64,000 bases of DNA, from the NCBI GenBank assembly GCA_038874435.1, contig JAVZCK010000001.1, positions 1 to 64,000 of the forward strand, read 5' to 3'. Position 1 is the stretch's first letter, and each line of letters starts with the position of its first letter. Source of the DNA: Thermoplasmata archaeon (GTDB lineage Archaea > Thermoplasmatota > Thermoplasmata > Lutacidiplasmatales > SKW197). The position numbers and the translations under genes are program-made. Of this stretch, positions 1 to 64,000 are shown piece by piece. The notes beneath the pieces were generated by a model. It did no database searches and was not told where the DNA came from. It saw only the letters and a list, made by a program, of their open reading frames with translations.

Positions 1-820
1 CAACGAGCACTACATCGCCTGGCTCTATGGTTTTCGCAGTTTCTGGCATTGGCATATCCTTGACACCATTTTCCACAACTGCCTCAACTGTGAACAATTT
101 GTATTTTGCAGCTCCATAAAGCAGGAAAATGTCAAGGAAGATTATGTAGAAATTGCCTGCTGGCATCCCGGGTATGATAAAACTTTTGTTCGGCATGTAC
201 TCTGGCAGTATTCCTGTTGGAATCGCCGTGATAGCGAACAGTGCAGCACCGAGAGCTAAAAGTTGTATCTGCTTTTTCTCAACTTTTGTTTTTGCATGGG
301 TATATGAGTAATAGAAGTTATAGAAAATGACCAGTGAGATTATGAATATAATAGGTAGCAGATATGTGAGCAAATCCCCAAAGTCAGTGCCATAGCCAGC
401 CCAATAATACATCACATCTTCTACCATAGCGGGTGTAAAGAAGGTAATTGGAGCAATAATGGCTAAACCCAAAGCAAGTATGGAAGCAAGGATTTTTTCC
501 TGTTTTTCAGCAACTCTTCTCATTGGATAAAGGAAAGAAAGATAGACCCCTGATAATATGAGTGCAGTCACACCAAGAGCCATAATTTTCGCCATGAGCA
601 GTGCATAAGGGTAACACCAAAGCATTCTATAATTTTCTTCAGTAACTACAAACCATCGCAACACAGATTCTGCACCTGCCCATATTACTGCTGATATAAA
701 AAAGGGTGCGAATGCCTTCTTTATATTTCTGGATTTAGTGTAAGCCATAAGATAGATTAGGAGGAATATGTGGATTATCATTGACAGAATTGGCGGGATT
801 GCGTATGGGTTGAACTCCAT
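1..820 (-). CDS. 7TM sensor protein, probable histidine kinase N-terminus (partial)
   Basis: An open frame starts at ATG 820 and runs off the left edge of the window, so only about 273 N-terminal residues are visible. The translation begins MEFNPYAIPPILSMIIHIFL and contains about seven hydrophobic helices joined by short charged loops such as MRRVAEKQEK and HAKTKVEKKQ. After the last helix comes a soluble stretch (AAKYKLFTVEAVVENGVKDM). This matches the N-terminal 7TM sensor module often placed before PAS or histidine kinase domains in archaea and bacteria. The kinase domain itself would lie outside the window, so that function is inferred. The 293 bases before it, up to the PLD gene, hold only regulatory-looking repeats. 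Confidence 0.6.
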   Translation of the reverse strand, partial: MEFNPYAIPPILSMIIHIFLLIYLMAYTKSRNIKKAFAPFFISAVIWAGAESVLRWFVVTEENYRMLWCYPYALLMAKIMALGVTALILSGVYLSFLYPMRRVAEKQEKILASILALGLAIIAPITFFTPAMVEDVMYYWAGYGTDFGDLLTYLLPIIFIISLVIFYNFYYSYTHAKTKVEKKQIQLLALGAALFAITAIPTGILPEYMPNKSFIIPGMPAGNFYIIFLDIFLLYGAAKYKLFTVEAVVENGVKDMPMPETAKTIEPGDVVLV

Positions 821-988
821 CAATCCGGTTTAGGCACCGCTCCGATTAAAAACTATCGGTGTATTCACAGAGTCAGGTCTTTGTATCAAACACTGCAAAA
901 AAATAAAAAGTGTAGGGGTGATGAGTGCAGCGTGATTTTAAGAGAGAGTGCTTGTTTTTACGCTCTATTTATGCTATACTTCAATGAG

Positions 989-1031
989 TATATAAGGATT
1001 TCGGAAGATTAACTATTTGTAGTAGTTAATC
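989..1031 (+). promoter_or_regulatory. TATA-like box followed by a 9-bp inverted repeat
   Basis: TATATAAG at 989-996 resembles an archaeal TATA box and would place a start near 1017. A perfect inverted repeat, GATTAACTA (1007-1015) and TAGTTAATC (1023-1031) with a 7-base spacer, straddles that predicted start. This is a typical place for a repressor operator. The downstream gene is the PLD-family protein at 1114. Its role is inferred from position only. Confidence 0.4.
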
Positions 1032-1047
1032 CCATGGGGAACAATTA

Positions 1048-1080
1048 AGCCGCCTCATGCGGCTACCTTAGGATAACCTT
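1048..1080 (+). repeat. Hairpin plus CTTAGGATAACC tail (possible dispersed repeat)
   Basis: AGCCGC and GCGGCT (1048-1064) form a 6-bp stem with a 5-base loop, followed by a tail containing CTTAGGATAACC. The same arrangement, a GC-rich hairpin followed by CTTACGGTAACC, occurs twice near 15.7 kb, so this may be one copy of a small dispersed repeat family. It could also be an attenuator-like structure in the leader of the next gene. Confidence 0.35.
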
Positions 1081-1113
1081 AACCTCATATACCTCAAGGC
1101 CTTTTCTCCCCAC

Positions 1114-1683
1114 ATGCGAAAAATCTATGGTTTGCTCATGTTGCTCTGCTTTGTAGCAGGCTTCATCGTTGCCCAGTACCTTGCTAGCCTTAACAGGCCA
1201 GAGACCACGAATTTGCCTGAAAACTACACTGCAATTGTGATGAACGACAGGCAGTATTACCAGGCGGCATTTGACTTACTACAGAGTGCAAACAAAAGTA
1301 TTCACATGACAATGTATGTGGTTTTCTGGTATGAGGATACCAACGAAATAAAGAACCTCGTGAACATTCTTGTGGCAAAAGCTAAGGCAGGACTGGATGT
1401 GAAGGTATTCTTGGACACGGACCCCTCTAATCAGATGATAACGAGCAACAACACACTCACAGCCCAGTATCTGATGAACAATGGAGTGCATGTGAAATTT
1501 GACTCTCCAAGCATCACCACCCACACAAAACTCATAATAATTGATTCCAAAACTGTGATTGTTGGTTCTACAAACTGGAGTTATTCTGCGGTCAATAAGA
1601 ACCATGAGGCAAATGTGGCGATTACAGATGAGAAGCTGGCACAGAAATACGAGGAATATTTCAGTGCACTGTGGGGTTCATAA
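1114..1683 (+). CDS. PLD-family nuclease/phosphodiesterase, membrane-anchored or secreted
   Basis: This is a 189-residue protein with an N-terminal hydrophobic segment (residues 5-25, signal peptide or anchor) and one complete HKD motif near residue 137 (HTKLIIIDSKTVIVGSTNWS). The single HKD motif and short length fit the Nuc-like endonuclease subgroup of the phospholipase D superfamily. Members of that group dimerise to form one active site and cleave phosphodiester bonds, often in nucleic acids. The N-terminal segment suggests it acts at or outside the membrane. It ends tail-to-tail with ileS, overlapping by 6 bases. The substrate cannot be told from sequence. Confidence 0.85.
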   Translation: MRKIYGLLMLLCFVAGFIVAQYLASLNRPETTNLPENYTAIVMNDRQYYQAAFDLLQSANKSIHMTMYVVFWYEDTNEIKNLVNILVAKAKAGLDVKVFLDTDPSNQMITSNNTLTAQYLMNNGVHVKFDSPSITTHTKLIIIDSKTVIVGSTNWSYSAVNKNHEANVAITDEKLAQKYEEYFSALWGS

Positions 1684-4587
1684 CGGCTTTACCCAGATGG
1701 CTAATTCCATCTCCTGAATTTTCCATTTTTCCATTTTGCCAGAATTTTCACCTTTCTCTAGTTTATCTGAAAGAGTTTCGTGCATGATGTAGTCCCTGAA
1801 AACCTCTATTGCCTTCTCGATTTCAGGCGAGGCCTCATAGCCCGTCTCAATTTTCTGGGTGTATTCAAGGTTGAGGGCTTTCCGCAGGGTTTGAATCCGT
1901 CGCACCACTTCCCTTGCTAATCCCTCATACTTCAGTTTTTCATCAATCTGGATGTTGAGCACAATCTTAAAGTTCTCATGCTCTCCTGTAATGTAAGCAT
2001 CACCAGCAGGCACTGTCTCTGAGAGCATTGCTTTCTTCACATTCAGTTCTTCAGCAAGATACTGGATGTAGGGCTCAAGTGCCTTTGTCTCCTCTGCAGA
2101 AGCCACAACAAAGAGTTCTGAAAGTGGCTGTCTCAACTTTATGCCCTTGCTCTGCCGCAGGTTTCTTCCCACCTCTGCAAGTTCCATCACCTTCTGCATC
2201 TGCATCTCAATTTCCGGCTTGATTTTGCTCTCATCCACAACTGGAAATTCGCAGAGGTGGACGCTCTCAGGTGCCTCTTTCTTCACATTTCGCACCAGAT
2301 TCTGATAAATTTCTTCTGCTGTAAATGGTGCCAGAGGTGCGAGCAATTTTGCAAGAGTTGTGAGCGCTGTGTAAAGTGTCTCATAGCCCTCAATTTTTGA
2401 ATCCGTGTCTTCCCAGAACCTTCTTCTTGAAAGCCGCAGATACCAGTTGCTGATGTCCGAAACAAGCGATTCAATAGCTCTTGCTCCAATGTGAACATTG
2501 TAAGTGTCAAAGCCCTCACGCACTGCCTTAACCGTGCTGTACAATCTTGAAATCAACCAGACATCAAGCAAGTCCTTGGGTTCTCTGCCAGCAGGCACAA
2601 AACCATCCACATTTGCGTTAGACACAAAGAAGGAATAGACATTCATCAATGTATTGAACATCTTTCCTGCTGTTGCATTCACCATTGCTTCAGAAAACCT
2701 ACTTGTGTTCCAGAGCGGTGTTAGATAGAAGTAAAACCTGATCACATCCGCACCCATTTTCTCAAAGGCAGCCATTGGCTCCACAGCATTCCCCTTGCTC
2801 TTTGACATCTTCTGGCCTTTGTCATCCAGGATTAGGCCGAGGCAAACCACATTCTTGTATGCAGGCATGTCAAACAGCAGGGTACTTACGGCGTGGAGCG
2901 TGTAGAACCAGCCCCTTGTTTGGTCTAATGCCTCGCTTATGAATTCAACAGGTCGCCGCGTTTCGAACAGTTCTTTGTTTTCAAAAGGATAGTGGAGTTG
3001 GGCAAATGGGGCACTACCAGAATCATACCAGCCATCAATTACATACTCCTCCCGTTTCATCAAATCGCCGCACTTCTCACATTTAATCTTAACATTGTCA
3101 ACAAATGGTCTATGGAGTTCAAAATTAGGAGGCAGGGGTTCGACAGCAAGCTCCTCCAGTTCTTTCTTCGAGCCAATGCATATCTCATGCCCACATTTGC
3201 AGCGCCAGATGGGCAATGGTGTGCCCCAGAAACGGTTTCTGCTTAATGCCCAGTCCTTCACCTCCTCAAGGAAATTGCCAAATCGTCCATGTTTCAGATG
3301 TTCAGGCACCCAGTTTATGAGCTCATTGTTAGCAATAAGGCGTTCTCGCAACTTTGAGGTTCTTATAAACCATGTGTTTAACGCATAGTAGAGCAGTGGC
3401 GAATCACAGCGCCAGCAGAATGGGTAAGTGTGTTCTACCGTTCCTGCTTTGTAAAGAATCCCTCGTTCCTTCAATTCCTGAATAATTTGCTTATCTGCAT
3501 CCTTCACAAACATTCCTGCATAGTTCTCAACGCTTTCAATGAATTTTCCTGTCTCATCAACAAGATTGAGCAAGGGCACATTTTCCTTCTTGCAAAGTTC
3601 GTAGTCGTCAAGACCATAAGCGGGAGCAATGTGGACAATGCCTGTGCCTTCCTCAGTACCAACAAAATCACCAGCAGCTACATAATGCACTTTTCCCAGC
3701 TTTTTCCCATAGGGATAAAGTGGTTCGTATCTCTTTCCCAACAAATCACTGCCCTTTACTTTTTTAATCGTTTCAAAATCACCAAGGACTTGTGTGGCGA
3801 GTGCCTCTGCAATGTAGTATTTCTCGCCGTCCTTCTCAACCAACAGATAATCCACATCTGGCTTAACCGCAAGCAAGAGGTTAGACAGTAATGTCCATGG
3901 TGTAGTTGTCCAGACGAGAAAGAAAGTATCCTCTTCCAGCACTTTAAACTTCACATAAATGGAAGGGTCTTTTGCTGTCTCATAGCCCTGAGCCACTTCG
4001 TGGCTTGAAAGTGGGGTTCCACAGCGGGGACAGTAAGGCACAATGTAATATGATTTTTCCAACAAATTTCGTTTCCAGAGTTCCTTCAGCGACCACCACA
4101 CGCTCTCTATGTAGGCATCATCCATGGTGATGTAAGGATGCTCATAATCCAGCCAGAATGCCATCCGCTTACTCATTGCCTCCCAGAGAGATTTGTATTT
4201 GAACACAGATGCCTTGCATCTGGCATTAAAGTTATCAATTCCAAACTCCAGAATTTTCTTTTTCCCAGAGATTTTCAATTCTTTTTCCACCTCAATTTCC
4301 ACAGGCAAACCATGACAATCCCAGCCCGCTTTGTAGGGAAAAATTTCATAACCATTCATCACTTTGTAGCGGAGAAAGGCGTCCTTCGAAGTTCTGGTGA
4401 GCACATGTCCTATGTGGGGCATGCCGTTGGCTGTGGGCGGGCCCTCGCAAAAAACAAAAATCTTGCCGCCTTTCATCTTTTCCCTTACTTTTTTTTCAAT
4501 GTTTTCCCTTTCCCAGAATGAGAGAATTTCTTTTTCCAGTTCAGGATGTTTTCTTGCCTTAACTTCGTTGAACACTGCATTCGCCAT
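1678..4587 (-). CDS. ileS: Isoleucyl-tRNA synthetase
   Basis: It charges tRNA-Ile with isoleucine in the cytoplasm. The class I signatures are present: PHIGH near residues 57-61 and KMSKS near residue 594, with a large editing (CP1) domain between them containing the conserved WTTTPWTL. The anticodon-binding region follows. The frame is open far upstream, but the family-like N-terminus MANAVFNEVKARKHPELEKE begins at ATG 4587. The extra 147 codons upstream overlap asd on the other strand and have no family similarity, so 4587 is chosen, giving 969 residues. The gene is transcribed divergently from the asd-pssA-mptD operon. Confidence 0.97.
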   Translation of the reverse strand: MANAVFNEVKARKHPELEKEILSFWERENIEKKVREKMKGGKIFVFCEGPPTANGMPHIGHVLTRTSKDAFLRYKVMNGYEIFPYKAGWDCHGLPVEIEVEKELKISGKKKILEFGIDNFNARCKASVFKYKSLWEAMSKRMAFWLDYEHPYITMDDAYIESVWWSLKELWKRNLLEKSYYIVPYCPRCGTPLSSHEVAQGYETAKDPSIYVKFKVLEEDTFFLVWTTTPWTLLSNLLLAVKPDVDYLLVEKDGEKYYIAEALATQVLGDFETIKKVKGSDLLGKRYEPLYPYGKKLGKVHYVAAGDFVGTEEGTGIVHIAPAYGLDDYELCKKENVPLLNLVDETGKFIESVENYAGMFVKDADKQIIQELKERGILYKAGTVEHTYPFCWRCDSPLLYYALNTWFIRTSKLRERLIANNELINWVPEHLKHGRFGNFLEEVKDWALSRNRFWGTPLPIWRCKCGHEICIGSKKELEELAVEPLPPNFELHRPFVDNVKIKCEKCGDLMKREEYVIDGWYDSGSAPFAQLHYPFENKELFETRRPVEFISEALDQTRGWFYTLHAVSTLLFDMPAYKNVVCLGLILDDKGQKMSKSKGNAVEPMAAFEKMGADVIRFYFYLTPLWNTSRFSEAMVNATAGKMFNTLMNVYSFFVSNANVDGFVPAGREPKDLLDVWLISRLYSTVKAVREGFDTYNVHIGARAIESLVSDISNWYLRLSRRRFWEDTDSKIEGYETLYTALTTLAKLLAPLAPFTAEEIYQNLVRNVKKEAPESVHLCEFPVVDESKIKPEIEMQMQKVMELAEVGRNLRQSKGIKLRQPLSELFVVASAEETKALEPYIQYLAEELNVKKAMLSETVPAGDAYITGEHENFKIVLNIQIDEKLKYEGLAREVVRRIQTLRKALNLEYTQKIETGYEASPEIEKAIEVFRDYIMHETLSDKLEKGENSGKMEKWKIQEMELAIWVKPL

Positions 4588-4681
4588 GTTCCCACATCCA
4601 AAGGGAAACAGAGAGGGGATATAACATTTATTGAGGCGGTAGCCCACAACCAATAAATACAGTTGCAAGTATTCATGCCCG

Positions 4682-5302
4682 ATGTTTGCAAGTGCAGGCA
4701 AAAGCGTTCTGTGTGGGCTTGCCCTCATTGCTTCAATTACGATGGTTCTTGGAATTTTCTGGCAATTTTTCACAGGATTGGCACTTGTTTTCTTTATTGC
4801 ACTCCTATTCTTTGCCTGGTTCTTCAGAGACCCTGAGCGAAAAATTGGCGACGGCATTGTGTCTCCTGCTGACGGTGTTGTCACCGATGCTTGCGAGCGT
4901 GATGGTGGCAAGTTTCTAAGTATTTTCATGAATGTGCATGATGTGCATGTGAACCGTTCTCCTGAGCAGGGTAAAATTCTTAGTGTGAAACATTTTCCTG
5001 GAAAACACGGAGTTGCGTTCGGAAGCAAGGTGAGAGAGAACGAGCATGCAGTAATTGAGCTGGAAACAAGACACGGGCGCTTGAGAATTGTTCAAATTGC
5101 AGGAATCTTTGCCAGAAGAATCTCCACCTATGTGAAGCCAGGAGATGTGGTAAAGAAAGGCGAGAGAATTGGCATCATCTTTTTCGGCTCAAGGGTTGAA
5201 CTCTATCTTCCACCAGATGCTGTGCTTCAGGTGAAAAAAGGTGAAAAGGTAAAAGCTGGAGAAACCACAATAGGGGTATGGAAGGATGCGGTGGATAACT
5301 AA
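4682..5302 (+). CDS. asd: Archaetidylserine decarboxylase (PSD family)
   Basis: This 206-residue enzyme belongs to the short phosphatidylserine decarboxylase family. It would decarboxylate archaetidylserine to archaetidylethanolamine at the membrane. It has two N-terminal hydrophobic segments (about residues 10-45), the conserved SPADGVV and FMNVHDVHVNRSP motifs, and the C-terminal FGSRVELYLP. In that last motif the Gly-Ser bond is self-cleaved in this family to create the pyruvoyl cofactor. A TATA-like AATAAATA about 27 bases upstream suggests a leaderless start at 4682. The gene overlaps pssA by 17 bases, so product and substrate enzymes are co-translated. Confidence 0.92.
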   Translation: MFASAGKSVLCGLALIASITMVLGIFWQFFTGLALVFFIALLFFAWFFRDPERKIGDGIVSPADGVVTDACERDGGKFLSIFMNVHDVHVNRSPEQGKILSVKHFPGKHGVAFGSKVRENEHAVIELETRHGRLRIVQIAGIFARRISTYVKPGDVVKKGERIGIIFFGSRVELYLPPDAVLQVKKGEKVKAGETTIGVWKDAVDN

Positions 5303-6029
5303 AATCTCGGTTGCGGACCTTGCCACGCTTGGAAATGGAATGTGTGGCTTCTTTGCAATAATCTACACACTGGACAGAAACTTTCTGGCTGCGTGTCTTT
5401 TCATACTATGCGGGGCAATGCTGGATGGTCTGGATGGCTATCTTGCGAGAAAATTTCCTTCTAAGCACAACGCCGGCAGATTTCTGGATTCAATTTCAGA
5501 CACGATTTCCTTCTGCTTTGCACCAGCCTTCCTGCTCTACCATCAATTCTACTCGCTTCAGCGAGGCAGTGCTTTTGTGGATTTCCAGAATTTTCTTTCA
5601 GTGCTTGCATCCTGCCTTATTGCGTTCTTCGGCTTGATGCGGCTCATAAAATTCAGTTTAAGTGGTTACAAAGCCCCTGTATTCTATGGACTGCCGACAC
5701 CTGCAGCTGCAATGACAGGCGTAGCACTCTCGCTCCTCTTTGGTCCTGCTGGGGTTTTCAGTGAGAACCATCTTCTTGTGCTTTTGCCCATGTGTGGTTT
5801 TGCTTTCCTGATGATAACTGACATTGAGTATCCAAAGGCAAGGAAGGGTTTATATCTCTGGCTCAGCGCATTTGCCGGCATCTGCATTTTTTTCACCCTC
5901 ATCGGGATTAAATTCCAAATTCACTGGTTTGCTGTCGGGAATGCAGTGCTTTCCCTGGGGTTACTGCTAATCTACATACTCGGTTCGCCATTGATTTTGA
6001 GAAGGGGGAATAAAAATGGACAGGGCTAA
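5286..6029 (+). CDS. pssA: CDP-alcohol phosphatidyltransferase, archaetidylserine synthase
   Basis: This is a 247-residue integral membrane enzyme with the full CDP-alcohol phosphotransferase motif: D47, D50, G51, A54, R55, G64, D68 and D72. It carries about seven hydrophobic helices. Next to a PSD-family decarboxylase the likely reaction is CDP-archaeol plus L-serine giving archaetidylserine. The gene starts inside asd and overlaps mptD by 14 bases. The CDP-archaeol substrate would come from CarS, encoded at 40.9 kb. Confidence 0.9.
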   Translation: MRWITKISVADLATLGNGMCGFFAIIYTLDRNFLAACLFILCGAMLDGLDGYLARKFPSKHNAGRFLDSISDTISFCFAPAFLLYHQFYSLQRGSAFVDFQNFLSVLASCLIAFFGLMRLIKFSLSGYKAPVFYGLPTPAAAMTGVALSLLFGPAGVFSENHLLVLLPMCGFAFLMITDIEYPKARKGLYLWLSAFAGICIFFTLIGIKFQIHWFAVGNAVLSLGLLLIYILGSPLILRRGNKNGQG

Positions 6030-6390
6030 GAAGTATTTCAACTGCAACGCAAGAGAAAGAGCATGCTTTGAGGCAGGAATCAAGCTGGCAACTGTATATC
6101 ATCAGTTTGTTGGCACACCTGTGAGCATGGAAAATGTGGAATCGCTTGAGAAGGCAATAGAGAATGGAGTCAGAATCCAGCCATTCGTCAAGGATGTGAA
6201 GGTCCAGATTCGGAAGGAAAAACTTCGCACAAAGCGAGACGAATATGACTATCTGACGCTAACAGGAAGCATGCTCCAGGTTCTCCTCGTGATACACTAC
6301 GAGAATGTGGAAGTCATTGCAGAGATGAAACATATTGAGGAGATGGATTATCCGCTTATGATGGTAAAGGAAGTTAGGGAGATTACTTAG
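6016..6390 (+). CDS. mptD: Archaeal-type dihydroneopterin aldolase (MptD, DUF372)
   Basis: This is a 124-residue soluble protein starting MDRAKKYFNCNARERACFEA and carrying FEAGIKLATVYHQFVGTPVS. That segment matches my recollection of the archaeal DUF372/MptD family, which converts 7,8-dihydroneopterin to 6-hydroxymethyl-dihydropterin for methanopterin or folate-like cofactors. It overlaps pssA by 14 bases and is the last gene of the operon. Its position beside lipid genes gives no functional support. The assignment rests on the conserved central motif and the length. Confidence 0.75.
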   Translation: MDRAKKYFNCNARERACFEAGIKLATVYHQFVGTPVSMENVESLEKAIENGVRIQPFVKDVKVQIRKEKLRTKRDEYDYLTLTGSMLQVLLVIHYENVEVIAEMKHIEEMDYPLMMVKEVREIT

Positions 6391-6895
6391 CATAGAGAAA
6401 AGTGTGGTATTGATATTCTCCATCTACTAGCAATCTCTTGGTTTCCACAATGAAATCTTTGCCAGAATCGAGAGTTAGCGAAGGGTGATTTGTGTCCTGG
6501 ATATAAATATCACTTTTTGTTGGTTCTGGTGTCAAAATTGTCCATTTCCAAAGATGAATTTTAGCCGCAAATTTGAATGAGACGGCGGCATTCTCTCGCC
6601 TTAACACTACCTGGTCTTTCGTAAATTCAAGTTTGTAGGCTTTGCCATTGATTAAACCAGGCAGGTGGGTGCCAAACGGTGCTTTTGTATCGTAGGTAAA
6701 GGTCATGTTTGCATCTGCCTGAATTGAAATCATGTCATTCACGCCATTTCCAATCACATTGACCACATTATTCATCTCAGTGTAGGTGTAGTTTGTTTCT
6801 CGCTGGTTCAAAAAGAACCCCACTGCAACTGAAATCAGGATAAGCACAGTCGCTGTGACCACAACTTTTGAAGAGACGAACTCCCACATGTTCAC
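6383..6895 (-). CDS. Membrane-anchored extracellular protein, third gene of the pilin-like cluster
   Basis: This is a 170-residue protein with one N-terminal hydrophobic helix (about residues 10-28, VVVTATVLILISVAVGFFL) and an otherwise soluble, beta-rich extracellular-type remainder. I do not recognise the family. Unlike its two upstream neighbours it lacks a Lys-Gly processing site before the helix. It starts within the stop region of the gene upstream (4-base ATGA-type overlap), so the three are translated together. It overlaps mptD by 8 bases tail-to-tail. A role in a surface structure with its neighbours is inferred from the operon. Confidence 0.7.
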   Translation of the reverse strand: MNMWEFVSSKVVVTATVLILISVAVGFFLNQRETNYTYTEMNNVVNVIGNGVNDMISIQADANMTFTYDTKAPFGTHLPGLINGKAYKLEFTKDQVVLRRENAAVSFKFAAKIHLWKWTILTPEPTKSDIYIQDTNHPSLTLDSGKDFIVETKRLLVDGEYQYHTFLYAK

Positions 6896-7401
6896 ACCGG
6901 AAGCACCTTTATTTGAACATAAAAGTCAGGGTAAGAGCCGTCGCCGTCAATGTCGTTCGGGTATGTCAGTTTTTTCAAGCTCAAGGCGTACTTTGCACCC
7001 CCAATCTCAAGGGTGCCGCCCGTATCAGAGCACATTGGAATGTTCTTGGCACCATCCAGCACCGCATAACTTCTTATTGTGGCATAGATCTTGTATTCAA
7101 TGCGGTATTTTTCGTCTGAGCCACTGAGAGAGCCACCAATGTGTATGTATGCGGTTTCCGCAGGAAATTCTATGTCCACACGAATATCTGTGTTTTCACC
7201 GCCTCTGTAGACCTGGATAATCTGCATTTTCAATTCGTTAATTCTTGCATCAAGCTGATTTTCCTTCTGGATTCTCGTGAAGTACATGAATCCACCAATA
7301 ATGATTGGAATAGTGATCCCAAGGATGACCATAATTATCAATAGCCGCATTGGCAGATCGAGCACACCTTTCTTTGTTAATCTCTTTCTCATTTTTTTCA
7401 C
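6892..7401 (-). CDS. Pilin-like membrane protein
   Basis: This is a 169-residue protein with a basic N-terminus, a KKG site at residues 10-12, then VLDLPMRLLIIMVILG leading into a hydrophobic helix. The layout resembles archaeal class III signal peptides, which are cut after the glycine by a prepilin peptidase. The C-terminal part is soluble and predicted beta-rich. The motif KGxL(D/E)xLP is shared with the gene just upstream, implying duplication or common processing. It overlaps both neighbours by 4 bases. The exact pilin family is not recognised. Confidence 0.7.
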   Translation of the reverse strand: MKKMRKRLTKKGVLDLPMRLLIIMVILGITIPIIIGGFMYFTRIQKENQLDARINELKMQIIQVYRGGENTDIRVDIEFPAETAYIHIGGSLSGSDEKYRIEYKIYATIRSYAVLDGAKNIPMCSDTGGTLEIGGAKYALSLKKLTYPNDIDGDGSYPDFYVQIKVLPV

Positions 7402-7817
7402 CTCACAACTACAATCGTTTCATGAAGTTCCTGGGGTGCTGTGCCACCTGTGTAGGTTGCAGTCACCCTGATGCTGCCCGAGTCCTCGTAGCCATCTATA
7501 ACTGGCGTGATTGTCACTTTTGCATAGCCCTTGGCATCTGTTCTTGTGATTTTATCAGCGTTGATTACATTCACGCCCTTCAACTCAATCACCACATCCT
7601 GGAGTGGGGAGTTCTTGTTGTCATAAGCCCAGAATTCAATTGTGCTCTGGATGTTGTTTGGAATCTGCTTTGGCTCTACTACAAGGGTTTTCAGATTGGG
7701 TTTATTAAAGTACTGGAGATATCCCCAGATAATCCCTGTGCCCAGAGCAATTATTATAACCATGATCAGCAGGTAGAGGGGAAGTCCCTCTAAGGCGCCT
7801 TTCCTGTTCCTCAACAT
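7398..7817 (-). CDS. Pilin-like membrane protein with Ig-like domain
   Basis: This is a 139-residue protein that starts MLRNRKGALEGLPLYLLIMV, a short basic leader with Gly7 ahead of a hydrophobic helix, as in archaeal prepilins. Residues about 45-138 look like a bacterial Ig-like (Big_1-type) domain, with TDAKGYAKVTITP and GSIRVTATYTG. It is the first gene of a three-gene operon. It has its own TATA-like box at 7841-7850, which suggests a leaderless transcript separate from that of the giant gene 33 bases upstream. Confidence 0.72.
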   Translation of the reverse strand: MLRNRKGALEGLPLYLLIMVIIIALGTGIIWGYLQYFNKPNLKTLVVEPKQIPNNIQSTIEFWAYDNKNSPLQDVVIELKGVNVINADKITRTDAKGYAKVTITPVIDGYEDSGSIRVTATYTGGTAPQELHETIVVVR

Positions 7818-7840
7818 CCAATCCTGTATTGCATTATGGG

Positions 7841-7850
7841 TATATAATAG
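7841..7850 (-). promoter_or_regulatory. TATA-like promoter of the pilin-like operon
   Basis: On the minus strand the sequence is CTATTATATA, immediately after the stop of the giant surface gene. A start about 25 bases downstream would fall near 7820, next to the ATG at 7817. The operon is therefore probably transcribed leaderless on its own, as well as by any read-through. Confidence 0.5.
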
Positions 7851-10800
7851 TTACAGTTTGCGTTTTCTGCGATGCCGCAATATTATTACAAGCAGTAACG
7901 GCAAACTTAGCAGCACAATCAAACTCTGTTCTGATGTCGTCACCCAGTCCTTATACTCGTCATTATCATCAGGCACACCAGTGCTCTGGGTGCGATTTAT
8001 CCCTTCATCGGTTGTTATGTCAAATCCATTTAAATTCACTGGTCCATCGTTCCACTCAAGATTGGCTGCGGCGATGCCACCGTCTGAAGGCGGAGGATTG
8101 CCCTTTGCATCTGTCCAGTTCACGAAGTCCACTATACCATTGGGTGCTTTGCCTGCAATGCCTGATGTAGTGTCGTTGAGGAATAGGTAATCTCCGGAGG
8201 TTGCTATGGATTTGAAGAAGCCTACCCCTACAGAAATTTCGAGCCATTGCCCTGGGTTAATGGTGACTGGGCCAGTGGAGTATGAATTTCCACTTGCATT
8301 CAGGTAAAGATTGGAGTAGATTAAGAGCATGGTGTCATTATTGTACAAGGCAACCTTTTGGCTTATTGTAAAGAGAGGATTGAATGTGATGTTGGCAATC
8401 AGAAGCTTTGGTTTATGGCATGTGAGGAAGACACTGTAAACTGTTGAGGAATTTTGTGAATTTGTTGTTTTGAGCGTAATATTATACTGGAAAAAGCGTG
8501 CAAAGAAAGAAGAAGGAAGAGCTTCAGTAGTTGTGGATACTCCAGAACCGCTATATGTTGCAATGGAACTCCATGAGGTACTGCTCAAACTCCCAGTATC
8601 GTTTGCACATCTGACAAGAATTTCTGCGCTTGTTCCTGTGAAGTGCGTATCATGTGTCCATATGAGTTGTTGCCAGAGTGCAATTCTGCCCGCATCGTAA
8701 ACAGGGGATTCATAGTAGCCAGTACTGGAATAACCAAAACGAGAAGTGAAGATTTGTTGGGTAATGGTATATGGAGGATATGGTAATATACCTGCAGGAT
8801 TACCGGGATAACCTGGAGGATTGTTTGTGTCACTTCCGCCAGCACCGGGATTTCCGTTAACAACTCTGAAACCAGTAGTGTCTATATTCCCGGCATTATC
8901 ATAATATATCCAGATCACACCAGCAGCACCTGCACCGCCGCCACCGCCACCGCCATTTCCTCTGTTGCTAGAACTTCCACCATTGCCACCATTTCCACCA
9001 GAAACATCAATTTTTGCTGAGGAGGTTACGGTAACATTACAGCCAACAATAAGAACACCGCCACCTGCACCGCCGCCACCGCCACCACCAGCACCATCGA
9101 CAGCATTCAAACCATTATTGCCATTTGTACCACTTGCATTTATCGTTCCTGCAATGTAAATGTTCCATGCATTCAGGATAACTGCACCACCACCATCCCC
9201 ACCACGACCTCCAGCTGCTCCGTTAGCACCTCTGCCGCGGCCTCCGCCACCGCCACCAGAGCCTGGTTTCACATCAAGAGCACTAGGAGCAGTGTCATAA
9301 GCAATCCCTCCATACCCAGGACTGCCATTACCGTTAGTTTCACCGTGAATTCCTCCATCCCCTCCATTTACCTGGTGAGCAGCTCCACCACCACCAGAGC
9401 CACCTTCATTATTATCCTGGGTAGTAATTGCGGCTCCACCGCCACCACCATTGGCGTTTCTGTTACCCTGGGCTCCAGCATTCCCTGTGTTCCCATCCTG
9501 CCCCTGGTATGCTGCAACATCCGCACCAGCCCAATATCCTCCAGCACCACCCACTCCTCCTTTACCTACCAGATAGATTGTGCCTCCTGCCTCAATTTCT
9601 ATTACTTCCGCATAAATTTTTAGTGTAACCATATACTGGGTTGAGGTTGTGTTAGAAATGTTGCCTGTGCTTGTGATTCTCAAATGTCTGAAATAGTATG
9701 TTCCATTTGCCCAGTTCACGGAGGCGCTAACAGTGAGGTTTCCATTTGCATCTGTGTCGGGTGTTCCATCTCCGTTTCCATCTGCAGGTGTGTAAGCCAC
9801 TGTATTATTTTCCAGCCGTAACGCACCTTTTGTGGTCGAAGTGTAGCGGTCGTTCACAAGCACTACCTTGTTATAACTGCCTGTAAATTCCGTGAGAAGT
9901 GTGGAACCATAACTTCCATCACCGCCAACCCTTACACCTTCCCTTCCCACAAGATACGCAATCTCGCTTGCGTCCTTCTGTCCGAGCCAGTTACTCATCT
10001 CAAAGTAGAATTTGGAGTTTCCATCAATGCCTGGTAGTGTGTCAAGCCCAACACTGAACTCTATTTTCCCATCGCTCAAACCATGAGCAATGTTTGGATT
10101 CTGGATTTCCTCTGCCTTAACACCATTCTCCCACTTCCATGCCTTTGCACTGATTACCTGCCCATTCCTCCCTTGTAACTCAATCAGATAACCATGGGAA
10201 ATCATTGCTGGATTGAAGGTGTTGATTGTGGAGTTCATCAAGTCAATGTAAACTCTTGCCACATCCATGCCAAGATTTTCTTTTATCACCACTGGTATCG
10301 GTGGTCCCGGCTGCACTGGTGGTCTGGCACCAAGCACAGGGATTTCGCAGCCAGCCAGCATTGTGCCATCAACAGCCATGTAGAAGTATGCCTTGCCTGC
10401 AATTGCACTTGCATACTCCCGCAAATCAATGTTTTTATCAGCATCACCAGACACATCAACGCCTTTCTGCACACTCTGCCAGTCACCAAATGCACCGTCT
10501 ATAACAATGCCCGAAGGCAGAGAACCAAAGTATGCCTTTCCACCATTGCCCACAATTCTGTAAGGGACATTTGTGTCCACGGTGGAAACTGCAAACGCAT
10601 ACGCATTACCATCACTCAAGCTCTTTGCCTTGCATCTCACGGTAAGTTCTTCGTTCACTCCCAAATCTTTTTTCGGCAAATCCAGGTTTGCATTCTCCAC
10701 GCTCAAACTCTCCACATGCACCGCCTTGCCCTTTGCAACCAGTCTTAGCTCGAGAACATCAGCATCTGCATTCACCACATCATTGCCAATAAAATTCTGG

Positions 10801-12038
10801 TAAACCACCAAACTTCCTTCTGTTTTGCCCACTAGTGCCATGCCCCGCTTCTCTGCATAAGCACTGCCCTCATAGTGTCGCATCAACACCAAACTCACTG
10901 GGTTGTTCAAGCCAGCAATTTTGGCATACCCTTCAACAAGCTTATCGGTCTTCTCAGCTCTTACCTCGCCAGTATTCTCCCAGGCACTGTAATTCAATTC
11001 TGGCTTTGAGGAAGCACTCTGTTCAATGAATCTTGAGGCAACGGCAGAGCGGATTTCACCCGCATAACCAGAAACTTCAATCTTCGCATCTGCGCCCAGA
11101 TTCTCTATTTTGTAGCCGGTGTTAGAATCTGCATCTGTATCCACAAAAATTATCAAAGCATCGTAGCCATTGTTAGCACCATTGAACAAGGTGCCAGAAA
11201 CCCTGCCGTAAAAGTATATCCGCTCGTTTTCGTAGTAAACACTGTATTCGTTCAGGTTGATGTCCATGTTGAACACGGGTTGAGTATCTGTGTATCTTGC
11301 AATACCCTCCCAGTCCTCTAGGCTACCATCTACCTTAATTCTACCAGCGGGCTGAAGAGCATACCAGAGGACAAATACAGATGATAAAATCAAGAGTAAC
11401 GCCAAGAATGCCACACCAATCTTTGTACCTGGCGATATTTTCTTTGTCTTCCTTGGTGAGGGTTTTGCCTTAAGCCCATTTATCAAACCTTCTTTGGATT
11501 TTACCTTCTTCTCGAAGACAATCTTAGCTTCCTTCCCTTTCGTTGTTTCGAGCACCTTCTCCACTTCTTCTAGTTCTTTTTCCATTTTTGCAATCTCTTC
11601 TTCGGTTTCTGTCACTTCCTTTTTCCCAACTTCTTCCGCTTTTTCTTCTTTCCCAGCACCTTCTTCTTTTTCTTGGGGCACCGTTTCCTCTGGCTTCGCT
11701 TCTCCCTTCTTTTCTTCATCGCCAATAATCTCCGGCTTAGTTTCTCCACCCTCGGGCTTAATTTCCTTATCTTGTTCGCTAGTACCTTCGACTTTAGCTT
11801 CCTCTTTCTTTCTTTCCTTTTCTTCTAGTTCAGCAAAATAATTTTTGATAAGTGTTGCCCTGCTTTCTCCGATACCTTTTATATTTGCCAGTTCCTCAAA
11901 TGATGCCTTTTTCAGGTCATCTACAGTTTTATACCCCATCTCATACAGCTTCTTTGCTTTTGAAAGGCCTACACCCGGAATCTTCGTGAATTCTGCTAGT
12001 GCACGGTTCATTTCATCCATGTTCTCTTCTTCAGACAT
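7851..12038 (-). CDS. Giant surface protein with cytoplasmic helix-hairpin-helix head, Gly-rich module and two membrane ends
   Basis: About 1395 residues. The order seen is as follows. First, a helix-hairpin-helix pair (IPGVGLSKAKKLYEMG and IKGIGESRATLIKNYF, about residues 20-68). Then a Glu/Lys-rich linker to about 205 and one transmembrane helix at about 206-228. Next come ectodomain repeats with DGSLEDW (about 240) and DGAFGDW (about 480). Then a very Gly-rich, PGRS-like stretch (about 820-1055), a beta-rich region with a possible lamin-tail-like end, and a C-terminal hydrophobic helix with a basic tail RHRRKRKL. The ectodomain is homologous to that of the protein at 57.1 kb. The HhH pair is the type that binds DNA or RNA non-specifically. 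ATGs at 12053, 12044 and 12038 are possible; the TATA-like box near 12069 puts transcription near 12043, favouring 12038. The function is unknown. Confidence 0.85.
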   Translation of the reverse strand: MSEEENMDEMNRALAEFTKIPGVGLSKAKKLYEMGYKTVDDLKKASFEELANIKGIGESRATLIKNYFAELEEKERKKEEAKVEGTSEQDKEIKPEGGETKPEIIGDEEKKGEAKPEETVPQEKEEGAGKEEKAEEVGKKEVTETEEEIAKMEKELEEVEKVLETTKGKEAKIVFEKKVKSKEGLINGLKAKPSPRKTKKISPGTKIGVAFLALLLILSSVFVLWYALQPAGRIKVDGSLEDWEGIARYTDTQPVFNMDINLNEYSVYYENERIYFYGRVSGTLFNGANNGYDALIIFVDTDADSNTGYKIENLGADAKIEVSGYAGEIRSAVASRFIEQSASSKPELNYSAWENTGEVRAEKTDKLVEGYAKIAGLNNPVSLVLMRHYEGSAYAEKRGMALVGKTEGSLVVYQNFIGNDVVNADADVLELRLVAKGKAVHVESLSVENANLDLPKKDLGVNEELTVRCKAKSLSDGNAYAFAVSTVDTNVPYRIVGNGGKAYFGSLPSGIVIDGAFGDWQSVQKGVDVSGDADKNIDLREYASAIAGKAYFYMAVDGTMLAGCEIPVLGARPPVQPGPPIPVVIKENLGMDVARVYIDLMNSTINTFNPAMISHGYLIELQGRNGQVISAKAWKWENGVKAEEIQNPNIAHGLSDGKIEFSVGLDTLPGIDGNSKFYFEMSNWLGQKDASEIAYLVGREGVRVGGDGSYGSTLLTEFTGSYNKVVLVNDRYTSTTKGALRLENNTVAYTPADGNGDGTPDTDANGNLTVSASVNWANGTYYFRHLRITSTGNISNTTSTQYMVTLKIYAEVIEIEAGGTIYLVGKGGVGGAGGYWAGADVAAYQGQDGNTGNAGAQGNRNANGGGGGAAITTQDNNEGGSGGGGAAHQVNGGDGGIHGETNGNGSPGYGGIAYDTAPSALDVKPGSGGGGGGRGRGANGAAGGRGGDGGGAVILNAWNIYIAGTINASGTNGNNGLNAVDGAGGGGGGGAGGGVLIVGCNVTVTSSAKIDVSGGNGGNGGSSSNRGNGGGGGGGAGAAGVIWIYYDNAGNIDTTGFRVVNGNPGAGGSDTNNPPGYPGNPAGILPYPPYTITQQIFTSRFGYSSTGYYESPVYDAGRIALWQQLIWTHDTHFTGTSAEILVRCANDTGSLSSTSWSSIATYSGSGVSTTTEALPSSFFARFFQYNITLKTTNSQNSSTVYSVFLTCHKPKLLIANITFNPLFTISQKVALYNNDTMLLIYSNLYLNASGNSYSTGPVTINPGQWLEISVGVGFFKSIATSGDYLFLNDTTSGIAGKAPNGIVDFVNWTDAKGNPPPSDGGIAAANLEWNDGPVNLNGFDITTDEGINRTQSTGVPDDNDEYKDWVTTSEQSLIVLLSLPLLLVIILRHRRKRKL

Positions 12039-12064
12039 ACCCATCGATACCATATCAACTCCAA

Positions 12065-12074
12065 CATATTTAAG
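12065..12074 (-). promoter_or_regulatory. TATA-like promoter of the giant surface gene
   Basis: The minus-strand sequence CTTAAATATG sits about 26 bases before 12043. That would make the mRNA nearly leaderless and decides against the most upstream ATG at 12053. Confidence 0.4.
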
Positions 12075-12106
12075 ATTTTTTAATCTGTCAGCATGGTTTC
12101 AAAACG

Positions 12107-12116
12107 ATTATATAAT
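12107..12116 (+). promoter_or_regulatory. TATA-like promoter of the 12.1-14.2 kb operon
   Basis: ATTATATAAT lies about 26 bases before 12137, so the ATG at 12131 would lie upstream of the transcript start. The next in-frame ATG at 12146 is preferred for the first gene. Confidence 0.45.
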
Positions 12117-12145
12117 GTAGCGATTTACAGATGCTAATTGGGAAA

Positions 12146-12388
12146 ATGTCTACACAAGTGTTTGAAAAAACGCAGAAAACGATTGAAGATTACATTGGGC
12201 CTTTCCTAGCCGAAATAATTACTAGAAAAGCAGTGTCTAAAGCAGGGATACCTAAAGAAAATCTCACACCTGTAGATATGGAAATGATAGTGGAAAAATA
12301 CATTGTTCCTGCACTTATACCGCTAATGTCCAAGGAGAAGGTTCAGGAGTGTAAAAGAAAAATCGAGGCCGAATTAAAAGGGGGATAG
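12146..12388 (+). CDS. Small hypothetical protein, alpha-helical
   Basis: This is an 80-residue protein (MSTQVFEKTQKTIEDYIGPF...) with no membrane segment, rich in charged helical sequence. I do not recognise the family. It contains one Cys near the C-terminus (KVQECKRK). The stop lies 3 bases before the TTG start of the AK6-type kinase, so the two are very probably co-transcribed and translationally coupled. The ATG at 12131 would add five residues but lies before the predicted transcript start. Confidence 0.7.
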   Translation: MSTQVFEKTQKTIEDYIGPFLAEIITRKAVSKAGIPKENLTPVDMEMIVEKYIVPALIPLMSKEKVQECKRKIEAELKGG

Positions 12389-12391
12389 AAA

Positions 12392-13000
12392 TTGGAAATT
12401 ATTGCGCTTACTGGAACACCTGGCACTGGGAAAACTGCAGTTGCGAAGGAATTACGAAAGAGAGGGTTAAAAATAGTCGACATTCGGAGTTTTGCGAGAT
12501 ACTGCGGTGCCCTGGGAGCATACATCAAAGGCGAGGATACATTTGAACTGGATATAGAGTTACTCGGGAAAGAAATTGAGCTGGAATGCAGAAAAATGGA
12601 GATGAATGTAGTTATAGAGGGGCATCTGGCACATCTCATTTCTTGTGTCACACAAATTGTGGTGCTCCGTTGTGCTCCCACGGTGCTTTACTCTCGCCTA
12701 AAAAGAAAGAAATGGAGGGTTAAGAAAATCTGGGAGAATGTTGAAGCGGAAGCAATAGATTTAATATTAATTGAGGCATTGGAGAGTGGAAAACCCGTCT
12801 CAGAAATTGATACGACATTCACAAAGCCCGATGAAGTTGCAGACAAGATAATGGAAATGGTTAGAGGTAGAGGTAAATGTCCACCAGGCAAAATCAACTG
12901 GAGCGAGGATTTCCTCAAGTTGGTCCAGAGGAAGGAAAATGTTAGAAAATTACAGAAAAAAGGTAGACCCATATCTTTCGAAGATTGCGAAGTACTTTGA
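12392..13000 (+). CDS. AK6/Fap7-type adenylate kinase-like NTPase
   Basis: This 202-residue P-loop protein carries GTPGTGKT at residues 8-15 and the family pattern VVIEGHLAHL in place of a usual lid region. AK6/Fap7 (hCINAP) proteins have adenylate kinase activity and help the last cleavage step of small-subunit rRNA in eukaryotes. Archaeal members are linked to ribosomal protein S11, and the role here is inferred from that. The start is TTG at 12392, behind a GGGGGA ribosome site formed by the end of the upstream gene. The last 62 bases overlap the next gene in another frame. Confidence 0.87.
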   Translation: MEIIALTGTPGTGKTAVAKELRKRGLKIVDIRSFARYCGALGAYIKGEDTFELDIELLGKEIELECRKMEMNVVIEGHLAHLISCVTQIVVLRCAPTVLYSRLKRKKWRVKKIWENVEAEAIDLILIEALESGKPVSEIDTTFTKPDEVADKIMEMVRGRGKCPPGKINWSEDFLKLVQRKENVRKLQKKGRPISFEDCEVL

Positions 13001-13619
13001 GAATACAGACCCTAATTCAATGACAGTACTAGCTTTTCTTTGTTCAATTCTAGCACTCATTTCTTTCATCCTGGTTCGTGTAAATGTGTATTTCCTCAAC
13101 CTCGCCTCACTGTTTATCTTTCTCAATGGATTTTTTGATGTGTTAGATGGAAAAATCGCCAGGATGAGCAGGAAGGCGAGTAAAAGGGGCGACTTTTTAG
13201 ACCATGTTTTGGACCGTTATGCAGATTTCTTCATTATTGGAGGAGTAATGCTAACCGGTTTATGTGATCCGGTGATAGGGTTGCTTGCTGTTGTCGGCGT
13301 CCTTTTTGCAAGTTACATGGGGACTCAAGCTCAAGCGGTTGGCTGTGGAAGAAAATATACTGGCTTTCTTTCAAGAGCAGATAGGTTGATAATTCTGGTG
13401 CTTGCGCCATGGATTCAGTGCACGCTTCTCACAAATCCTTACCAAAACTATTTTGGGCTTGAACTGACAATTTATGGATACACACACACCTTCACATTTC
13501 TTGAACTTGTGATGCTTTTCTTTGCTGTAATGGGGCACATAACTGCAATTCAGAGGGCATACATTACATGGAAGGAGTTAGATGAGAGGGAAAGAGCCAG
13601 AAAAAAACAGGGTGCTTGA
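12939..13619 (+). CDS. CDP-alcohol phosphatidyltransferase, probable archaetidylinositol phosphate synthase
   Basis: This is a 226-residue membrane enzyme with the complete catalytic pattern D67, D70, G71, A74, R75, G84, D88, D92 (DVLDGKIARMSRKASKRGDF). The N-terminus (MLENYRKKVDPYLSKIAKYF) fits the archaeal group that joins CDP-archaeol and inositol-1-phosphate, which is different from the pssA copy at 5.3 kb. Because the family-like N-terminus begins at 12939, the 62-base overlap with the AK6 gene appears real. The alternative is another polar head-group donor. Confidence 0.8.
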   Translation: MLENYRKKVDPYLSKIAKYFENTDPNSMTVLAFLCSILALISFILVRVNVYFLNLASLFIFLNGFFDVLDGKIARMSRKASKRGDFLDHVLDRYADFFIIGGVMLTGLCDPVIGLLAVVGVLFASYMGTQAQAVGCGRKYTGFLSRADRLIILVLAPWIQCTLLTNPYQNYFGLELTIYGYTHTFTFLELVMLFFAVMGHITAIQRAYITWKELDERERARKKQGA

Positions 13620-14250
13620 TGTAAGAACAACAATACTTGGCATTGTGTTTCTGTTATTCATCATTACCCTTTTTCTTCTTTTCAGGGTCGAGGCAGGTGC
13701 AATTCTTGCTCTTTCTTTCCTCTACATAGTAAGTGTTGTGCCAAAGGAAGGAATGATACTCGGTTCAGTTGCGATACTTCGCACCTATGGCCTTGTTTTT
13801 GCAGTGGGGTTTACCACGGCACTTTCAGTATTTCTGGATGCATTCATAGCACTTGTGGTCATTTTCCAATATAACCGTGTGATGAAAATAGACCTTGTCC
13901 ACAATATGGTGAATAAGCTCAGTTTGAGAGTTTTTAGGTATTTAAGGAATGACTGGAAACTGTTTCTGTTTCTCTTTCATCTAATCCCACTTCAGGGCTT
14001 TGGACCACTCGTCACTACAATCCTCGGTAAAATCCTGAAACTCAATTCTACAACAGTTTTCTACATTGTTGTTTCAGGCACTGCGATTACAAGTACAGTT
14101 TTTTCACTCTTGTTTTTCTATGGAGTTTCTGTTCTCACAGCAGAATATATTTACCTTCTAGCAGCCATTGTGATTCTGCTCCCAGCAATCATTAGTTTAG
14201 CCCGAGTTCTCGGCAATAAATCTCATTCAAAGTCCTCTCCGCCCATGTAG
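13582..14250 (+). CDS. Integral membrane protein, possible small multidrug export (Sm_multidrug_ex) family
   Basis: This is a 222-residue protein with about six hydrophobic helices. The best-conserved-looking part is FHLIPLQGFGPLVTTILGKI near the middle, which resembles the putative small multi-drug export family (COG2426-like). That assignment is tentative, and no transport substrate is known. The gene starts within the lipid synthase (38-base overlap) and ends 28 bases inside the convergent GPN GTPase gene. Confidence 0.55.
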   Translation: MRGKEPEKNRVLDVRTTILGIVFLLFIITLFLLFRVEAGAILALSFLYIVSVVPKEGMILGSVAILRTYGLVFAVGFTTALSVFLDAFIALVVIFQYNRVMKIDLVHNMVNKLSLRVFRYLRNDWKLFLFLFHLIPLQGFGPLVTTILGKILKLNSTTVFYIVVSGTAITSTVFSLLFFYGVSVLTAEYIYLLAAIVILLPAIISLARVLGNKSHSKSSPPM

Positions 14251-14981
14251 GATTGCTGAAGGGTATTGAAAACATCCTCCATTCCAGTCAAGTCAATACT
14301 AGAGGTAGGAATAATTTTTGAGAACACACCAAGGTTTTCAAGGCCTTTGAAGAATTCGGTAGTCACGGGGATCTCGTCCACTCTTGAATCCCTGCTAATC
14401 GATTCATACAATCTGTAGGGTTCCTCACACCAAGAGACCACTTTTTCAATCTCTTCCGTGGTTAGAAGGTCACACTTGCTAAGCACATTTACCAGTGGGT
14501 ATTTGAATCTGTATTGAATAGTGGCTCCAAGCATCAACAGAGAAACGAGCCCAGTTGGGGTTTTGGCAAGTGTTGGTTCAAGGAGATAGACAAGTATGGA
14601 ATGTCCTGACGATAATCCATCAGCCACATGTTTACTCGCCTCTCTGAACGCAAAAAGCTCTATTTGTCCTGGCGTGTCAACAAGCACATAATCCGCACCA
14701 TACTTTTCAATGTAGTTTCTTACCTCTGGTACGTTCATTGCGAGAAGGTCTGCAGCTACAATTTGGGCTCCATTTGGACCCAGTTCATGTTCCCGCATTA
14801 TTTCTTCGATACTTATCCATTCCCGAATGTCTATGTCTGGATTATATTTCAAAACTTCTGCACCAGGGTCAAGGTTCACAATGATTGAATCATATTTATG
14901 AATATCCATCCATTGCTGGAATGCTGCCACTAGTGAGGATTTACCAGCTCCTGCTGTTCCAACAAAGAAAAAGGTGTACAT
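14223..14981 (-). CDS. GPN-loop GTPase
   Basis: A 252-residue P-loop GTPase with GTAGAGKS at residues 8-15 and the diagnostic Gly-Pro-Asn insert (ELGPNGA, 68-70), then VDTPGQIELF as the G3 region and NVLSKCDLL as G4. Eukaryotic Gpn1-3 proteins help assemble RNA polymerase II. Archaeal homologues are homodimers of unknown exact role. The gene follows srp19 by one base, forming an S8e-SRP19-GPN operon of translation and targeting genes. Confidence 0.95.
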   Translation of the reverse strand: MYTFFFVGTAGAGKSSLVAAFQQWMDIHKYDSIIVNLDPGAEVLKYNPDIDIREWISIEEIMREHELGPNGAQIVAADLLAMNVPEVRNYIEKYGADYVLVDTPGQIELFAFREASKHVADGLSSGHSILVYLLEPTLAKTPTGLVSLLMLGATIQYRFKYPLVNVLSKCDLLTTEEIEKVVSWCEEPYRLYESISRDSRVDEIPVTTEFFKGLENLGVFSKIIPTSSIDLTGMEDVFNTLQQSYMGGEDFE

Positions 14982-14982
14982 C

Positions 14983-15273
14983 TCAACTCCTCAGCACCTT
15001 TGCAATTTTTTCTAGGGTTTCAAGTTTGCTCCCTGTTTTTTTTACGAGCACCCTGCCACGCTTACGATAAGCATCAGGTGGATAATGTTTGTCTTTCTCT
15101 ATCTCATAATCCAGATGAAGCTTTTTGAGGGCATGTACAAGATTATCTAAGGTTGGATTTTGGATGCAAAATTCTTTTTTGAGTTTTCTTCCTTCCTTCC
15201 TGCTGAGCGTCGCATCCAGGTACTCAGGGTAGATTACTACAAATCCTTTCTTTTCCCTGAGCATAGAAATCAT
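14983..15273 (-). CDS. srp19: Signal recognition particle 19 kDa protein
   Basis: A 96-residue basic protein showing the SRP19 pattern: VIYPEYLDATLSRKEGRKLK at the N-terminus and YRKRGRVLVKK in the C-terminal half. It binds 7S RNA and helps SRP54 join the particle that targets proteins to the membrane. The start overlaps the stop of rps8e by 4 bases. Starts at Met1 (15273) or Met4 are both possible. Confidence 0.92.
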   Translation of the reverse strand: MISMLREKKGFVVIYPEYLDATLSRKEGRKLKKEFCIQNPTLDNLVHALKKLHLDYEIEKDKHYPPDAYRKRGRVLVKKTGSKLETLEKIAKVLRS

Positions 15274-15650
15274 TTGACGAGGATTGCGTTCACAACACCA
15301 TGTTGTCCTGGTCTAGAAACAACCTTGGCAGGTCCGAGTTCTGTCTGAATTTTAGCGCCCTTAGTGACAATGTTTCGTTGCACATAGTGTGGATTCGAAG
15401 GATTCTCAATCACTCCGAGCACCTTTACCTTTTTTATTTCCTTTGTCTCGGGATTGACCACATTTGCGAACGCGACGCCCAACAACCTAATCTTGCGATT
15501 CGCACCCCTGGTTCTATAAAATTTGACTTTGTGTACTCCCACAATGGCATACTGCCTCTCTCTGGAAATTTCAAACTTCCTTTTCTTTCTCGCATACCTA
15601 ATTCTCGCACCTGTTTTTCTTCGTTTTGGTAAACCTTGCCATATCGCCAT
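15270..15650 (-). CDS. rps8e: Ribosomal protein S8e
   Basis: A 126-residue basic protein with the S8e hallmarks WQGLPKRRKTGARIRYARKK near the N-terminus and a C-terminal core ending RPGQHGVVNAILVK. It is a small-subunit ribosomal protein found in archaea and eukaryotes. The start MAIWQG at 15650 matches the family; an upstream ATG at 15668 would add six atypical residues. A TATA-like ATTTAATAC lies upstream on the minus strand (around 15675). Confidence 0.96.
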   Translation of the reverse strand: MAIWQGLPKRRKTGARIRYARKKRKFEISRERQYAIVGVHKVKFYRTRGANRKIRLLGVAFANVVNPETKEIKKVKVLGVIENPSNPHYVQRNIVTKGAKIQTELGPAKVVSRPGQHGVVNAILVK

Positions 15651-15692
15651 GGGGCAAACTAAGAACAAAGGGTATTAAATACTTTCTCCCGA

Positions 15693-15823
15693 GGGGGCTA
15701 CGCCCCCTTACGGTAACCCCCGAGGGTTGACACCCTTACGGTAACCTGCGTCAAGGAGATGCTTTCAGCATCTCCGAACCTACCCTTTTTTTGGATGAAA
15801 CCTTATCGGGGTGCGAAGCACCC
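15693..15823. repeat. Cluster of four short hairpins, two with a TTACGGTAACC tail
   Basis: The 197-base spacer between rps8e and the GTPase gene holds four palindromes. They are GGGGGC/GCCCCC (15693-15707), GGGT/ACCC (15724-15735), GGAGATGC/GCATCTCC (15755-15775) and GGGGTGC/GCACCC (15808-15823). The first two are each followed directly by TTACGGTAACC (15708-15718 and 15736-15746). A related hairpin-plus-tail lies at 1048-1080. No coding potential is seen here. Possible roles are a dispersed repeat, a transcription barrier between divergent genes, or a small RNA. Confidence 0.6.
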
Positions 15824-15865
15824 TGAAAAGGGTTCCTGCAAAAAGCTTTTTATCATGAACTTCAT

Positions 15866-16378
15866 TTGGTGAACTGTATGAGAGAGATCAAAAAAATAGC
15901 GCTGCTTGGAGAAGGTGCAGTGGGCAAAACAGCTTTAATCCAAAGATTTGTATATAATACCTTTAACGAAACCTACATCCAGACAATTGGTGCAAGGATA
16001 TCTAAGAAATCGGTTATGGTCGGAGAGGATGAAATAATTTTAATAATCTGGGACATCTTAGGACAGCGGTATCACGACGAACTCCACAAAGGACACTATT
16101 CAGGCACCGAAGGAGCATTGTTCGTATTTGATATCACACGCAGAGAAACATTTGAAAAACTGGAATCCTGGATTTCATCGCTGAACAATGCTGTCGGAAA
16201 GGTTCCAGCTATTCTTCTAGCTAACAAGTCAGACCTTCCCAGCTGGCAGGTGAGTCTGGAGGAAATAGAAAATTTTGCAACCACTAAAGGAATGCCATAT
16301 TTTATCACAAGTGCAAAAACCGGTGTGAACGTTAATGAAGCATTTACACGAATGGGTGAACTCCTGTTGAGGAGGTAG
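15866..16378 (+). CDS. Ras-like small GTPase
   Basis: This 170-residue protein carries all GTPase motifs: G1 GEGAVGKT (15-22), G3 WDILGQ in place of the usual DxxG, G4 NKSD and G5 TSAKTG. It looks like a Rab/Ras-type rather than a translation GTPase. The start is TTG with an alternative ATG four codons on (15878). The gene is followed after 5 bases by a V4R-like/DUF835 protein, with a GGAGG ribosome site formed by its own last codons. The pair probably acts in one signalling or positioning pathway, by analogy with MglA-type switches. Confidence 0.88.
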   Translation: MVNCMREIKKIALLGEGAVGKTALIQRFVYNTFNETYIQTIGARISKKSVMVGEDEIILIIWDILGQRYHDELHKGHYSGTEGALFVFDITRRETFEKLESWISSLNNAVGKVPAILLANKSDLPSWQVSLEEIENFATTKGMPYFITSAKTGVNVNEAFTRMGELLLRR

Positions 16379-16383
16379 AAAAA

Positions 16384-17313
16384 ATGCCAGTTCAGTTAAT
16401 AAGTGTGCCTGCAAGTGCCATAACAGACCTCGCGGATGAGATTAACCTTGAGATTGATGTGGAAGTAGCAAGGGAAATCATGTACAGATTTGGCTACCGT
16501 TGCGGAAAATCAGTGTTAGAGGGTATTGAACTTGTCACAACCTTCGACGAAGTGCCAAAAACTGTCTCTGAGCTGATGGAACAAACGGGCATTTGCAAAG
16601 TGAGCATCAAAAAAATATCAGGGAGTGTGCTTGAAATTAACTTTCTAGAATTGTATGCCGAAATTAATTTTACGCTTGGAGCAATTGCAGGCATCATCTC
16701 CGAAATTCAGAAGATTCCATTTGAATGCATCAAAGAGGATGGAAAATACTTTGCTAGAGAAATATCCCCCACTGCAGCAACATATTCTCCAACTCCATCA
16801 GTGACTCCGCAGATTCCTCCAGCTACTGATAAAATAGGGATTAGTGAGACAGGTATATTCTATCTCTATGAAGGAAACGATGTTTCCAAACTCTACAAGG
16901 GCTTGAGAAAGTTTATATCCGCAGGGTATCCCACGCTTTGTGTTACACGAGAGTTTCCAGAACATATCAAGAAAAATTTTGGAATTGACACAAGGTTTCT
17001 CTGGCTCACAGGTGCAGATAAGAAGGAGTATGACTATGCAGTTCAGCCCACAAATCTTGCAGGGATTTACAGTGATGTAAAGGACTTCATTATCAGCAAC
17101 AAGAACGCAGTGGTGTTTATTTCTGGGATTGAATACATAATCTCTAATACATCCTATTCTCAGGCCCTTAGATTCCTCCAAAGCCTGAGGGATAGAATTG
17201 CGCTTTCGCAGGCAATTGGTGTGCTCTACCTCGAGCCAGGTACACTTGAAACAAGGGATGTAAAGACCTTTGAGAGAGAACTGGTCGTCACTAAATGGTT
17301 TGATTTACTTTAG
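16384..17313 (+). CDS. V4R-like plus DUF835 two-domain protein
   Basis: A 309-residue soluble protein. Residues about 25-120 resemble a V4R-type small-ligand domain (YRFGYRCGKSVLEG early, FTLGAIAGIISEIQ late). A Pro/Thr-rich linker (about 125-145) follows. Residues about 155-309 match DUF835, with FLWLTGADK, VVFISGIEYIISN and the terminal LETRDVKTFERE. DUF835 is a common archaeal domain of unknown function. It sits in an operon with the Ras-like GTPase and just ahead of fhs. The same DUF835 core appears in the STAND protein at 51.6-54.8 kb. The V4R call is weaker than the DUF835 call. Confidence 0.75.
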   Translation: MPVQLISVPASAITDLADEINLEIDVEVAREIMYRFGYRCGKSVLEGIELVTTFDEVPKTVSELMEQTGICKVSIKKISGSVLEINFLELYAEINFTLGAIAGIISEIQKIPFECIKEDGKYFAREISPTAATYSPTPSVTPQIPPATDKIGISETGIFYLYEGNDVSKLYKGLRKFISAGYPTLCVTREFPEHIKKNFGIDTRFLWLTGADKKEYDYAVQPTNLAGIYSDVKDFIISNKNAVVFISGIEYIISNTSYSQALRFLQSLRDRIALSQAIGVLYLEPGTLETRDVKTFERELVVTKWFDLL

Positions 17314-17322
17314 GGTAGTATC

Positions 17323-18993
17323 ATGTCACTTTCTAATGTTGAAATTGCCCAGAATGCGGAACTTCTTCCAATATCAGAAATTGCTAAGATTGTAGGCATA
17401 GATGAGGAATTTCTGGAACCCTATGGAAAATACATCGGAAAAGTTAATCTCAAAATTTTTGAGAGTTTAAGGGCAGAACAAGATGGCAAACTGGTTCTAG
17501 TCACCACAATAAATCCAACGCCTGCAGGAGAGGGTAAAACCACTACCACGATTGGACTTGCCCAGGCACTTGCAAAACTAGGATACAAAGCAATGCTGGG
17601 AATTAGAGAGCCATCGCTTGGCCCAGTGTTTGGGGTTAAAGGTGGTGCTGCGGGTGCTGGCTATTCACAGGTGCTTCCGATGGAGGACATCAATCTGCAT
17701 TTCACAGGAGATATCCATGCAGTTGGAGCTGCCAACAATCTTCTTTGTGCTCTTGTTGACAATGCCCTTCATTATGGGAATCCAAACCGAATAGACCCTA
17801 GAAAAATCACGCTCCATAGAGTTTTGGACATGAATGACAGGGCATTGAGACATGTGGTAATAGGTCTCGGGGGGAAACTTGGTGGGATTCCTAGGGAAGA
17901 TTGCTTTGACATCACCGCAGCTAGCGAGGTAATGGCTGTGCTTTGCCTATCCAAGGACCTTGCAGACCTTAAAGAACGGCTGGGCAAAATTATTGTTGGC
18001 TATACGACTGAGGATAAGCCAGTTTTTGCTGCAGACCTGAAAGCAGTTGGTGCAATGGCACTACTTTTGAAGGATGCAATCAAGCCAAATCTTGTGCAAA
18101 CAATTGAGCATGTACCTGCGTTTGTTCATGGTGGTCCATTTGCAAATATTGCGACAGGTTCTAGCAGCATAATATCTACAATGTTAGGTCTCAAGCTGTC
18201 AGAGTATTTTATCACAGAGGCTGGTTTCGGTTCAGACCTTGGTGCGGAAAAATTTTTTGACATTGTTTGTAGAACAGGCGGTTTCGTACCCAGCGCCGTA
18301 GTTGTAGTAGTTACCGCTAAGGCCCTGAAATGGCATGGCGGTGTTGCTAAGAAAGATCTCAGCATCGAGAACATTGAAGCTATCAAAAAGGGTTTTGCAA
18401 ATCTTTCAAAGCACCTGGAAAACATTCAGATGTTCGGTGTGCCTGCGGTAGTAGCCATAAACAAGTTCCAGGGCGATAACTCAAAAGAGTTGGAGACAAT
18501 CTTACGGCTCTGTGAGAATGCTGGGATTCCTGCGGCAGTGTCGGATGTAGCCGACCGCGGTGGAGCCGGAGGCATTGAGCTTGCCCAGAAAGTGGTTGAT
18601 GTGATAAAAAAGGGAAACAGATTCAGGTTTCTTTATTCCTTAGACCTAACAATTAAAGAAAAAATTGAGGCGATTGCAACACGAATTTATGGAGCGAAAA
18701 CAGTGGCCTATACTGTTGAGGCAGAGGAGGCAATTAGAAAAGCAGAGGAAAATGGGTTTGGCAAGCTTGCCGTTTGTATGGCCAAGACACAATATTCTTT
18801 AAGTGATGACCCTACCCTTTTGGGAAGACCAAAGAATTTCAAGATAACAGTGAGAGACCTTCGAATTTCCGCTGGTGGTGGTTTTGTTGTGCCTCTAACT
18901 GGAGAAATTTCATTGATGCCCGGGTTGCCAAAAAAACCGGCGGCATTTGAAATGGATATTGAGGAGAGCGGAAAAATAAAAGGATTGTTTTAA
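17323..18993 (+). CDS. fhs: Formate-tetrahydrofolate ligase
   Basis: This 556-residue enzyme (typical family length) makes 10-formyl-tetrahydrofolate from formate, THF and ATP. The ATP loop TPAGEGKTTTTIGLAQ is near residues 66-81 and the family segment REPSLGPVFGVKGGAAG near 98. It starts 9 bases after the DUF835 gene and may be co-transcribed. Fhs is patchily distributed in archaea and implies use of a folate-type rather than only a methanopterin-type C1 carrier. This fits with glycine decarboxylase at 28.8-31.5 kb. No folD or gcvT is in the window. Confidence 0.97.
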   Translation: MSLSNVEIAQNAELLPISEIAKIVGIDEEFLEPYGKYIGKVNLKIFESLRAEQDGKLVLVTTINPTPAGEGKTTTTIGLAQALAKLGYKAMLGIREPSLGPVFGVKGGAAGAGYSQVLPMEDINLHFTGDIHAVGAANNLLCALVDNALHYGNPNRIDPRKITLHRVLDMNDRALRHVVIGLGGKLGGIPREDCFDITAASEVMAVLCLSKDLADLKERLGKIIVGYTTEDKPVFAADLKAVGAMALLLKDAIKPNLVQTIEHVPAFVHGGPFANIATGSSSIISTMLGLKLSEYFITEAGFGSDLGAEKFFDIVCRTGGFVPSAVVVVVTAKALKWHGGVAKKDLSIENIEAIKKGFANLSKHLENIQMFGVPAVVAINKFQGDNSKELETILRLCENAGIPAAVSDVADRGGAGGIELAQKVVDVIKKGNRFRFLYSLDLTIKEKIEAIATRIYGAKTVAYTVEAEEAIRKAEENGFGKLAVCMAKTQYSLSDDPTLLGRPKNFKITVRDLRISAGGGFVVPLTGEISLMPGLPKKPAAFEMDIEESGKIKGLF

Positions 18994-19017
18994 GTGGTAA
19001 TGTGCCTTTTTGTGCCT

Positions 19018-19364
19018 GGTGTTGGTAGTAAGCCCCATTCTGTTCTGATGGCATTCGACTATGCGCCCCACTTTGCGGTCCTCAGCCAATCATTCCGCAC
19101 ATTTGGGCTTGCTCCGGCCGGGAAGGTAGTTTCACCAAATCCAGTCCTTTTTCTCACCTGCAGAGGTTCACAGATTTTCCACAGCAGAGCGTGGAAATGG
19201 ACTGGCTGTGTCTTTTCTGCACCTTTACCATGCCTCTCGGCATAGATGCTTGCGCATCTCGGCCTAGCTGAAGGAGTGGGGACTTTCCTCAGCGGAAGCA
19301 TTTTCTTCGGCATGCAAAGAAAAGCCTTCATGGAAAAGAAACCCGTAAGGGGTTCCCACCAATC
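19018..19364 (-). ncRNA. rnpB: RNase P RNA
   Basis: On the minus strand the universal RNase P core is readable: conserved region I GAGGAAAGTCCCCAC at 19276-19290, GGAGCAAGCCCAAAT at 19101-19115, and region V ACAGAATGGGGCTTA at 19029-19043. UUGGUGG near 19356-19362 can pair with CUACCAA at 19022-19028 as helix P1, giving ends near 19364 and 19018 and a length of about 345 nt, usual for archaeal type A RNA. A TATA-like GCATATAC near 19383 fits a start about 19360. The RNA cleaves 5' leaders from pre-tRNAs. A long open frame on the plus strand across it is not coding. Confidence 0.93.
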
Positions 19365-19523
19365 CAGCTTCTTCTTTGTATATGCCAATCGAAAGCTTCC
19401 ACCGTCAGCCATCCGCCAACTCCAGGCACAATATATAAATCAGCATGGGGTAATATATAGGTTATGTTTCATACGCAGAAGCGAGGGGATACAACATACA
19501 ACTTCTCGAATGCAAATAAGAAA

Positions 19524-19532
19524 TTTTATATA
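19524..19532 (+). promoter_or_regulatory. TATA-like promoter of the PRC-barrel coiled-coil gene
   Basis: TTTTATATA predicts a transcript start near 19554, so the mRNA starts at or next to the ATG at 19552 or 19561. This sets the gene start and rules out the long open extension through rnpB. Two more TATA-like stretches (near 19432 and 19452) lie upstream. Confidence 0.55.
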
Positions 19533-19551
19533 CACCAAGTCAGATTATAGC

Positions 19552-20775
19552 ATGATCATTATGGTGGCACAATCAATATTTGAGAGGATGAAGGAATCTA
19601 TATGGCCGGGAAAGAGAAAGGTCGTAGGATTACCAGTTTATTTGGAGGAAAATGGCGAAGTTCTAGGCATGGTTTCAGATATTGTTGAATCCAAAGATGG
19701 GAAAATTTTGAGCTATGTTTTAGAGAATGAAGTGAGTACATTCCAGATCCCTGTTGACAATGTCCTTGTGACAAGGCGTGGACTGATTTTCATTCCTTCA
19801 TGGTATGCAGATGCAGATAAATTTATCAAAACCTTGGAAATTCAGGAAGCCCTGATGCCAGAAGTTTTTGTTTTGCTTGCTGAGGAGAATGTGCCAAGAG
19901 AGCAAATCAAAGCGATTTTGGATAAAGCGTCACCTGAAGCAAAGCGTCTTATTCAGGAGGGGCTGCAACTCCTCGATGCAACGAACAAGAAGTTGGCAGG
20001 CTTCAAAAAAGAGAGTGCAAAAATTTACAGCATGATTTCTGAGATGACAGAGAAGCGAGTTCTAGGTGTCATTGACCGTAGGGAGTTTGCGAGTAATATT
20101 CTTGAATTGAAGAGAAAGGCTCAGATACTTGACGCCAGCATGAAAAAGGCAAACGAGATTCTCTCCCGTTTAGAGTCCTCTGCCCTGTTGCGCGCAGCAA
20201 GAGTGCAGGAAACTGCTGAGAAGAAAATAGAAAAGCCCGGAACTGAAAATCTGCCCCTAGGCGCACCACAAATATCCCCAGAGCAGAGAGCAAAAATTAA
20301 GAAGTTCAGGGTGCTGAAAGTGGAAAAAGAACTGAAGGAGATGGAGGAAAAGCTAAAGGCATCTGAGGAAGAGATTGCAAGGAGGGTAAATGCAGAGGTT
20401 GAAAAGAAACTGGCAGAAAGGGAGAATCTGCTTAGAAGCGATTTTGTCAGGGTTCTCGATGTAATTGAAAAAAATGTTTCTGGGCTTGCTGCTGAAAAAC
20501 TCGCAAAATCCCAGAAAGATGCTGTTGATAAGATAATGGCAGAAATAAAGAGGGCTAAAGACACTATTCTGTCCGAGCAGAAACCTAAACCGAAGGAAGG
20601 CAGGGAGGAAAAGGAAGCAATTGTGGACCATGGACGACGAACATGTGCCCTCTGCGGCGCTGTGTTTGAGAGTTCACTTGATTCCTGTCCCATGTGCGGT
20701 TTGAAGTATGAAGAGAAGCCAGCTACAAAAGAAGAACCAAAAAAGGCAGTTAAGAAAAAGGTAGAGAAGAAATGA
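19552..20775 (+). CDS. PRC-barrel, coiled-coil and zinc-ribbon protein (CdvA-like layout)
   Basis: About 407 residues. An N-terminal PRC-barrel (about 20-85, VVGLPVYLEENGEVLGMVSD through GLIFIPSW) is followed by a long charged helical region with coiled-coil character (about 95-355). A treble-Cys/zinc-ribbon-type motif CALCGAVFESSLDSCPMCG (about 365-383) comes next, then a Lys-rich tail. PRC-barrel plus coiled coil is the layout of CdvA, the ESCRT-type division protein of TACK archaea, but no CdvA-specific motif can be claimed. The start is at 19552 or 19561 by promoter position. The last bases overlap a 36-codon membrane microprotein. FtsZ is encoded 1.4 kb further on. Confidence 0.75.
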   Translation: MIIMVAQSIFERMKESIWPGKRKVVGLPVYLEENGEVLGMVSDIVESKDGKILSYVLENEVSTFQIPVDNVLVTRRGLIFIPSWYADADKFIKTLEIQEALMPEVFVLLAEENVPREQIKAILDKASPEAKRLIQEGLQLLDATNKKLAGFKKESAKIYSMISEMTEKRVLGVIDRREFASNILELKRKAQILDASMKKANEILSRLESSALLRAARVQETAEKKIEKPGTENLPLGAPQISPEQRAKIKKFRVLKVEKELKEMEEKLKASEEEIARRVNAEVEKKLAERENLLRSDFVRVLDVIEKNVSGLAAEKLAKSQKDAVDKIMAEIKRAKDTILSEQKPKPKEGREEKEAIVDHGRRTCALCGAVFESSLDSCPMCGLKYEEKPATKEEPKKAVKKKVEKK

Positions 20776-20882
20776 AGGAAAGAGTTTTACGTTTTATTAA
20801 GAGAGGTGGCCTTGTCAAAGTTGGCACATTGCTCATCTTCATTGGAGTAGTAATGCTTGTGGCCTACTTCCTTCTCGTTTAA
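20772..20882 (+). CDS. 36-residue single-pass membrane microprotein
   Basis: The frame is MKERVLRFIKRGGLVKVGTL, then LIFIGVVMLVAYFLLV and TAA. It has a basic N-terminus and one hydrophobic helix of about 18 residues reaching the C-terminus. Its ATG overlaps the TGA of the PRC-barrel gene (ATGA), which suggests translational coupling. It ends 4 bases into the convergent SCP2 gene. Basic-inside topology would put the N-terminus in the cytoplasm. The family is unknown; it may be a membrane anchor or regulator for the upstream coiled-coil protein. Confidence 0.6.
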   Translation: MKERVLRFIKRGGLVKVGTLLIFIGVVMLVAYFLLV

Positions 20883-21217
20883 TCGCCAAGCAGTTTTCTT
20901 AATCTAACCTTGTCCTCCAAAGTCCCAATTATTTTCAGTTTGCCAGTAACCATTGCCTTCCAGGGCCCAATTTCCCTGTTCCAGAGTTGCTGAATAGTGG
21001 CTTCGCTTGAGATTATTCTCATGTCTGGATTATCAAATCTTTCTTTAGAAAGTGGTGTTAACTTACAGTCCCTAAGCAATGTGGTATAAACCCTACCATC
21101 GTCTAGTTCAATCTGGATTTTGCGTTCAATTCCTTCAAGTTCTTCCTGGATACCTGCATCCTTGCTCGCCTTCTCGTTGAATTTTTGAATTATCTGGTTG
21201 AAAATCTCCTCAATCAT
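20879..21217 (-). CDS. SCP2 sterol-binding domain protein
   Basis: A 112-residue single-domain protein. Its central IERKIQIELDDGRVYTTLLR and the later RIISSEATIQQLWNREIGPW and AMVTGKLKIIG segments match the SCP2 lipid-binding fold. In archaea such stand-alone domains probably bind hydrophobic ligands; the ligand is unknown. The start overlaps the end of rnhB by 4 bases, so it is the last gene of an ftsZ-side operon (Pop5-RNase HII-SCP2). Confidence 0.85.
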   Translation of the reverse strand: MIEEIFNQIIQKFNEKASKDAGIQEELEGIERKIQIELDDGRVYTTLLRDCKLTPLSKERFDNPDMRIISSEATIQQLWNREIGPWKAMVTGKLKIIGTLEDKVRLRKLLGD

Positions 21218-21861
21218 TTAAATTCCTCCAGCTTTTTAGTTGAAATCTCATCTTTTACTTTTGAAACCGTGCTCCAGTGCTTTCTCACAAATTTGGGCAA
21301 AGGTCTGTGCTCTGCAATGATATTTTGAAGATATTTAACGGTTCTAGGGTCACTTGGATACCCACTTCCAAAGTCAATGCCGATTTCCTTTTTGATTTTG
21401 TCCACTGCCGCATCCCTCCTCACCTTCGCGATTATTGAGGCCGCAGAAACTACAGGATACTTCTCATCTGCCTTATGCTCTGCCACAATTTTGCATTTCC
21501 ATGTGCATCGCTCATCAATCATTTGTCTGAAATGCTCTTCATTTGCATCTGCAGCGTCTACATAGACCACATCAGGGGTCAATTTGTCAATCAGCTTGGC
21601 GAATATTCCTGCCTCAATGTAATTCAGATTGAGAATGTCCATCAGATCATCAATCTCTTTTGGTTCTAGCACAATGGTTTCTACAATGGCAACTTTCTCA
21701 ATTAATCCCGCAAGTTCGTCTCTTTTTTTCCTCTGGAGTTTTTTTGAATCTCTCACACCCAATTTCTTTAGCTCTGCATCATCGTGCACACAAACCGCCG
21801 CCACAACCAACGGACCAATTACTGGCCCACGGCCAGCCTCATCAATTCCGCAAATCTGCAT
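21214..21861 (-). CDS. rnhB: Ribonuclease HII
   Basis: A 215-residue enzyme that cuts RNA in RNA-DNA hybrids, including Okazaki primers and misincorporated ribonucleotides. The N-terminal MQICGIDEAGRGPVIGPLVV holds the catalytic Asp-Glu pair. Further acidic residues are in VRDSKKL and VYVDAADA. ATG 21861 is chosen because the family begins just before DEAGRG; an upstream ATG would add 19 atypical residues. It overlaps the Pop5 gene by 20 bases. Confidence 0.96.
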   Translation of the reverse strand: MQICGIDEAGRGPVIGPLVVAAVCVHDDAELKKLGVRDSKKLQRKKRDELAGLIEKVAIVETIVLEPKEIDDLMDILNLNYIEAGIFAKLIDKLTPDVVYVDAADANEEHFRQMIDERCTWKCKIVAEHKADEKYPVVSAASIIAKVRRDAAVDKIKKEIGIDFGSGYPSDPRTVKYLQNIIAEHRPLPKFVRKHWSTVSKVKDEISTKKLEEFK

Positions 21862-22159
21862 TTCCCCACTTCTTCGCAATAATTTCTCTGGCTTTTTTAA
21901 TCGTGCCAGCTGTGGCAATCGTTTCTATGCTCAGATTCTGATATTTTACATTCAGAGCGTTAATTACTCCATTCATCTCAAAATGAAGCACCCTTATTAT
22001 GCCTAAACCGTTCTTAATCTGGATCAGTTGGACACTTTTGAAATCTTTACGAATCTGATTGATAAGTTTCTCTACATCCTTCCTGGGGTTCCCAGTACCT
22101 CCTATGCTCAGCCTGAAAACCACATATCTCCTCCTGCCCACTTTGTCCTTTACAGTCAT
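21842..22159 (-). CDS. rnp2: RNase P protein component 2 (Pop5)
   Basis: A 105-residue protein with the Pop5/Rpp14 pattern: an N-terminal RRRYVVFRLSIGG, central GLGIIRVLHFEMNGVINAL and C-terminal TIATAGTIKKAREII. Pop5 pairs with Rpp30 and activates the RNase P RNA catalytic core. The RNA itself is encoded 2.5 kb away at 19.0-19.4 kb on the same strand. The start lies 28 bases after the ftsZ stop, suggesting one operon. Confidence 0.93.
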   Translation of the reverse strand: MTVKDKVGRRRYVVFRLSIGGTGNPRKDVEKLINQIRKDFKSVQLIQIKNGLGIIRVLHFEMNGVINALNVKYQNLSIETIATAGTIKKAREIIAKKWGNADLRN

Positions 22160-22187
22160 GAAAAATTAAAAAGAATGGTAAAAATTT

Positions 22188-23318
22188 TTACCTTATCAGA
22201 TCAATCGTATCGTCACTTTCTCCGACTGCATATCCGCCTTTGTCCTTGCCCAACAGTGACGGTGATTTTGCACCTGTGATGATGAGCAGGACTTGGATCT
22301 TATCTCCGAGTGTGGGATCAATTGATGCGCCCCAGATTATTCTTGCCCTCTTGCTAACCTTCGAATTGACAAGCTCAGAGGCCTTCTGTGCCTCGCTTAC
22401 ACTCATTGAACTGCCACCAGTTATTCGCACAAGTGCTCCCTGTGCCTGACTCAGGTCAATGTTCCCTAGCAGAGGAGATGTGAGTGCCATTTCCACAGCT
22501 TCCGTAACTCTGTCAGTGGTCTTTTCTGACTCACCGAGACCAATGAGGGCAACACCACCATCTTTCATCACAGTGAGCAGGTCTGCATAGTCAAGATTTA
22601 CAAGTCCTGGCTTAGTCAGAATCTCTGTGATGCCCTTGATTGCAGTCATCAGAATTTCATCAGCAACTTTGAATGCAGCATCTAATGGTAACCTCGGAAC
22701 AAGTTCCAGTAACTTGTCGTTCGAAATCACAATCGTGGTGTCGCATACTCTTCTCAATCTCTCGAGCCCGTCTTTTGCCTGCTCCATCCTAACTGTGCCT
22801 TCAGAAGAGAAGGGTAATGTGACTACACCGAGCACCAGTGCACCCATCTCCTTTGCGAGCTTCGCTACAAAATGGGCTGAGCCAGTACCGGTGCCTCCAC
22901 CCATGCCTGCTGTGACAAATACAATGTTGGCTCCTGCAAGAAACTGCTTAATCTCGTTTTCACTCTCTCTAGCTGCTTCCTCACCGATCTCTGGTCTTGC
23001 TCCTGCACCTAGTCCTCGAGTTGTTCTCTGCCCGATCAAAATCTTTCTAGGTGATTTTATGGCTAGGAGATGCTTTGCATCGGTGTTAATCGCACACATC
23101 TCCGCACCAGAGATTCCTTCTTCCACACACCTATTTATCGTGTTGCAGCCACCGCCACCACAGCCAACAATCTTTATGCTCACTTTCAGACTTTCTGCAA
23201 GTTGACGAATTACCTCATCATCTGGAGTTGTCACCGGCGCATTCTGCTGCTGTGTCTCTGCTTTTTTTGCTTCCTCATGCCTGGATAAGGCTTCACTTAT
23301 TATTGATTTCATATCCAT
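22188..23318 (-). CDS. ftsZ: Cell division GTPase FtsZ
   Basis: A 376-residue tubulin-fold GTPase that polymerises into the division ring. The nucleotide loop GMGGGTGTGSAH (about residue 140) and the N-terminal VGCGGGGCNTINRC are both intact, and the T7-loop region (VNLDYADLLTVM) is present. The N-terminus (MDMKSIISEALSRHEEAKKA) is an extension typical of archaeal FtsZ. ATG 23318 is chosen because GGAGGA sits just upstream; the longer open frame to 23378 would have no ribosome site. A TATA-like ATTTAAATA near 23398 fits a short leader. Confidence 0.97.
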   Translation of the reverse strand: MDMKSIISEALSRHEEAKKAETQQQNAPVTTPDDEVIRQLAESLKVSIKIVGCGGGGCNTINRCVEEGISGAEMCAINTDAKHLLAIKSPRKILIGQRTTRGLGAGARPEIGEEAARESENEIKQFLAGANIVFVTAGMGGGTGTGSAHFVAKLAKEMGALVLGVVTLPFSSEGTVRMEQAKDGLERLRRVCDTTIVISNDKLLELVPRLPLDAAFKVADEILMTAIKGITEILTKPGLVNLDYADLLTVMKDGGVALIGLGESEKTTDRVTEAVEMALTSPLLGNIDLSQAQGALVRITGGSSMSVSEAQKASELVNSKVSKRARIIWGASIDPTLGDKIQVLLIITGAKSPSLLGKDKGGYAVGESDDTIDLIR

Positions 23319-23551
23319 TTCCTCCTGGAGTCCTGCACTCTTTCCACTAGGGAGAGAATGCACCCCATCCAACAACACATTATGGAAGTGGAGTATTTAA
23401 ATCTTTTGTGAGATTGCGAAGACCCTTACCCTTGCGGAAGATTTTGTACTCTCAGTGCTCAAAGATTTACAATGATATGTCTTTACGATCTCCTCTAGGA
23501 GGTGCACCGCTTTCAAAAGTTTTAATTAATCAGTTGTTATAACGGGTAAGC

Positions 23552-24619
23552 ATGCGAAAACAGATTACAGATACACTGGCAGATTTAATACGCTTCAAGT
23601 CCTATCTAGAGGAAGAGAAAGCAGATATAATAAGATATGTTGTTGATTACCTCTCCCCGCTGAATTTGAAGGTTACTGAGTATGGTGATGACAGCTCTCC
23701 TGCAATCCTCGTAGAATATGGGGAGGGTGGTGTGGTTTTCGCAGGGCATTTAGATACTTGCCCAATCGGTGAATTCTGGACCTATACTCAAGCTCAGACC
23801 GTAGATGGCAAAATGTATGGACGCGGTGCAGCAGATATGAAGGGGTCGGTTACTGCTATGCTTAATGCAGTTAGTGAATTGGTGAAACGAGAGATTCCTT
23901 TTGCAATCGCGCTTACTACAGATGAGGAGACCACCATGCGAGGAGCATCCTCCTTGTGTAGGGCAAGAGCAATCAGGAATGCACCTGTAATTGTGATAGG
24001 TGAGCCCACAAATCTAAATGTGGGTTACGCTGAGAAAGGTTTAATGTTTCTCCAGATAGAGACGATAGGAAAGGCAGCTCATGGTGCAATGCCTCATCTT
24101 GGGGAAAATGCAATTTTGAAGATGATGAAGGTGCTGAGAACGCTCGAAACATTCAAAGACACTATTCAGCACCCTCAGCTAGGTGGTGTGACAATCAACA
24201 TAGGCACAATATCTGGAGGGGAGAAAGTTAATGTGGTTGCAGACAAATGCACTGCAATGATTGATGTTCGGTTCCCGCCACCCCATACGGTTAAGAGCAT
24301 TTATGAAGCCCTCAGCAAACACATGCACACTGCAAAGAAACAGTTCGTGCTAAACAAGATGTTCGAGTTGCCAGCAATAGAAATTGACCCAAAGTCAGAA
24401 GTAATTACAAGTGCTCTTGAAATTGCTAAGACGGAGCTCGTGGGTCTGAAATACACTTCAGAACTTGTTAAGTACTATGAAGTAAACAGAAATGTTGTTC
24501 TATTTGGTTGCGGCGATGAGGAAGTTTCCCATCATGTAAATGAATATGTGAAGCTAGAGGATGTGCTGAAAGCATCGGAAGTGTATAAGAAAATAGCCAG
24601 TAAGTTTGCACCGAAGTGA
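23552..24619 (+). CDS. M20-family metallopeptidase/deacylase
   Basis: A 355-residue zinc enzyme with AGHLDTCP (His66, Asp68), GRGAADMKG (Asp95) and TDEET (Glu125, Glu126), the metal and catalytic residues of M20. Relatives include ArgE, DapE and the LysK/ArgE-type lysine/ornithine deacylases. The substrate cannot be fixed; an amino-acid biosynthesis deacylase or a carboxypeptidase is likely. It lies 4 bases before coaBC. The 173-base gap before it contains no clear gene. Confidence 0.9.
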   Translation: MRKQITDTLADLIRFKSYLEEEKADIIRYVVDYLSPLNLKVTEYGDDSSPAILVEYGEGGVVFAGHLDTCPIGEFWTYTQAQTVDGKMYGRGAADMKGSVTAMLNAVSELVKREIPFAIALTTDEETTMRGASSLCRARAIRNAPVIVIGEPTNLNVGYAEKGLMFLQIETIGKAAHGAMPHLGENAILKMMKVLRTLETFKDTIQHPQLGGVTINIGTISGGEKVNVVADKCTAMIDVRFPPPHTVKSIYEALSKHMHTAKKQFVLNKMFELPAIEIDPKSEVITSALEIAKTELVGLKYTSELVKYYEVNRNVVLFGCGDEEVSHHVNEYVKLEDVLKASEVYKKIASKFAPK

Positions 24620-24623
24620 AGAA

Positions 24624-25814
24624 ATGCACCCGGCAAAGGACATAGAAGGTGTAAAGTCTGATAAACTTGCGGGAAAAAAGATTGTGTTAGGAGTTACTGG
24701 TAGCATTGCGGCCGTGGAAACTGTAAAACTTGCAAGGGAGCTAATAAGACATGGTGCGACTGTAATCCCAGTGATGAGCAAAGCTGCAACGGGGATTATT
24801 GGAGTTGAGAGTTTGCATTTTGCTACGGGCATTCCTCCAGTAACAGAAATTACAGGTAATGTAGAGCACGTTATGTACTGTGGTGCAAGGCCCGAAAAAG
24901 CAGACCTTCTTCTGATTGCGCCAGCCACTGGAAACACAATTTCTAAAATTGCTTGTGGGATTGACGACACATCAGTAACTACATTTGCAACAACTGCGAT
25001 CGGTACAGGCATTCCTTTGCTTGTGGTTCCTGCGATGCATGAAACAATGTATTCACATCCAGTGCTTAAGGAAAACATTGGAAAACTCAAAAAACTTGGG
25101 GTAAACTTTGTCGAACCGAGAATTTCTGAGCATAAGGCCAAGTTCCCAGAGATTGAGGAAATTGTGGCAAATGTGATAAGGTTGATTGGAAAGAGGGATT
25201 ACGTAGGGAAAAAAGTGCTTGTCATTGGTGGGGCATCTTATGAACCAATTGACGAAATGCGGGTTCTCACTAACCTCTCCACTGGAAAAATGAGTTTGGC
25301 TATCGCAAGGGAGGCATTTCTGAGGGGTGCAGAGATAGATTTTCTAGCAGGTAGAATCGAAGTTAACTTGCCTCCGTACATCAGGATAACCAGATTTACA
25401 ACTGTAGAGGACTTGCTGGCAAAACTGAAAAAGTTGGATTATGATTATATTTTTGTGCCTGCAGCCCTCTCTGACTTTACTGTAGACACGAAAGAAGGGA
25501 AGTTGCCTTCGAACAGGGAACACAGAATTGTGTTGAAACCCCTTCCCAAAGTATTAAATCATTTAAGGAAGCGCAGTAGAGCTTTGATAGTGGGTTTCAA
25601 GGCAGAGCCAGTTGCTGCTGAAAAACAACTAATAAATCGTGCATTTGCTGCACTCAAAGCTAACGACATTGACTTCATTTGTGCGAACACCCTATCGAAT
25701 GTAGGAACTGAAACGGGAGAAGTATTTCTGATTGATAAAAATGGCAGTGCTACGAGAATTGCAGGCACAAAAGAAAAGATTGCGGAAAAAATTTTTGATC
25801 TAGTAAGAAAATAA
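24624..25814 (+). CDS. coaBC: Phosphopantothenoylcysteine decarboxylase/phosphopantothenate-cysteine ligase
   Basis: A bifunctional coenzyme A biosynthesis enzyme of 396 residues. The N-terminal flavin decarboxylase domain has VLGVTGSIAAVETVKLAREL, APATGNTISKIACG and PAMHETMY. The C-terminal synthetase domain has VLVIGGASYEPIDEMRVLTN and AALSDFTVD. ATG 24624 is preferred over the TTG at 24606, which lies within the M20 gene. Only 2 bases separate its stop from the stop of the convergent microprotein gene. Confidence 0.96.
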   Translation: MHPAKDIEGVKSDKLAGKKIVLGVTGSIAAVETVKLARELIRHGATVIPVMSKAATGIIGVESLHFATGIPPVTEITGNVEHVMYCGARPEKADLLLIAPATGNTISKIACGIDDTSVTTFATTAIGTGIPLLVVPAMHETMYSHPVLKENIGKLKKLGVNFVEPRISEHKAKFPEIEEIVANVIRLIGKRDYVGKKVLVIGGASYEPIDEMRVLTNLSTGKMSLAIAREAFLRGAEIDFLAGRIEVNLPPYIRITRFTTVEDLLAKLKKLDYDYIFVPAALSDFTVDTKEGKLPSNREHRIVLKPLPKVLNHLRKRSRALIVGFKAEPVAAEKQLINRAFAALKANDIDFICANTLSNVGTETGEVFLIDKNGSATRIAGTKEKIAEKIFDLVRK

Positions 25815-25816
25815 CT

Positions 25817-25969
25817 TTACTTTGAGCGATTGCCAGGCGCAACATCTTTCGACTGCTCACTGTCTAGAATCTTTGTGATTTCTTTTTCGATCTCTGTAAG
25901 TTTGAGTTCCATTCTAGCCAGTCGGCAGTTTATGCAGTTGCACCCCTCTAGCGGTACTTCTTCTGCCAT
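25817..25969 (-). CDS. 50-residue Cys-rich microprotein
   Basis: The frame reads MAEEVPLEGCNCINCRLARM followed by a charged helix and ends NRSK. CNCINC gives three closely spaced cysteines, suggesting metal binding or redox sensing. A strong ribosome site (GGAGGTG) sits 4 bases before the ATG. A TATA-like box and three tandem 11-bp repeats lie upstream, which supports a regulated real gene. I recognise no family. It ends next to coaBC, facing it. Confidence 0.65.
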   Translation of the reverse strand: MAEEVPLEGCNCINCRLARMELKLTEIEKEITKILDSEQSKDVAPGNRSK

Positions 25970-26033
25970 GTTTCACCTCCTTTTTCGTATTTTCTCCAGA
26001 TGAGTAGAGCCATCATCATTTTTTACACCCCGT

Positions 26034-26090
26034 TGCATTTTGTATGCATTTTGTATGCATTATGTGTATCATCTGCGTCATATATAAACA
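26034..26090 (-). promoter_or_regulatory. Three tandem 11-bp repeats next to a TATA box
   Basis: TGCATTTTGTA occurs at 26034-26044 and 26045-26055, with a third near-copy TGCATTATGTG at 26056-26066. Each repeat spans one DNA helix turn. A minus-strand TATA-like box TTTATATATG lies at about 26080-26089, so the repeats cover the predicted start of the microprotein transcript (near 26057). This looks like a repressor binding array. The remaining sequence to the tRNA (26091-26322) shows no gene I can support. Confidence 0.5.
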
Positions 26091-26322
26091 TTTCGGCCTG
26101 CTATATTTTTTTGTTATATTTTTAAAAGAAGTATAAACTTATTATGAAACTCTATTCCAAGAATGGGTCTCACAGCAGAGTATTTGCGGTGAGGAGGAAA
26201 AAAATCAAAAACCAATAGATGGATTACTGATCATTTTTGCAAGTTTTACTGATATAAAAGTATGGAAAGCAGAGAACAGCATGAGCTGGTTGTTTCGTAC
26301 AATAGAGTAGTAAGGTTTTACA

Positions 26323-26397
26323 CGGGCGTAGAGGGATTTGAACCCTCGACCGCTGGCTTAGGAGGCCAGTGCTATATCCTGACTAAGCCATACGCCC
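26323..26397 (-). tRNA. tRNA-Arg (CCT)
   Basis: The minus strand folds as a tRNA: acceptor GGGCGTA pairs with TACGCCC, the T arm contains GGTTCAAATCC, and the anticodon stem CTGGC/GCCAG encloses CTCCTAA, giving anticodon CCT. The discriminator base is G, CCA is not encoded, and no intron is seen. It is transcribed from a TATA-like palindrome at 26423-26434 that is shared with marC. Confidence 0.95.
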
Positions 26398-26422
26398 ATA
26401 ATAAAATGCAATAGCTAACAAC

Positions 26423-26434
26423 ATATTTAAATAT
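26423..26434. promoter_or_regulatory. Palindromic TATA box shared by tRNA-Arg and marC
   Basis: ATATTTAAATAT is a perfect 12-bp palindrome centred about 31 bases from the tRNA 5' end and about 30 bases from the marC ATG. Each spacing fits an archaeal start 25-28 bases from the TATA centre, so one element may serve both directions, with marC leaderless. Confidence 0.5.
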
Positions 26435-26457
26435 AACCGCCTTACTTAAGCCGTCCA

Positions 26458-27114
26458 ATGAGCATCGCAGAGATCATCGGTTTTGCACTTGCTACATTCG
26501 CAAGCATCTTCGCCATAGTTGACCCTCTTGCGGTAATTCCATTCTTCGTGTCGTTGACTGAGGGTTACAACAAGCAAGAGAAACACATTATTATTTTGCG
26601 TTCTGTGATTGTTGCCTTTGCAGTTTTAGTCATCTTTGCACTTCTTGGAGAATACATTTTCAGAGTTTTTGGATTTACAATCCACGCTTTCAAGATTGCT
26701 GGGGGTCTGCTGCTCTTCACAATCGCCTTTGAGATGCTGCAAGGTGAAAAATCAAAAACAAAAATCACTGAGAAGGACAAGGAGGAAGCACTTGCAAGGG
26801 AGGAAATAGGCATCGTGCCCTTGGGTGTGCCGTTGCTTGCAGGTCCAGGTGCAATCACCACCGTGATGATTTATGTCACCTACGCTCAGCGCACTGACTT
26901 CGCACCAGTTGGCTATGGAATAATAATTGGGTCTATAGCAATTGTTTGCATTCTTGCATACCTGTTTCTTGCAATTGCAGATAAAATTTTTGCAAGGGCT
27001 GGGAGAATTGGCATCCTTGCATTCTCAAGAATTATGGGTCTTATTCTTGCAGGGGTTGCAGTGCAGTTCATAATTGATGGCGTTGTAGGGGCATGGTATC
27101 TCTATTATGGATGA
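26458..27114 (+). CDS. MarC-family integral membrane protein
   Basis: A 218-residue protein with six hydrophobic helices. MarC hallmarks are FAIVDPLAVIPFFVSLTEG near the N-terminus, HAFKIAGGLLLFTIAFEML in the middle, and VPLGVPLLAGPGAITTVM after a charged loop. Despite the name, MarC proteins are not proven drug-resistance factors and their substrate is unknown. The ATG at 26458 is about 30 bases from the TATA centre, so the mRNA is probably leaderless. Confidence 0.93.
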   Translation: MSIAEIIGFALATFASIFAIVDPLAVIPFFVSLTEGYNKQEKHIIILRSVIVAFAVLVIFALLGEYIFRVFGFTIHAFKIAGGLLLFTIAFEMLQGEKSKTKITEKDKEEALAREEIGIVPLGVPLLAGPGAITTVMIYVTYAQRTDFAPVGYGIIIGSIAIVCILAYLFLAIADKIFARAGRIGILAFSRIMGLILAGVAVQFIIDGVVGAWYLYYG

Positions 27115-27160
27115 ATGAGCCAGTGGGAAAGAGTATCTAGTAACTACAGACAATAGTTAA

Positions 27161-27207
27161 TTTTATATACTTCCATAATCTCGGAATTTCAAGAAACACC
27201 TTGGAGG
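27161..27207 (+). promoter_or_regulatory. TATA-like box and ribosome site of the PPC-domain gene
   Basis: TTTTATATAC at 27161-27170 predicts a start near 27192. GGAGGTG at 27203-27209 is a strong ribosome site 5 bases before the ATG at 27215. This gene therefore has a short leader, unlike the leaderless genes nearby. Confidence 0.5.
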
Positions 27208-27214
27208 TGGCTGA

Positions 27215-28660
27215 ATGCAGAGAATAAGTGAAAGAGCAAAAAAAATTCTTGCTGTGCTCCTCGGAATTGCATGTGTGAGCATAGCAGTAAGTGCTGTGAT
27301 GTTCCAGAATAGTGCTGCTGACGATGTGGAAAGGGACTTAGTTCCAGGTAGTTCTCTTTCTGGGAGTTTATCAGGAGCGGGAAAGAAGGACTATTACAGG
27401 GTGGAAGTAAATTCTGGCAGTAAGTTAAAAATCGGACTTGATGGACCTAATACTTCTGGTGTGGATTTTGACCTTTACATAAAGAAGGGAGCAAAGCCCA
27501 CAACCTCAAGCTATGATGCCAGGGCTTACACAAGCTCTGCTGACGAAACACTATCAGTGAGCAATCCTTCTGGAATCTATTATGTGATGGTCTATGACTA
27601 TAAGGGTTTGGGCAGTTACACAATTTCTGCAACTGTTGAAGGAAGCAGTTCAGGTGAAGATGTAATTACACTAACTGCGGGAACTCCATACACTGGCTCT
27701 GCATCTGCGGGCAGTAAGCAGTATTTCTCTGTTGATGTGCCAAGAAGCGGCACTGCCTTGACAGTGCTTCTCTCAGGACCAAACAATGCTGATTTTGACC
27801 TCTATGTGAAAAGAGAGACCAAGCCCACAACCTCAAGCTATGATGCAAGGGGTTACACAAACACAGCCCAGGAAAAGGTTGTGCTGAACGCCAACACAAA
27901 CCCGCAGCTGGTTCCTGGTAAGTACTACATAATGGTCCATGCATATTCTGGCTCTGGCCAGTTCACACTCACAGCAATTGTTGAAATTGCGGGCTCACAT
28001 GAATCAAATGTTACGGAAATCCAGGCAGGTGGGAGCATAACAGATACCCTTGCCCAGAACGAGACAAAATACTTCAAAAGCACGGTAATTTTTGTTGTAC
28101 CAGGTTTTGTGAAAATAACTCTAAATGGTCCTGCGAATGCTGACTTTGACCTCTATGTGAAAATTGACGGTATTCCCACCAAGGCAGATTACACTTACCG
28201 CTCTACTGGTGCAGGTAGCAGTGAAATTGTTTATTGCTCTGGTGGTAACATGTACATGATGGTTTATGCTTACGCTGGTAGCGGTGAATTCACGTTGAGT
28301 GTTATTCCAGGTGATGGTGTGGCTAAGATTGAGAACCAGACTGTGTTTACTGTGCCAGCAGGCAATACAGTTGGTAGCAGAATTGATGCAGTGAACCAAA
28401 AAGTGTATTTCCAGACCTCAATCTACTTCTTCCAGCCGGGGAATCTGACAATTAAGCTCAATGGTCCATCCAATGCTGATTTTGACCTCTATGTGAAAGC
28501 AGGTTCTTTGCCCTCAACGACAAAATACGACTACAGAAGTGTGTCCAGCACAAGCACAGAAACCATAAAAATTACGAATGCAGGAGGCACATACTACATT
28601 CTGGTTTACTCCTACAGAGGCACAGGTGCATTCACCCTGACGGTGACAGCTGGAAACTAA
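27215..28660 (+). CDS. Secreted protein with four tandem PPC domains
   Basis: 481 residues with an N-terminal signal or anchor helix (about residues 9-30) and four repeats of about 110 residues. Each repeat shows the pre-peptidase C-terminal (PPC) pattern: YFxxxV, then GPxNADFDLYVK near its middle, then YYIMVYAYxGSGxFTL at its end. PPC domains usually accompany secreted proteases and other exported enzymes. Here they form the whole mature protein with no catalytic domain, so it may be a structural or binding surface protein. The repeats differ enough to be old duplications. Confidence 0.88.
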   Translation: MQRISERAKKILAVLLGIACVSIAVSAVMFQNSAADDVERDLVPGSSLSGSLSGAGKKDYYRVEVNSGSKLKIGLDGPNTSGVDFDLYIKKGAKPTTSSYDARAYTSSADETLSVSNPSGIYYVMVYDYKGLGSYTISATVEGSSSGEDVITLTAGTPYTGSASAGSKQYFSVDVPRSGTALTVLLSGPNNADFDLYVKRETKPTTSSYDARGYTNTAQEKVVLNANTNPQLVPGKYYIMVHAYSGSGQFTLTAIVEIAGSHESNVTEIQAGGSITDTLAQNETKYFKSTVIFVVPGFVKITLNGPANADFDLYVKIDGIPTKADYTYRSTGAGSSEIVYCSGGNMYMMVYAYAGSGEFTLSVIPGDGVAKIENQTVFTVPAGNTVGSRIDAVNQKVYFQTSIYFFQPGNLTIKLNGPSNADFDLYVKAGSLPSTTKYDYRSVSSTSTETIKITNAGGTYYILVYSYRGTGAFTLTVTAGN

Positions 28661-28665
28661 ACTTC

Positions 28666-28673
28666 TTTTTTTT
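28666..28673 (+). terminator. T-tract terminator after the PPC gene
   Basis: A run of eight T follows six bases after the TAA at 28660, with further T-rich sequence. Archaeal RNA polymerase commonly terminates at such tracts. Confidence 0.5.
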
Positions 28674-28762
28674 CTCTATTATTTTGCACCAATTTTTTCA
28701 AGGTTTGTTTTGGAATTGAAACCGCCAAAAACCTTATACCGTTCATAGCATAGGGGGAAATC

Positions 28763-30088
28763 GTGATAAATATGGATGAAATTCATAAAATGCTGGCAGA
28801 GGTTGGGGTTGGTTCTTTAGAGGATTTATTTTCAGACATTCCAAAAGAAGTGAGGACACAACTGCAGTTGCCCGATGGTATTGATGAAATTTCGCTTGAG
28901 CGTGAAATCAGAGCAATTCTCCAGAAAAACAGGAAGTTAACTGATTTTGCAAGTTTTTTGGGTGGCGGAATCTACAACCATTATGTGCCTGAAGCGGTGA
29001 ATGAAATTATCGGAAGACAGGAGTTTTACACTGCCTATACTCCCTATCAGGCGGAAATCAGCCAGGGTGTTTTGCAATCAATTTTTGAGTATCAGAGCAT
29101 GGTTTGCGAACTCACTGGTATGGATTGTGCCAATGCATCAATGTACGATGCTGCAACCGCACTTGGGGAAGCTGCCCTAATGGCGAGACGAATAAAAGAT
29201 GGGAGCGAGTTCATTATTCCTTCTGCAATTTCCAGTTCGAAAAAATCAGTCCTTTCCAACTACACGAGAGGAATGGGCTTGAAAATTGTCGAGGTGCCAT
29301 TTAGGGAAGACACAGGGACGATAGATTTAGAAAAACTGAAAGAAAAGGTGAGCACAGCAACCTGTGGTGTGTACATTGAGAATCCGAATTACTTCGGCTG
29401 TTTTGAGACAGAGCTGAAGGCGGTGCGGGAAATTTGCAATGTCCCATTAGTTGTGGGTGTAAACCTTCTTTCATTGGCAGTGGTGAAACCTCCGTCAGAA
29501 TACGGAGCCGATATCGTTATTGGCAATTCCCTGCTTGGTGCTGGGCCCACATTCGGAGGCCCACTTGCAGGCATCTTTGCAGCAAAAAAAGCCCATCTCT
29601 GGAAAATGCCTGGTAGGATTGTGGGCTACACCCATGATAGCGAGGGCAGGATGGCTTTCTGTCTCACCCTCCAGCCAAGGGAACAGCACATAAGAAGGGC
29701 AAAAGCCACATCCAACATATGTTCCAATGAAACGCTAAGTGCCATTGCCTCCCTTGCCTATGTATCCTTGATGGGAAGAACTGGATTGAAGGAAGTGGCA
29801 ATAGCATCAATGAAAAATGCAAGAAAACTCCAGGCAAAGTTGAGGGAAACAGGTGTCAAGCTGAAATTTGAGAAGGGGACAATCTTCAATGAATTTGTTT
29901 ATCTGATGGACACGGACTTTCTTGCGTTTGCAAAGGAGCATGGCGTCCTGGCAGGAATTCCATTAGAAAAAGGGCTTGGCATTGAAAATGGAATTCTCTG
30001 TGCTGTGACAGAGATGAACACAGATGAGGAGATTGAAAAATTTGCAGGACTTTGCAAAAAATATTCGCAAACTCACGGGGGTGCATGA
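28763..30088 (+). CDS. gcvPA: Glycine dehydrogenase (decarboxylating) subunit 1
   Basis: A 441-residue N-terminal half of the P-protein of the glycine cleavage system. Family segments include SFLGGGIYNHYVPEAVNEII, FYTAYTPYQAEISQG and MTxCNASMYDAATA-like ANASMYDAATALGEAAL. With GcvPB it decarboxylates glycine and passes aminomethyl to the lipoyl H-protein. The start is GTG 28763, spaced from GGGGGA; ATG 28772 is the alternative. It is followed immediately by gcvPB. The gcvH and gcvT genes are not in the window. Confidence 0.96.
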   Translation: MINMDEIHKMLAEVGVGSLEDLFSDIPKEVRTQLQLPDGIDEISLEREIRAILQKNRKLTDFASFLGGGIYNHYVPEAVNEIIGRQEFYTAYTPYQAEISQGVLQSIFEYQSMVCELTGMDCANASMYDAATALGEAALMARRIKDGSEFIIPSAISSSKKSVLSNYTRGMGLKIVEVPFREDTGTIDLEKLKEKVSTATCGVYIENPNYFGCFETELKAVREICNVPLVVGVNLLSLAVVKPPSEYGADIVIGNSLLGAGPTFGGPLAGIFAAKKAHLWKMPGRIVGYTHDSEGRMAFCLTLQPREQHIRRAKATSNICSNETLSAIASLAYVSLMGRTGLKEVAIASMKNARKLQAKLRETGVKLKFEKGTIFNEFVYLMDTDFLAFAKEHGVLAGIPLEKGLGIENGILCAVTEMNTDEEIEKFAGLCKKYSQTHGGA

Positions 30089-30089
30089 A

Positions 30090-31523
30090 ATGTATCGCCA
30101 GGCAAGGTTTGATGAAAAGCTAATCTTTGAGTATAAGGACACCTCAGAAAGGCAGAAGTCAAAAATTGATTTTGCATTTCCAGAGGAACTTCTCCGAGCT
30201 GAGGAACCAAAAATTCCAGATGTCACAGAGGGCGAGGTAATGCGACACTTTGTGCGGCTTTCAGAGATGAATTATGGTGTTGACACTGGCTTTTATCCAC
30301 TCGGCTCTTGCACAATGAAATACAACAAAAAAATCTGCGAGAGGTTTGCGAAGCACGAGGCTGTAACAATGCTTCACCCTCTCCAGCCAGAGGATACGGT
30401 GCAGGGAGCACTCCAGATTATGTATGAACTCCAGGAAATGCTCTGTAAAATTTCAGATATGGATGCTGTCTCTCTCCAGCCAGTTGCAGGAGCCCATGGT
30501 GAATTTACAGGCATGTGCATTGTGCGTGAATACTTCAGAGATAAGGGTGAGGAAAGGAAGAATGTGATTGTGCCAGATACGGCTCATGGCACAAATCCAG
30601 CTAGTGCTGCGATGGCTGGTTTCAATGTAATTGAAATTCCCTCGAAGGATGGCTGTGTGGACATTGAGGCGCTCAAAAGTGCTCTCAACAAAAATACAGC
30701 CGCCTTCATGATAACAAATCCCAACACACTCGGCATCTTTGAAAACAACATCTTAGAGATTGCAAAATGTGTGCATGATGTGGGGGCTTTGCTATACTAC
30801 GATGGTGCAAATCTGAATGCAATCATGGGCAAAACCTCGCCAGGCAAAATGAATTTTGACATTGTGCATTTCAATTTGCACAAAACATTTGGCACACCAC
30901 ACGGTGGTGGAGGTCCCGGTGCTGGTGGCGTAGCTGTAAAGGCATTTTTGGAGCCGTATCTTCCGGTGCCGAGGGTGTTGAAAGAGGGCAACAAATACAG
31001 GTTTTCCTATGATTATCCAAAGAGCATCGGAAAAGTGAGTGAGTTCTATGGAAATTTTGGAGTGATGGTGAAAGCATATGTTTACATTAAGATGCTGGGA
31101 GGCAACGGGCTTACAAAAGTAACTGAAAGAGCTGTACTTAATTCCAATTACATGGCTGCAAAACTCTCAAAGCTCTTGCCCATGCCCTATGCAAAACTCA
31201 GAAAGCATGAATTTGTGCTAAGCGGTGCAGAGCTGAAGAAAAAAGGGCTTAAAACCACAGATGTGGCAAAACGGCTTCTGGACTATGGGTTCCATGCTCC
31301 AACTATTTACTTTCCGCATTTAGTAGAGGAAGCAATTATGATTGAGCCAACTGAAACAGAGAGCAAGGACGAAATTGACCGCTTCTGCGACGCACTTGCT
31401 ACGATTCTGAATGAACCACCGGAGCTTGTGAAGACCGCACCGCACAACACTGCAGTGAAACGGGTTGATGAGGTTCTTGCAGCAAAGAGAGCGATTGTGT
31501 CTTACAAAATGATGAGAGAGTAA
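30090..31523 (+). CDS. gcvPB: Glycine dehydrogenase (decarboxylating) subunit 2
   Basis: A 477-residue C-terminal half of the P-protein. It carries the PLP-binding Lys in FNLHKTFGTPHGGGGPGAGG, plus FYPLGSCTMKYNKK and PDTAHGTNPASAAMAGF. ATG 30090 starts 1 base after the gcvPA stop; a GTG at 30081 is possible. A frame open back to 30024 overlaps gcvPA and is not family-like. The two subunits form the heterotetrameric P-protein typical of archaea and many thermophiles. Confidence 0.96.
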   Translation: MYRQARFDEKLIFEYKDTSERQKSKIDFAFPEELLRAEEPKIPDVTEGEVMRHFVRLSEMNYGVDTGFYPLGSCTMKYNKKICERFAKHEAVTMLHPLQPEDTVQGALQIMYELQEMLCKISDMDAVSLQPVAGAHGEFTGMCIVREYFRDKGEERKNVIVPDTAHGTNPASAAMAGFNVIEIPSKDGCVDIEALKSALNKNTAAFMITNPNTLGIFENNILEIAKCVHDVGALLYYDGANLNAIMGKTSPGKMNFDIVHFNLHKTFGTPHGGGGPGAGGVAVKAFLEPYLPVPRVLKEGNKYRFSYDYPKSIGKVSEFYGNFGVMVKAYVYIKMLGGNGLTKVTERAVLNSNYMAAKLSKLLPMPYAKLRKHEFVLSGAELKKKGLKTTDVAKRLLDYGFHAPTIYFPHLVEEAIMIEPTETESKDEIDRFCDALATILNEPPELVKTAPHNTAVKRVDEVLAAKRAIVSYKMMRE

Positions 31524-31537
31524 AAAACTAAAAAATT

Positions 31538-31547
31538 AAAAAAAAAA
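31538..31547 (-). terminator. T-tract terminator after the beta-helix surface gene
   Basis: Ten A on the plus strand give a T10 tract on the minus strand just after the stop of the gene at 31552, within an A-rich spacer of about 28 bases that also ends the gcv operon on the other strand. Confidence 0.45.
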
Positions 31548-31551
31548 GAAT

Positions 31552-33963
31552 TTAGAATTTTTTCTTTCTCAACACTGGTAGTATACACAGAAGTCCTATT
31601 ACAAGGATTGTCAGTGGCGTTAGTTCACTTGTTACTGGGTTAACAAGCGGGGAATTGTCACTTGCACCCGCACCACCATCAATTGGATAAGCCCCTGTTC
31701 CATCCCAGTTGCTCCAGTAGTTTCCATTCCAGTTGTTTCCTCCCTTGTTGTCTGACGCCTGACAAGGCCCAGTTACACCCTTGCCCGCACCGTTATTTCC
31801 ATAGAAATTGTTGTACTGAACTGTGTTGTTTGTGGCCTCATAGATCAATATGCCATACGCTGAGTTGTTGCAAAGATTGTTGTATGTGATAGTGTTATTC
31901 TCCGAGTAATAGATGGCAATTCCGTCATTGTTGCAGTTTGAGATGTTGTTATTCTTTATTGTGTTCCAATGCGAGCCCATCGTCAAGAAAATACCGTTTC
32001 CACCGTTCCCAGAAATGTTGTCAATTTCGTTTCCATCAATTGTGTTATAGCAAGAGGCGTACAATGAGATTGGTGTTCCACCAGAGACAGCAATATCTCT
32101 GATAGTGTTTTCTCGGATAATTGTGCGGCTCGATTGAGATAATGATATCATGGCCCCATTCGGTGTGGTGTTATGGATGTTATTGTTAGATATGATGGTG
32201 TCCACAGACGATAGCACATCTATTTTACCGGAGTTGAAGATTGTATTCCCATGAATTGTGTTGTTGTTAGTGTTTTCAATTCTCATGGAGTCACCGGAGA
32301 TATTCGATAGAATATTTCCGACAATGTTGCTGTAGTTTGTATAATACAGATTGATTGCGTATTTGTGGTCTCCAGATAACTGGTTTGAAGTTATCTCTAT
32401 GAGTTGTGAATTTTCTATGTAAATGTCGCGGAAAACAGTGTTTCCTACGATATGGCTACTACTGGAATTGCTCATGTATATCCCTTTGATGCTGTTAAGA
32501 TAAAGGATTGCAATCGTGCCATTTATTGTATTGTAAAGAACCTTAGCATTGAATGTGTTGTTTAGATACACCCAGTATGAATAGACCAACATAGTGTTTG
32601 TAGCATATACATCTGCAAATATCTGGTTCTGAGAGATTGTTGTGTTGTTTCCTTGAATGAAGACACCATACCCATACGGCTTACCTCCTGCCGCACCTGT
32701 ACTTTTTGATGTCACTGCAATTTGGTTCTGGGAGATTGTGTTGTTGTTTGCCTCAACAATTATCCCGTAACCATAGGAGGATGCACTACTCTTTGTTTCA
32801 GCTAGAACTAGAATGTCGTTTAGAGATATGGTGTTGTTTAATCCACCAACATAAATAGCATAAGCACTTGCGATACCGCTAGAGGTTGTGTTTGCACTAA
32901 CATTGATATGGTTTCCTGTTACAATATTTTCCGTGCCGTAGATTCCAATTCCAGATGCGTACGCTCCAGAAGAGGATGTAGTAGATTTAGAGTAGACAAT
33001 GGTATTCCCCTCTACGATGTTTCTGTTGCCCGATATACTTCCACCTGATGCTGAGTTATTTCGTATGATGTTATCGTCACCTCCAACCGATATGGAGGAT
33101 GTAAAGTTGTTGTTTTCAATCAGATTATGGGCAGAGTAAGAGAGAGCAAAACTACCATTTACTGAGTTATTCGCAATTGTGTTCGTATCTGAGTATTCCA
33201 TTGCAATATCATATCCGTTGCTAATTCCGTTGTTGGAGATGTTATTTTTGGCAATTGTGTTTGAATTGGAGTAAAGCAGCCCTATGCCGTTGAAGGAGTT
33301 ATTGAACACTGTGTTGTTAGTGATTGTGCTTGCATTCGTGTAGTATAAGCCAATGCCGAAAAAGTCGTACTTCCCACGCCATGGAGACGCAGAGTTCTGT
33401 GAAACGGTGTTGTTGTCTATAACTATTGAGAGCCCGTATTCAATGTAAATCCCGTGCTTAGAGTTTCCAGTAATAGTATTATTGACCACGAAATTGTTCA
33501 CACTATTTCCGTAAATGTAGACGCCAATTTTCGAGTTGTTGCAGAGGTTATTTTCCAGCTTTCCATTTGTAACATTGTTAAGGGTAATTCCAGCACCAAT
33601 CGGTGAGGAACTGGTGGCATTGTACACATTGCAGTCCTTAACGACGAAATACAGGTTCGTATTCTCTATCCATATGCAGAACGAACCCCCAGCTCCGTCG
33701 ATGTCATAGGCGGCAATGATGTAAGGATTGTTTTGACTTCCATCTCCTGACCAACCCTCACTTGTTGCCTGGGCTACAAAGTCGGCATCGCCATTTATGT
33801 GGATCGGTGCATGGGTAGTTCCCTTCACATAATCATCCAGTCGCTGTATGTTTTGCATCGGATTTTTGAACTCTGCTGTTCCTTCACTAGATACCACAGC
33901 ACCCACAACACTGATTAACAGCGTTGCAAACAAAAAAGCCGATAAGGCTCTAGTGCAATCCAT
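31552..33963 (-). CDS. Large beta-helix surface protein, NosD-like
   Basis: 803 residues with a signal peptide (about residues 5-24, LSAFLFATLLISVVGAVV), then more than 20 parallel beta-helix repeats of the form NTISxNxIxxxxxGIxxxxS, as in NosD/PbH1 carbohydrate-binding or -degrading proteins. An N-terminal SGDGSQNNPYII-like segment (GWSGDGSQNNPYIIAAYDID) is typical of this archaeal type. The C-terminus is one helix with a basic end (LLCILPVLRKKKF), so the protein is likely anchored at the cell surface. The substrate is unknown. High Asn/Thr content suggests N-glycosylation sites. Confidence 0.9.
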   Translation of the reverse strand: MDCTRALSAFLFATLLISVVGAVVSSEGTAEFKNPMQNIQRLDDYVKGTTHAPIHINGDADFVAQATSEGWSGDGSQNNPYIIAAYDIDGAGGSFCIWIENTNLYFVVKDCNVYNATSSSPIGAGITLNNVTNGKLENNLCNNSKIGVYIYGNSVNNFVVNNTITGNSKHGIYIEYGLSIVIDNNTVSQNSASPWRGKYDFFGIGLYYTNASTITNNTVFNNSFNGIGLLYSNSNTIAKNNISNNGISNGYDIAMEYSDTNTIANNSVNGSFALSYSAHNLIENNNFTSSISVGGDDNIIRNNSASGGSISGNRNIVEGNTIVYSKSTTSSSGAYASGIGIYGTENIVTGNHINVSANTTSSGIASAYAIYVGGLNNTISLNDILVLAETKSSASSYGYGIIVEANNNTISQNQIAVTSKSTGAAGGKPYGYGVFIQGNNTTISQNQIFADVYATNTMLVYSYWVYLNNTFNAKVLYNTINGTIAILYLNSIKGIYMSNSSSSHIVGNTVFRDIYIENSQLIEITSNQLSGDHKYAINLYYTNYSNIVGNILSNISGDSMRIENTNNNTIHGNTIFNSGKIDVLSSVDTIISNNNIHNTTPNGAMISLSQSSRTIIRENTIRDIAVSGGTPISLYASCYNTIDGNEIDNISGNGGNGIFLTMGSHWNTIKNNNISNCNNDGIAIYYSENNTITYNNLCNNSAYGILIYEATNNTVQYNNFYGNNGAGKGVTGPCQASDNKGGNNWNGNYWSNWDGTGAYPIDGGAGASDNSPLVNPVTSELTPLTILVIGLLCILPVLRKKKF

Positions 33964-34023
33964 ATTTTCACCATTTTGCTCAATGCTAGAAAATATATAA
34001 ATCTTTCTTGAGGCATGCTCAAT

Positions 34024-36183
34024 TTAGAACGAATCCAGTGTTCTCTGCCCTTTCTTTCTTTCCTCTACTTTTGTCTCTTTTACATACTCTTTTAATCGCA
34101 CAGACAACTTCTTTCCAATCCCATCAATGCTAGCCAAAAACTCAACACTTGCATTTCTCAAATCTTCCTTGCTTTTTACTCCCGCCCTGTAAAGATTTCT
34201 CGCTCTCACTCTACCAATCTCAGGTAACTCAACAAGCGGCAGAAGTTCTGGCCTTATTCCATATTTAACTTGCACTAACAACTCATCTAAGGGTCTAAAC
34301 CATGCCTGAATAAAAAGTTTAGAAAGTTCTCTGTAGGCATGGAGCAGCCATTCTGCAAGTTCAATTTTGTTGTGGACATCGCCAGGTCCAATGTCATACT
34401 TTTTAATTATAGCATCTTCAGGCATTTCATGGACCCAATCATGCAGAAATGCAGCGGTCTTCACTGCACTGTAGTGATAAATCTCCTCAATGCCATCATC
34501 TGGTGTTAGGAAGAGCAAGTCATGCCATTCCTGGAAAAAATTTTCAAGCCACAAACTGTCCTTTCTTTTTACGATGAGCGTCTCCATATCTGGCGAAAGT
34601 GAAATTGTATGGAAAACGGCTACATTTGAAAGTGGTTTCTTTTTGAGCATTGAGTTTCTAAAGAGCACAGCAGTTACGGGATCTATGTAAAGTTCGCTCG
34701 TTCTAATGCCGAATAGCGTTGGCTGGAACTCATCTCCGAATATACGAATAAATTCCTCCGCGGATAAGAAATTAATGACATCCTGTAGAACAGCATCAAG
34801 TCCACTGAGATTTCCCTGATGAGCAAGAAATGTGTGGCTGATGAAATCCTCAAGTTGTTGAAGGTTTCTTACTCTTCCTGTCGCAATTAGAGCCAGAACA
34901 TGTTTTCGCATTGCACTAGTTGAGGAAAGGTTTGACTCCACATCTTCAATCTCTCCATTGATGTATTTATTGAAAAGTTCCTCCATATGCTCTGGGTTTT
35001 TTGCAAGTAAAATTGCCTCACCCTCTTTGTCATACTTTGGCCTTCCAGCTCTACCACACATCTGTTTTACTTCCATCACTGGCAGCGCAGCTCTACCAAA
35101 GGAAGAGTATCTCCAGACCTCTTTCACAATCACCCTTCTTGCAGGTAGGTTTATTCCCGCCGCCAGTGTAGGTGTGGCTACAATGCACTTTATGAGTCCC
35201 TTTCTGAAGTTCTGTTCTACAATTCTTCTAATGTTGTTCGTAAGAGCAGCGTTGTGATAGGCACAACCATTCAATACACACCCTGCTAAACTTTCATGCG
35301 TGCTCGTGGTTTCGTGGTCCGCATCCTTAATTTCCTCAGCAATTTTTTTAAGCTCGTTAAGGGTATCGTCATCTAATTCTTTTCTAACAACTTTGCAGAG
35401 CTGCTTTGCAGTGGTTTCACTACTTTTCCGAGTATTTGTGAATATCAGCATCTGACCTCCATTGCGTATGCATTCAGTTGTGAGCGCAACTATTGCATCT
35501 CCCTCTGAAATCAATTCCCTATGGGTTCCGTCCTTGTAGAAAAGCATATTTCTGTAGAAGACGCCTTCTTTCAGAACTACAGGTCTCCAATTCATTGAAA
35601 TGTGTTCTGCATCTAGCCATGCTGCAAGTTCTGCAGAGTTGTTTACAGTGGCTGAGAGCGCTACAATCTGCACATTTTTTCTTAAAAGAAAGTTTGTAAG
35701 CAGGATTTCCATAGTTGGGCCTCTGTCACAGTCAGCAAGAAGATGCACCTCATCAGCTACTACAATGCTTGCATCTTCCAACAACGAGTTATGGTGTCGC
35801 AGTAACGCGTCTGCCTTTTCTGCAGTCATCACCACAATATCCATCTCTTCCAGTTTCTCGTCTGCAGCATCGTAGTCACCTGTAGAAATCCCGACTTTTG
35901 CACCAATCTTTTCAAGAATTTTCAGGTCGTCGTATTTTTCATTGGCAAGGGCGCGAAGGGGCACAATGTATATTGATTTCTTTCCCTCTACAAATCCCTT
36001 TGCGATAGTCAAATAAGCAATCAGGGATTTACCAGAAGCGGTAGGCACTGCTACGACTACATTCTTACCTGCAAGTGCGGGTTCTATCGCTAGCTCTTGG
36101 GGAGGATAGAGAGTACGGATTCCCTGAGCGATAAATAGCTGCTTTACCTTATCAGGTAGGCATAGTTCTGAAATCTCTTTCAT
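34024..36183 (-). CDS. hel308: Hel308-type ski2-like DNA helicase
   Basis: A 719-residue superfamily 2 helicase. Motifs are I PTASGKS (47-53), II DEVH (144-147), III SATVNN and VI QMCGRAGRP, followed by the winged-helix, ratchet and C-terminal HhH domains (ELPEIGRVRARNLYRAGV, SIDGIGKKLSVRLKEY). Hel308 enzymes unwind lagging strands at stalled forks. The C-terminal QRTLDSF resembles a PIP box for PCNA. The start follows the fumarase beta stop with no gap. Confidence 0.93.
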   Translation of the reverse strand: MKEISELCLPDKVKQLFIAQGIRTLYPPQELAIEPALAGKNVVVAVPTASGKSLIAYLTIAKGFVEGKKSIYIVPLRALANEKYDDLKILEKIGAKVGISTGDYDAADEKLEEMDIVVMTAEKADALLRHHNSLLEDASIVVADEVHLLADCDRGPTMEILLTNFLLRKNVQIVALSATVNNSAELAAWLDAEHISMNWRPVVLKEGVFYRNMLFYKDGTHRELISEGDAIVALTTECIRNGGQMLIFTNTRKSSETTAKQLCKVVRKELDDDTLNELKKIAEEIKDADHETTSTHESLAGCVLNGCAYHNAALTNNIRRIVEQNFRKGLIKCIVATPTLAAGINLPARRVIVKEVWRYSSFGRAALPVMEVKQMCGRAGRPKYDKEGEAILLAKNPEHMEELFNKYINGEIEDVESNLSSTSAMRKHVLALIATGRVRNLQQLEDFISHTFLAHQGNLSGLDAVLQDVINFLSAEEFIRIFGDEFQPTLFGIRTSELYIDPVTAVLFRNSMLKKKPLSNVAVFHTISLSPDMETLIVKRKDSLWLENFFQEWHDLLFLTPDDGIEEIYHYSAVKTAAFLHDWVHEMPEDAIIKKYDIGPGDVHNKIELAEWLLHAYRELSKLFIQAWFRPLDELLVQVKYGIRPELLPLVELPEIGRVRARNLYRAGVKSKEDLRNASVEFLASIDGIGKKLSVRLKEYVKETKVEERKKGQRTLDSF

Positions 36184-36783
36184 CTATAATCCAAGTTTCT
36201 TTCTTGCCATTTCCTCATTTTTCTTTACTTCATCAGCAAGTTTCAGAAACATATTCTCTCCATTCGCGGTAATTCCGACCACAAGCGGACCAAAGTCATC
36301 TGCATTCATAATCCAGACAGCCTCAGGCATTCCGAGTTCTTCTAGGTAGACACCTTCAACTTTGTTCAATCCTTTTGCAGCTAAGATTGCTGCTCCACCA
36401 GTGAATGCAAGGTAAACGCAACCATGCTTTGCCATTGCGTCGCTTACTCCTTTGTTCATTCCACCTTTACCTATGATGGCTCTCACACCTGTTTTCTCAA
36501 TGAACTCTGGTTCAAGAGAATTCATTCTTGAACTTGTTGTTGGGCCAGCAGCTACCAGTTCCCATTTGCCCTCACTTATTTTCTTCACAATTGGCCCGCA
36601 GTGGTAAATCGCCATTCCCTTCAACTCTATGGGAATCTGCTTTCCTTTATTAATGTCAGAGAGAATGTGCATGTGCGCTTCATCTCTTGCAGTATAAATT
36701 CTGCCAGATAGATAGACAATGTCTCCAAGCTTCAGCTTTTTTACATCTTCCATGCTCAATGGTGTTTTAAGATGATATTCCAT
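36184..36783 (-). CDS. fumB: Fumarate hydratase class I, beta subunit
   Basis: A 199-residue subunit matching the C-terminal half of class I (iron-sulfur) fumarase: LSGRIYTARDEAHMHI, YHCGPIVKKISEGKWELVAAGPTT and IGKGGMNKGVSDAMAKHG. With the alpha subunit it interconverts fumarate and malate. The start lies 13 bases after the alpha gene stop. Tartrate dehydratase and fumarase are similar; the absence of tartrate genes favours fumarase. Confidence 0.93.
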   Translation of the reverse strand: MEYHLKTPLSMEDVKKLKLGDIVYLSGRIYTARDEAHMHILSDINKGKQIPIELKGMAIYHCGPIVKKISEGKWELVAAGPTTSSRMNSLEPEFIEKTGVRAIIGKGGMNKGVSDAMAKHGCVYLAFTGGAAILAAKGLNKVEGVYLEELGMPEAVWIMNADDFGPLVVGITANGENMFLKLADEVKKNEEMARKKLGL

Positions 36784-36796
36784 TCAATCCACCTCC

Positions 36797-37657
36797 TCAC
36801 AAATACTCAATCTTTCCATCAGAATATATTCTGCATCCTGCCCTTCTTGCAGCCCAGCACTGAACATTGACTGCAACAGGTAAGCTAGCAGTATGGCAGT
36901 AGGCATACTCTACATTCACACCTAACACTGTGGCCTTGCCTCCTAGTCCCATTGGTCCTATGCCCAGCATGTTCAAAGCCTCCTTCAAATCCTCCTCAAG
37001 TTTTGCAATCTCTGGTTCTTCATGTCTCTGCGTGATGGGTCTCAGCAGAGCTTCCTTTGCAAGCTTCATTGAGATGTCCGCAGAACCGCCAATACCCACA
37101 CCAATTACTGTTGGAGGACAAGGATTGCTTCCCGCCTTTACTACAGTGTTCAGCACGAATTCTTTAACTCCCTTAACACCCTGTGAAGGTACAAGCATGC
37201 CCAAAGCACTCATGTTTTCAGAGCCAGCCCCTTTCGGAAACGCAATTATTTCCATGTATGGCTCAGATATAACTTTGTAATTTACATAGGGCATATTTCT
37301 GCCCACATTGTTGCCAGGATTTTTTCTACTCAATGGATGTACTGCATTGGGTCTAAGTGGCACAATCTTTGTAGCATCCGACACACCCTCATTTATTGCC
37401 TTCCCAATGTCTCCGTGTTCTACCTTCCCAATCTTCACATAGAACAGGGGTACTCCTGTGTCCTGACATATGGGTTTCGTCATCTTACCAGCAATGTCTA
37501 CATTGTCCAAAATTGCCTTGAGCTGCATTTTTGCAGGCGGGGACTCTTCTTTCTCATAAGCATCCCTCAGCGCAGCAAGAACATCGGATGGCAGTGTAGT
37601 CGAAGCCCTCTGCAACAACCCAACAACCGCTTCCTTTATTTTTTCCTCGGTTATCAT
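36797..37657 (-). CDS. fumA: Fumarate hydratase class I, alpha subunit
   Basis: A 286-residue subunit with the three Cys expected to bind the 4Fe-4S cluster, in PICQDTGVPLFYVK, AGSNPCPPTVIGVGIGG and YAYCHTASLPVAV. This places it in class I hydro-lyases. It is transcribed first in a fumA-fumB-hel308 string. Confidence 0.93.
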   Translation of the reverse strand: MITEEKIKEAVVGLLQRASTTLPSDVLAALRDAYEKEESPPAKMQLKAILDNVDIAGKMTKPICQDTGVPLFYVKIGKVEHGDIGKAINEGVSDATKIVPLRPNAVHPLSRKNPGNNVGRNMPYVNYKVISEPYMEIIAFPKGAGSENMSALGMLVPSQGVKGVKEFVLNTVVKAGSNPCPPTVIGVGIGGSADISMKLAKEALLRPITQRHEEPEIAKLEEDLKEALNMLGIGPMGLGGKATVLGVNVEYAYCHTASLPVAVNVQCWAARRAGCRIYSDGKIEYL

Positions 37658-37760
37658 TTTACCACCGAAGCTAAATTGGGAGTAGTAGATAAGGGTTTTC
37701 TCAATGGTGCAAGAAAGTCCTATGAGTTAAATTAATCTATGAGAAGTCGTTACACAGCGC

Positions 37761-40337
37761 ATGGAGATACCTTTTGTTGGTAGGGAAAAGGAGCTGGATA
37801 TACTCAAGAATGCATTAACTAAAACTAAAGAAACTAAAGCAGGTAATGTGTACATAATAACCGGTCAGATGGGAGTGGGCAAAACAAGGTTAATTCAGGA
37901 GGCCTCTAGAATCGCGGAAAAACTTGGTTATGCAGTGATGCTTGGGAGATGCATAGATGAAAAGGCAGTCCCTTTTCTCCCAGTCATTGAAGCATTTGAG
38001 AAGTACTCCACTATACCTGATGAAACCTCAAAATATGTGCCAACAGGATTGGTCGGAACTGATCGAGAAGAAAAAGTAGAGCTCATTGGCTTTACCCGTG
38101 AGAAAATAAGAATGATGGAGGCGATAATGCGTAGATTCTCCCAAATTTCAGAGAAACAGCCAGTGATGTTAATTATTGATGATATCCAGTGGGCAGATAC
38201 GGGCACTTTAAGTGTTTTCCTCTATCTAGCGAGAAATGTAAGGAATCTCAACCTGATTCTGATTGGTGCATACCCTGATGATTATGTGCGAACTATGGGC
38301 AGTCCCCAATTTGACGAATTTCTTTCAAATCTCGCCCTTGAAAAGAATGTAAATACTCTTTACCTTCACCCTCTGAAACGAGAGGATATTTCAAAAATTT
38401 TGAGCGCCATCCTTGGAACTTGGAAAATTCCGGAAGAACTCGTTGAATTTGTGCATGAGAAGACAGGTGGAAATCCGCTTTTCGTGGAAGAAGTTAGCAA
38501 AGCAATCCAGGAACAGGGAATTTTTGATGTGAAGACCAGGAAGCTCACAACCTCCCTAGACAAAGTGCAGATGCCTTCATCTGTAAAATCTGTTATTGCA
38601 ATGCGATTAAAGGAGATTAAGGAGAATGAAATGAAGGTTCTCTGGTCTGCAGCAGTGATCGGAAGAGTGTTTGATTATGAAATATTGAAGGAAACTGTGG
38701 GAATAGATGAAGAGACTCTTCTAGATATTTTGGAACGCTTAGTAAATCTCAGATTTTTCGAACAGATGCCTGGTGACTCAGAGGCATTTAGGTTCATGCA
38801 TAACCCAGTATATGAAGTAGTATATTCTGAGCTTTCTAGCTTGCGGAAGAGAACCCTTCATAAGAAAGTGGGGGAAATCATCGAGAAAAAGCATGGAAAT
38901 GATGTGAAATTTCATGCGGATATAGGACGACATTACATGATTGCTGGCGAAAATGAGAAAGCGATAAAATATTTGACAAGCATTGCAGAGCATTCTCTGA
39001 AAAATTTTGCCGGCAAGGAGTGCGTTAGCTATTGTGAGCAAGTTCTTAAGCTTGTGCAGAACCTCAAAGATGAGAATACCAAGAAGAGGACCCTAAAGAA
39101 TGTTCACATGATGCTGGGTGATTGCTACAGCATCTTTGGCGACCTCAGAAAAACACTTTCGCATTATGAGGAGGCTTTGAATAATGCAACAACAGACTAT
39201 GAAAAGGCTGAGATTTTCATCAAGATGAGCAACCCATACCAGGAGATGGGAGAGACAGAGAAAGCTCTGAGCATCCTAGAAAACGCTAGGCGACTGATGG
39301 AGAATGCAAACAGTATGCAAGGCGCGGCTACCGCTCTTAGAGCTCTCGCGGTGGTTTACCTTCACATAGGCAATTTTGAGAAGGCAAGGACCTGTTTTGA
39401 AAAATGCATAGAACTCTGCAATAAAATTGGGGATGAAAGAACTCTGGCCGATGCCTATCATGGAATGGGCACGCTTTCACTTGACCTCGGGGAACTAAAT
39501 AAAGCTGAGGAATATCTTTTTAAATCACTTGAAATCAGGAAACGCCTCAACCTCAAGAAAGGGCTGGCGAGCACATACAATAATCTAGCAATAATTGCAC
39601 ATGACAGAGGAGAAATGGAAAAAACCCTTCAATACTATGAGATGGCAAGGAAAATTTACGAGGAGCTAGATGACCTTTCAGGCATTGCTACAATCAACAA
39701 TAACCTTGCTGTAATTCATGTGCCAAGAGGCGAAACAGACAAAGCAATGGAACTGTATCTGAAAAACATTGAAATTTCTGAGAGAACTGGTGATATCACC
39801 ATGCTGATGCTCGCATATAGAAATATTGCCTGGATTCACAGATTTCTCGAGAACTATCCAAAGGCACTTGAGTTTTATGAGAAATCCTTAGCAATTTCAA
39901 GGAGAATTGGAGAGAAAATTAACATGACTGGAGTTTTAAACAGAATTGCAATCACATATGCGAATATGGGTGATTTTGATAAGGCTTTTGAGTATGCAAG
40001 GGAGAGTTTAAATCTTGCCGAAAGCACGGGGAGTAAGGACTTAATTGCGGATGCAAAGTGGGGTATGGGGGAGGTTTACCTCCTAGCTAAAAACTATGCA
40101 GAGGCAGAGAGATTCATGCTCGAAACTTTGGAAATCTATAAATCACTTGGAAACCCCAGCTACATCAAGGAAGTTGAATCGGACATTGGCAGAGTGTATG
40201 CAGGAATGGGCAAAATTGATGAGGCGAAGAAGTATTTTAACAGTGCACTGGAATTCTACAGGAAGATCGGTGCCAATGCACTTATAAAAGAAGTAGAGAA
40301 AGAACTTAAGAAAATTGAGGGAAAGGATGGAAGTTAA
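37761..40337 (+). CDS. AAA (STAND-like) ATPase with TPR array
   Basis: 858 residues. An N-terminal AAA_16-type ATPase carries Walker A GQMGVGKT (35-42) and Walker B LIIDDIQWAD. A winged-helix region comes next (about 265-340). From about residue 400 to the end there are about ten TPR repeats (AxxYxNLAxIxxxxGE patterns). This architecture matches signalling ATPases where TPRs sense a partner and control the ATPase. No DNA-binding output domain is visible. The mbl gene downstream overlaps by 11 bases, so the two may be co-expressed. The signal sensed is unknown. Confidence 0.85.
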   Translation: MEIPFVGREKELDILKNALTKTKETKAGNVYIITGQMGVGKTRLIQEASRIAEKLGYAVMLGRCIDEKAVPFLPVIEAFEKYSTIPDETSKYVPTGLVGTDREEKVELIGFTREKIRMMEAIMRRFSQISEKQPVMLIIDDIQWADTGTLSVFLYLARNVRNLNLILIGAYPDDYVRTMGSPQFDEFLSNLALEKNVNTLYLHPLKREDISKILSAILGTWKIPEELVEFVHEKTGGNPLFVEEVSKAIQEQGIFDVKTRKLTTSLDKVQMPSSVKSVIAMRLKEIKENEMKVLWSAAVIGRVFDYEILKETVGIDEETLLDILERLVNLRFFEQMPGDSEAFRFMHNPVYEVVYSELSSLRKRTLHKKVGEIIEKKHGNDVKFHADIGRHYMIAGENEKAIKYLTSIAEHSLKNFAGKECVSYCEQVLKLVQNLKDENTKKRTLKNVHMMLGDCYSIFGDLRKTLSHYEEALNNATTDYEKAEIFIKMSNPYQEMGETEKALSILENARRLMENANSMQGAATALRALAVVYLHIGNFEKARTCFEKCIELCNKIGDERTLADAYHGMGTLSLDLGELNKAEEYLFKSLEIRKRLNLKKGLASTYNNLAIIAHDRGEMEKTLQYYEMARKIYEELDDLSGIATINNNLAVIHVPRGETDKAMELYLKNIEISERTGDITMLMLAYRNIAWIHRFLENYPKALEFYEKSLAISRRIGEKINMTGVLNRIAITYANMGDFDKAFEYARESLNLAESTGSKDLIADAKWGMGEVYLLAKNYAEAERFMLETLEIYKSLGNPSYIKEVESDIGRVYAGMGKIDEAKKYFNSALEFYRKIGANALIKEVEKELKKIEGKDGS

Positions 40338-40929
40338 GCAGTTGAAAGTTGGCACACTTGAGAATTTTGTTTATGTTTGCTGGGAGCCAGAGACCGGAGA
40401 GGGCTTTATTGTTGATTCCTGTGAGATGAGTGAAATAAAGAGGGAACTGGCAGGAATTAGAGTTAGATATATTTTTCTCACCCACGGACATTTTGACCAT
40501 AGTTCTGGATGCGAAAAACTTGCAGAAACCTTAGGAGCGAAAATTGTGGCATACAGAGATAGCAAGGTTTTTCATCACATCGGAGTTAGTGATGGGGATG
40601 AACTGATATTGGGAAAAATTAAAATAAAAATTCTTCACACACCAGGACATACTGAGGACTCCATCTGCATACTTGCAGATAGAAAGCTGTTTACAGGAGA
40701 TACCCTTTTTGTTGGTGAATGTGGAAGAACAGATTTGCCTACAGGGAGCTCAGAAAAACTTTACTATTCTCTTTTTGGAAAAATTCTCAAACTCGATGAT
40801 GATGTGCAGGTCTATCCAGGACACGATTATGGAGAGATGTCAAGTTCAACCATAGGTCATGAAAGGTTGCACAATTATACCCTGAAGCCCAGAACATTGG
40901 AAGAGTTTGTGAAGTTCATGCAGGAATAA
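40327..40929 (+). CDS. Metallo-beta-lactamase fold hydrolase (glyoxalase II-like)
   Basis: A 200-residue protein with the HxHxDH metal motif THGHFDHSSG (His53, His55, Asp57, His58), a later TPGHTEDS, and a VYPGHDYG region that supplies further ligands. Length and motifs fit the hydroxyacylglutathione hydrolase-like branch. Without glutathione in most archaea, the true substrate is likely another thioester. ATG 40327 is chosen over an upstream TTG. It overlaps the TPR gene by 11 bases. Confidence 0.88.
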   Translation: MEVKQLKVGTLENFVYVCWEPETGEGFIVDSCEMSEIKRELAGIRVRYIFLTHGHFDHSSGCEKLAETLGAKIVAYRDSKVFHHIGVSDGDELILGKIKIKILHTPGHTEDSICILADRKLFTGDTLFVGECGRTDLPTGSSEKLYYSLFGKILKLDDDVQVYPGHDYGEMSSSTIGHERLHNYTLKPRTLEEFVKFMQE

Positions 40930-40947
40930 AAAATAAGAGGAAGTTCG

Positions 40948-41532
40948 ATGTTGAGGTTTCATATGGATCTTACCACGGCCCTTCTAGTTGCAGCACAGGC
41001 ATTCTGGTTCATGTTTCCAGGTTATGCAGTGAATTCCCTTGCTGTACTTGTGGGGGGCGGCACACCAATGGATTTTGGAAAAAATTTCAGGGATGGGCGA
41101 AGAATCTTAGGAGATGGAAAAACCTGGCGGGGTTTCATAGGGGCTTCGCTCCTTGGCACAGGAATTGGATTAATCGAGCAATTTGCAGCATCTTACTACC
41201 CAAATCCCTATCTCCCACCCTACTCTGCTAGCACCACAACTGCGTTGCTCCTCTGCCTTACGCTCTGCTTTGGCTCAATGACTGGCGATGCCATAGGTAG
41301 TTTCATAAAACGAAGATTGGGTTATGAACGAGGGGATAAGGCCTTCCTTCTTGACCAATTTGGTTTTGTTCTCTTTTCCTGGCTCCTGCTTGCGCTTTTC
41401 TTCTGGGAATGGTTTGCAACGCATTTCCTTAATTTGCCAGCAGTGATAATGGTTCTAATTGTCACCCCTTTGCTGCACCGTGGCATAAACATCGTTGGTT
41501 ACAAACTTGGAAAGAAAAAGGTACCGTGGTAG
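40948..41532 (+). CDS. carS: CDP-archaeol synthase
   Basis: A 194-residue membrane enzyme of the CarS family with the signature FRDGRRILGDGKTWRGFIGA and four to five helices. It activates 2,3-di-O-geranylgeranylglyceryl phosphate with CTP to make CDP-archaeol, the substrate for the pssA and inositol-type synthases at 5.3 and 12.9 kb. This is a strong marker of an ether-lipid archaeon. The start could be Met1 or Met6. Confidence 0.94.
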   Translation: MLRFHMDLTTALLVAAQAFWFMFPGYAVNSLAVLVGGGTPMDFGKNFRDGRRILGDGKTWRGFIGASLLGTGIGLIEQFAASYYPNPYLPPYSASTTTALLLCLTLCFGSMTGDAIGSFIKRRLGYERGDKAFLLDQFGFVLFSWLLLALFFWEWFATHFLNLPAVIMVLIVTPLLHRGINIVGYKLGKKKVPW

Positions 41533-41536
41533 TTTC

Positions 41537-41917
41537 TCACACCAATTTCAGTTTACCTGTGATTTTATCAACAAGTTCTGCAGGTGCTGGGCCAATGCCA
41601 ATGCATGTTATTGTACCAGGTGGAATCTCTGTGAGACCAGCATCCTCTATCAACGAAACAGGCAATCCCTCCCTCTTTGCCATCTCGTAATGAAAAAGCA
41701 ATGCATCAAGATTTTCTACCTCAACTACCACCTTTTTCTGCCCTTCTGCAAACCAGCTTTCAAACCACTCCTTCCTGTGTTTTTTGCAATGCTCAGCAGC
41801 AGTAATTGCAGCATGGGCTACTTGCACTGCCAGTTTGCCTTTTGAAAGTCGCAGGTCTTTTCTAACAACCATCACTTGCTTGTATCTGAACTCCCTCTCA
41901 CTCATAGATTTCTGCAT
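41537..41917 (-). CDS. pth2: Peptidyl-tRNA hydrolase 2
   Basis: A 126-residue enzyme that releases tRNA from dropped-off peptidyl-tRNA. The Pth2 pattern YKQVMVVRKDLRLSKGKLAV, QVAHAAITAA and GPAPAELVDKITGKLKLV is complete. Starts at Met1 (41917, with AGAGGA upstream) and Met5 (41905) are both possible. It overlaps the DUF1616 gene by 20 bases. Confidence 0.95.
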   Translation of the reverse strand: MQKSMSEREFRYKQVMVVRKDLRLSKGKLAVQVAHAAITAAEHCKKHRKEWFESWFAEGQKKVVVEVENLDALLFHYEMAKREGLPVSLIEDAGLTEIPPGTITCIGIGPAPAELVDKITGKLKLV

Positions 41918-42500
41918 TTTTTCGTTCCTCTACTTCCTCTATCTTTGCATTGAGTTCCTCTATTCTGGCTTTCGTTTCCTTTATCTTATCTCTATAATAC
42001 TTTCTCCGCTCCCCTGTGCTCACTTTCTCCTTTTCCTCATACATATGAAGCAGTTTTTCTGCCTTTGCCTTTTCAGAAGCCAGACCAGCAAGCAAATCCA
42101 GGAAGTCCTCCTTTGTGATAGGTCCCTGTTTTGGTGTTTTTGCCTTCCTTTCCAGTTTCGGATGGATGCGTCCGAGCCATGGATAGGCACCTCTATACCA
42201 GCCGGCAACAAAAAAAACAGCGGAAACTGTGATTATGGAAAGTTCAATGTAGGGAAAGCCAGTTGCAGAACCCTGAAAATAGCCCTTACCTGTCGTGGGG
42301 TCTGGTGGCAAGGCACCTAAAAACCAACCAATTAGGATAACCACGACCATGCTCACCCCAATAGAGAAAACGAGGCGATAAAGAATGTCCCATTCCCTGT
42401 CAAATTCTCCCTTCCTTGGAAACATAAACTGGACTATCGTATACCCGGGAAGAAAATATAGGAGGAAAACTCCAATCAGCAAGCGGAGCACATCAATCAT
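41898..42500 (-). CDS. DUF1616-like membrane protein with coiled-coil tail
   Basis: 200 residues: two N-terminal hydrophobic helices joined by a segment FPRKGEFDREWDILYRLVFS typical of archaeal DUF1616 proteins, a third helix about residue 90, then a cytoplasmic charged coiled coil (about 130-198). The function of DUF1616 is unknown. The family link rests on the LPGYTIVQFMFPRKGE stretch. It is transcribed with pth2. Confidence 0.7.
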   Translation of the reverse strand: MIDVLRLLIGVFLLYFLPGYTIVQFMFPRKGEFDREWDILYRLVFSIGVSMVVVILIGWFLGALPPDPTTGKGYFQGSATGFPYIELSIITVSAVFFVAGWYRGAYPWLGRIHPKLERKAKTPKQGPITKEDFLDLLAGLASEKAKAEKLLHMYEEKEKVSTGERRKYYRDKIKETKARIEELNAKIEEVEERKNAEIYE

Positions 42501-42557
42501 GTTCCCAACTCCTTAACAATGGGAAAAATTTAAGGGTTTGCTTTCTCTCTGCAAGCC

Positions 42558-43766
42558 ATGGAATTGCTGAAAAATGTGATTGACTTTGCCACTGCAAAAA
42601 AGCTTCTGCTTGAAAATCTGAAACAAGTTGAGCGAGTTGAGGTATTAGGAATTGCAGACGCAGGATTTCGGGTGCTAGCAGAGGATATTGTATCTCAAGT
42701 GGATGTACCCCCTTTCAACCGTGCTGCAATGGATGGGTATGCTGTGATTGCAGAAGAGACTGCTGGTGCAAAAGCCATAGAGCCAATAACATTGAGAAAA
42801 ATTGGAGAGGTGCATGCAGGCGACATGCCAGTAATCCATGTGATGCGAGGCACCTGCGTCCAGATTGCAACCGGTGCTGCAATGCCAGAAGGAAGCGATG
42901 CCGTTGTGATGGTGGAGCATACAGAGGTTGAGGAAGGGAGCGAGACAGTAAAAATCTATAGCCCTGTAAGAAAAGGAGAGAATGTTACCAGGGCTGGAGA
43001 AGACATAAAAAAAGGAACTGTTGTGATTAAAAGAGGAGAAGTTCTCACCCCTGGGAAAATCGGGGCTTTGGCTGCTATCGGCAGGGAAAAGGTAAGAGTT
43101 TATGAGAAACCAAGAGTGGCAATAATTCCCACTGGTAATGAAATTTTGAAACCTGGCGAGCAATTGCGTCCTGGGAAAATTTATGATGTGAACACCTATA
43201 CACTTGCCTCCCTCATCCAGTTTGCAGGTGCTGTGCCTGTGATTTATCCTGTTGTAGCTGATGAAATGGATGCTTTGAAGAAGGCATTGGTGGAAGCATT
43301 GAAAACCGACCTTGTGCTGTTTGCTGGTGGAAGCTCCGTAGGTGAAAGAGACCTCATTGTGAAAGTGCTGTCTAATGCCGAATTGCTCTTCCACGGAATT
43401 GCTGTGAAGCCGGGAAAGCCAACGCTCTGTGCAAAGGTTAATGGGAAGATTGTGCTTGGAATGCCAGGGTATCCTACATCCTGCCTCACAAATGCCTATG
43501 CATTGCTATTGTCCGCACTTGGAAAACTTACGAGGCGAGAGATACAGTTGAGAAGGGTAAAGGCAAAGATGGGGAGGAGAGTAGCTTCCACAATCGGAAG
43601 GTTGCAATTCTTGCCTGTTAAGCTTGATGGCGAACTTGCAATTCCAGTTTTTAAGGAATCTGGGGCTATTACGAGCATGGCTGATGCTCATGGCTACATT
43701 GAAATTCCAGAAAATGTGGATGTTGTGGAAAAAGGAGAGGAAGTTGAGGTAGTAATGTTTCTGTAA
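42558..43766 (+). CDS. moeA: Molybdopterin molybdenumtransferase MoeA
   Basis: 402 residues with N-terminal PPFNRAAMDGYAV, middle IPTGNEI and C-terminal FAGGSSVGERD and GMPGYPTSCLTN. MoeA inserts molybdate (or tungstate) into molybdopterin. Its presence implies molybdo- or tungsto-enzymes elsewhere, since none is in this window. It is monocistronic between DUF1616 and topA. Confidence 0.95.
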   Translation: MELLKNVIDFATAKKLLLENLKQVERVEVLGIADAGFRVLAEDIVSQVDVPPFNRAAMDGYAVIAEETAGAKAIEPITLRKIGEVHAGDMPVIHVMRGTCVQIATGAAMPEGSDAVVMVEHTEVEEGSETVKIYSPVRKGENVTRAGEDIKKGTVVIKRGEVLTPGKIGALAAIGREKVRVYEKPRVAIIPTGNEILKPGEQLRPGKIYDVNTYTLASLIQFAGAVPVIYPVVADEMDALKKALVEALKTDLVLFAGGSSVGERDLIVKVLSNAELLFHGIAVKPGKPTLCAKVNGKIVLGMPGYPTSCLTNAYALLLSALGKLTRREIQLRRVKAKMGRRVASTIGRLQFLPVKLDGELAIPVFKESGAITSMADAHGYIEIPENVDVVEKGEEVEVVMFL

Positions 43767-43810
43767 TTGGATTTCTCACTTAACTTTGGACAGAACCCCT
43801 CTAACTTCTA

Positions 43811-46078
43811 TCAATTTTTATTTTTACCTTCGCATTCTGGGTTCACGCAGAGCTCCCAAGCACTCTTGTTCATCACGACTTTAACAAGGGGTGCATTGCA
43901 TTTGCTACAATGTTTCCCAGTATAAACGATTTTACCCCTCTGTGGTAATGGAAAAGCAGTTTTGCATTTCGGATAATTTGTGCAACCGATAAATCGTTTA
44001 CCCGTTTTTCCATGCATCACCTGCATTTCGCTTCCGCATTTCGGACAGATTCCAATCTTCCGTTTTTCAGTATGGGCACTACACTCAGGATTTATGCAGA
44101 TTTTTTCTGTGCCATGTCCTTTATGGGTAATTTTGATTACTGGCATTTCGCATTGTTCACATTTCTCTTCCGTTTTCTCAATGTGGCCCGTCTGGGGAAT
44201 TGGAAAACTCACATCGCACTTTGGATAATTTGAACACCCTACAAATCGCTTTTTACCATCTATATGTATGATGGAGAGTTCACCGCCACATTTTCCACAT
44301 TTACCCAAATGATGCTGCTCCCTGATTGCGGTTCTAATTTTATCACCAATTCCTTTCCTGTGCTTTTCCAGAAGTGCTACAATTTTCAGTAAGATTTCCT
44401 CTGAGTCCTTTATCACACTCTCCATCTTCCTCTTCTTGTTTGCTATTTCTGACATCTCCTCTTCCAGCTTGCTTGTCATTTCTGGCTTCGTCACAATTTC
44501 TGCATAGGTTTTGAGGGCATCAATCACTGCATGTCCAGAAGGTGTTGGGATTACAGGGTTCCCAGTGATGTATTTCCGCTCATAGAGTTTCTGAATAATC
44601 TCATGCCTTGTTGATTTTGTTCCCAATCCAAGTTTCTCCATCGCCTGAAGCAACGCACTCTGGCTGTATCTTGCAGGCGGCTTGGTTTTATCTTCCTTTG
44701 AGTAGATATTTTTTACTGGCACGCATTCTCCCTGCTTGAAAAGAGGAAGTGAAATCTCGGTTCGCTTGCTGTAAATGTAGTACTTTCTCCATCCTTCATC
44801 AACTAATGTTAAACCATCAGCCATAAAAATTTCCTCTTTTATATCAAACACCACTTTTTTGGTCTGGTAAATTGCGGGAGGTGCGAGAGTCGCAAGAAAT
44901 CGTCTCACCACCAATTCATAAATATCCCATTCATCCTTCTTTAACTTGTCTCGTTGGGCTGCACCAACCGGATATATGGGAGGATGGTCAGTGCTTTCGG
45001 TTTTTCCTCTGCTTGGAAAAATGCGTTCCTGTGAGAGAATATCTTCAGCCATCTCTCTGAACGGAGAATTTCTAAGTTCCTGCAGGACAGAGCGGAGGTT
45101 AATGGTAGGTGGATAAACAGTATTATCGGTTCTTGGGTAACTAATCAGGCCCCGCATGTAAAGATTTTCTGCAATCTGCATCGCTTTCGCAGGTGAATAT
45201 CCGATTTTTGAGGCCTCTGCAAGAAATGTAGTTGTGTTGAACGGAGATGGAGGAAACTCCTTCTGTTCCTTTTCTGTGTATTCTTTCACTATAGCGGTTT
45301 TTGCCCCCTCTAGCTTAGTCAAAATCTCCTTAACCTTTGTCTCCTCAAAGATTCTACCTGCCATGTGTTTTGCAGTTACAGTTTGCTTTTTTTGAATCTC
45401 TGCGAAGATTTCCCAGAATGTTTGTGGGACAAAATTTTTTATCAAATTATCGTTTTCTACTACAAGGGCGAGCGTCGGGCTCTGGACTCTTCCAACAGAC
45501 AGGAAATTTTTTCCTACTCTGCCAGAAGATGTAGAGATAAACCTTGTTAGCACTGCACCCCATTTCAAATCAATTTCTTGTCTTGCAGCGGCAGCATCAG
45601 CAAGGGCTTCATCAAGTTGCTGGAGATTTTGAAACGCCTCTGTAATTTCTTGCTTTGTAAGTGCGCTAAATTTGGCACGTCTCACCCTTGGGTCCTGTGG
45701 TGAGATACCTGCAATTTCAAGCGTTTCTTTGCCAATTAGTTCACCCTCTCTATCGTAGTCAGTAGCTACAATGATTTTCTCTGATTTTGAGGCAAGATTT
45801 TTGATTACTGATGCGATGCTCTTTATTTTCACCTCTTTCAGTGGCTTCGCTACAACAAGTTTTTGTAGGTCAGTTTTCTCCCAGCTATTCATTTTCTCCG
45901 GAAAATCAAGTTCAATTATGTGACCACGGAGACCGACCACATGCCATTCTTCTCCATCCTTCTTGAAATTAAAAACAGGTAAACTCCCGTACATTTTACG
46001 TTCTGCCTTACCACCTGCGAGAATTGTGGCAATTCGCATCGCAGCATTGTATTTTTCCGCTATCACAAGCACGGACAT
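43811..46078 (-). CDS. topA: DNA topoisomerase I
   Basis: A 755-residue type IA topoisomerase. It begins MSVLVIAEKYNAAMRIATIL, has the acidic ATDYDREGE metal site, the catalytic Tyr in GLISYPRTDN (about residue 315), and three Cys4-type zinc ribbons at the C-terminus (CGKCGGELSIIH, CEQCEMPVI and CPKCGSEMQVMH with following GCTNYPKC). It relaxes negative supercoils. No reverse gyrase helicase domain is attached. Confidence 0.96.
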   Translation of the reverse strand: MSVLVIAEKYNAAMRIATILAGGKAERKMYGSLPVFNFKKDGEEWHVVGLRGHIIELDFPEKMNSWEKTDLQKLVVAKPLKEVKIKSIASVIKNLASKSEKIIVATDYDREGELIGKETLEIAGISPQDPRVRRAKFSALTKQEITEAFQNLQQLDEALADAAAARQEIDLKWGAVLTRFISTSSGRVGKNFLSVGRVQSPTLALVVENDNLIKNFVPQTFWEIFAEIQKKQTVTAKHMAGRIFEETKVKEILTKLEGAKTAIVKEYTEKEQKEFPPSPFNTTTFLAEASKIGYSPAKAMQIAENLYMRGLISYPRTDNTVYPPTINLRSVLQELRNSPFREMAEDILSQERIFPSRGKTESTDHPPIYPVGAAQRDKLKKDEWDIYELVVRRFLATLAPPAIYQTKKVVFDIKEEIFMADGLTLVDEGWRKYYIYSKRTEISLPLFKQGECVPVKNIYSKEDKTKPPARYSQSALLQAMEKLGLGTKSTRHEIIQKLYERKYITGNPVIPTPSGHAVIDALKTYAEIVTKPEMTSKLEEEMSEIANKKRKMESVIKDSEEILLKIVALLEKHRKGIGDKIRTAIREQHHLGKCGKCGGELSIIHIDGKKRFVGCSNYPKCDVSFPIPQTGHIEKTEEKCEQCEMPVIKITHKGHGTEKICINPECSAHTEKRKIGICPKCGSEMQVMHGKTGKRFIGCTNYPKCKTAFPLPQRGKIVYTGKHCSKCNAPLVKVVMNKSAWELCVNPECEGKNKN

Positions 46079-46211
46079 TTTATCTTCCTTGCGTTTGCAT
46101 GCGTAAAGATGGAACTCTTATTTTATGGTTGTGGGATGTGTTTTAACGTTTGAGTTTGTCTCTTTTTGCACACCCAAAAAACCTAATATCTTTGAACCAT
46201 TCTCATTTCGA

Positions 46212-46883
46212 ATGAACGACAAGGACTTCACAATCACAGACCTCGCCCTCATCTTCGAGAAAGAGAAAAAATCTAAAGCGCTAACAAAGATCAGAAAGGA
46301 CTTTTATCAGGTAGCCACACAGTGTATCCAGAGCATGAGGGAGAGATATCAGAAAGAACTTGCAGCCAATCCTGATTCGCGAACAACAGAGATGGCAAGA
46401 AGAGAGCTGGAGCGCGCTAGAAAGGACCTTGAAAACATCGTTCATATGAGAACAACAAAGATTCTGAAGCAGAGCCATGACCACTATTTCAAATATGATA
46501 ACGACTTCTTGAGCGCTCTCACAGAAGAGGAAAAAAGATTTCTTGAGGGAATCATGGCAGTTATTGCCCAGTTTGTCGCAAATGCCTGGCTCTGGGATAA
46601 ATCCAATCAACCCCCTCATTTAGCTCCACCTACCACACCCAAACCTACTGAAAAACTAGAGCTAGAAAAGCCCCAGATTAAGCCAATCCCGATGCCAGAA
46701 AAACTGCCTGAAATTACGGAACTTGAGAAAAAGAATTTCGTAATTATATTTTTAACAGAGAGTTCAATCGCACTTCCCGAGCAAAATCTATTTTACAAAA
46801 AAGGAGACATTGCATCCTTGCCAGAAAAAATTGCAAAGGTGCTAGTGAAGGAAAAGAAGGCGACCCTGATTTATCCTATGTAA
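46212..46883 (+). CDS. GINS complex subunit (archaeal Gins51-type)
   Basis: 223 residues. The N-terminal helical A-domain (LTKIRKDFYQVATQCIQSMR, ARKDLENIVHMRTTKILKQ) is joined by a Pro-rich linker to a small beta-rich B-domain (ALPEQNLFYKKGDIASLPEK). This A-then-B order is that of Gins51. GINS joins MCM and GAN/Cdc45 in the replicative helicase. ATG 46212 is preferred because the 29 residues before it are atypical. It ends tail-to-tail with the PAC2 gene (13-base overlap). Confidence 0.82.
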   Translation: MNDKDFTITDLALIFEKEKKSKALTKIRKDFYQVATQCIQSMRERYQKELAANPDSRTTEMARRELERARKDLENIVHMRTTKILKQSHDHYFKYDNDFLSALTEEEKRFLEGIMAVIAQFVANAWLWDKSNQPPHLAPPTTPKPTEKLELEKPQIKPIPMPEKLPEITELEKKNFVIIFLTESSIALPEQNLFYKKGDIASLPEKIAKVLVKEKKATLIYPM

Positions 46884-47635
46884 GAAAGGTCTTCACTTGT
46901 GGGTAGTGGGGATTCTTTTCCATGTTTTGGCTCGAATGGCATCTGTTTCAATCTTTCCAGCGTATCCTCGCTCAACTTTTTCAGTGGTTCTAGGTTTACA
47001 TCGAGGTTCAGGTAGGGAACAAGCACAGAGAGCACAGAATAGGCAGCAACAGGGTCATCGTAGAACCCAGGGGTTTCTCCCATAAGGCATAGTCCATCCA
47101 TTCCGTAATCACTGCATAAGCCCACGAGCAAGCCAATCGTGCCAACGATTCCTCCACCAGGCTCTTCCCTTGAAAAAATCACATTATACTTTTTCAGGTT
47201 TTCAACAATTTCAGGTTTTGTGGCTGCACCAAACACTCTCGGCTTTTCAACAAATCTCCCAACTCCATAGCCCCCCACAGTGTAAATCTCTTTCACATGA
47301 AAGCTCTGGAGTAAACTAAGCAGTTTGTCTGTGATTTCATATTGTCCTTCTGGTGTAAGCCCTTGATAATCACCAACAAGCAAAACCACATCCCGTTCCT
47401 TCCCTTTGTAATAAAACAACTCGTTATCCACAATTCTTACAGTCCCATCCTCTCTGAGAAACACCTGCGGTGGAAAATGCTTTGAAATTATGGTCCCGAA
47501 TTTAACCACTTTGAGCGAATTTTTAATGTATTCTCCAGAAATCTTTCCAACACTGCCAATTCCAGGCAAACCTTCAAGAAAGATTGGATTTTTGAGTTTT
47601 GGCTTCTTGGTTAGTTTGATTACTACTTCTTCCAT
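46871..47635 (-). CDS. PAC2-family protein (proteasome assembly chaperone-like)
   Basis: A 254-residue protein of the PAC2/PbaB family: LEGLPGIGSVGKISGEYIK at the start, GYGVGRFVEKPRVFGAATK in the middle and MGETPGFYDDPVAAYSVLSV near the end. Archaeal relatives act as chaperones, including for proteasome-related assemblies. ATG 47635 is chosen; 86 open codons upstream extend over the arsC region and are not family-like. Confidence 0.9.
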   Translation of the reverse strand: MEEVVIKLTKKPKLKNPIFLEGLPGIGSVGKISGEYIKNSLKVVKFGTIISKHFPPQVFLREDGTVRIVDNELFYYKGKERDVVLLVGDYQGLTPEGQYEITDKLLSLLQSFHVKEIYTVGGYGVGRFVEKPRVFGAATKPEIVENLKKYNVIFSREEPGGGIVGTIGLLVGLCSDYGMDGLCLMGETPGFYDDPVAAYSVLSVLVPYLNLDVNLEPLKKLSEDTLERLKQMPFEPKHGKESPLPTSEDLSYIG

Positions 47636-47708
47636 CTGATGCACCTTTGCTCCTACATACCACCAACGCTTATAAACATAACTGAAACAGCGCAGTTCAT
47701 GAATGCTC

Positions 47709-48137
47709 TCATCTAAATTCCTTCTCAATCTGAACCAACCAATCCCTGATTTCATCGCGCACTTTTCTAAACTGTTCCAATCTTTCATCATCACTTTGTC
47801 CACTCTTATCCGGGTCCTCAAAATCTCTGTGGATGTATTTTTTACCACCGGGAAAGAATGGACATTCCTCAGCGGGTTCACTTCCGTGCCCACACACTGT
47901 CACCACTAGGTCAAATTTCATTCCTCTAAACTCTTTCACATGCTTCGAGCGATGGCTTGAGATATCTATTCCAAGTTCGTTCATCACCTTTACAGCCAGT
48001 GGATGCACACTCGTTGGTTTCGAGCCCGCACTGTAAACTTCAACTGTATCACCATAAAATGCTCTTATCAATCCCTCGGCCATCTGGGAGCGTGCAGAGT
48101 TATGGACACAAAGCACTAACACCCTTTTCTTTTCCAT
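47709..48137 (-). CDS. arsC: Arsenate reductase, LMW phosphatase fold
   Basis: 142 residues with the phosphate loop CVHNSARS (Cys10, Arg16) and a second nucleophile in VVTVCGHG (Cys82), plus Cys92 close to the position of the third Cys of thioredoxin-coupled ArsC. A D-P pair near the C-terminus (DFEDPDKSG) supplies the general acid. It reduces arsenate to arsenite; a protein-phosphatase role is less likely. ATG 48137 is chosen because a shared TATA at 48160-48168 is 27 bases away. It is transcribed divergently from the NOG1-type gene. Confidence 0.88.
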   Translation of the reverse strand: MEKKRVLVLCVHNSARSQMAEGLIRAFYGDTVEVYSAGSKPTSVHPLAVKVMNELGIDISSHRSKHVKEFRGMKFDLVVTVCGHGSEPAEECPFFPGGKKYIHRDFEDPDKSGQSDDERLEQFRKVRDEIRDWLVQIEKEFR

Positions 48138-48159
48138 GGTTAAATGGAAAGGGAGTTCA

Positions 48160-48168
48160 TTTATATAC
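48160..48168. promoter_or_regulatory. TATA box shared by arsC and the NOG1-like gene
   Basis: TTTATATAC reads as GTATATAAA on the other strand. Its centre lies about 27 bases from the arsC ATG and 34 bases from the GTPase ATG, in a gap of only 60 bases. One TBP site may thus serve both divergent genes, as at 26.4 kb. Confidence 0.5.
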
Positions 48169-48197
48169 TTGCTGTTAGTTGCCTCCAATGGTGGGCA

Positions 48198-49187
48198 ATG
48201 AAAGAAATTCCAACTGTGCTTACCAGCGATGAACTTACAAACAAGGTTTTAAAAAAGGCAGCATCTGTTACTGTGAAACAAACAGGGAACAAGCTCGCTG
48301 ATGAAAAAAATCTTGTACATGCAAAAATTGACTGCGTGGAGGCGAATTTAGTTCAAACTCTGGCAAGATATGAAAGGACATTTCCAGTTATTGAAAAACT
48401 TTCTCCATTTGAGAAGGAACTAGTGGACATTTTAATAGGGTGCGAAGAATTGCATCATTCTCTTGCAGCCATTAAGTGGTGTAGCCAAACAGTGAGAAAA
48501 ATCGGAAAGGAGGTCCGAGAAAAATTGAGACGCAGCAATCTCAAAGAGTTAGAAAAAATAAAGAAGGAGTATTATGGCCGTGTGAGTTCTGTAATAAAAC
48601 AGGTGTCACCAGAACTAAATTTTCTAAACGGTGCTAGAAACGTGCTCGTCAAGATTCCACATATTGATGTCACACTTCCCACTATTGTGATTGCGGGCTT
48701 CCCAAATGTCGGCAAGTCCACACTTGTGAAAAAAATTTCTTCTGCAGAGCCAGAGATTGCTCCATATCCATTTACCACCAAAGGTTTGATTATTGGACAT
48801 GCAACACTGAATCTTGTAAAGTACCAGTTTATAGATACACCTGGATTGTTGGATAGGCCCCTTGAAGAAAGAAACAAGATTGAAAAGCAGACGATTCTGG
48901 CTCTGCGGCATCTTGCAGACATAATCCTATTTCTCATAGATCCAACTGGTTATTCTGGAACCGTAGACCAACAGGAAAAACTTTTAAGAAATTTAGAGCG
49001 GGAATTTGGTGAGGCTGTGTTTATAGTGGTGGAAACGAAAGGAGATATTGTTAAAAGTCCCACAAAACGTCTGAGAATTTCTGCAGAAACAGGTGAAGGA
49101 CTTCAGGAGTTAGTGGAGACGATAAAAAAGAGGTTCAAAGAGACGAAGAAGTACAGGAACGGATTGGAAACGGGCAAGATCTCATAA
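48198..49187 (+). CDS. NOG1-family GTPase
   Basis: 329 residues. An N-terminal helical domain precedes an OBG/NOG1-type G domain with GFPNVGKST, switch region YPFTTKGL, and DTPGLLDRPLEERN with the following IEKQTILALRHLAD, diagnostic of NOG1. Eukaryotic NOG1 works in 60S ribosome maturation. ATG 48198 is chosen from the TATA position. It ends with a 6-base tail-to-tail overlap with the phosphatase gene. Confidence 0.9.
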   Translation: MKEIPTVLTSDELTNKVLKKAASVTVKQTGNKLADEKNLVHAKIDCVEANLVQTLARYERTFPVIEKLSPFEKELVDILIGCEELHHSLAAIKWCSQTVRKIGKEVREKLRRSNLKELEKIKKEYYGRVSSVIKQVSPELNFLNGARNVLVKIPHIDVTLPTIVIAGFPNVGKSTLVKKISSAEPEIAPYPFTTKGLIIGHATLNLVKYQFIDTPGLLDRPLEERNKIEKQTILALRHLADIILFLIDPTGYSGTVDQQEKLLRNLEREFGEAVFIVVETKGDIVKSPTKRLRISAETGEGLQELVETIKKRFKETKKYRNGLETGKIS

Positions 49188-49844
49188 TCCTACCCTCGTG
49201 ATTATCTCAACAAACCCTTTTCCATAGGCATTCTTAGCCACATATTTGGCTTTCTGTTTAGCAAGTTCCGATGCATTTGCAGGTGCACCACTGAATCCAG
49301 CAATTTCAAGCATCCTTGCATCGTTGTCACCATCGCCCACAGCAATGCACTCTTCTAGCGAAACGCCGAGCTTTTTGCAGATGTGCTCCATCGCACTGGC
49401 TTTCGAAACATGCTCCGGCATTATGTGGATTGCAAAGCCGGTGCGTTCAATTCTTACCCTGAAACCTTTGCTCAACTCAACAATTCTTTCATAGTCAGCA
49501 TCTGGCTTCACTGCAATCTCAGTGAGACGCCATCTATCCGTGAAGATGCGTTCCATCTTTATTTGTTGCTGGGCTGCCCTGAAAAACCGTTCTACTTCCT
49601 CAATTGTTGCTAACACCTCCACCTCATTGTTGCAGAGCACTACCCCTCCGTTTTCAGCAATCACAGGGCCATGCAGACCAATGAACTGCCTTATCCCAAA
49701 GGCAACTGGGAGCACATTACCACTTGTGAGCACCACTGTGAGTTTTTTGCTCAGATTTCTGAGAATTTCTACTGCCTCAAGCTCTGCTCTTCGTTCCTCA
49801 TCCGTGATTGTGCCATCAATGTCAACGAACAGGGCTTTGAACAT
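49182..49844 (-). CDS. Phosphoglycolate phosphatase, archaeal HAD type
   Basis: A 220-residue HAD phosphatase with the catalytic DIDGTITDEE (motif I), VVLTSGN (motif II) and VAVGDGDNDARML (motif IV). The cap type and length fit the archaeal TA0175-like phosphoglycolate phosphatase group, which hydrolyses 2-phosphoglycolate and similar small phosphates. Confidence 0.88.
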   Translation of the reverse strand: MFKALFVDIDGTITDEERRAELEAVEILRNLSKKLTVVLTSGNVLPVAFGIRQFIGLHGPVIAENGGVVLCNNEVEVLATIEEVERFFRAAQQQIKMERIFTDRWRLTEIAVKPDADYERIVELSKGFRVRIERTGFAIHIMPEHVSKASAMEHICKKLGVSLEECIAVGDGDNDARMLEIAGFSGAPANASELAKQKAKYVAKNAYGKGFVEIITRVGL

Positions 49845-49930
49845 AGTTTGAGGAGAGGGGACGGATTATAAAAGGGTTGGTCTCATCAATCCTTATATAC
49901 ACTGTTTGCTTTTCTCAAAATGGTGTGAAA

Positions 49931-50545
49931 ATGGAGACCATCAAATGCCAGATAGTGAAGTGGGAAGACATAGAGAAATGGGTTGACGATGTAGTAGAGA
50001 AAATCCGCAGAGCCAATTACAGACCCGATGTCGTCATCGGCCTCACAAGAGGTGGCTGGATTCCTGCAAGGTTGATATGTGATGAACTTCAGGTGAAGAG
50101 CTTGTATGCTGTAAAGACAGAACACTGGGGGCTCACCGCCACCAAAGATGGACAGGCAAAAATTGCCCAGCCACTTGCTGTGGATGTCAAGGATAAGAAT
50201 GTGCTCATCGTTGATGACATTACAGACACTGGGCAGAGCTTATCGCTTGCAAAAGAGCATGTAGCTTCCTTCAAGCCCAGTGCCTTGAAAACTGCCACTT
50301 TGCTGCACATCACGCACTCCACAATTGTCCCGGATTTTTACAGCGTGGAAGTTCCCAAAGAAGAGTGGACCTGGTTCATATTCCCCTGGAATTTCAACGA
50401 AGACATACAGAGCTTGGTTTCAAAAGCGCTGAATGATGTGAGGGCTGCTGAAGAAATAAAGGAAGTGCTGAAAAAACACTGTCAGATAACAGTGGAGGAA
50501 AAGGTGATTTATAACGCCCTTCTCACATTGGCAAGGAAGCAGTGA
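49931..50545 (+). CDS. Purine-type phosphoribosyltransferase
   Basis: 204 residues with the PRPP loop VLIVDDITDTGQS and an N-terminal VVIGLTRGGWIPARL, the pattern of the COG2236 group (xanthine/hypoxanthine phosphoribosyltransferase-like). It likely salvages a purine base onto PRPP; the base is not determined. ATG 49931 is chosen because TTATATACA around 49893 predicts a transcript start near 49920. It is followed directly by a radical SAM gene. Confidence 0.85.
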   Translation: METIKCQIVKWEDIEKWVDDVVEKIRRANYRPDVVIGLTRGGWIPARLICDELQVKSLYAVKTEHWGLTATKDGQAKIAQPLAVDVKDKNVLIVDDITDTGQSLSLAKEHVASFKPSALKTATLLHITHSTIVPDFYSVEVPKEEWTWFIFPWNFNEDIQSLVSKALNDVRAAEEIKEVLKKHCQITVEEKVIYNALLTLARKQ

Positions 50546-51612
50546 GCCGAATGATAAAATCACTGCCAGCTGGCTCAAAATACGCTGGAAGTTTGCCTAA
50601 AGGGTGTGTGCACTGCAAAAGTGGTAGAAAGCTCGTACTTTTTGTCACAGGTAGATGCTACCAGAACTGTGTTTACTGCCCGCTTTCAGTTGAAAAACGG
50701 GGAAAAGATTTTGTATGGGCTAACGAGTTGCTTGTGGAAAATGATGAAGATGTGGTTTACGAAGCAAAAATGATTGATGCGGTGGGTGCGGGCATAACAG
50801 GTGGGGAGCCAGCACTGGCGATAGACCGTGTGATGCACTACAACAATCTGCTCAAATCTAATTTCTCATATTTCCACACCCATCTCTACACCACGACCCA
50901 TGCAAAAGAAATAATTGCTAAATTTGGAGAGGCAGACATTGACGAACTCAGATTCCACATTCCTGTAAGGCACTGGGATTCTCTATCAAAAAGCCCTTAT
51001 GCTGATGCAATTCGATTTGCACTTGGAACAAAAATGACAGTGGGGATTGAGGTCCCTGTGTTTCCGAACAGGGCTAAGGAGTTACAAAAGTTGCTCAAGG
51101 ACAGTTTTGCTCTTGGTGTGGAATTTGTGAATTTGAATGAACTTGAATTCTCAGACACTAACTGGGAGGGTTTGCGACGGCTGAGAATCAGTGAGAAAGG
51201 AGGGGTTTCGGCTGCAGCGAAAGGCAGCGAGGAAGTGGCTCTAAAAATGCTAAGGGAATTTGAGGATTATAGAGTGCATTACTGCTCTTCAGCATTCAAG
51301 GATGCTGTCCAGTTACGCAACAGGTTGTTGAGGCGAGCAAAGAATGTGGCAAAGGAGTACGAGGTTGTGACTGATGAAGGCACCCTCCTGAGGGGCGTAA
51401 TTTACTGCGAAAATCCTTTGAAATTGAAACAAAAACTCGTTGAGGACTTTGGAATCCCATCAAATCTCGTAGAAGTTGTGAAAGGAAAGAAGATGGTTCT
51501 CACACACCCTGGAATTCTGGAGGAAATAGCAGTGGAGCTTGGAGAAAAGGCCTACATTGTGGAGGTCTATCCAACAGAAGATGGGCTGGAAGTGGAGAGA
51601 ATTCCGCTCTAA
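50542..51612 (+). CDS. Radical SAM protein
   Basis: 356 residues with the CxxxCxxC cluster site CYQNCVYC (Cys39, Cys43, Cys46), an upstream CVHC pair (Cys22, Cys25), and ITGGEPAL as the SAM-contact motif. It resembles the COG2108-type archaeal radical SAM proteins of unknown reaction. The start is GTG 50542, overlapping the phosphoribosyltransferase stop by 4 bases; ATG 50551 is the alternative. Co-transcription suggests a link to base salvage or modification, which is an inference. Confidence 0.85.
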   Translation: MSRMIKSLPAGSKYAGSLPKGCVHCKSGRKLVLFVTGRCYQNCVYCPLSVEKRGKDFVWANELLVENDEDVVYEAKMIDAVGAGITGGEPALAIDRVMHYNNLLKSNFSYFHTHLYTTTHAKEIIAKFGEADIDELRFHIPVRHWDSLSKSPYADAIRFALGTKMTVGIEVPVFPNRAKELQKLLKDSFALGVEFVNLNELEFSDTNWEGLRRLRISEKGGVSAAAKGSEEVALKMLREFEDYRVHYCSSAFKDAVQLRNRLLRRAKNVAKEYEVVTDEGTLLRGVIYCENPLKLKQKLVEDFGIPSNLVEVVKGKKMVLTHPGILEEIAVELGEKAYIVEVYPTEDGLEVERIPL

Positions 51613-54600
51613 TCACGCCCTCATCGTTTCATAAAGCTTCCGGAGATAGTAAACTTTTGCACCTATCTTCTCGAACATTGAATATGCCTTTTCAAAACAC
51701 TCAATTGCTTCATCCTTCCTAAGCTGGCTTTTGTAGAGCAAACCCAGTTCAAAGTAGGTTTCTGCAAGTCTGTGTGGAAGATTGAGTTTCTCAAGAATTT
51801 CAATAGAGTGCTTGAAGTTTTCCTCAGCTCCAACAAAATCGCCTTTGAGTCGTTTTGCAACCCCCATGTATCTATGAACACTTGCCAGACCGTGTAGGTC
51901 TCCAATGCGCTTCAGATTCACATATGCTTCCTTCAGGTACTCTTCGGCTTTAACTGTATCACCTTTCCCTCTAATGTAGACCTCAGCAAGGTTAAACATT
52001 GTCCAGTATGTCTCTCTGAAATAGCCAAGTTTCTTGAAAATATCAAGTGCCTTTTCATAGCACTTCACAGAATTCTCAAAATCTCTGACTTCAAGATAGG
52101 CGCCGCCTATGTTATGGTAGGCCCTTGCCATTTCGTAATAAAAGTATTTTTCTTCTGCATACTTGATTGCATCACTGTATTCTGAGATTGCAGAATTGAT
52201 ATCGCCAAGTTCTGAGTATATCATCCCCGTCTCAATCTTGAGATTCACAAAAAGAGAGAGATCGTTTACCATTTCTGCATGATGAAGTGCATCCTTTATG
52301 TACTGTTTTGCTTTCTCATACTCCCCAGTTCTCCAGTAAATCAGAGCTAGGCCCTCCTCAGCATAAGCAATTCCTGATGCATCGTTGAGTTCTCTTGCAA
52401 TTTTCAAGCTCTCCTCATAGTTCTTTATTCCCTCTAACCACTCGCTTCTGTTGTAGTGCACATGCCCTATTCTCTCATAAAGTTTCATCAATTTTACTGC
52501 TCTATCCTTCTCGCTGAGCAAATTCCTTGCAATGTTCAGAGCAGCACCATATGCCTTGAGCGAATCGTTCCATCTAGCAAGGATGTCGTAAATTGTGCCC
52601 TTCAGCACATACATGTCAATCCTGCTGGAAAATGCGATCTCAGGCATATTTTCTAGTAATTCCAGAATATCATAGATGTAACCCTGCTGGAGCAAGCGGA
52701 AGGAGTTAGTAGAGATTACATCCACCAGTTTCTCAAAGTCCTTGGTTTTGTAGAGATGATAGGCACACTCAAGGTAAACTCTTTCTGAAAATGTGCCTTC
52801 TCTGTTGATTATGTCCAGATAATAATGCGCCGCTCTTTTGTGGGCATCGTTTTTCTCCTGGAGAGACATCATGTTGTAGAAAAATTCTCGCACAAGTTCA
52901 TGAACTTCATAGTGGTTGTTAGAGACATGGGTAAGCAGACCTCTGTTTATCAGGTTTGTAATGGTTTCTGTGGTGTATCCAGGAAATGTGTAAGTTATCG
53001 TATCCAGTGAGACGGGATGTCTGAAGACAGACACATTTTTCAAAAAGGATTTTTCTGTTTCTCCTAGTTTCATGAAAATTTCGTTGAAAATGAACTTGTA
53101 GATGCCGCTGCTCGTCTGTTTCACATCCTCTGGAGATTTTAAAAATTCAAGTGCAAGAGGATGCCCCTTGGTGAGAGCATAAATCTGCTCAAACATTTTC
53201 TCAGGAAAACCCTTCAATTTGAGAAACTCAAAAGTACTCTCCTTGTCCAAGCCCTTTAGCTCAAGTTCAAGCACAAGCTTTCGCTGTTCCACATCCCTTA
53301 TGTCGTAGAACGGGACAATGTGTCTAGACAGCAAAATAAATTTCACACCTTCCATCCCCGCAACCACATCCAGCAGCGAGGTGAAAAATTGTCTGATTTC
53401 TTCATTGACCTTCTGAAAATCATCTATAAATACAATAAGCCCTGTGTTCTTCAACTCTCGTTCTAGAATGCCTAGAACTTCTCCAATATCTATTGACGAC
53501 TTTGCCTCTATGTAATTCTTGAGGTTGTGGCGTTTCAGCAGAAACAGAATCTCGCTTAATTCAACAACAATTGTCCGCAAATTCACCCAGTCGTAAATTC
53601 GGAGCCAGAATACATTGCATTTTTTCACATAATTTCTTGCCACTTTTGCTCCGAGCGTTGTTTTTCCCATTCCAGCAATTCCGTGAATTATCATAAACTT
53701 ATGTGTTTTAGAATTTATGAATTCATCAATCTTTCTGAGCTCTTCCTGTCTGCCAAAGAAGTGCACAATTGCAGGAATTTTTGCGTGGAAGCTTGTAACC
53801 TCATCTGAAATTTTTTCCAGAAATTCGGAAAGGGAAGGCGTACCAGGCACGGTTGCAGGTTGTGGCATAATTTGCGGTTTCTCTTGGGTTGGCTCCGGAG
53901 TTTTTGTTTCCTTTACCCTGCTCACCCCATCTTCTCTTATTACCTCAAATTCCCGTTCAAGAAGGGCAAGGAAGCTTGGATCCACTGCTGCTGGTGAGAG
54001 CGGAATTGCCAGAGTGAGATTGTTGGAAATTGTGAAGTCCTCAATCATATGGATGAACTTTATAATCGGGTCGAGGCCATTCTGGGCAATCAAATACTCA
54101 AGCCCGTCAATTATAACAAAACCTGTCTTCATTTCCTCTGCAAAACTCTTGATTATAGAAAAAATTCTCACTAGGTTCGTTGCACTCACAGAACCCTCAC
54201 TTTCAATCCCGCTCAGCCAGTAAATTTTCGCCTTATCATCTCCGAGCAAGCTCTTTATTCGTTGGGGTGGTATTCTAGAAAGAAAAAGACAGTTTTTTCC
54301 TTGGAGCTCCCTTCTCAGCAAAGAGAACACAAATTCCTGCTTTGAAAACTCAATCAGATAACACACACCTTCTATCAATGTCTTCTTTCCCTCTGGCACG
54401 GGAATTTTCTCCTCTTTTCGCTGCACTACTTCCTCCTTTTTTGCGACCTCCATAACCTCTTTAAGAATTTGTTCCTCTTTTTCCTCTGGTAAACCAAAAA
54501 TCCATTCCACTGCCTTCACATCATCCCTTATCTTTTTTGCATGTGCTATGCCTGGTGTTGTGAGAAAATATACTTTTCTCCTTCGCTCCGAACCAATCAC

Positions 54601-54810
54601 ATGGGCAAGCTTTTCCTCAATGTATCCCTTATCTAGAAGGCCTTTGAGAGTTCTGGGCACATGACTTCGCAGAATCCCGACCGCCTCTGCAATTCCATCT
54701 TGCGTTACTGCAAACGGCACTTCAAAATGGTCCACATACTTAGTATATTCATACAGGTGCAGCAACACTTTCTCTGCGGCGGTAAGTTTTATTCTGTGTC
54801 CATTAGCCAT
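51613..54810 (-). CDS. wHTH-DUF835-STAND ATPase-TPR regulator
   Basis: 1065 residues. In order: a MarR/archaeal-type winged helix (about 8-85, TLKGLLDKGYIEEKL); a DUF835 domain (about 125-290, with IYWLSGIE and FVIIDGLEYLIAQNG); a Pro-rich linker; an NB-ARC-like STAND ATPase (GIAGMGKTT about 375, LIVFIDDFQ about 458, RHPVSLDTITY winged helix after it); and about eight TPRs (about 690-1060). STAND proteins couple TPR sensing to ATP-driven activation. Here the N-terminal wHTH suggests transcription control. The same DUF835 core occurs in the gene at 16.4 kb. The signal and target genes are unknown. Confidence 0.85.
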   Translation of the reverse strand: MANGHRIKLTAAEKVLLHLYEYTKYVDHFEVPFAVTQDGIAEAVGILRSHVPRTLKGLLDKGYIEEKLAHVIGSERRRKVYFLTTPGIAHAKKIRDDVKAVEWIFGLPEEKEEQILKEVMEVAKKEEVVQRKEEKIPVPEGKKTLIEGVCYLIEFSKQEFVFSLLRRELQGKNCLFLSRIPPQRIKSLLGDDKAKIYWLSGIESEGSVSATNLVRIFSIIKSFAEEMKTGFVIIDGLEYLIAQNGLDPIIKFIHMIEDFTISNNLTLAIPLSPAAVDPSFLALLEREFEVIREDGVSRVKETKTPEPTQEKPQIMPQPATVPGTPSLSEFLEKISDEVTSFHAKIPAIVHFFGRQEELRKIDEFINSKTHKFMIIHGIAGMGKTTLGAKVARNYVKKCNVFWLRIYDWVNLRTIVVELSEILFLLKRHNLKNYIEAKSSIDIGEVLGILERELKNTGLIVFIDDFQKVNEEIRQFFTSLLDVVAGMEGVKFILLSRHIVPFYDIRDVEQRKLVLELELKGLDKESTFEFLKLKGFPEKMFEQIYALTKGHPLALEFLKSPEDVKQTSSGIYKFIFNEIFMKLGETEKSFLKNVSVFRHPVSLDTITYTFPGYTTETITNLINRGLLTHVSNNHYEVHELVREFFYNMMSLQEKNDAHKRAAHYYLDIINREGTFSERVYLECAYHLYKTKDFEKLVDVISTNSFRLLQQGYIYDILELLENMPEIAFSSRIDMYVLKGTIYDILARWNDSLKAYGAALNIARNLLSEKDRAVKLMKLYERIGHVHYNRSEWLEGIKNYEESLKIARELNDASGIAYAEEGLALIYWRTGEYEKAKQYIKDALHHAEMVNDLSLFVNLKIETGMIYSELGDINSAISEYSDAIKYAEEKYFYYEMARAYHNIGGAYLEVRDFENSVKCYEKALDIFKKLGYFRETYWTMFNLAEVYIRGKGDTVKAEEYLKEAYVNLKRIGDLHGLASVHRYMGVAKRLKGDFVGAEENFKHSIEILEKLNLPHRLAETYFELGLLYKSQLRKDEAIECFEKAYSMFEKIGAKVYYLRKLYETMRA

Positions 54811-54945
54811 TCAGATGGCGTAATGTAAAGGCAATAAATTAAACTTTCTGTATGCATAATTTATGGCTGACGGAGAAACATGTCGTATAACATGAGTAGA
54901 GAATTTAATATATCTGTCAGGTATTCACATCTAAGAGGTAATTCT

Positions 54946-56358
54946 ATGGATGAAAACATAAGAGCCATGTTCCATCCGAGGAGCATTGCGATAATCGGTG
55001 CATCAAACAAGCTCTGGAAGGTGGGTCATGCTGTTATTGCAAATGTGCTCTTTGGCGATTGTCTGCGCAGAGATAGACAGCTGGGTTATAAAGGCAAAAT
55101 TTATCCAGTAAATCCAAACGAGGATGTAATTTTCAATTTACCCACATATCCATCAGTTCTTGCCATTCCAGAAGTGGTGGACCTTGCAGTGATTGCAGTG
55201 CCTGCAAAGGTAGTGCCTGGTGTAGTTGAAGAATGTGGAAAGAAGGGAGTTAAAGCAGCAATAATAATTTCTGCTGGATTTGGTGAGACGGGAGAGGAGG
55301 GAAAACGAGTTGAAGAGGAGATTGTGAAGACGGCTAGAAGTTACGGAATGCGGGTTCTCGGACCCAACTGCCTTGGTATCTACAGCTTGTATGAAGACCT
55401 GAATACCACATTTGCAAGAGCAATGCCAGCAAGAGGACCTATTTCCTTTATCTCTCAGAGTGGTGCTTTCTGTGCCTCGGTCATTCAGTATTCACTGGAG
55501 GAGCACTTTGGATTCTCAAATTTTGTGAGCATTGGCAACAAATCTGACATAGATGATGCAGACATAATTGAGTATTATGCCACAGATGAACACACAAAAT
55601 GTGTTGCAATGTATATCGAAGCCCTGAAGGATGCAAGAAAATTTCTGAAGGTGGCACGAGAGGTTTGTAAAAAGATTCCAATTGTCGCTCTAAAATCTGG
55701 AAGAACAGAGATTGGGAGAAATGCGGCTAAATCCCATACAGGTAGTATTGCAGGCAATGATATTGCATATGAGGCAATGTTTCGCCAGACGGGAATTTAT
55801 AGAGCGAGAACGATGAGCGAGCTTTTTGATGCAGCTAGAGCTCTCGCTTACCAGCCACCACCTTCCCTTGAAGGAGGAATTGCAGTGGTCACAAACTCTG
55901 GTGGTCCCGGTGTGGTTGCTACAGATGCAGCCAGTGACCTCGGTTTACCGCTAGCAAAACTATCAGACCGGACAATAAATGAGCTGAACAGAGTTTGCCC
56001 ACCCGAATGGTCTCATAGAAATCCCGTGGATATTCTCGGAGATGCGAGTCCAGACAGGTATGCAGATTCAATCCGTGTGCTTCTGGAAGCAAAGGAAGTT
56101 TCTGGTTTGATTGTTATCACTGCCCCTCAGGCAATGACAGACCCTGAGACACTTGCAAAGAGAATTGTGGAGGCTGCGAAAGGCACCTCAAAGCCAGTAA
56201 TTGCCTCATTTGTGGGGATGATTTCAAGCCCCGCAGAAAATTATGTGGAGAGTCAAGGCATTCCAGAAATGTCGTTCCCAGAGGATGCAGTGTTTGGGAT
56301 GCATGCACTTGTGCACAGAGCCAGAATTTTAAGGAGGGAAGAGATATGGCAGGAGTAG
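54946..56358 (+). CDS. acdA: Acetate-CoA ligase (ADP-forming), alpha subunit
   Basis: A 470-residue subunit beginning MDENIRAMFHPRSIAIIGAS and carrying the phosphorylated His in KSHTGSIAGND. With the beta subunit it converts acetyl-CoA, ADP and phosphate to acetate, CoA and ATP, the main energy-yielding step of archaeal peptide and sugar fermentation. A TATA-like TTTAATATA at 54903-54911 and GAGGT before the ATG support 54946. It overlaps acdB by 13 bases. Confidence 0.95.
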   Translation: MDENIRAMFHPRSIAIIGASNKLWKVGHAVIANVLFGDCLRRDRQLGYKGKIYPVNPNEDVIFNLPTYPSVLAIPEVVDLAVIAVPAKVVPGVVEECGKKGVKAAIIISAGFGETGEEGKRVEEEIVKTARSYGMRVLGPNCLGIYSLYEDLNTTFARAMPARGPISFISQSGAFCASVIQYSLEEHFGFSNFVSIGNKSDIDDADIIEYYATDEHTKCVAMYIEALKDARKFLKVAREVCKKIPIVALKSGRTEIGRNAAKSHTGSIAGNDIAYEAMFRQTGIYRARTMSELFDAARALAYQPPPSLEGGIAVVTNSGGPGVVATDAASDLGLPLAKLSDRTINELNRVCPPEWSHRNPVDILGDASPDRYADSIRVLLEAKEVSGLIVITAPQAMTDPETLAKRIVEAAKGTSKPVIASFVGMISSPAENYVESQGIPEMSFPEDAVFGMHALVHRARILRREEIWQE

Positions 56359-57062
56359 AAATAAGCCAGGTGTTTGCAAGTGTGCTGGCAGAGGGTAGAA
56401 ATGTGCTTTCATTGGATGAAGCAAGAAAGGTGCTTGAAGCCATTGGAATTAAGTTCAATGCCTATGGCTTTGCCAGAAATCTGGAGGAAGCAATTCAGCT
56501 TTCAAGGAAAATTGGTTATCCTGTGGCTATGAAAATTGTTTCTCCTGATGTAATTCACAAAACAGAAGTGGGCGGAGTCAAACTCTACCTTCAAAGCGAG
56601 CTGGACATTGTGCATGCCTACGAGCAGATGCTGGAAAATGTGAAAAAGGTAATGCCGAATGCAAGGGTGCTTGGTGTGAGTGTCGAGGAGATGTTGCGAG
56701 GCACAGAACTTGTTATCGGTGTTACCAGAGATGAGCAGTTTGGCCCGATGCTCATGTTTGGGCTTGGCGGAATCTGGGTTGAAATTTACAAGGATGTGTC
56801 TTTCAGAATAATTCCGCTTGAACGCGTGGATGCCTGGGAAATGATTCACGAGATAAAGGGGATTGAGATAATTGAGGGAGCAAGGGGCTTCGAACCGGTT
56901 AACAAGAAAAAGATTGTGGACTACATTATGAAGGTTTCTGAGTTTGTAGAGACACATCCAGAAATTGAGGAGATGGACATAAATCCGCTGATAGGCGCAA
57001 AAGGGGACCTTTACGCAATTGATGCCAGAATAATTTTGAGAGATGTGAAGGAGCAGAAATAA
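56346..57062 (+). CDS. acdB: Acetate-CoA ligase (ADP-forming), beta subunit
   Basis: A 238-residue ATP-grasp subunit. GYPVAMKIVSPDVIHKTEVG near the N-terminus and EEMDINPLIGAKGDLYAIDA near the end are the expected motifs. It provides nucleotide binding for phosphate transfer from the alpha-subunit His. The start lies inside the last codons of acdA, which ensures matched expression. Confidence 0.95.
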   Translation: MAGVEISQVFASVLAEGRNVLSLDEARKVLEAIGIKFNAYGFARNLEEAIQLSRKIGYPVAMKIVSPDVIHKTEVGGVKLYLQSELDIVHAYEQMLENVKKVMPNARVLGVSVEEMLRGTELVIGVTRDEQFGPMLMFGLGGIWVEIYKDVSFRIIPLERVDAWEMIHEIKGIEIIEGARGFEPVNKKKIVDYIMKVSEFVETHPEIEEMDINPLIGAKGDLYAIDARIILRDVKEQK

Positions 57063-57093
57063 TAAATACTTCCTTTTTCATAAGTAAGTCAAT

Positions 57094-59046
57094 ATGCCAT
57101 CAACTTGCAATAATTGTGGTGCTGAGCTTCCCGCAGCTGCGACTGTTTGCCCAAAGTGTGGCAATCTAGTCACTCTTGTTTCTGCGGAGGAACGCGATAA
57201 GAAACTGAAGGAACTTGCCTCTCTGCTTGAACTTGAGGAATCTGAAGAGGAGGTAGAACCAAAGCTCACAGAAGGACCTTCTGCCATGTATGGAAAAAAA
57301 GAGAATGGAAGAGTTGGTTTCACCAATGGAAGAGTAAATGGTCTGAGTGAGAGGACAGGTTTTACCAATGGAAAGAAGAAAGGAATCGAACGCAGGGTTT
57401 ATGTTGAGAAAAAAAGAACAGTCATTGCATTGGCCGTGGTTCTTTTGATTGTTTCTTCTATACTTCTCGTTTATTTCATGCTTCCACAACCATCTGGAAA
57501 GATTGGAATTGATGGCAATTTCAGTGACTGGGATGATGTGCACAAGACCTCTGTAGCATCAGCTATAACAAGGGATTCTATTGCACCTGTGGAACTGGCT
57601 ATGCTGGAAGAGGAGAAAACATTAGCATTCTATGTGAAGGTGAGGGGCACAATCTTTGAGGGTGCACCCCAGATAGTGGCTGAGAGAATTACCGATGGCT
57701 GCTACATACTGGTAGATGCTGATAGAAATCCAGATACGGGCTATTCTGCCCTTGGTTATGGATTTGACTACAAGATTACCGTATTCGGAGAGAGCGGAAA
57801 TGTGAGAAGCAGCAGTGTTTATGCCTATGGAAGCACAGAAAATAGAATTAATTGGTCTGCCTGGAACATGGTTTCTTCCGCTAAAGCAGCGAATTCTGGT
57901 TCGCAAATGGAACTTCAAGTGAGCAAAACCGCAGTATCTTTCAGCGAGAATTTTACAGCCATTCTCATAATGAAATCCTGGGATGGGCTTGCCTCTGAAC
58001 CCTTCCTGTTTTCAAAAACAGGGATTTACATTGAGGCAAAGGTATTGGCAGTTGCTCCAATGGTGCTGAATGATGCGCCAGAGTTTCTGAAGATTGAACT
58101 ATGTGCCAAAGGCGGTGATGCCCTTCTAAACCAAATTTCGTTTAAAGTTCTGGGTAATGCGAGAAATTACACCCTTGCTCTAACCGATGGAACTCGAGAA
58201 CTTGGAAGCGCTTTCGTTGGAGAGGAAGATACTGTTAGAATAAATGCAGGGAACTATAAACTGAATAAAAATACAATTGTCACACTCATCCTTACTGGAA
58301 ATTTAAGTGGTGTGAGTGTCGGTGGCACTGCGGGTTTCAGACCGGCTGGACCTTCTAGTATTGATGCTAGTGCCCAGGTTTTGCTAAGAAATCCATCTAC
58401 TCCTAATGGAAATTTTGTTGGTTACTACCAGGAAGTCCCGCAAAACCCAGAGGTGGACGGCGCGTTTGGGGAGTGGAAGGAAGTGACCCAGGAAACGACC
58501 AGAGTTTTAAATCCAAATGTGGACATAAAGGAGTATGCGTTTTTGTTGGGAAACACGCTGGGAATGTATGTTGGTGTTGAAGGTAGAATTTTCAATGGGG
58601 AGTTAATACCCGAACGCACGCCGATTGTTGGCACCGGTAGTGGCCAACAGCCAACATCTGGCTACATTTCAGGTGAGGATGTGCTTCGTGTCTATCTCTA
58701 CACGACTCTTTCTTACATCAGCCCAGATTACATGGTGGAAATCTCAGGATTGGATAACTGCGTCAAAAATGCTGCATTTTATACTCAGGTTAACGGAACA
58801 TGGGTCAAAATTCAGGCAGTGAATGCAAAAATCTCAGAATGGCAGGTGGAATTTGAAATTCCAAATGTAGTGAAAAATACATTTTTCTATGTGGATGTGG
58901 CATTCAAGGACTGGAACAGTTCAAGTGCAAGCAGAGTGGTGCTGAGTCCAGGCGTGAACGAAGATGTGCAAATTGTGATAGTGATTCCAGTGCTTCTGAT
59001 CGCAACCTGGATGATTTGTAGTAGAAGAGAAGAAAAGCATGATTGA
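57094..59046 (+). CDS. Surface protein with cytoplasmic zinc-ribbon head, homologous to the 12-kb giant
   Basis: 650 residues. An N-terminal zinc ribbon (CNNCGAELPAAATVCPKCG, 5-23), an acidic linker with two GFTNG repeats (about 75-93), a transmembrane helix (110-130), and an ectodomain with DGNFSDW (140-146) and DGAFGEW (about 455). A final helix near the C-terminus ends in basic residues (CSRREEKHD). Its ectodomain aligns by eye with the protein at 7.9-12 kb: DADRNPDTGY matches DTDADSNTGY and NVDIKEYAF matches NIDLREYAS. It overlaps the next ABC ATPase gene by 8 bases. The function is unknown. Confidence 0.88.
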   Translation: MPSTCNNCGAELPAAATVCPKCGNLVTLVSAEERDKKLKELASLLELEESEEEVEPKLTEGPSAMYGKKENGRVGFTNGRVNGLSERTGFTNGKKKGIERRVYVEKKRTVIALAVVLLIVSSILLVYFMLPQPSGKIGIDGNFSDWDDVHKTSVASAITRDSIAPVELAMLEEEKTLAFYVKVRGTIFEGAPQIVAERITDGCYILVDADRNPDTGYSALGYGFDYKITVFGESGNVRSSSVYAYGSTENRINWSAWNMVSSAKAANSGSQMELQVSKTAVSFSENFTAILIMKSWDGLASEPFLFSKTGIYIEAKVLAVAPMVLNDAPEFLKIELCAKGGDALLNQISFKVLGNARNYTLALTDGTRELGSAFVGEEDTVRINAGNYKLNKNTIVTLILTGNLSGVSVGGTAGFRPAGPSSIDASAQVLLRNPSTPNGNFVGYYQEVPQNPEVDGAFGEWKEVTQETTRVLNPNVDIKEYAFLLGNTLGMYVGVEGRIFNGELIPERTPIVGTGSGQQPTSGYISGEDVLRVYLYTTLSYISPDYMVEISGLDNCVKNAAFYTQVNGTWVKIQAVNAKISEWQVEFEIPNVVKNTFFYVDVAFKDWNSSSASRVVLSPGVNEDVQIVIVIPVLLIATWMICSRREEKHD

Positions 59047-59746
59047 ATGCAGAGAAATTACGAAAAAATTTGATAATTTTCTCGCACTCTCAAATATTTC
59101 CTTCACTGTGGAAAAGGGCGTTTTTGGACTTCTCGGAACCAACGGAGCTGGCAAAACCACAACCATAAAGATTCTTGTCACCTTGCTAAAACCCACATCA
59201 GGCACTGCATTGATAGATGGAATTGATGTTGTGAGAAAACCAATGGAGGTTAAGAAAAAGATAGGGTATCTCCCAGAGATGCCAATGCTTTTTGAACATT
59301 TAACAGGCAAGGAATTTCTGGAATTGATGGGCAATTTGCGAAAAATGGAAGTGATGGAAATCGAAAATAGAATTGAGGAACTCGCAAAAATGCTGGGGAT
59401 TGGAGATTATCTTGATGTACTCTGTTCCACCCTTTCCAAAGGCACGAGACAGAAGTTTGCGTTCGCCGGTGCAATTTTTCATGAGCCAGAATATCTTTTT
59501 TTGGATGAGCCCTTGCTGGGAATGGACCCAAAATACTGGCATGTGGCAAAGAATTACATAAAAAATTATGGGAGAAACCATGTGGTTTTTATGAGTACAC
59601 ACATCACGAATTTGGCAGAGGAAATTTGCGATAGCATAGGCATTATTCATCAGGGTAAGTTACTTGCTTGCGGAAAATTGGATGAAGTGAAAGGGGCTCT
59701 CACACTAGAGGAGTCACTGATTGAGAAAATTGATGCCGCAGGGTGA
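59039..59746 (+). CDS. ABC transporter ATP-binding protein
   Basis: A 235-residue ATPase with Walker A GTNGAGKTT (33-41), signature LSKGTRQK and Walker B YLFLDEPLLGMD, plus the H-loop STHITN. It has the size and type of ABC-2 export ATPases. It begins within the surface-protein gene and is followed by the permease. The three genes form an operon, so the system may export or tune the surface protein or its ligand. Confidence 0.95.
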   Translation: MIECREITKKFDNFLALSNISFTVEKGVFGLLGTNGAGKTTTIKILVTLLKPTSGTALIDGIDVVRKPMEVKKKIGYLPEMPMLFEHLTGKEFLELMGNLRKMEVMEIENRIEELAKMLGIGDYLDVLCSTLSKGTRQKFAFAGAIFHEPEYLFLDEPLLGMDPKYWHVAKNYIKNYGRNHVVFMSTHITNLAEEICDSIGIIHQGKLLACGKLDEVKGALTLEESLIEKIDAAG

Positions 59747-59752
59747 TGCTTT

Positions 59753-61186
59753 TTGCTCTACACTATATTCAACAATGGATGTGCAGAAGGTCTGAGAAAA
59801 TTCTATCTCAGGGCGAAAGAACACCCATTTATGGTGGGCTGGTTTTTTGTGCTGATTCTTGCTGGGGAATGGATGGTAATTCAGATTGTTTCGCTTTCTA
59901 CAATTCTGAAGCTTGACACCATTGTATCTTTTTCCTATCAGGATGTGCTCTTTTTTGCTTTTTTCCTTTTCACTGGAATTGCTTACTCAACCTCGTTGAA
60001 CCATTTTGTGAAGGAGAGAAAGCTTGTCTGGTATTTTTCTCAGCCAGTTGAAACATGGCATGTGTTCGCAGGCACATGGCTTCTGACCTTCTGGCTCATA
60101 GAGGGTGTGATTGCAATTGCGCTCTCAACGATGGTGGGAATGGTGATGCTTCTGCAAGCACCTCTCGCCATCCCATTTGACTTTGGATGGAAGCTTGTTT
60201 CAGTTGGAGCCATAGGAAGTTTGTGCGGATTTGCAGTTGGAATTTTCATGTTTGTCAAGCCCCTCAAGAAAAAAATTCTTTGTCTCTATCTTTTCTCAAT
60301 GAGTTATGTCGGCGTATGGTATGCACTTGAAAACTCTCTTCTTTTTGTTCCTGTAATAGCGTATGCTTGCTTTCTTTTGTATCTGGCTTACAAAATTGGT
60401 CTAGTGGCATGGAACAATGGAATTGTGCTGGAGAGAACACCAAAAAAGACCCAAATAAAGCTACCTGTCTTTTTGAAAGAAGAACACCTGAGGAAACTGG
60501 CTCAAGCAGAATGGCTCTACATAGTTCGCAACAGCGAGCACATCAGCATTCCGCTCGTGATTGTATTTGCATTTGTTGGGCAAATTCTTGCCCTCCGTGT
60601 GCTTCCGTCAGAGACCCTCACAGGTTTCACTGCAAGATACACTTATGCAGCGGTTGCTGGCACTGCCCTATTCGTTGCCTCAGCCCTGCTTTCTGTAATC
60701 AGTGCCCTGAGTGTGGTTGGAAAGGATGGCAAAGCATACTGGGTTCTCAAGACCGCACCCGTGAGTGGAGAGCGAATAATGGTGGCAAAAACCTACTGGG
60801 TTCTCTTTACCTGTCTGATTGGCTTGCCTATTGTGCTTCTTGCATTACCGCTCTACATTTTCAGGAAAATTCCATTAGTGTTGTTTGTGATTGCTTCAGG
60901 TGTTGCCAGTGCTTTTATTTCCACTGCTGCGGGAACATGGGGGGCTGCAAGGTACCCTGATTTTTCTGCCTGGCATCGTGGCTCAACAGACATCATTACC
61001 ACATACAATGTGCTGATTCTCTCTCTTGTGCTAAACGCACTTTTTCTGGGAATCCCACTCCAAATTTACTTCCATGATAAGGTGCTCGGCATCCTGGCTG
61101 CGATTTTCTCTGCAGATATGGGTGCTTTAGCTTATGTGCTTGCCTGTAAATCCGGAGGAAGAGAGTATGAGAGGATTGAGAAATAG
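59753..61186 (+). CDS. ABC-2-type transporter permease
   Basis: 477 residues with about twelve hydrophobic helices in two halves and a soluble loop (about 225-255, VLERTPKKTQIKLPVFLKEE). The start is TTG 59753, six bases after the ATPase stop; an ATG at 59746 is in another frame. As a large fused permease it probably provides both membrane halves. The export substrate is unknown. Confidence 0.85.
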   Translation: MLYTIFNNGCAEGLRKFYLRAKEHPFMVGWFFVLILAGEWMVIQIVSLSTILKLDTIVSFSYQDVLFFAFFLFTGIAYSTSLNHFVKERKLVWYFSQPVETWHVFAGTWLLTFWLIEGVIAIALSTMVGMVMLLQAPLAIPFDFGWKLVSVGAIGSLCGFAVGIFMFVKPLKKKILCLYLFSMSYVGVWYALENSLLFVPVIAYACFLLYLAYKIGLVAWNNGIVLERTPKKTQIKLPVFLKEEHLRKLAQAEWLYIVRNSEHISIPLVIVFAFVGQILALRVLPSETLTGFTARYTYAAVAGTALFVASALLSVISALSVVGKDGKAYWVLKTAPVSGERIMVAKTYWVLFTCLIGLPIVLLALPLYIFRKIPLVLFVIASGVASAFISTAAGTWGAARYPDFSAWHRGSTDIITTYNVLILSLVLNALFLGIPLQIYFHDKVLGILAAIFSADMGALAYVLACKSGGREYERIEK

Positions 61187-61188
61187 AG

Positions 61189-61262
61189 TGCGGGTGCCGG
61201 GATTTGAACCCGGGTTACAAGCTTGGCAAGCTTGAGTGATAGCCAGACTACACTACACCCGC
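61189..61262 (-). tRNA. tRNA-Gly (GCC)
   Basis: The minus strand has acceptor GCGGGTG/CACCCGC, T-arm GGGTTCAAATCCC and an anticodon arm CAAGC/GCTTG enclosing TTGCCAA, giving anticodon GCC. Discriminator A; no CCA and no intron. A TATA-like ATATATATT at about 61289-61298 predicts a start near 61265. Confidence 0.95.
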
Positions 61263-61321
61263 AGTGCAAACGGGAAATACCAAGATGGAATATATATCTT
61301 TCTTTTGACTAGGAACTGAAA

Positions 61322-61332
61322 CAATTTTATAT
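61322..61332 (+). promoter_or_regulatory. TATA-like promoter of tRNA-Pro
   Basis: CAATTTTATAT is centred about 30 bases upstream of the tRNA 5' end at 61359. Confidence 0.5.
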
Positions 61333-61358
61333 TCCCAGGGATTTAGGCCATCTGCACA

Positions 61359-61433
61359 GGGGCCGTGGGGTAGCTTGGACTATCCTTCTAGCTTGGGGTG
61401 CTAGAGACTCCAGTTCAAATCTGGACGGCCCCA
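61359..61433 (+). tRNA. tRNA-Pro (GGG)
   Basis: Acceptor GGGGCCG pairs with CGGCCCC, the T arm contains CAGTTCAAATCTG, and the anticodon stem CTAGC/GCTAG encloses TTGGGGT, giving anticodon GGG. Discriminator A at 61433; CCA is not encoded. The translin gene begins 38 bases later on the same strand. Confidence 0.95.
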
Positions 61434-61450
61434 TAGAAGTGTTTATTATG

Positions 61451-61472
61451 TGGTTAGGAATGCTCCTAACCA
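61451..61472 (+). repeat. 9-bp perfect hairpin at the translin start codon
   Basis: TGGTTAGGA and TCCTAACCA with a 4-base loop form a perfect stem whose last base is the A of the translin ATG. It sits 18 bases after the tRNA-Pro 3' end. It could be a tRNA-processing or translation-control element. Confidence 0.5.
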
Positions 61473-62062
61473 TGCCCAATCTTAATTTGCATGAAATGAT
61501 AAGTCAGGCCGTTGCTGAACTTGACGAGATTGAAGCGGTTAGAGAGATTGCAATAAAGAATGCAAGGACAATCATAAAAGAGTCCAGAAAAATTATTCAG
61601 ATGACGCATCTAGGCAATGATGTGCGTGAGGGACTCAAGAAATTAAGGGAAGAGATGCTGATGATTAGGGGTTTGTGTGAAAAAATAGATGCAAACAAGG
61701 TCTTGCCTGTACTAGAAGATGCATACCAGGAGTTTGGGGAAGTATGCATTTTTCTCGCGGTGTTGAAAGGCGAGCCAATACCCTCTCATAAAGAACTCGG
61801 AATTACACCAGGTGCTTACCTTCTAGCTTGTGGGGATGTAATTGGGGAATTGCGCAGATTCTGTCTCAACTGTTTGAAAAGGGGAGAGGTTGAGAAGGGC
61901 ACAAAAATTCTTGAAATTATGGAGGAATTTTACAGTGAACTTGAAGTGTTAGATTATCCCACTGCAATGGTTCCGCTCAAACACAAGATTGATGTGGCAA
62001 GAGGAATCATAGACAAGACACGAAGCGATGTTGCTTATGCTGTAATGTCTCGCAGAGTTTAG
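61472..62062 (+). CDS. Translin-family protein
   Basis: 196 residues, all-helical, with translin features: AIKNARTIIKESRKIIQMTH, ITPGAYLLACGDVIGELRRF and C-terminal LKHKIDVARGIIDKTRSD. Translin and its partner trax form a barrel that binds single-stranded RNA/DNA; the eukaryotic pair trims pre-tRNA leaders. ATG 61472 fits the family N-terminus; upstream GTG and ATG codons fall within the hairpin. It lies directly after tRNA-Pro and overlaps the ppdK stop by 4 bases. Confidence 0.88.
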   Translation: MPNLNLHEMISQAVAELDEIEAVREIAIKNARTIIKESRKIIQMTHLGNDVREGLKKLREEMLMIRGLCEKIDANKVLPVLEDAYQEFGEVCIFLAVLKGEPIPSHKELGITPGAYLLACGDVIGELRRFCLNCLKRGEVEKGTKILEIMEEFYSELEVLDYPTAMVPLKHKIDVARGIIDKTRSDVAYAVMSRRV

Positions 62063-64000
62063 GGTTCCTTTTTTAGTGTTCCCATCTTCTCTTTTATTGC
62101 CGCCTGGGCAGCAGCGACCCTTGCAATTGGAATTCTGTAGGGCGAGCAACTTACATAGTCCACGCCAATGGAATGACAGAACTCTATTGAACGAGGTTCG
62201 CCTCCATGTTCACCACAAATTCCAACCTTCAGGTCAGGTCGTGTCTTTCTACCCCACTCTATGGTAATCATCATTAATCTGCCCACACCTTTCACATCTA
62301 AAATCTCAAATGGGTTATCCTGGAGAATCTTCTTTTCGTTGTATAGGGGAAGGAACTTGTTCTCTGCATCCTCTCTTGAGAAACTGAAGGTTGCCTGTGT
62401 CAAGTCATTTGTGCCAAAGCTGAAGAACTCTGCATATTCCGAGAGTTTTCCAGCACGCATGCAAGCCCTCACAACTTCAATCATTGTCCCGAATTTGTAT
62501 GGCACTTTTATCCCATACTTCTCTTCAACCTCTCTGTGCACCTTCTTTAGAATGTCATGCACCCATTTCAACTCCTGAGCCGTGCACACCTGCGGCACCA
62601 TGATCTCTGCATTTACCTGATTACCTTGTTTAAGCAACTCTGCTACCGCCTCAAGAATTGCTCTGATTTGCATCTCGTAAATCTCTGGATAAGTAATACC
62701 CACACGCACACCTCTATGTCCAAGCATTGGATTTACTTCAGCCAAATTCTTCACTTTTCTCAGCACGTTTTCTTTAAGACGGAGAAGGTCTTCATCAACT
62801 CTTTGCTCTCCTAACTTCATCAATTCGGCAGAAACTTTCTCAACTGGCTCTAGATACATATGAAGTTTTGGGTCCATGAGCTTAATCGTTTCTGGCAGTT
62901 CATGCATTGCTTCTACAATTTTTCTGAAGTTCTTTAGGCGCTCGATTTCAGTCATCAGTTCTTCCTGGGACGGCAGGAATTCGTGGAGGGGTGGGTCAAG
63001 AAGTCGAATTGTGACTGGTTTTTCCTTCATCACCTTGAAAATTTCAATGAAGTCCTGTTTCTGGAATGGCAAGAGTTTATCAAGGCATTTCTTCCGCTCC
63101 TCGTATGTCTCTGCAAGAATCATTTCCTGGACTATTGGAAGGCGGTTGGTTTCGTTGAACATTCTTTCAGTTCTGCATAGCCCTATCCCTTCAGCACCGA
63201 ATGAAATCGCAAGTGCTGCCTCCTTAGGTGTGTTCGCATTTGCTCTCACGCCTAGTTTTCTTATTTCGTCTGCCCAGGCAAGAATGGTTTTGAATTCTTC
63301 ACTGATTTCCGGCTCAATTTTCGGTACATCTCCCAACCAAACTCTGCCAGATGTGCCATCGATTGTGACAATGTCCCCCTCACTTATCTTTATGTTTCCC
63401 ACAGTTGCAACCCTCGCTCTGGAATCAATTTTAATATCCTCACATCCAGTTACGCAGGGTTTTCCCATCCCTCTTGCGACCACAGCAGCATGGCTTGTTT
63501 TACCACCTTTGCTCGTAAGAATTCCTTGAGCTGCGAAGAAGCCATGAATGTCTTCTGGCTTCGTCTCCTCACGAAGCAAAATGACTTTCCAGCCAAGTCG
63601 GCCTCTCCGCTCTGCTTCATCAGCGTCAAAAATAACACTACCAGATGCTGCACCAGGTGAAGCTGGGATTCCCACCGCGATCGGTTTACCAGTGTACTTT
63701 GGATCAACCCTTCTATGCATCAATTGGTCAAGTTCAGAAGGATTTATTCGGAGCAAGGCCTCCTCTTTGGTGATTACCCCTTCTTTAACAAAATCCACAG
63801 CAGTTTTCACACGGGCCGCAGCATTCATCTTTCCATTTCTGGTTTGAAGCATGTAGAGTTTTCCTTTCTCAATTGTGAATTCCAGGTCCTGAACTTCTTT
63901 AAAGTGCTTTTCCAGCTTAGCTCTAACTTCCAGAAGTTGCTGATACACTGTGGGCATTTCCTCTTTGAGTTCCGCAATTGGCTTAGGTGTCCTTATCCCA
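62059..64000 (-). CDS. ppdK: Pyruvate, phosphate dikinase (C-terminal part)
   Basis: The open frame runs off the right edge, leaving about 646 C-terminal residues. The swivelling His domain has GGKTSHAAVVARGMGKPCVTG, and the PEP/pyruvate barrel has FGAEGIGLCRTERMF and the final GICGEHGGEPRSIEF. PPDK interconverts pyruvate plus ATP and Pi with PEP, AMP and PPi, linking gluconeogenesis and fermentation. The N-terminal ATP-grasp half is outside the window. Confidence 0.95.
   Translation of the reverse strand, partial: GIRTPKPIAELKEEMPTVYQQLLEVRAKLEKHFKEVQDLEFTIEKGKLYMLQTRNGKMNAAARVKTAVDFVKEGVITKEEALLRINPSELDQLMHRRVDPKYTGKPIAVGIPASPGAASGSVIFDADEAERRGRLGWKVILLREETKPEDIHGFFAAQGILTSKGGKTSHAAVVARGMGKPCVTGCEDIKIDSRARVATVGNIKISEGDIVTIDGTSGRVWLGDVPKIEPEISEEFKTILAWADEIRKLGVRANANTPKEAALAISFGAEGIGLCRTERMFNETNRLPIVQEMILAETYEERKKCLDKLLPFQKQDFIEIFKVMKEKPVTIRLLDPPLHEFLPSQEELMTEIERLKNFRKIVEAMHELPETIKLMDPKLHMYLEPVEKVSAELMKLGEQRVDEDLLRLKENVLRKVKNLAEVNPMLGHRGVRVGITYPEIYEMQIRAILEAVAELLKQGNQVNAEIMVPQVCTAQELKWVHDILKKVHREVEEKYGIKVPYKFGTMIEVVRACMRAGKLSEYAEFFSFGTNDLTQATFSFSREDAENKFLPLYNEKKILQDNPFEILDVKGVGRLMMITIEWGRKTRPDLKVGICGEHGGEPRSIEFCHSIGVDYVSCSPYRIPIARVAAAQAAIKEKMGTLKKEP

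Follow-up and report, generated by a model that had tools for sequence, protein, structure and literature searches.

Giant surface proteins of Thermoplasmata-type archaea with an inner helix-hairpin-helix head that probably links the cell surface to gene-control machinery

CadC and ToxR are membrane-anchored one-component regulators that combine a cytosolic head of the DNA-binding type, one transmembrane (TM) segment and a sensing ectodomain. ComEA, which acts in DNA uptake, associates a helix-hairpin-helix (HhH) domain with a TM helix, the HhH lying outside the membrane. KaiC and DUF835 have been proposed as archaeal signalling domains (PMC5847659), the idea of a KaiC/DUF835 signalling hub being that of Makarova, Galperin and Koonin (2017, as cited in PMC5847659). 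How the surface signals to genes in archaea without many two-component systems is a largely open question; in PMC5847659, histidine kinases number just 3 and response regulators 4 across 11 Thermoplasmata genomes.

The window analysed here is a stretch of 64,000 nucleotides from a Thermoplasmata archaeon. It contains the gene of a 1,400-residue protein, P0001, that had been read from its sequence as a giant surface protein carrying an HhH pair on its cytoplasmic side, and as a tether between the chromosome, or mRNA, and the cell envelope. The features of the locus, together with a second family member encoded in the window, are as follows.

7851..12053, minus strand: gene of the giant surface protein P0001, 1,400 aa
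11844..11993, minus strand: (HhH)2 domain of P0001, aa 21-70, hairpins IPGVGLSKAKKL and IKGIGESRATLI (Pfam HHH_5, PDB phmmer, AlphaFold, Foldseek)
11439..11828, minus strand: predicted cytosolic Glu/Lys-rich linker of P0001, aa 76-205, 32 K/R and 39 D/E, with a basic patch at its end
11469..11492, minus strand: juxtamembrane [TIV]NG motif, one copy in P0001 (EGLINGLK), identified by motif density versus other ORFs
11358..11438, minus strand: TM1 and flank of P0001, aa 206-232, N-in by charge, a helix in the AlphaFold model
10734..11348, minus strand: extracellular beta-sandwich no. 1 of P0001 with the IDG-x-DW motif (alignment A2, AlphaFold), DOMON/CBM9-like by resemblance only
9954..10541, minus strand: second copy of the P0001 IDG-x-DW domain, limits approximate (second HMM match, aa 514-568)
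8910..9587, minus strand: Gly-rich segment of the P0001 ectodomain, aa 823-1048, 38% Gly
7854..7934, minus strand: C-terminal TM of P0001 (aa 1374-1392) and basic tail RHRRKRKL
6383..7817, minus strand: three pilin-like genes (7398-7817, 6892-7401 and 6383-6895), the first beginning 34 bp past the P0001 stop
57094..59046, plus strand: second family member, 650 aa, with a zinc-ribbon head, NG motifs, a TM and the same ectodomain

The ATG at 12038, chosen as the start in the original prediction, is an alternative in-frame start. The C-terminal TM and basic tail (residues ~1374-1400) had been missed, and the figure of about 1160 residues outside the cell agrees with the ectodomain of ~1,150 residues found between TM1 and the C-terminal TM. 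A CBM9/DOMON label for this ectodomain found no confirmation: Pfam gave no match and Foldseek retrieved generic beta-sandwiches, with a glucodextranase at rank 12. The three short pilin-like genes downstream overlap one another on the strand of P0001, and their matches to DUF7266 and Big_1 are weak, below cut-off.

P0001 carries an HhH domain of the DNA-repair type. Its residues 21-70 match Pfam HHH_5 with an E-value of 5.5e-11 (43.2 bits for a curated cut-off of 27), and together with an HHH_2 match that is also above cut-off (5.8e-10) the matched region spans residues 21-77. In a phmmer search of the PDB the top match of P0001 was to haloarchaeal eL32, through the N-terminal extension of that protein (7.8e-9), further relatives being RAD51, a Ski2-type (Hel308) helicase, NusA and DisA. 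AlphaFold, run on 13 relatives, models the domain as a five-helix (HhH)2 with a core pLDDT of ~91; compared with the PDB by Foldseek, the model matches the RAD51 N-domain, ERCC1-XPF, Hel308/Hjm, the NusA C-domain and FANCM-FAAP24 with a probability of 1.00, the E-values being limited by the short chain so that none reaches 1e-3. These Pfam, PDB, AlphaFold and Foldseek results establish that the HhH is genuine, and the HhH pair originally assigned to the N-terminus is thereby confirmed. The accompanying statement that HhH pairs bind DNA or RNA non-specifically was too general, since the best fold match of the model is the set of C-terminal repeats of NusA, which are known for protein contacts.

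The N-terminus of P0001 is predicted to lie inside the cell. The net charge of the 25 residues before TM1 exceeds that found after it in all 18 members from the same genome (mean +7.0 versus -1.6), and of 109 sampled relatives 107 likewise have the higher charge before TM1. Sequons for N-glycosylation occur at 2.2 per 100 residues in ectodomains and at 0.24 in heads, a difference of about nine-fold. Topology had been named as a refutation test when a cytoplasmic HhH was first put forward; both the positive-inside charge and the distribution of sequons support that placement.

P0001 has a large paralogous family, on which the original prediction had not remarked. A search of its own genome with HHH_5 yielded seven giants (849-1,848 residues) with an N-terminal HhH and TM1, the other matches being RadA, Hel308, Hef, an IleRS-like paralogue and a membrane protein with zinc ribbons and TPR. 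When the first 420 residues served as the model, each of the two genomes of the genus gave 17 matches. The TM plus ectodomain model (A2) puts the membership in the window's own genome at 18 to 19; across the class it matches 70 of 349 genomes and 31 of 94 genera, and it also matches genomes from other classes of the phylum. The shared plan comprises a cytosolic head, a juxtamembrane [TIV]NG repeat, a basic stop, a TM, tandem beta-sandwiches with IDG-x-DW and a variable ectodomain; P0001 has the homologous TM and first ectodomain, and an NG motif before the TM. At least one [TIV]NG precedes TM1 in 101 of 109 members, and at least two do so in 89 of them. In the window's genome the motif reaches 24 per 1,000 residues in juxtamembrane segments, versus 0.55 in other ORFs (~40-fold).

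The heads of the family are swappable and include HhH, zinc ribbon, TPR, degenerate KaiC (for example GPSGNEK), DUF835, SAP and winged HTH. Within the window's genome only some members bear an HhH; the heads of the rest consist of zinc ribbons, DUF835, KaiC-like, TPR or coiled-coil segments, or of the NG repeat alone. Sixty heads were read directly across the class. In-house models applied to 109 heads, a sample enriched for the KaiC cassette described below, counted zinc ribbons in 75, HhH in 33, TPR in 31 and KaiC-like domains in 18, and the SAP (PF02037) and winged-HTH (PF01022) heads of relatives pass curated cut-offs. HhH and fused KaiC were found together in 0 of the 109 heads (hypergeometric 0.0008), but this mutual exclusion was set aside as evidence because the sample is cassette-enriched and the relatives are not independent.

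Several other proteins and gene neighbours were noted in the course of this survey. A 768-residue protein (L025:7136-9442) with several zinc ribbons, an HhH, one TM and a C-terminal TPR displays the head vocabulary without the giant ectodomain, and a 1,065-residue protein of the window (51613-54810, minus strand) fuses elements of the same vocabulary: HTH-like, DUF835, AAA/STAND-type ATPase and TPR. A tandem pair of family members occupies L091:2547-18001, the first having 3,768 residues with KaiC-like and DUF835 domains in its head. The IleRS-like paralogue (L020:7221-10883 and L109:850-5142) combines a relative of the tRNA synthetases with domains of the signalling type, having two HHH_5 and a C-terminal DUF835, as assigned by Pfam for L020 only and by the in-house HhH model for L109. 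A Ras-like small GTPase gene, identified by sequence, lies beside a DUF835 protein gene in the window (15866-17313, plus strand); at L022:1734-2585 a Ras/Roc GTPase follows an HhH giant, and at L219:2299-2850 a Ras-like GTPase is located near another.

Both HhH motifs of P0001 have canonical GhG hairpins (IPGVG and IKGIG), accompanied, as in most relatives, by [KR]A[KR]. Among 30 distinct HhH heads, GhG is kept by 18 in the first hairpin and by 23 in the second, and a basic [KR]A[KRQ] follows the first GhG in 20. In about a third of HhH members the hairpins are eroded: this is the case of the L026, L021 and L028 types, whose HhH domains are still 89-93% identical between species, and of cassette members of f18 and f15. 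Comparison of the two congeneric genomes also shows the HhH to be the segment that has changed least, hairpin-eroded paralogues included, with a dN of 0.06 as against 0.18 for the linker, 0.21 for the TM and 0.13 for the ectodomain (dN alone was compared, dS being saturated and the dN/dS ratio therefore unused). Since the HhH is kept after hairpin erosion, protein contacts are probably its role in those members. The HhH of P0001, to judge from its sequence, could serve DNA contact, protein contact, or both. Its core is near neutral, with a net charge of +1 to +2 versus +4 for Hel308 domain V, which is a weak criterion for DNA binding because the HhH of RadA itself is at -4.

The gene neighbourhood of the HhH members was then considered. 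Giants with HhH, TPR or zinc-ribbon heads come after KaiC and winged-HTH genes in four genomes, and in about nine families of the class the gene of an HhH member is directly preceded by those of a KaiC ATPase and a tandem winged-HTH protein. When the winged-HTH protein was searched against 151 genomes of the class and the best 22 loci were read, KaiC lay upstream of the winged HTH in all 22 (53-84% identical to the query, the query itself aside) and an HhH match (E <= 0.01) lay downstream in 18, that of L220 being taken from a separate reading of the locus. The downstream genes readable in full (f5, f7, f15, f16, f18, f19, f21 and f22) encode giants with the NG repeat, TM and IDG-x-DW ectodomain; the HhH of the cassette giant is eroded or under threshold in f15 and in some of f18. 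In the KaiC of the cassette the Walker A motif is intact (GSSGAGKT). As widely conserved neighbours, KaiC and the winged HTH point to regulation, and the KaiC-like domains fused in cis to other heads of the family provide a Rosetta-stone argument for coupling between head and KaiC. KaiC and tandem winged-HTH genes are absent directly upstream of P0001 on the same strand. The window's genome has KaiC (60% identical) and an adjacent winged HTH as a lone pair, with no giant beside it; this candidate cassette was rejected, the next gene being on the opposite strand.

By its sequence P0001 is a member of a family of giant receptor-like or adhesin-like surface proteins of Thermoplasmata-type archaea. 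I suggest, with a probability of roughly one half, that this family consists of modular surface receptors whose heads are coupled to a KaiC/winged-HTH regulatory complex. The ectodomain would bind a surface ligand or a neighbouring cell; the head would dock near the membrane onto the KaiC/winged-HTH complex, and the state of the surface would then affect transcription. The HhH would provide the docking surface, for protein partners in some members and probably for DNA too where the hairpins are canonical, as in P0001. Within the genus of the window, KaiC and the winged HTH persist as a unit of their own, the HhH giants having multiplied elsewhere. Relatives of P0001 share an operon with a gene regulator and an ATPase of the signalling type, from which it follows that the inner head probably links the cell surface to gene-control machinery. 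Against the coupling model, P0001 itself lies outside the cassette, the ectodomain fold could be placed in no known family, the cassette could reflect co-regulation instead of a complex, and direct DNA contact is favoured by the SAP and winged-HTH heads as well as by the canonical hairpins.

The main rival of this model is that canonical heads, the one of P0001 among them, bind DNA directly. Taken as a chromosome tether, in which the GhG hairpins of the HhH would bind DNA non-specifically and the nucleoid would be held, perhaps with the help of condensin, by a protein fixed at the surface, it is rather unlikely, though still one of two live readings. It draws on the hairpins and basic residues kept by P0001 and most distinct heads, on the resemblance of the HhH to Hel308 domain V and RAD51/RadA, on the DNA binders (Hel308, RAD51/RadA, XPF) among its closest solved or soluble relatives, on the SAP and winged-HTH heads, and on the paralogue L019, which starts some 42 bp downstream of scpB in a row of smc, scpA and scpB, an order shared by the congener. 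This last neighbourhood is suggestive but genus-limited: no HhH giant was found after scpB in a further 19 genomes from the order and 13 from the class, some contigs ending early, and a condensin link was rejected as a general feature. In f19 (L204:2151-6626, L205:7964-12439, L211:7712-12187) smc-scpA-scpB is followed by the gene of a ~1,491-residue protein without TM, coiled-coil-like by eye, a possible extra condensin partner. The low core charge, weak criterion though it is, and the conservation of hairpin-eroded types also argue against a tether, and the widely conserved neighbours point to regulation. Gene order supports KaiC/winged-HTH coupling better than the tether, even though P0001 itself lies outside that operon. 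Of the original interpretation, the HhH identity, the cytosolic placement and the candidate undescribed system stand, whereas a chromosome-to-envelope tether is possible but unproven, and no link to mRNA was found.

A more ambitious version, somewhat less likely still, is a trans-envelope system present across the phylum, in which giant adhesins with interchangeable nucleic-acid-binding heads (HhH, SAP, winged HTH) link the surface physically to the chromosome under the control of the KaiC ATPase; if true, it would be a prokaryotic counterpart of surface-to-nucleus coupling. The HhH might instead be a structural module that homo- or hetero-oligomerises, as in XPF-ERCC1, and gathers giants beneath the membrane, with neither signalling nor DNA involved. 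The rank of ERCC1-XPF among the fold matches, the mixture of canonical and eroded paralogues in one genome and the TPR-rich heads are consistent with this, but the conserved KaiC and winged-HTH operon would be left unexplained, and I consider it improbable. A role linked to RNA or the ribosome, such as co-translational targeting of very long proteins, is suggested by the eL32 match and by the two HhH domains of the IleRS-like paralogue in the same genome; it is very improbable, given that no ribosomal or RNA genes were seen to recur next to HhH members and that most family members are equally long without an HhH.

The coupling of heads to KaiC and winged HTH thus remains the preferred reading. 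The original observation is real and more general than had been recognized: widespread giants whose operon also encodes a KaiC ATPase and a regulator of the winged-HTH type are concrete, testable candidates for surface-to-gene signalling, and the juxtamembrane NG repeat is a simple handle to find them. Every single domain is known already, but their combination, the NG repeat and the operon are apparently undescribed, no description having been found in the open-access literature searched, which supports the claim of a candidate undescribed system.

Like archaeal KaiC/DUF835 signalling proteins, the giants have a KaiC ATPase in their operon and degenerate KaiC, DUF835 or TPR in their heads; here, however, KaiC is joined to giant TM surface proteins whose heads are of the HhH, SAP or winged-HTH type, a connection that the passages of PMC5847659 concerned with KaiC and DUF835 do not mention. 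In sequence and fold the P0001 head resembles Hel308 domain V and the N-terminal HhH of RadA/RAD51, but these are soluble DNA enzymes without a membrane part. With ComEA, P0001 shares the combination of an HhH and a TM helix; its HhH, however, is predicted to lie inside the cell and precedes the TM, and an identification with ComEA was rejected on this ground and on an NCBIfam comE match of 22 of 152 bits, far under cut-off. The giants resemble CadC and ToxR in having a cytosolic head of the DNA-binding type, a TM and an ectodomain, but differ from them in that the head is an HhH, in most cases accompanied by zinc ribbons or TPR, that a separate gene usually encodes the winged HTH, and that the ectodomain extends over 500 to several thousand residues.
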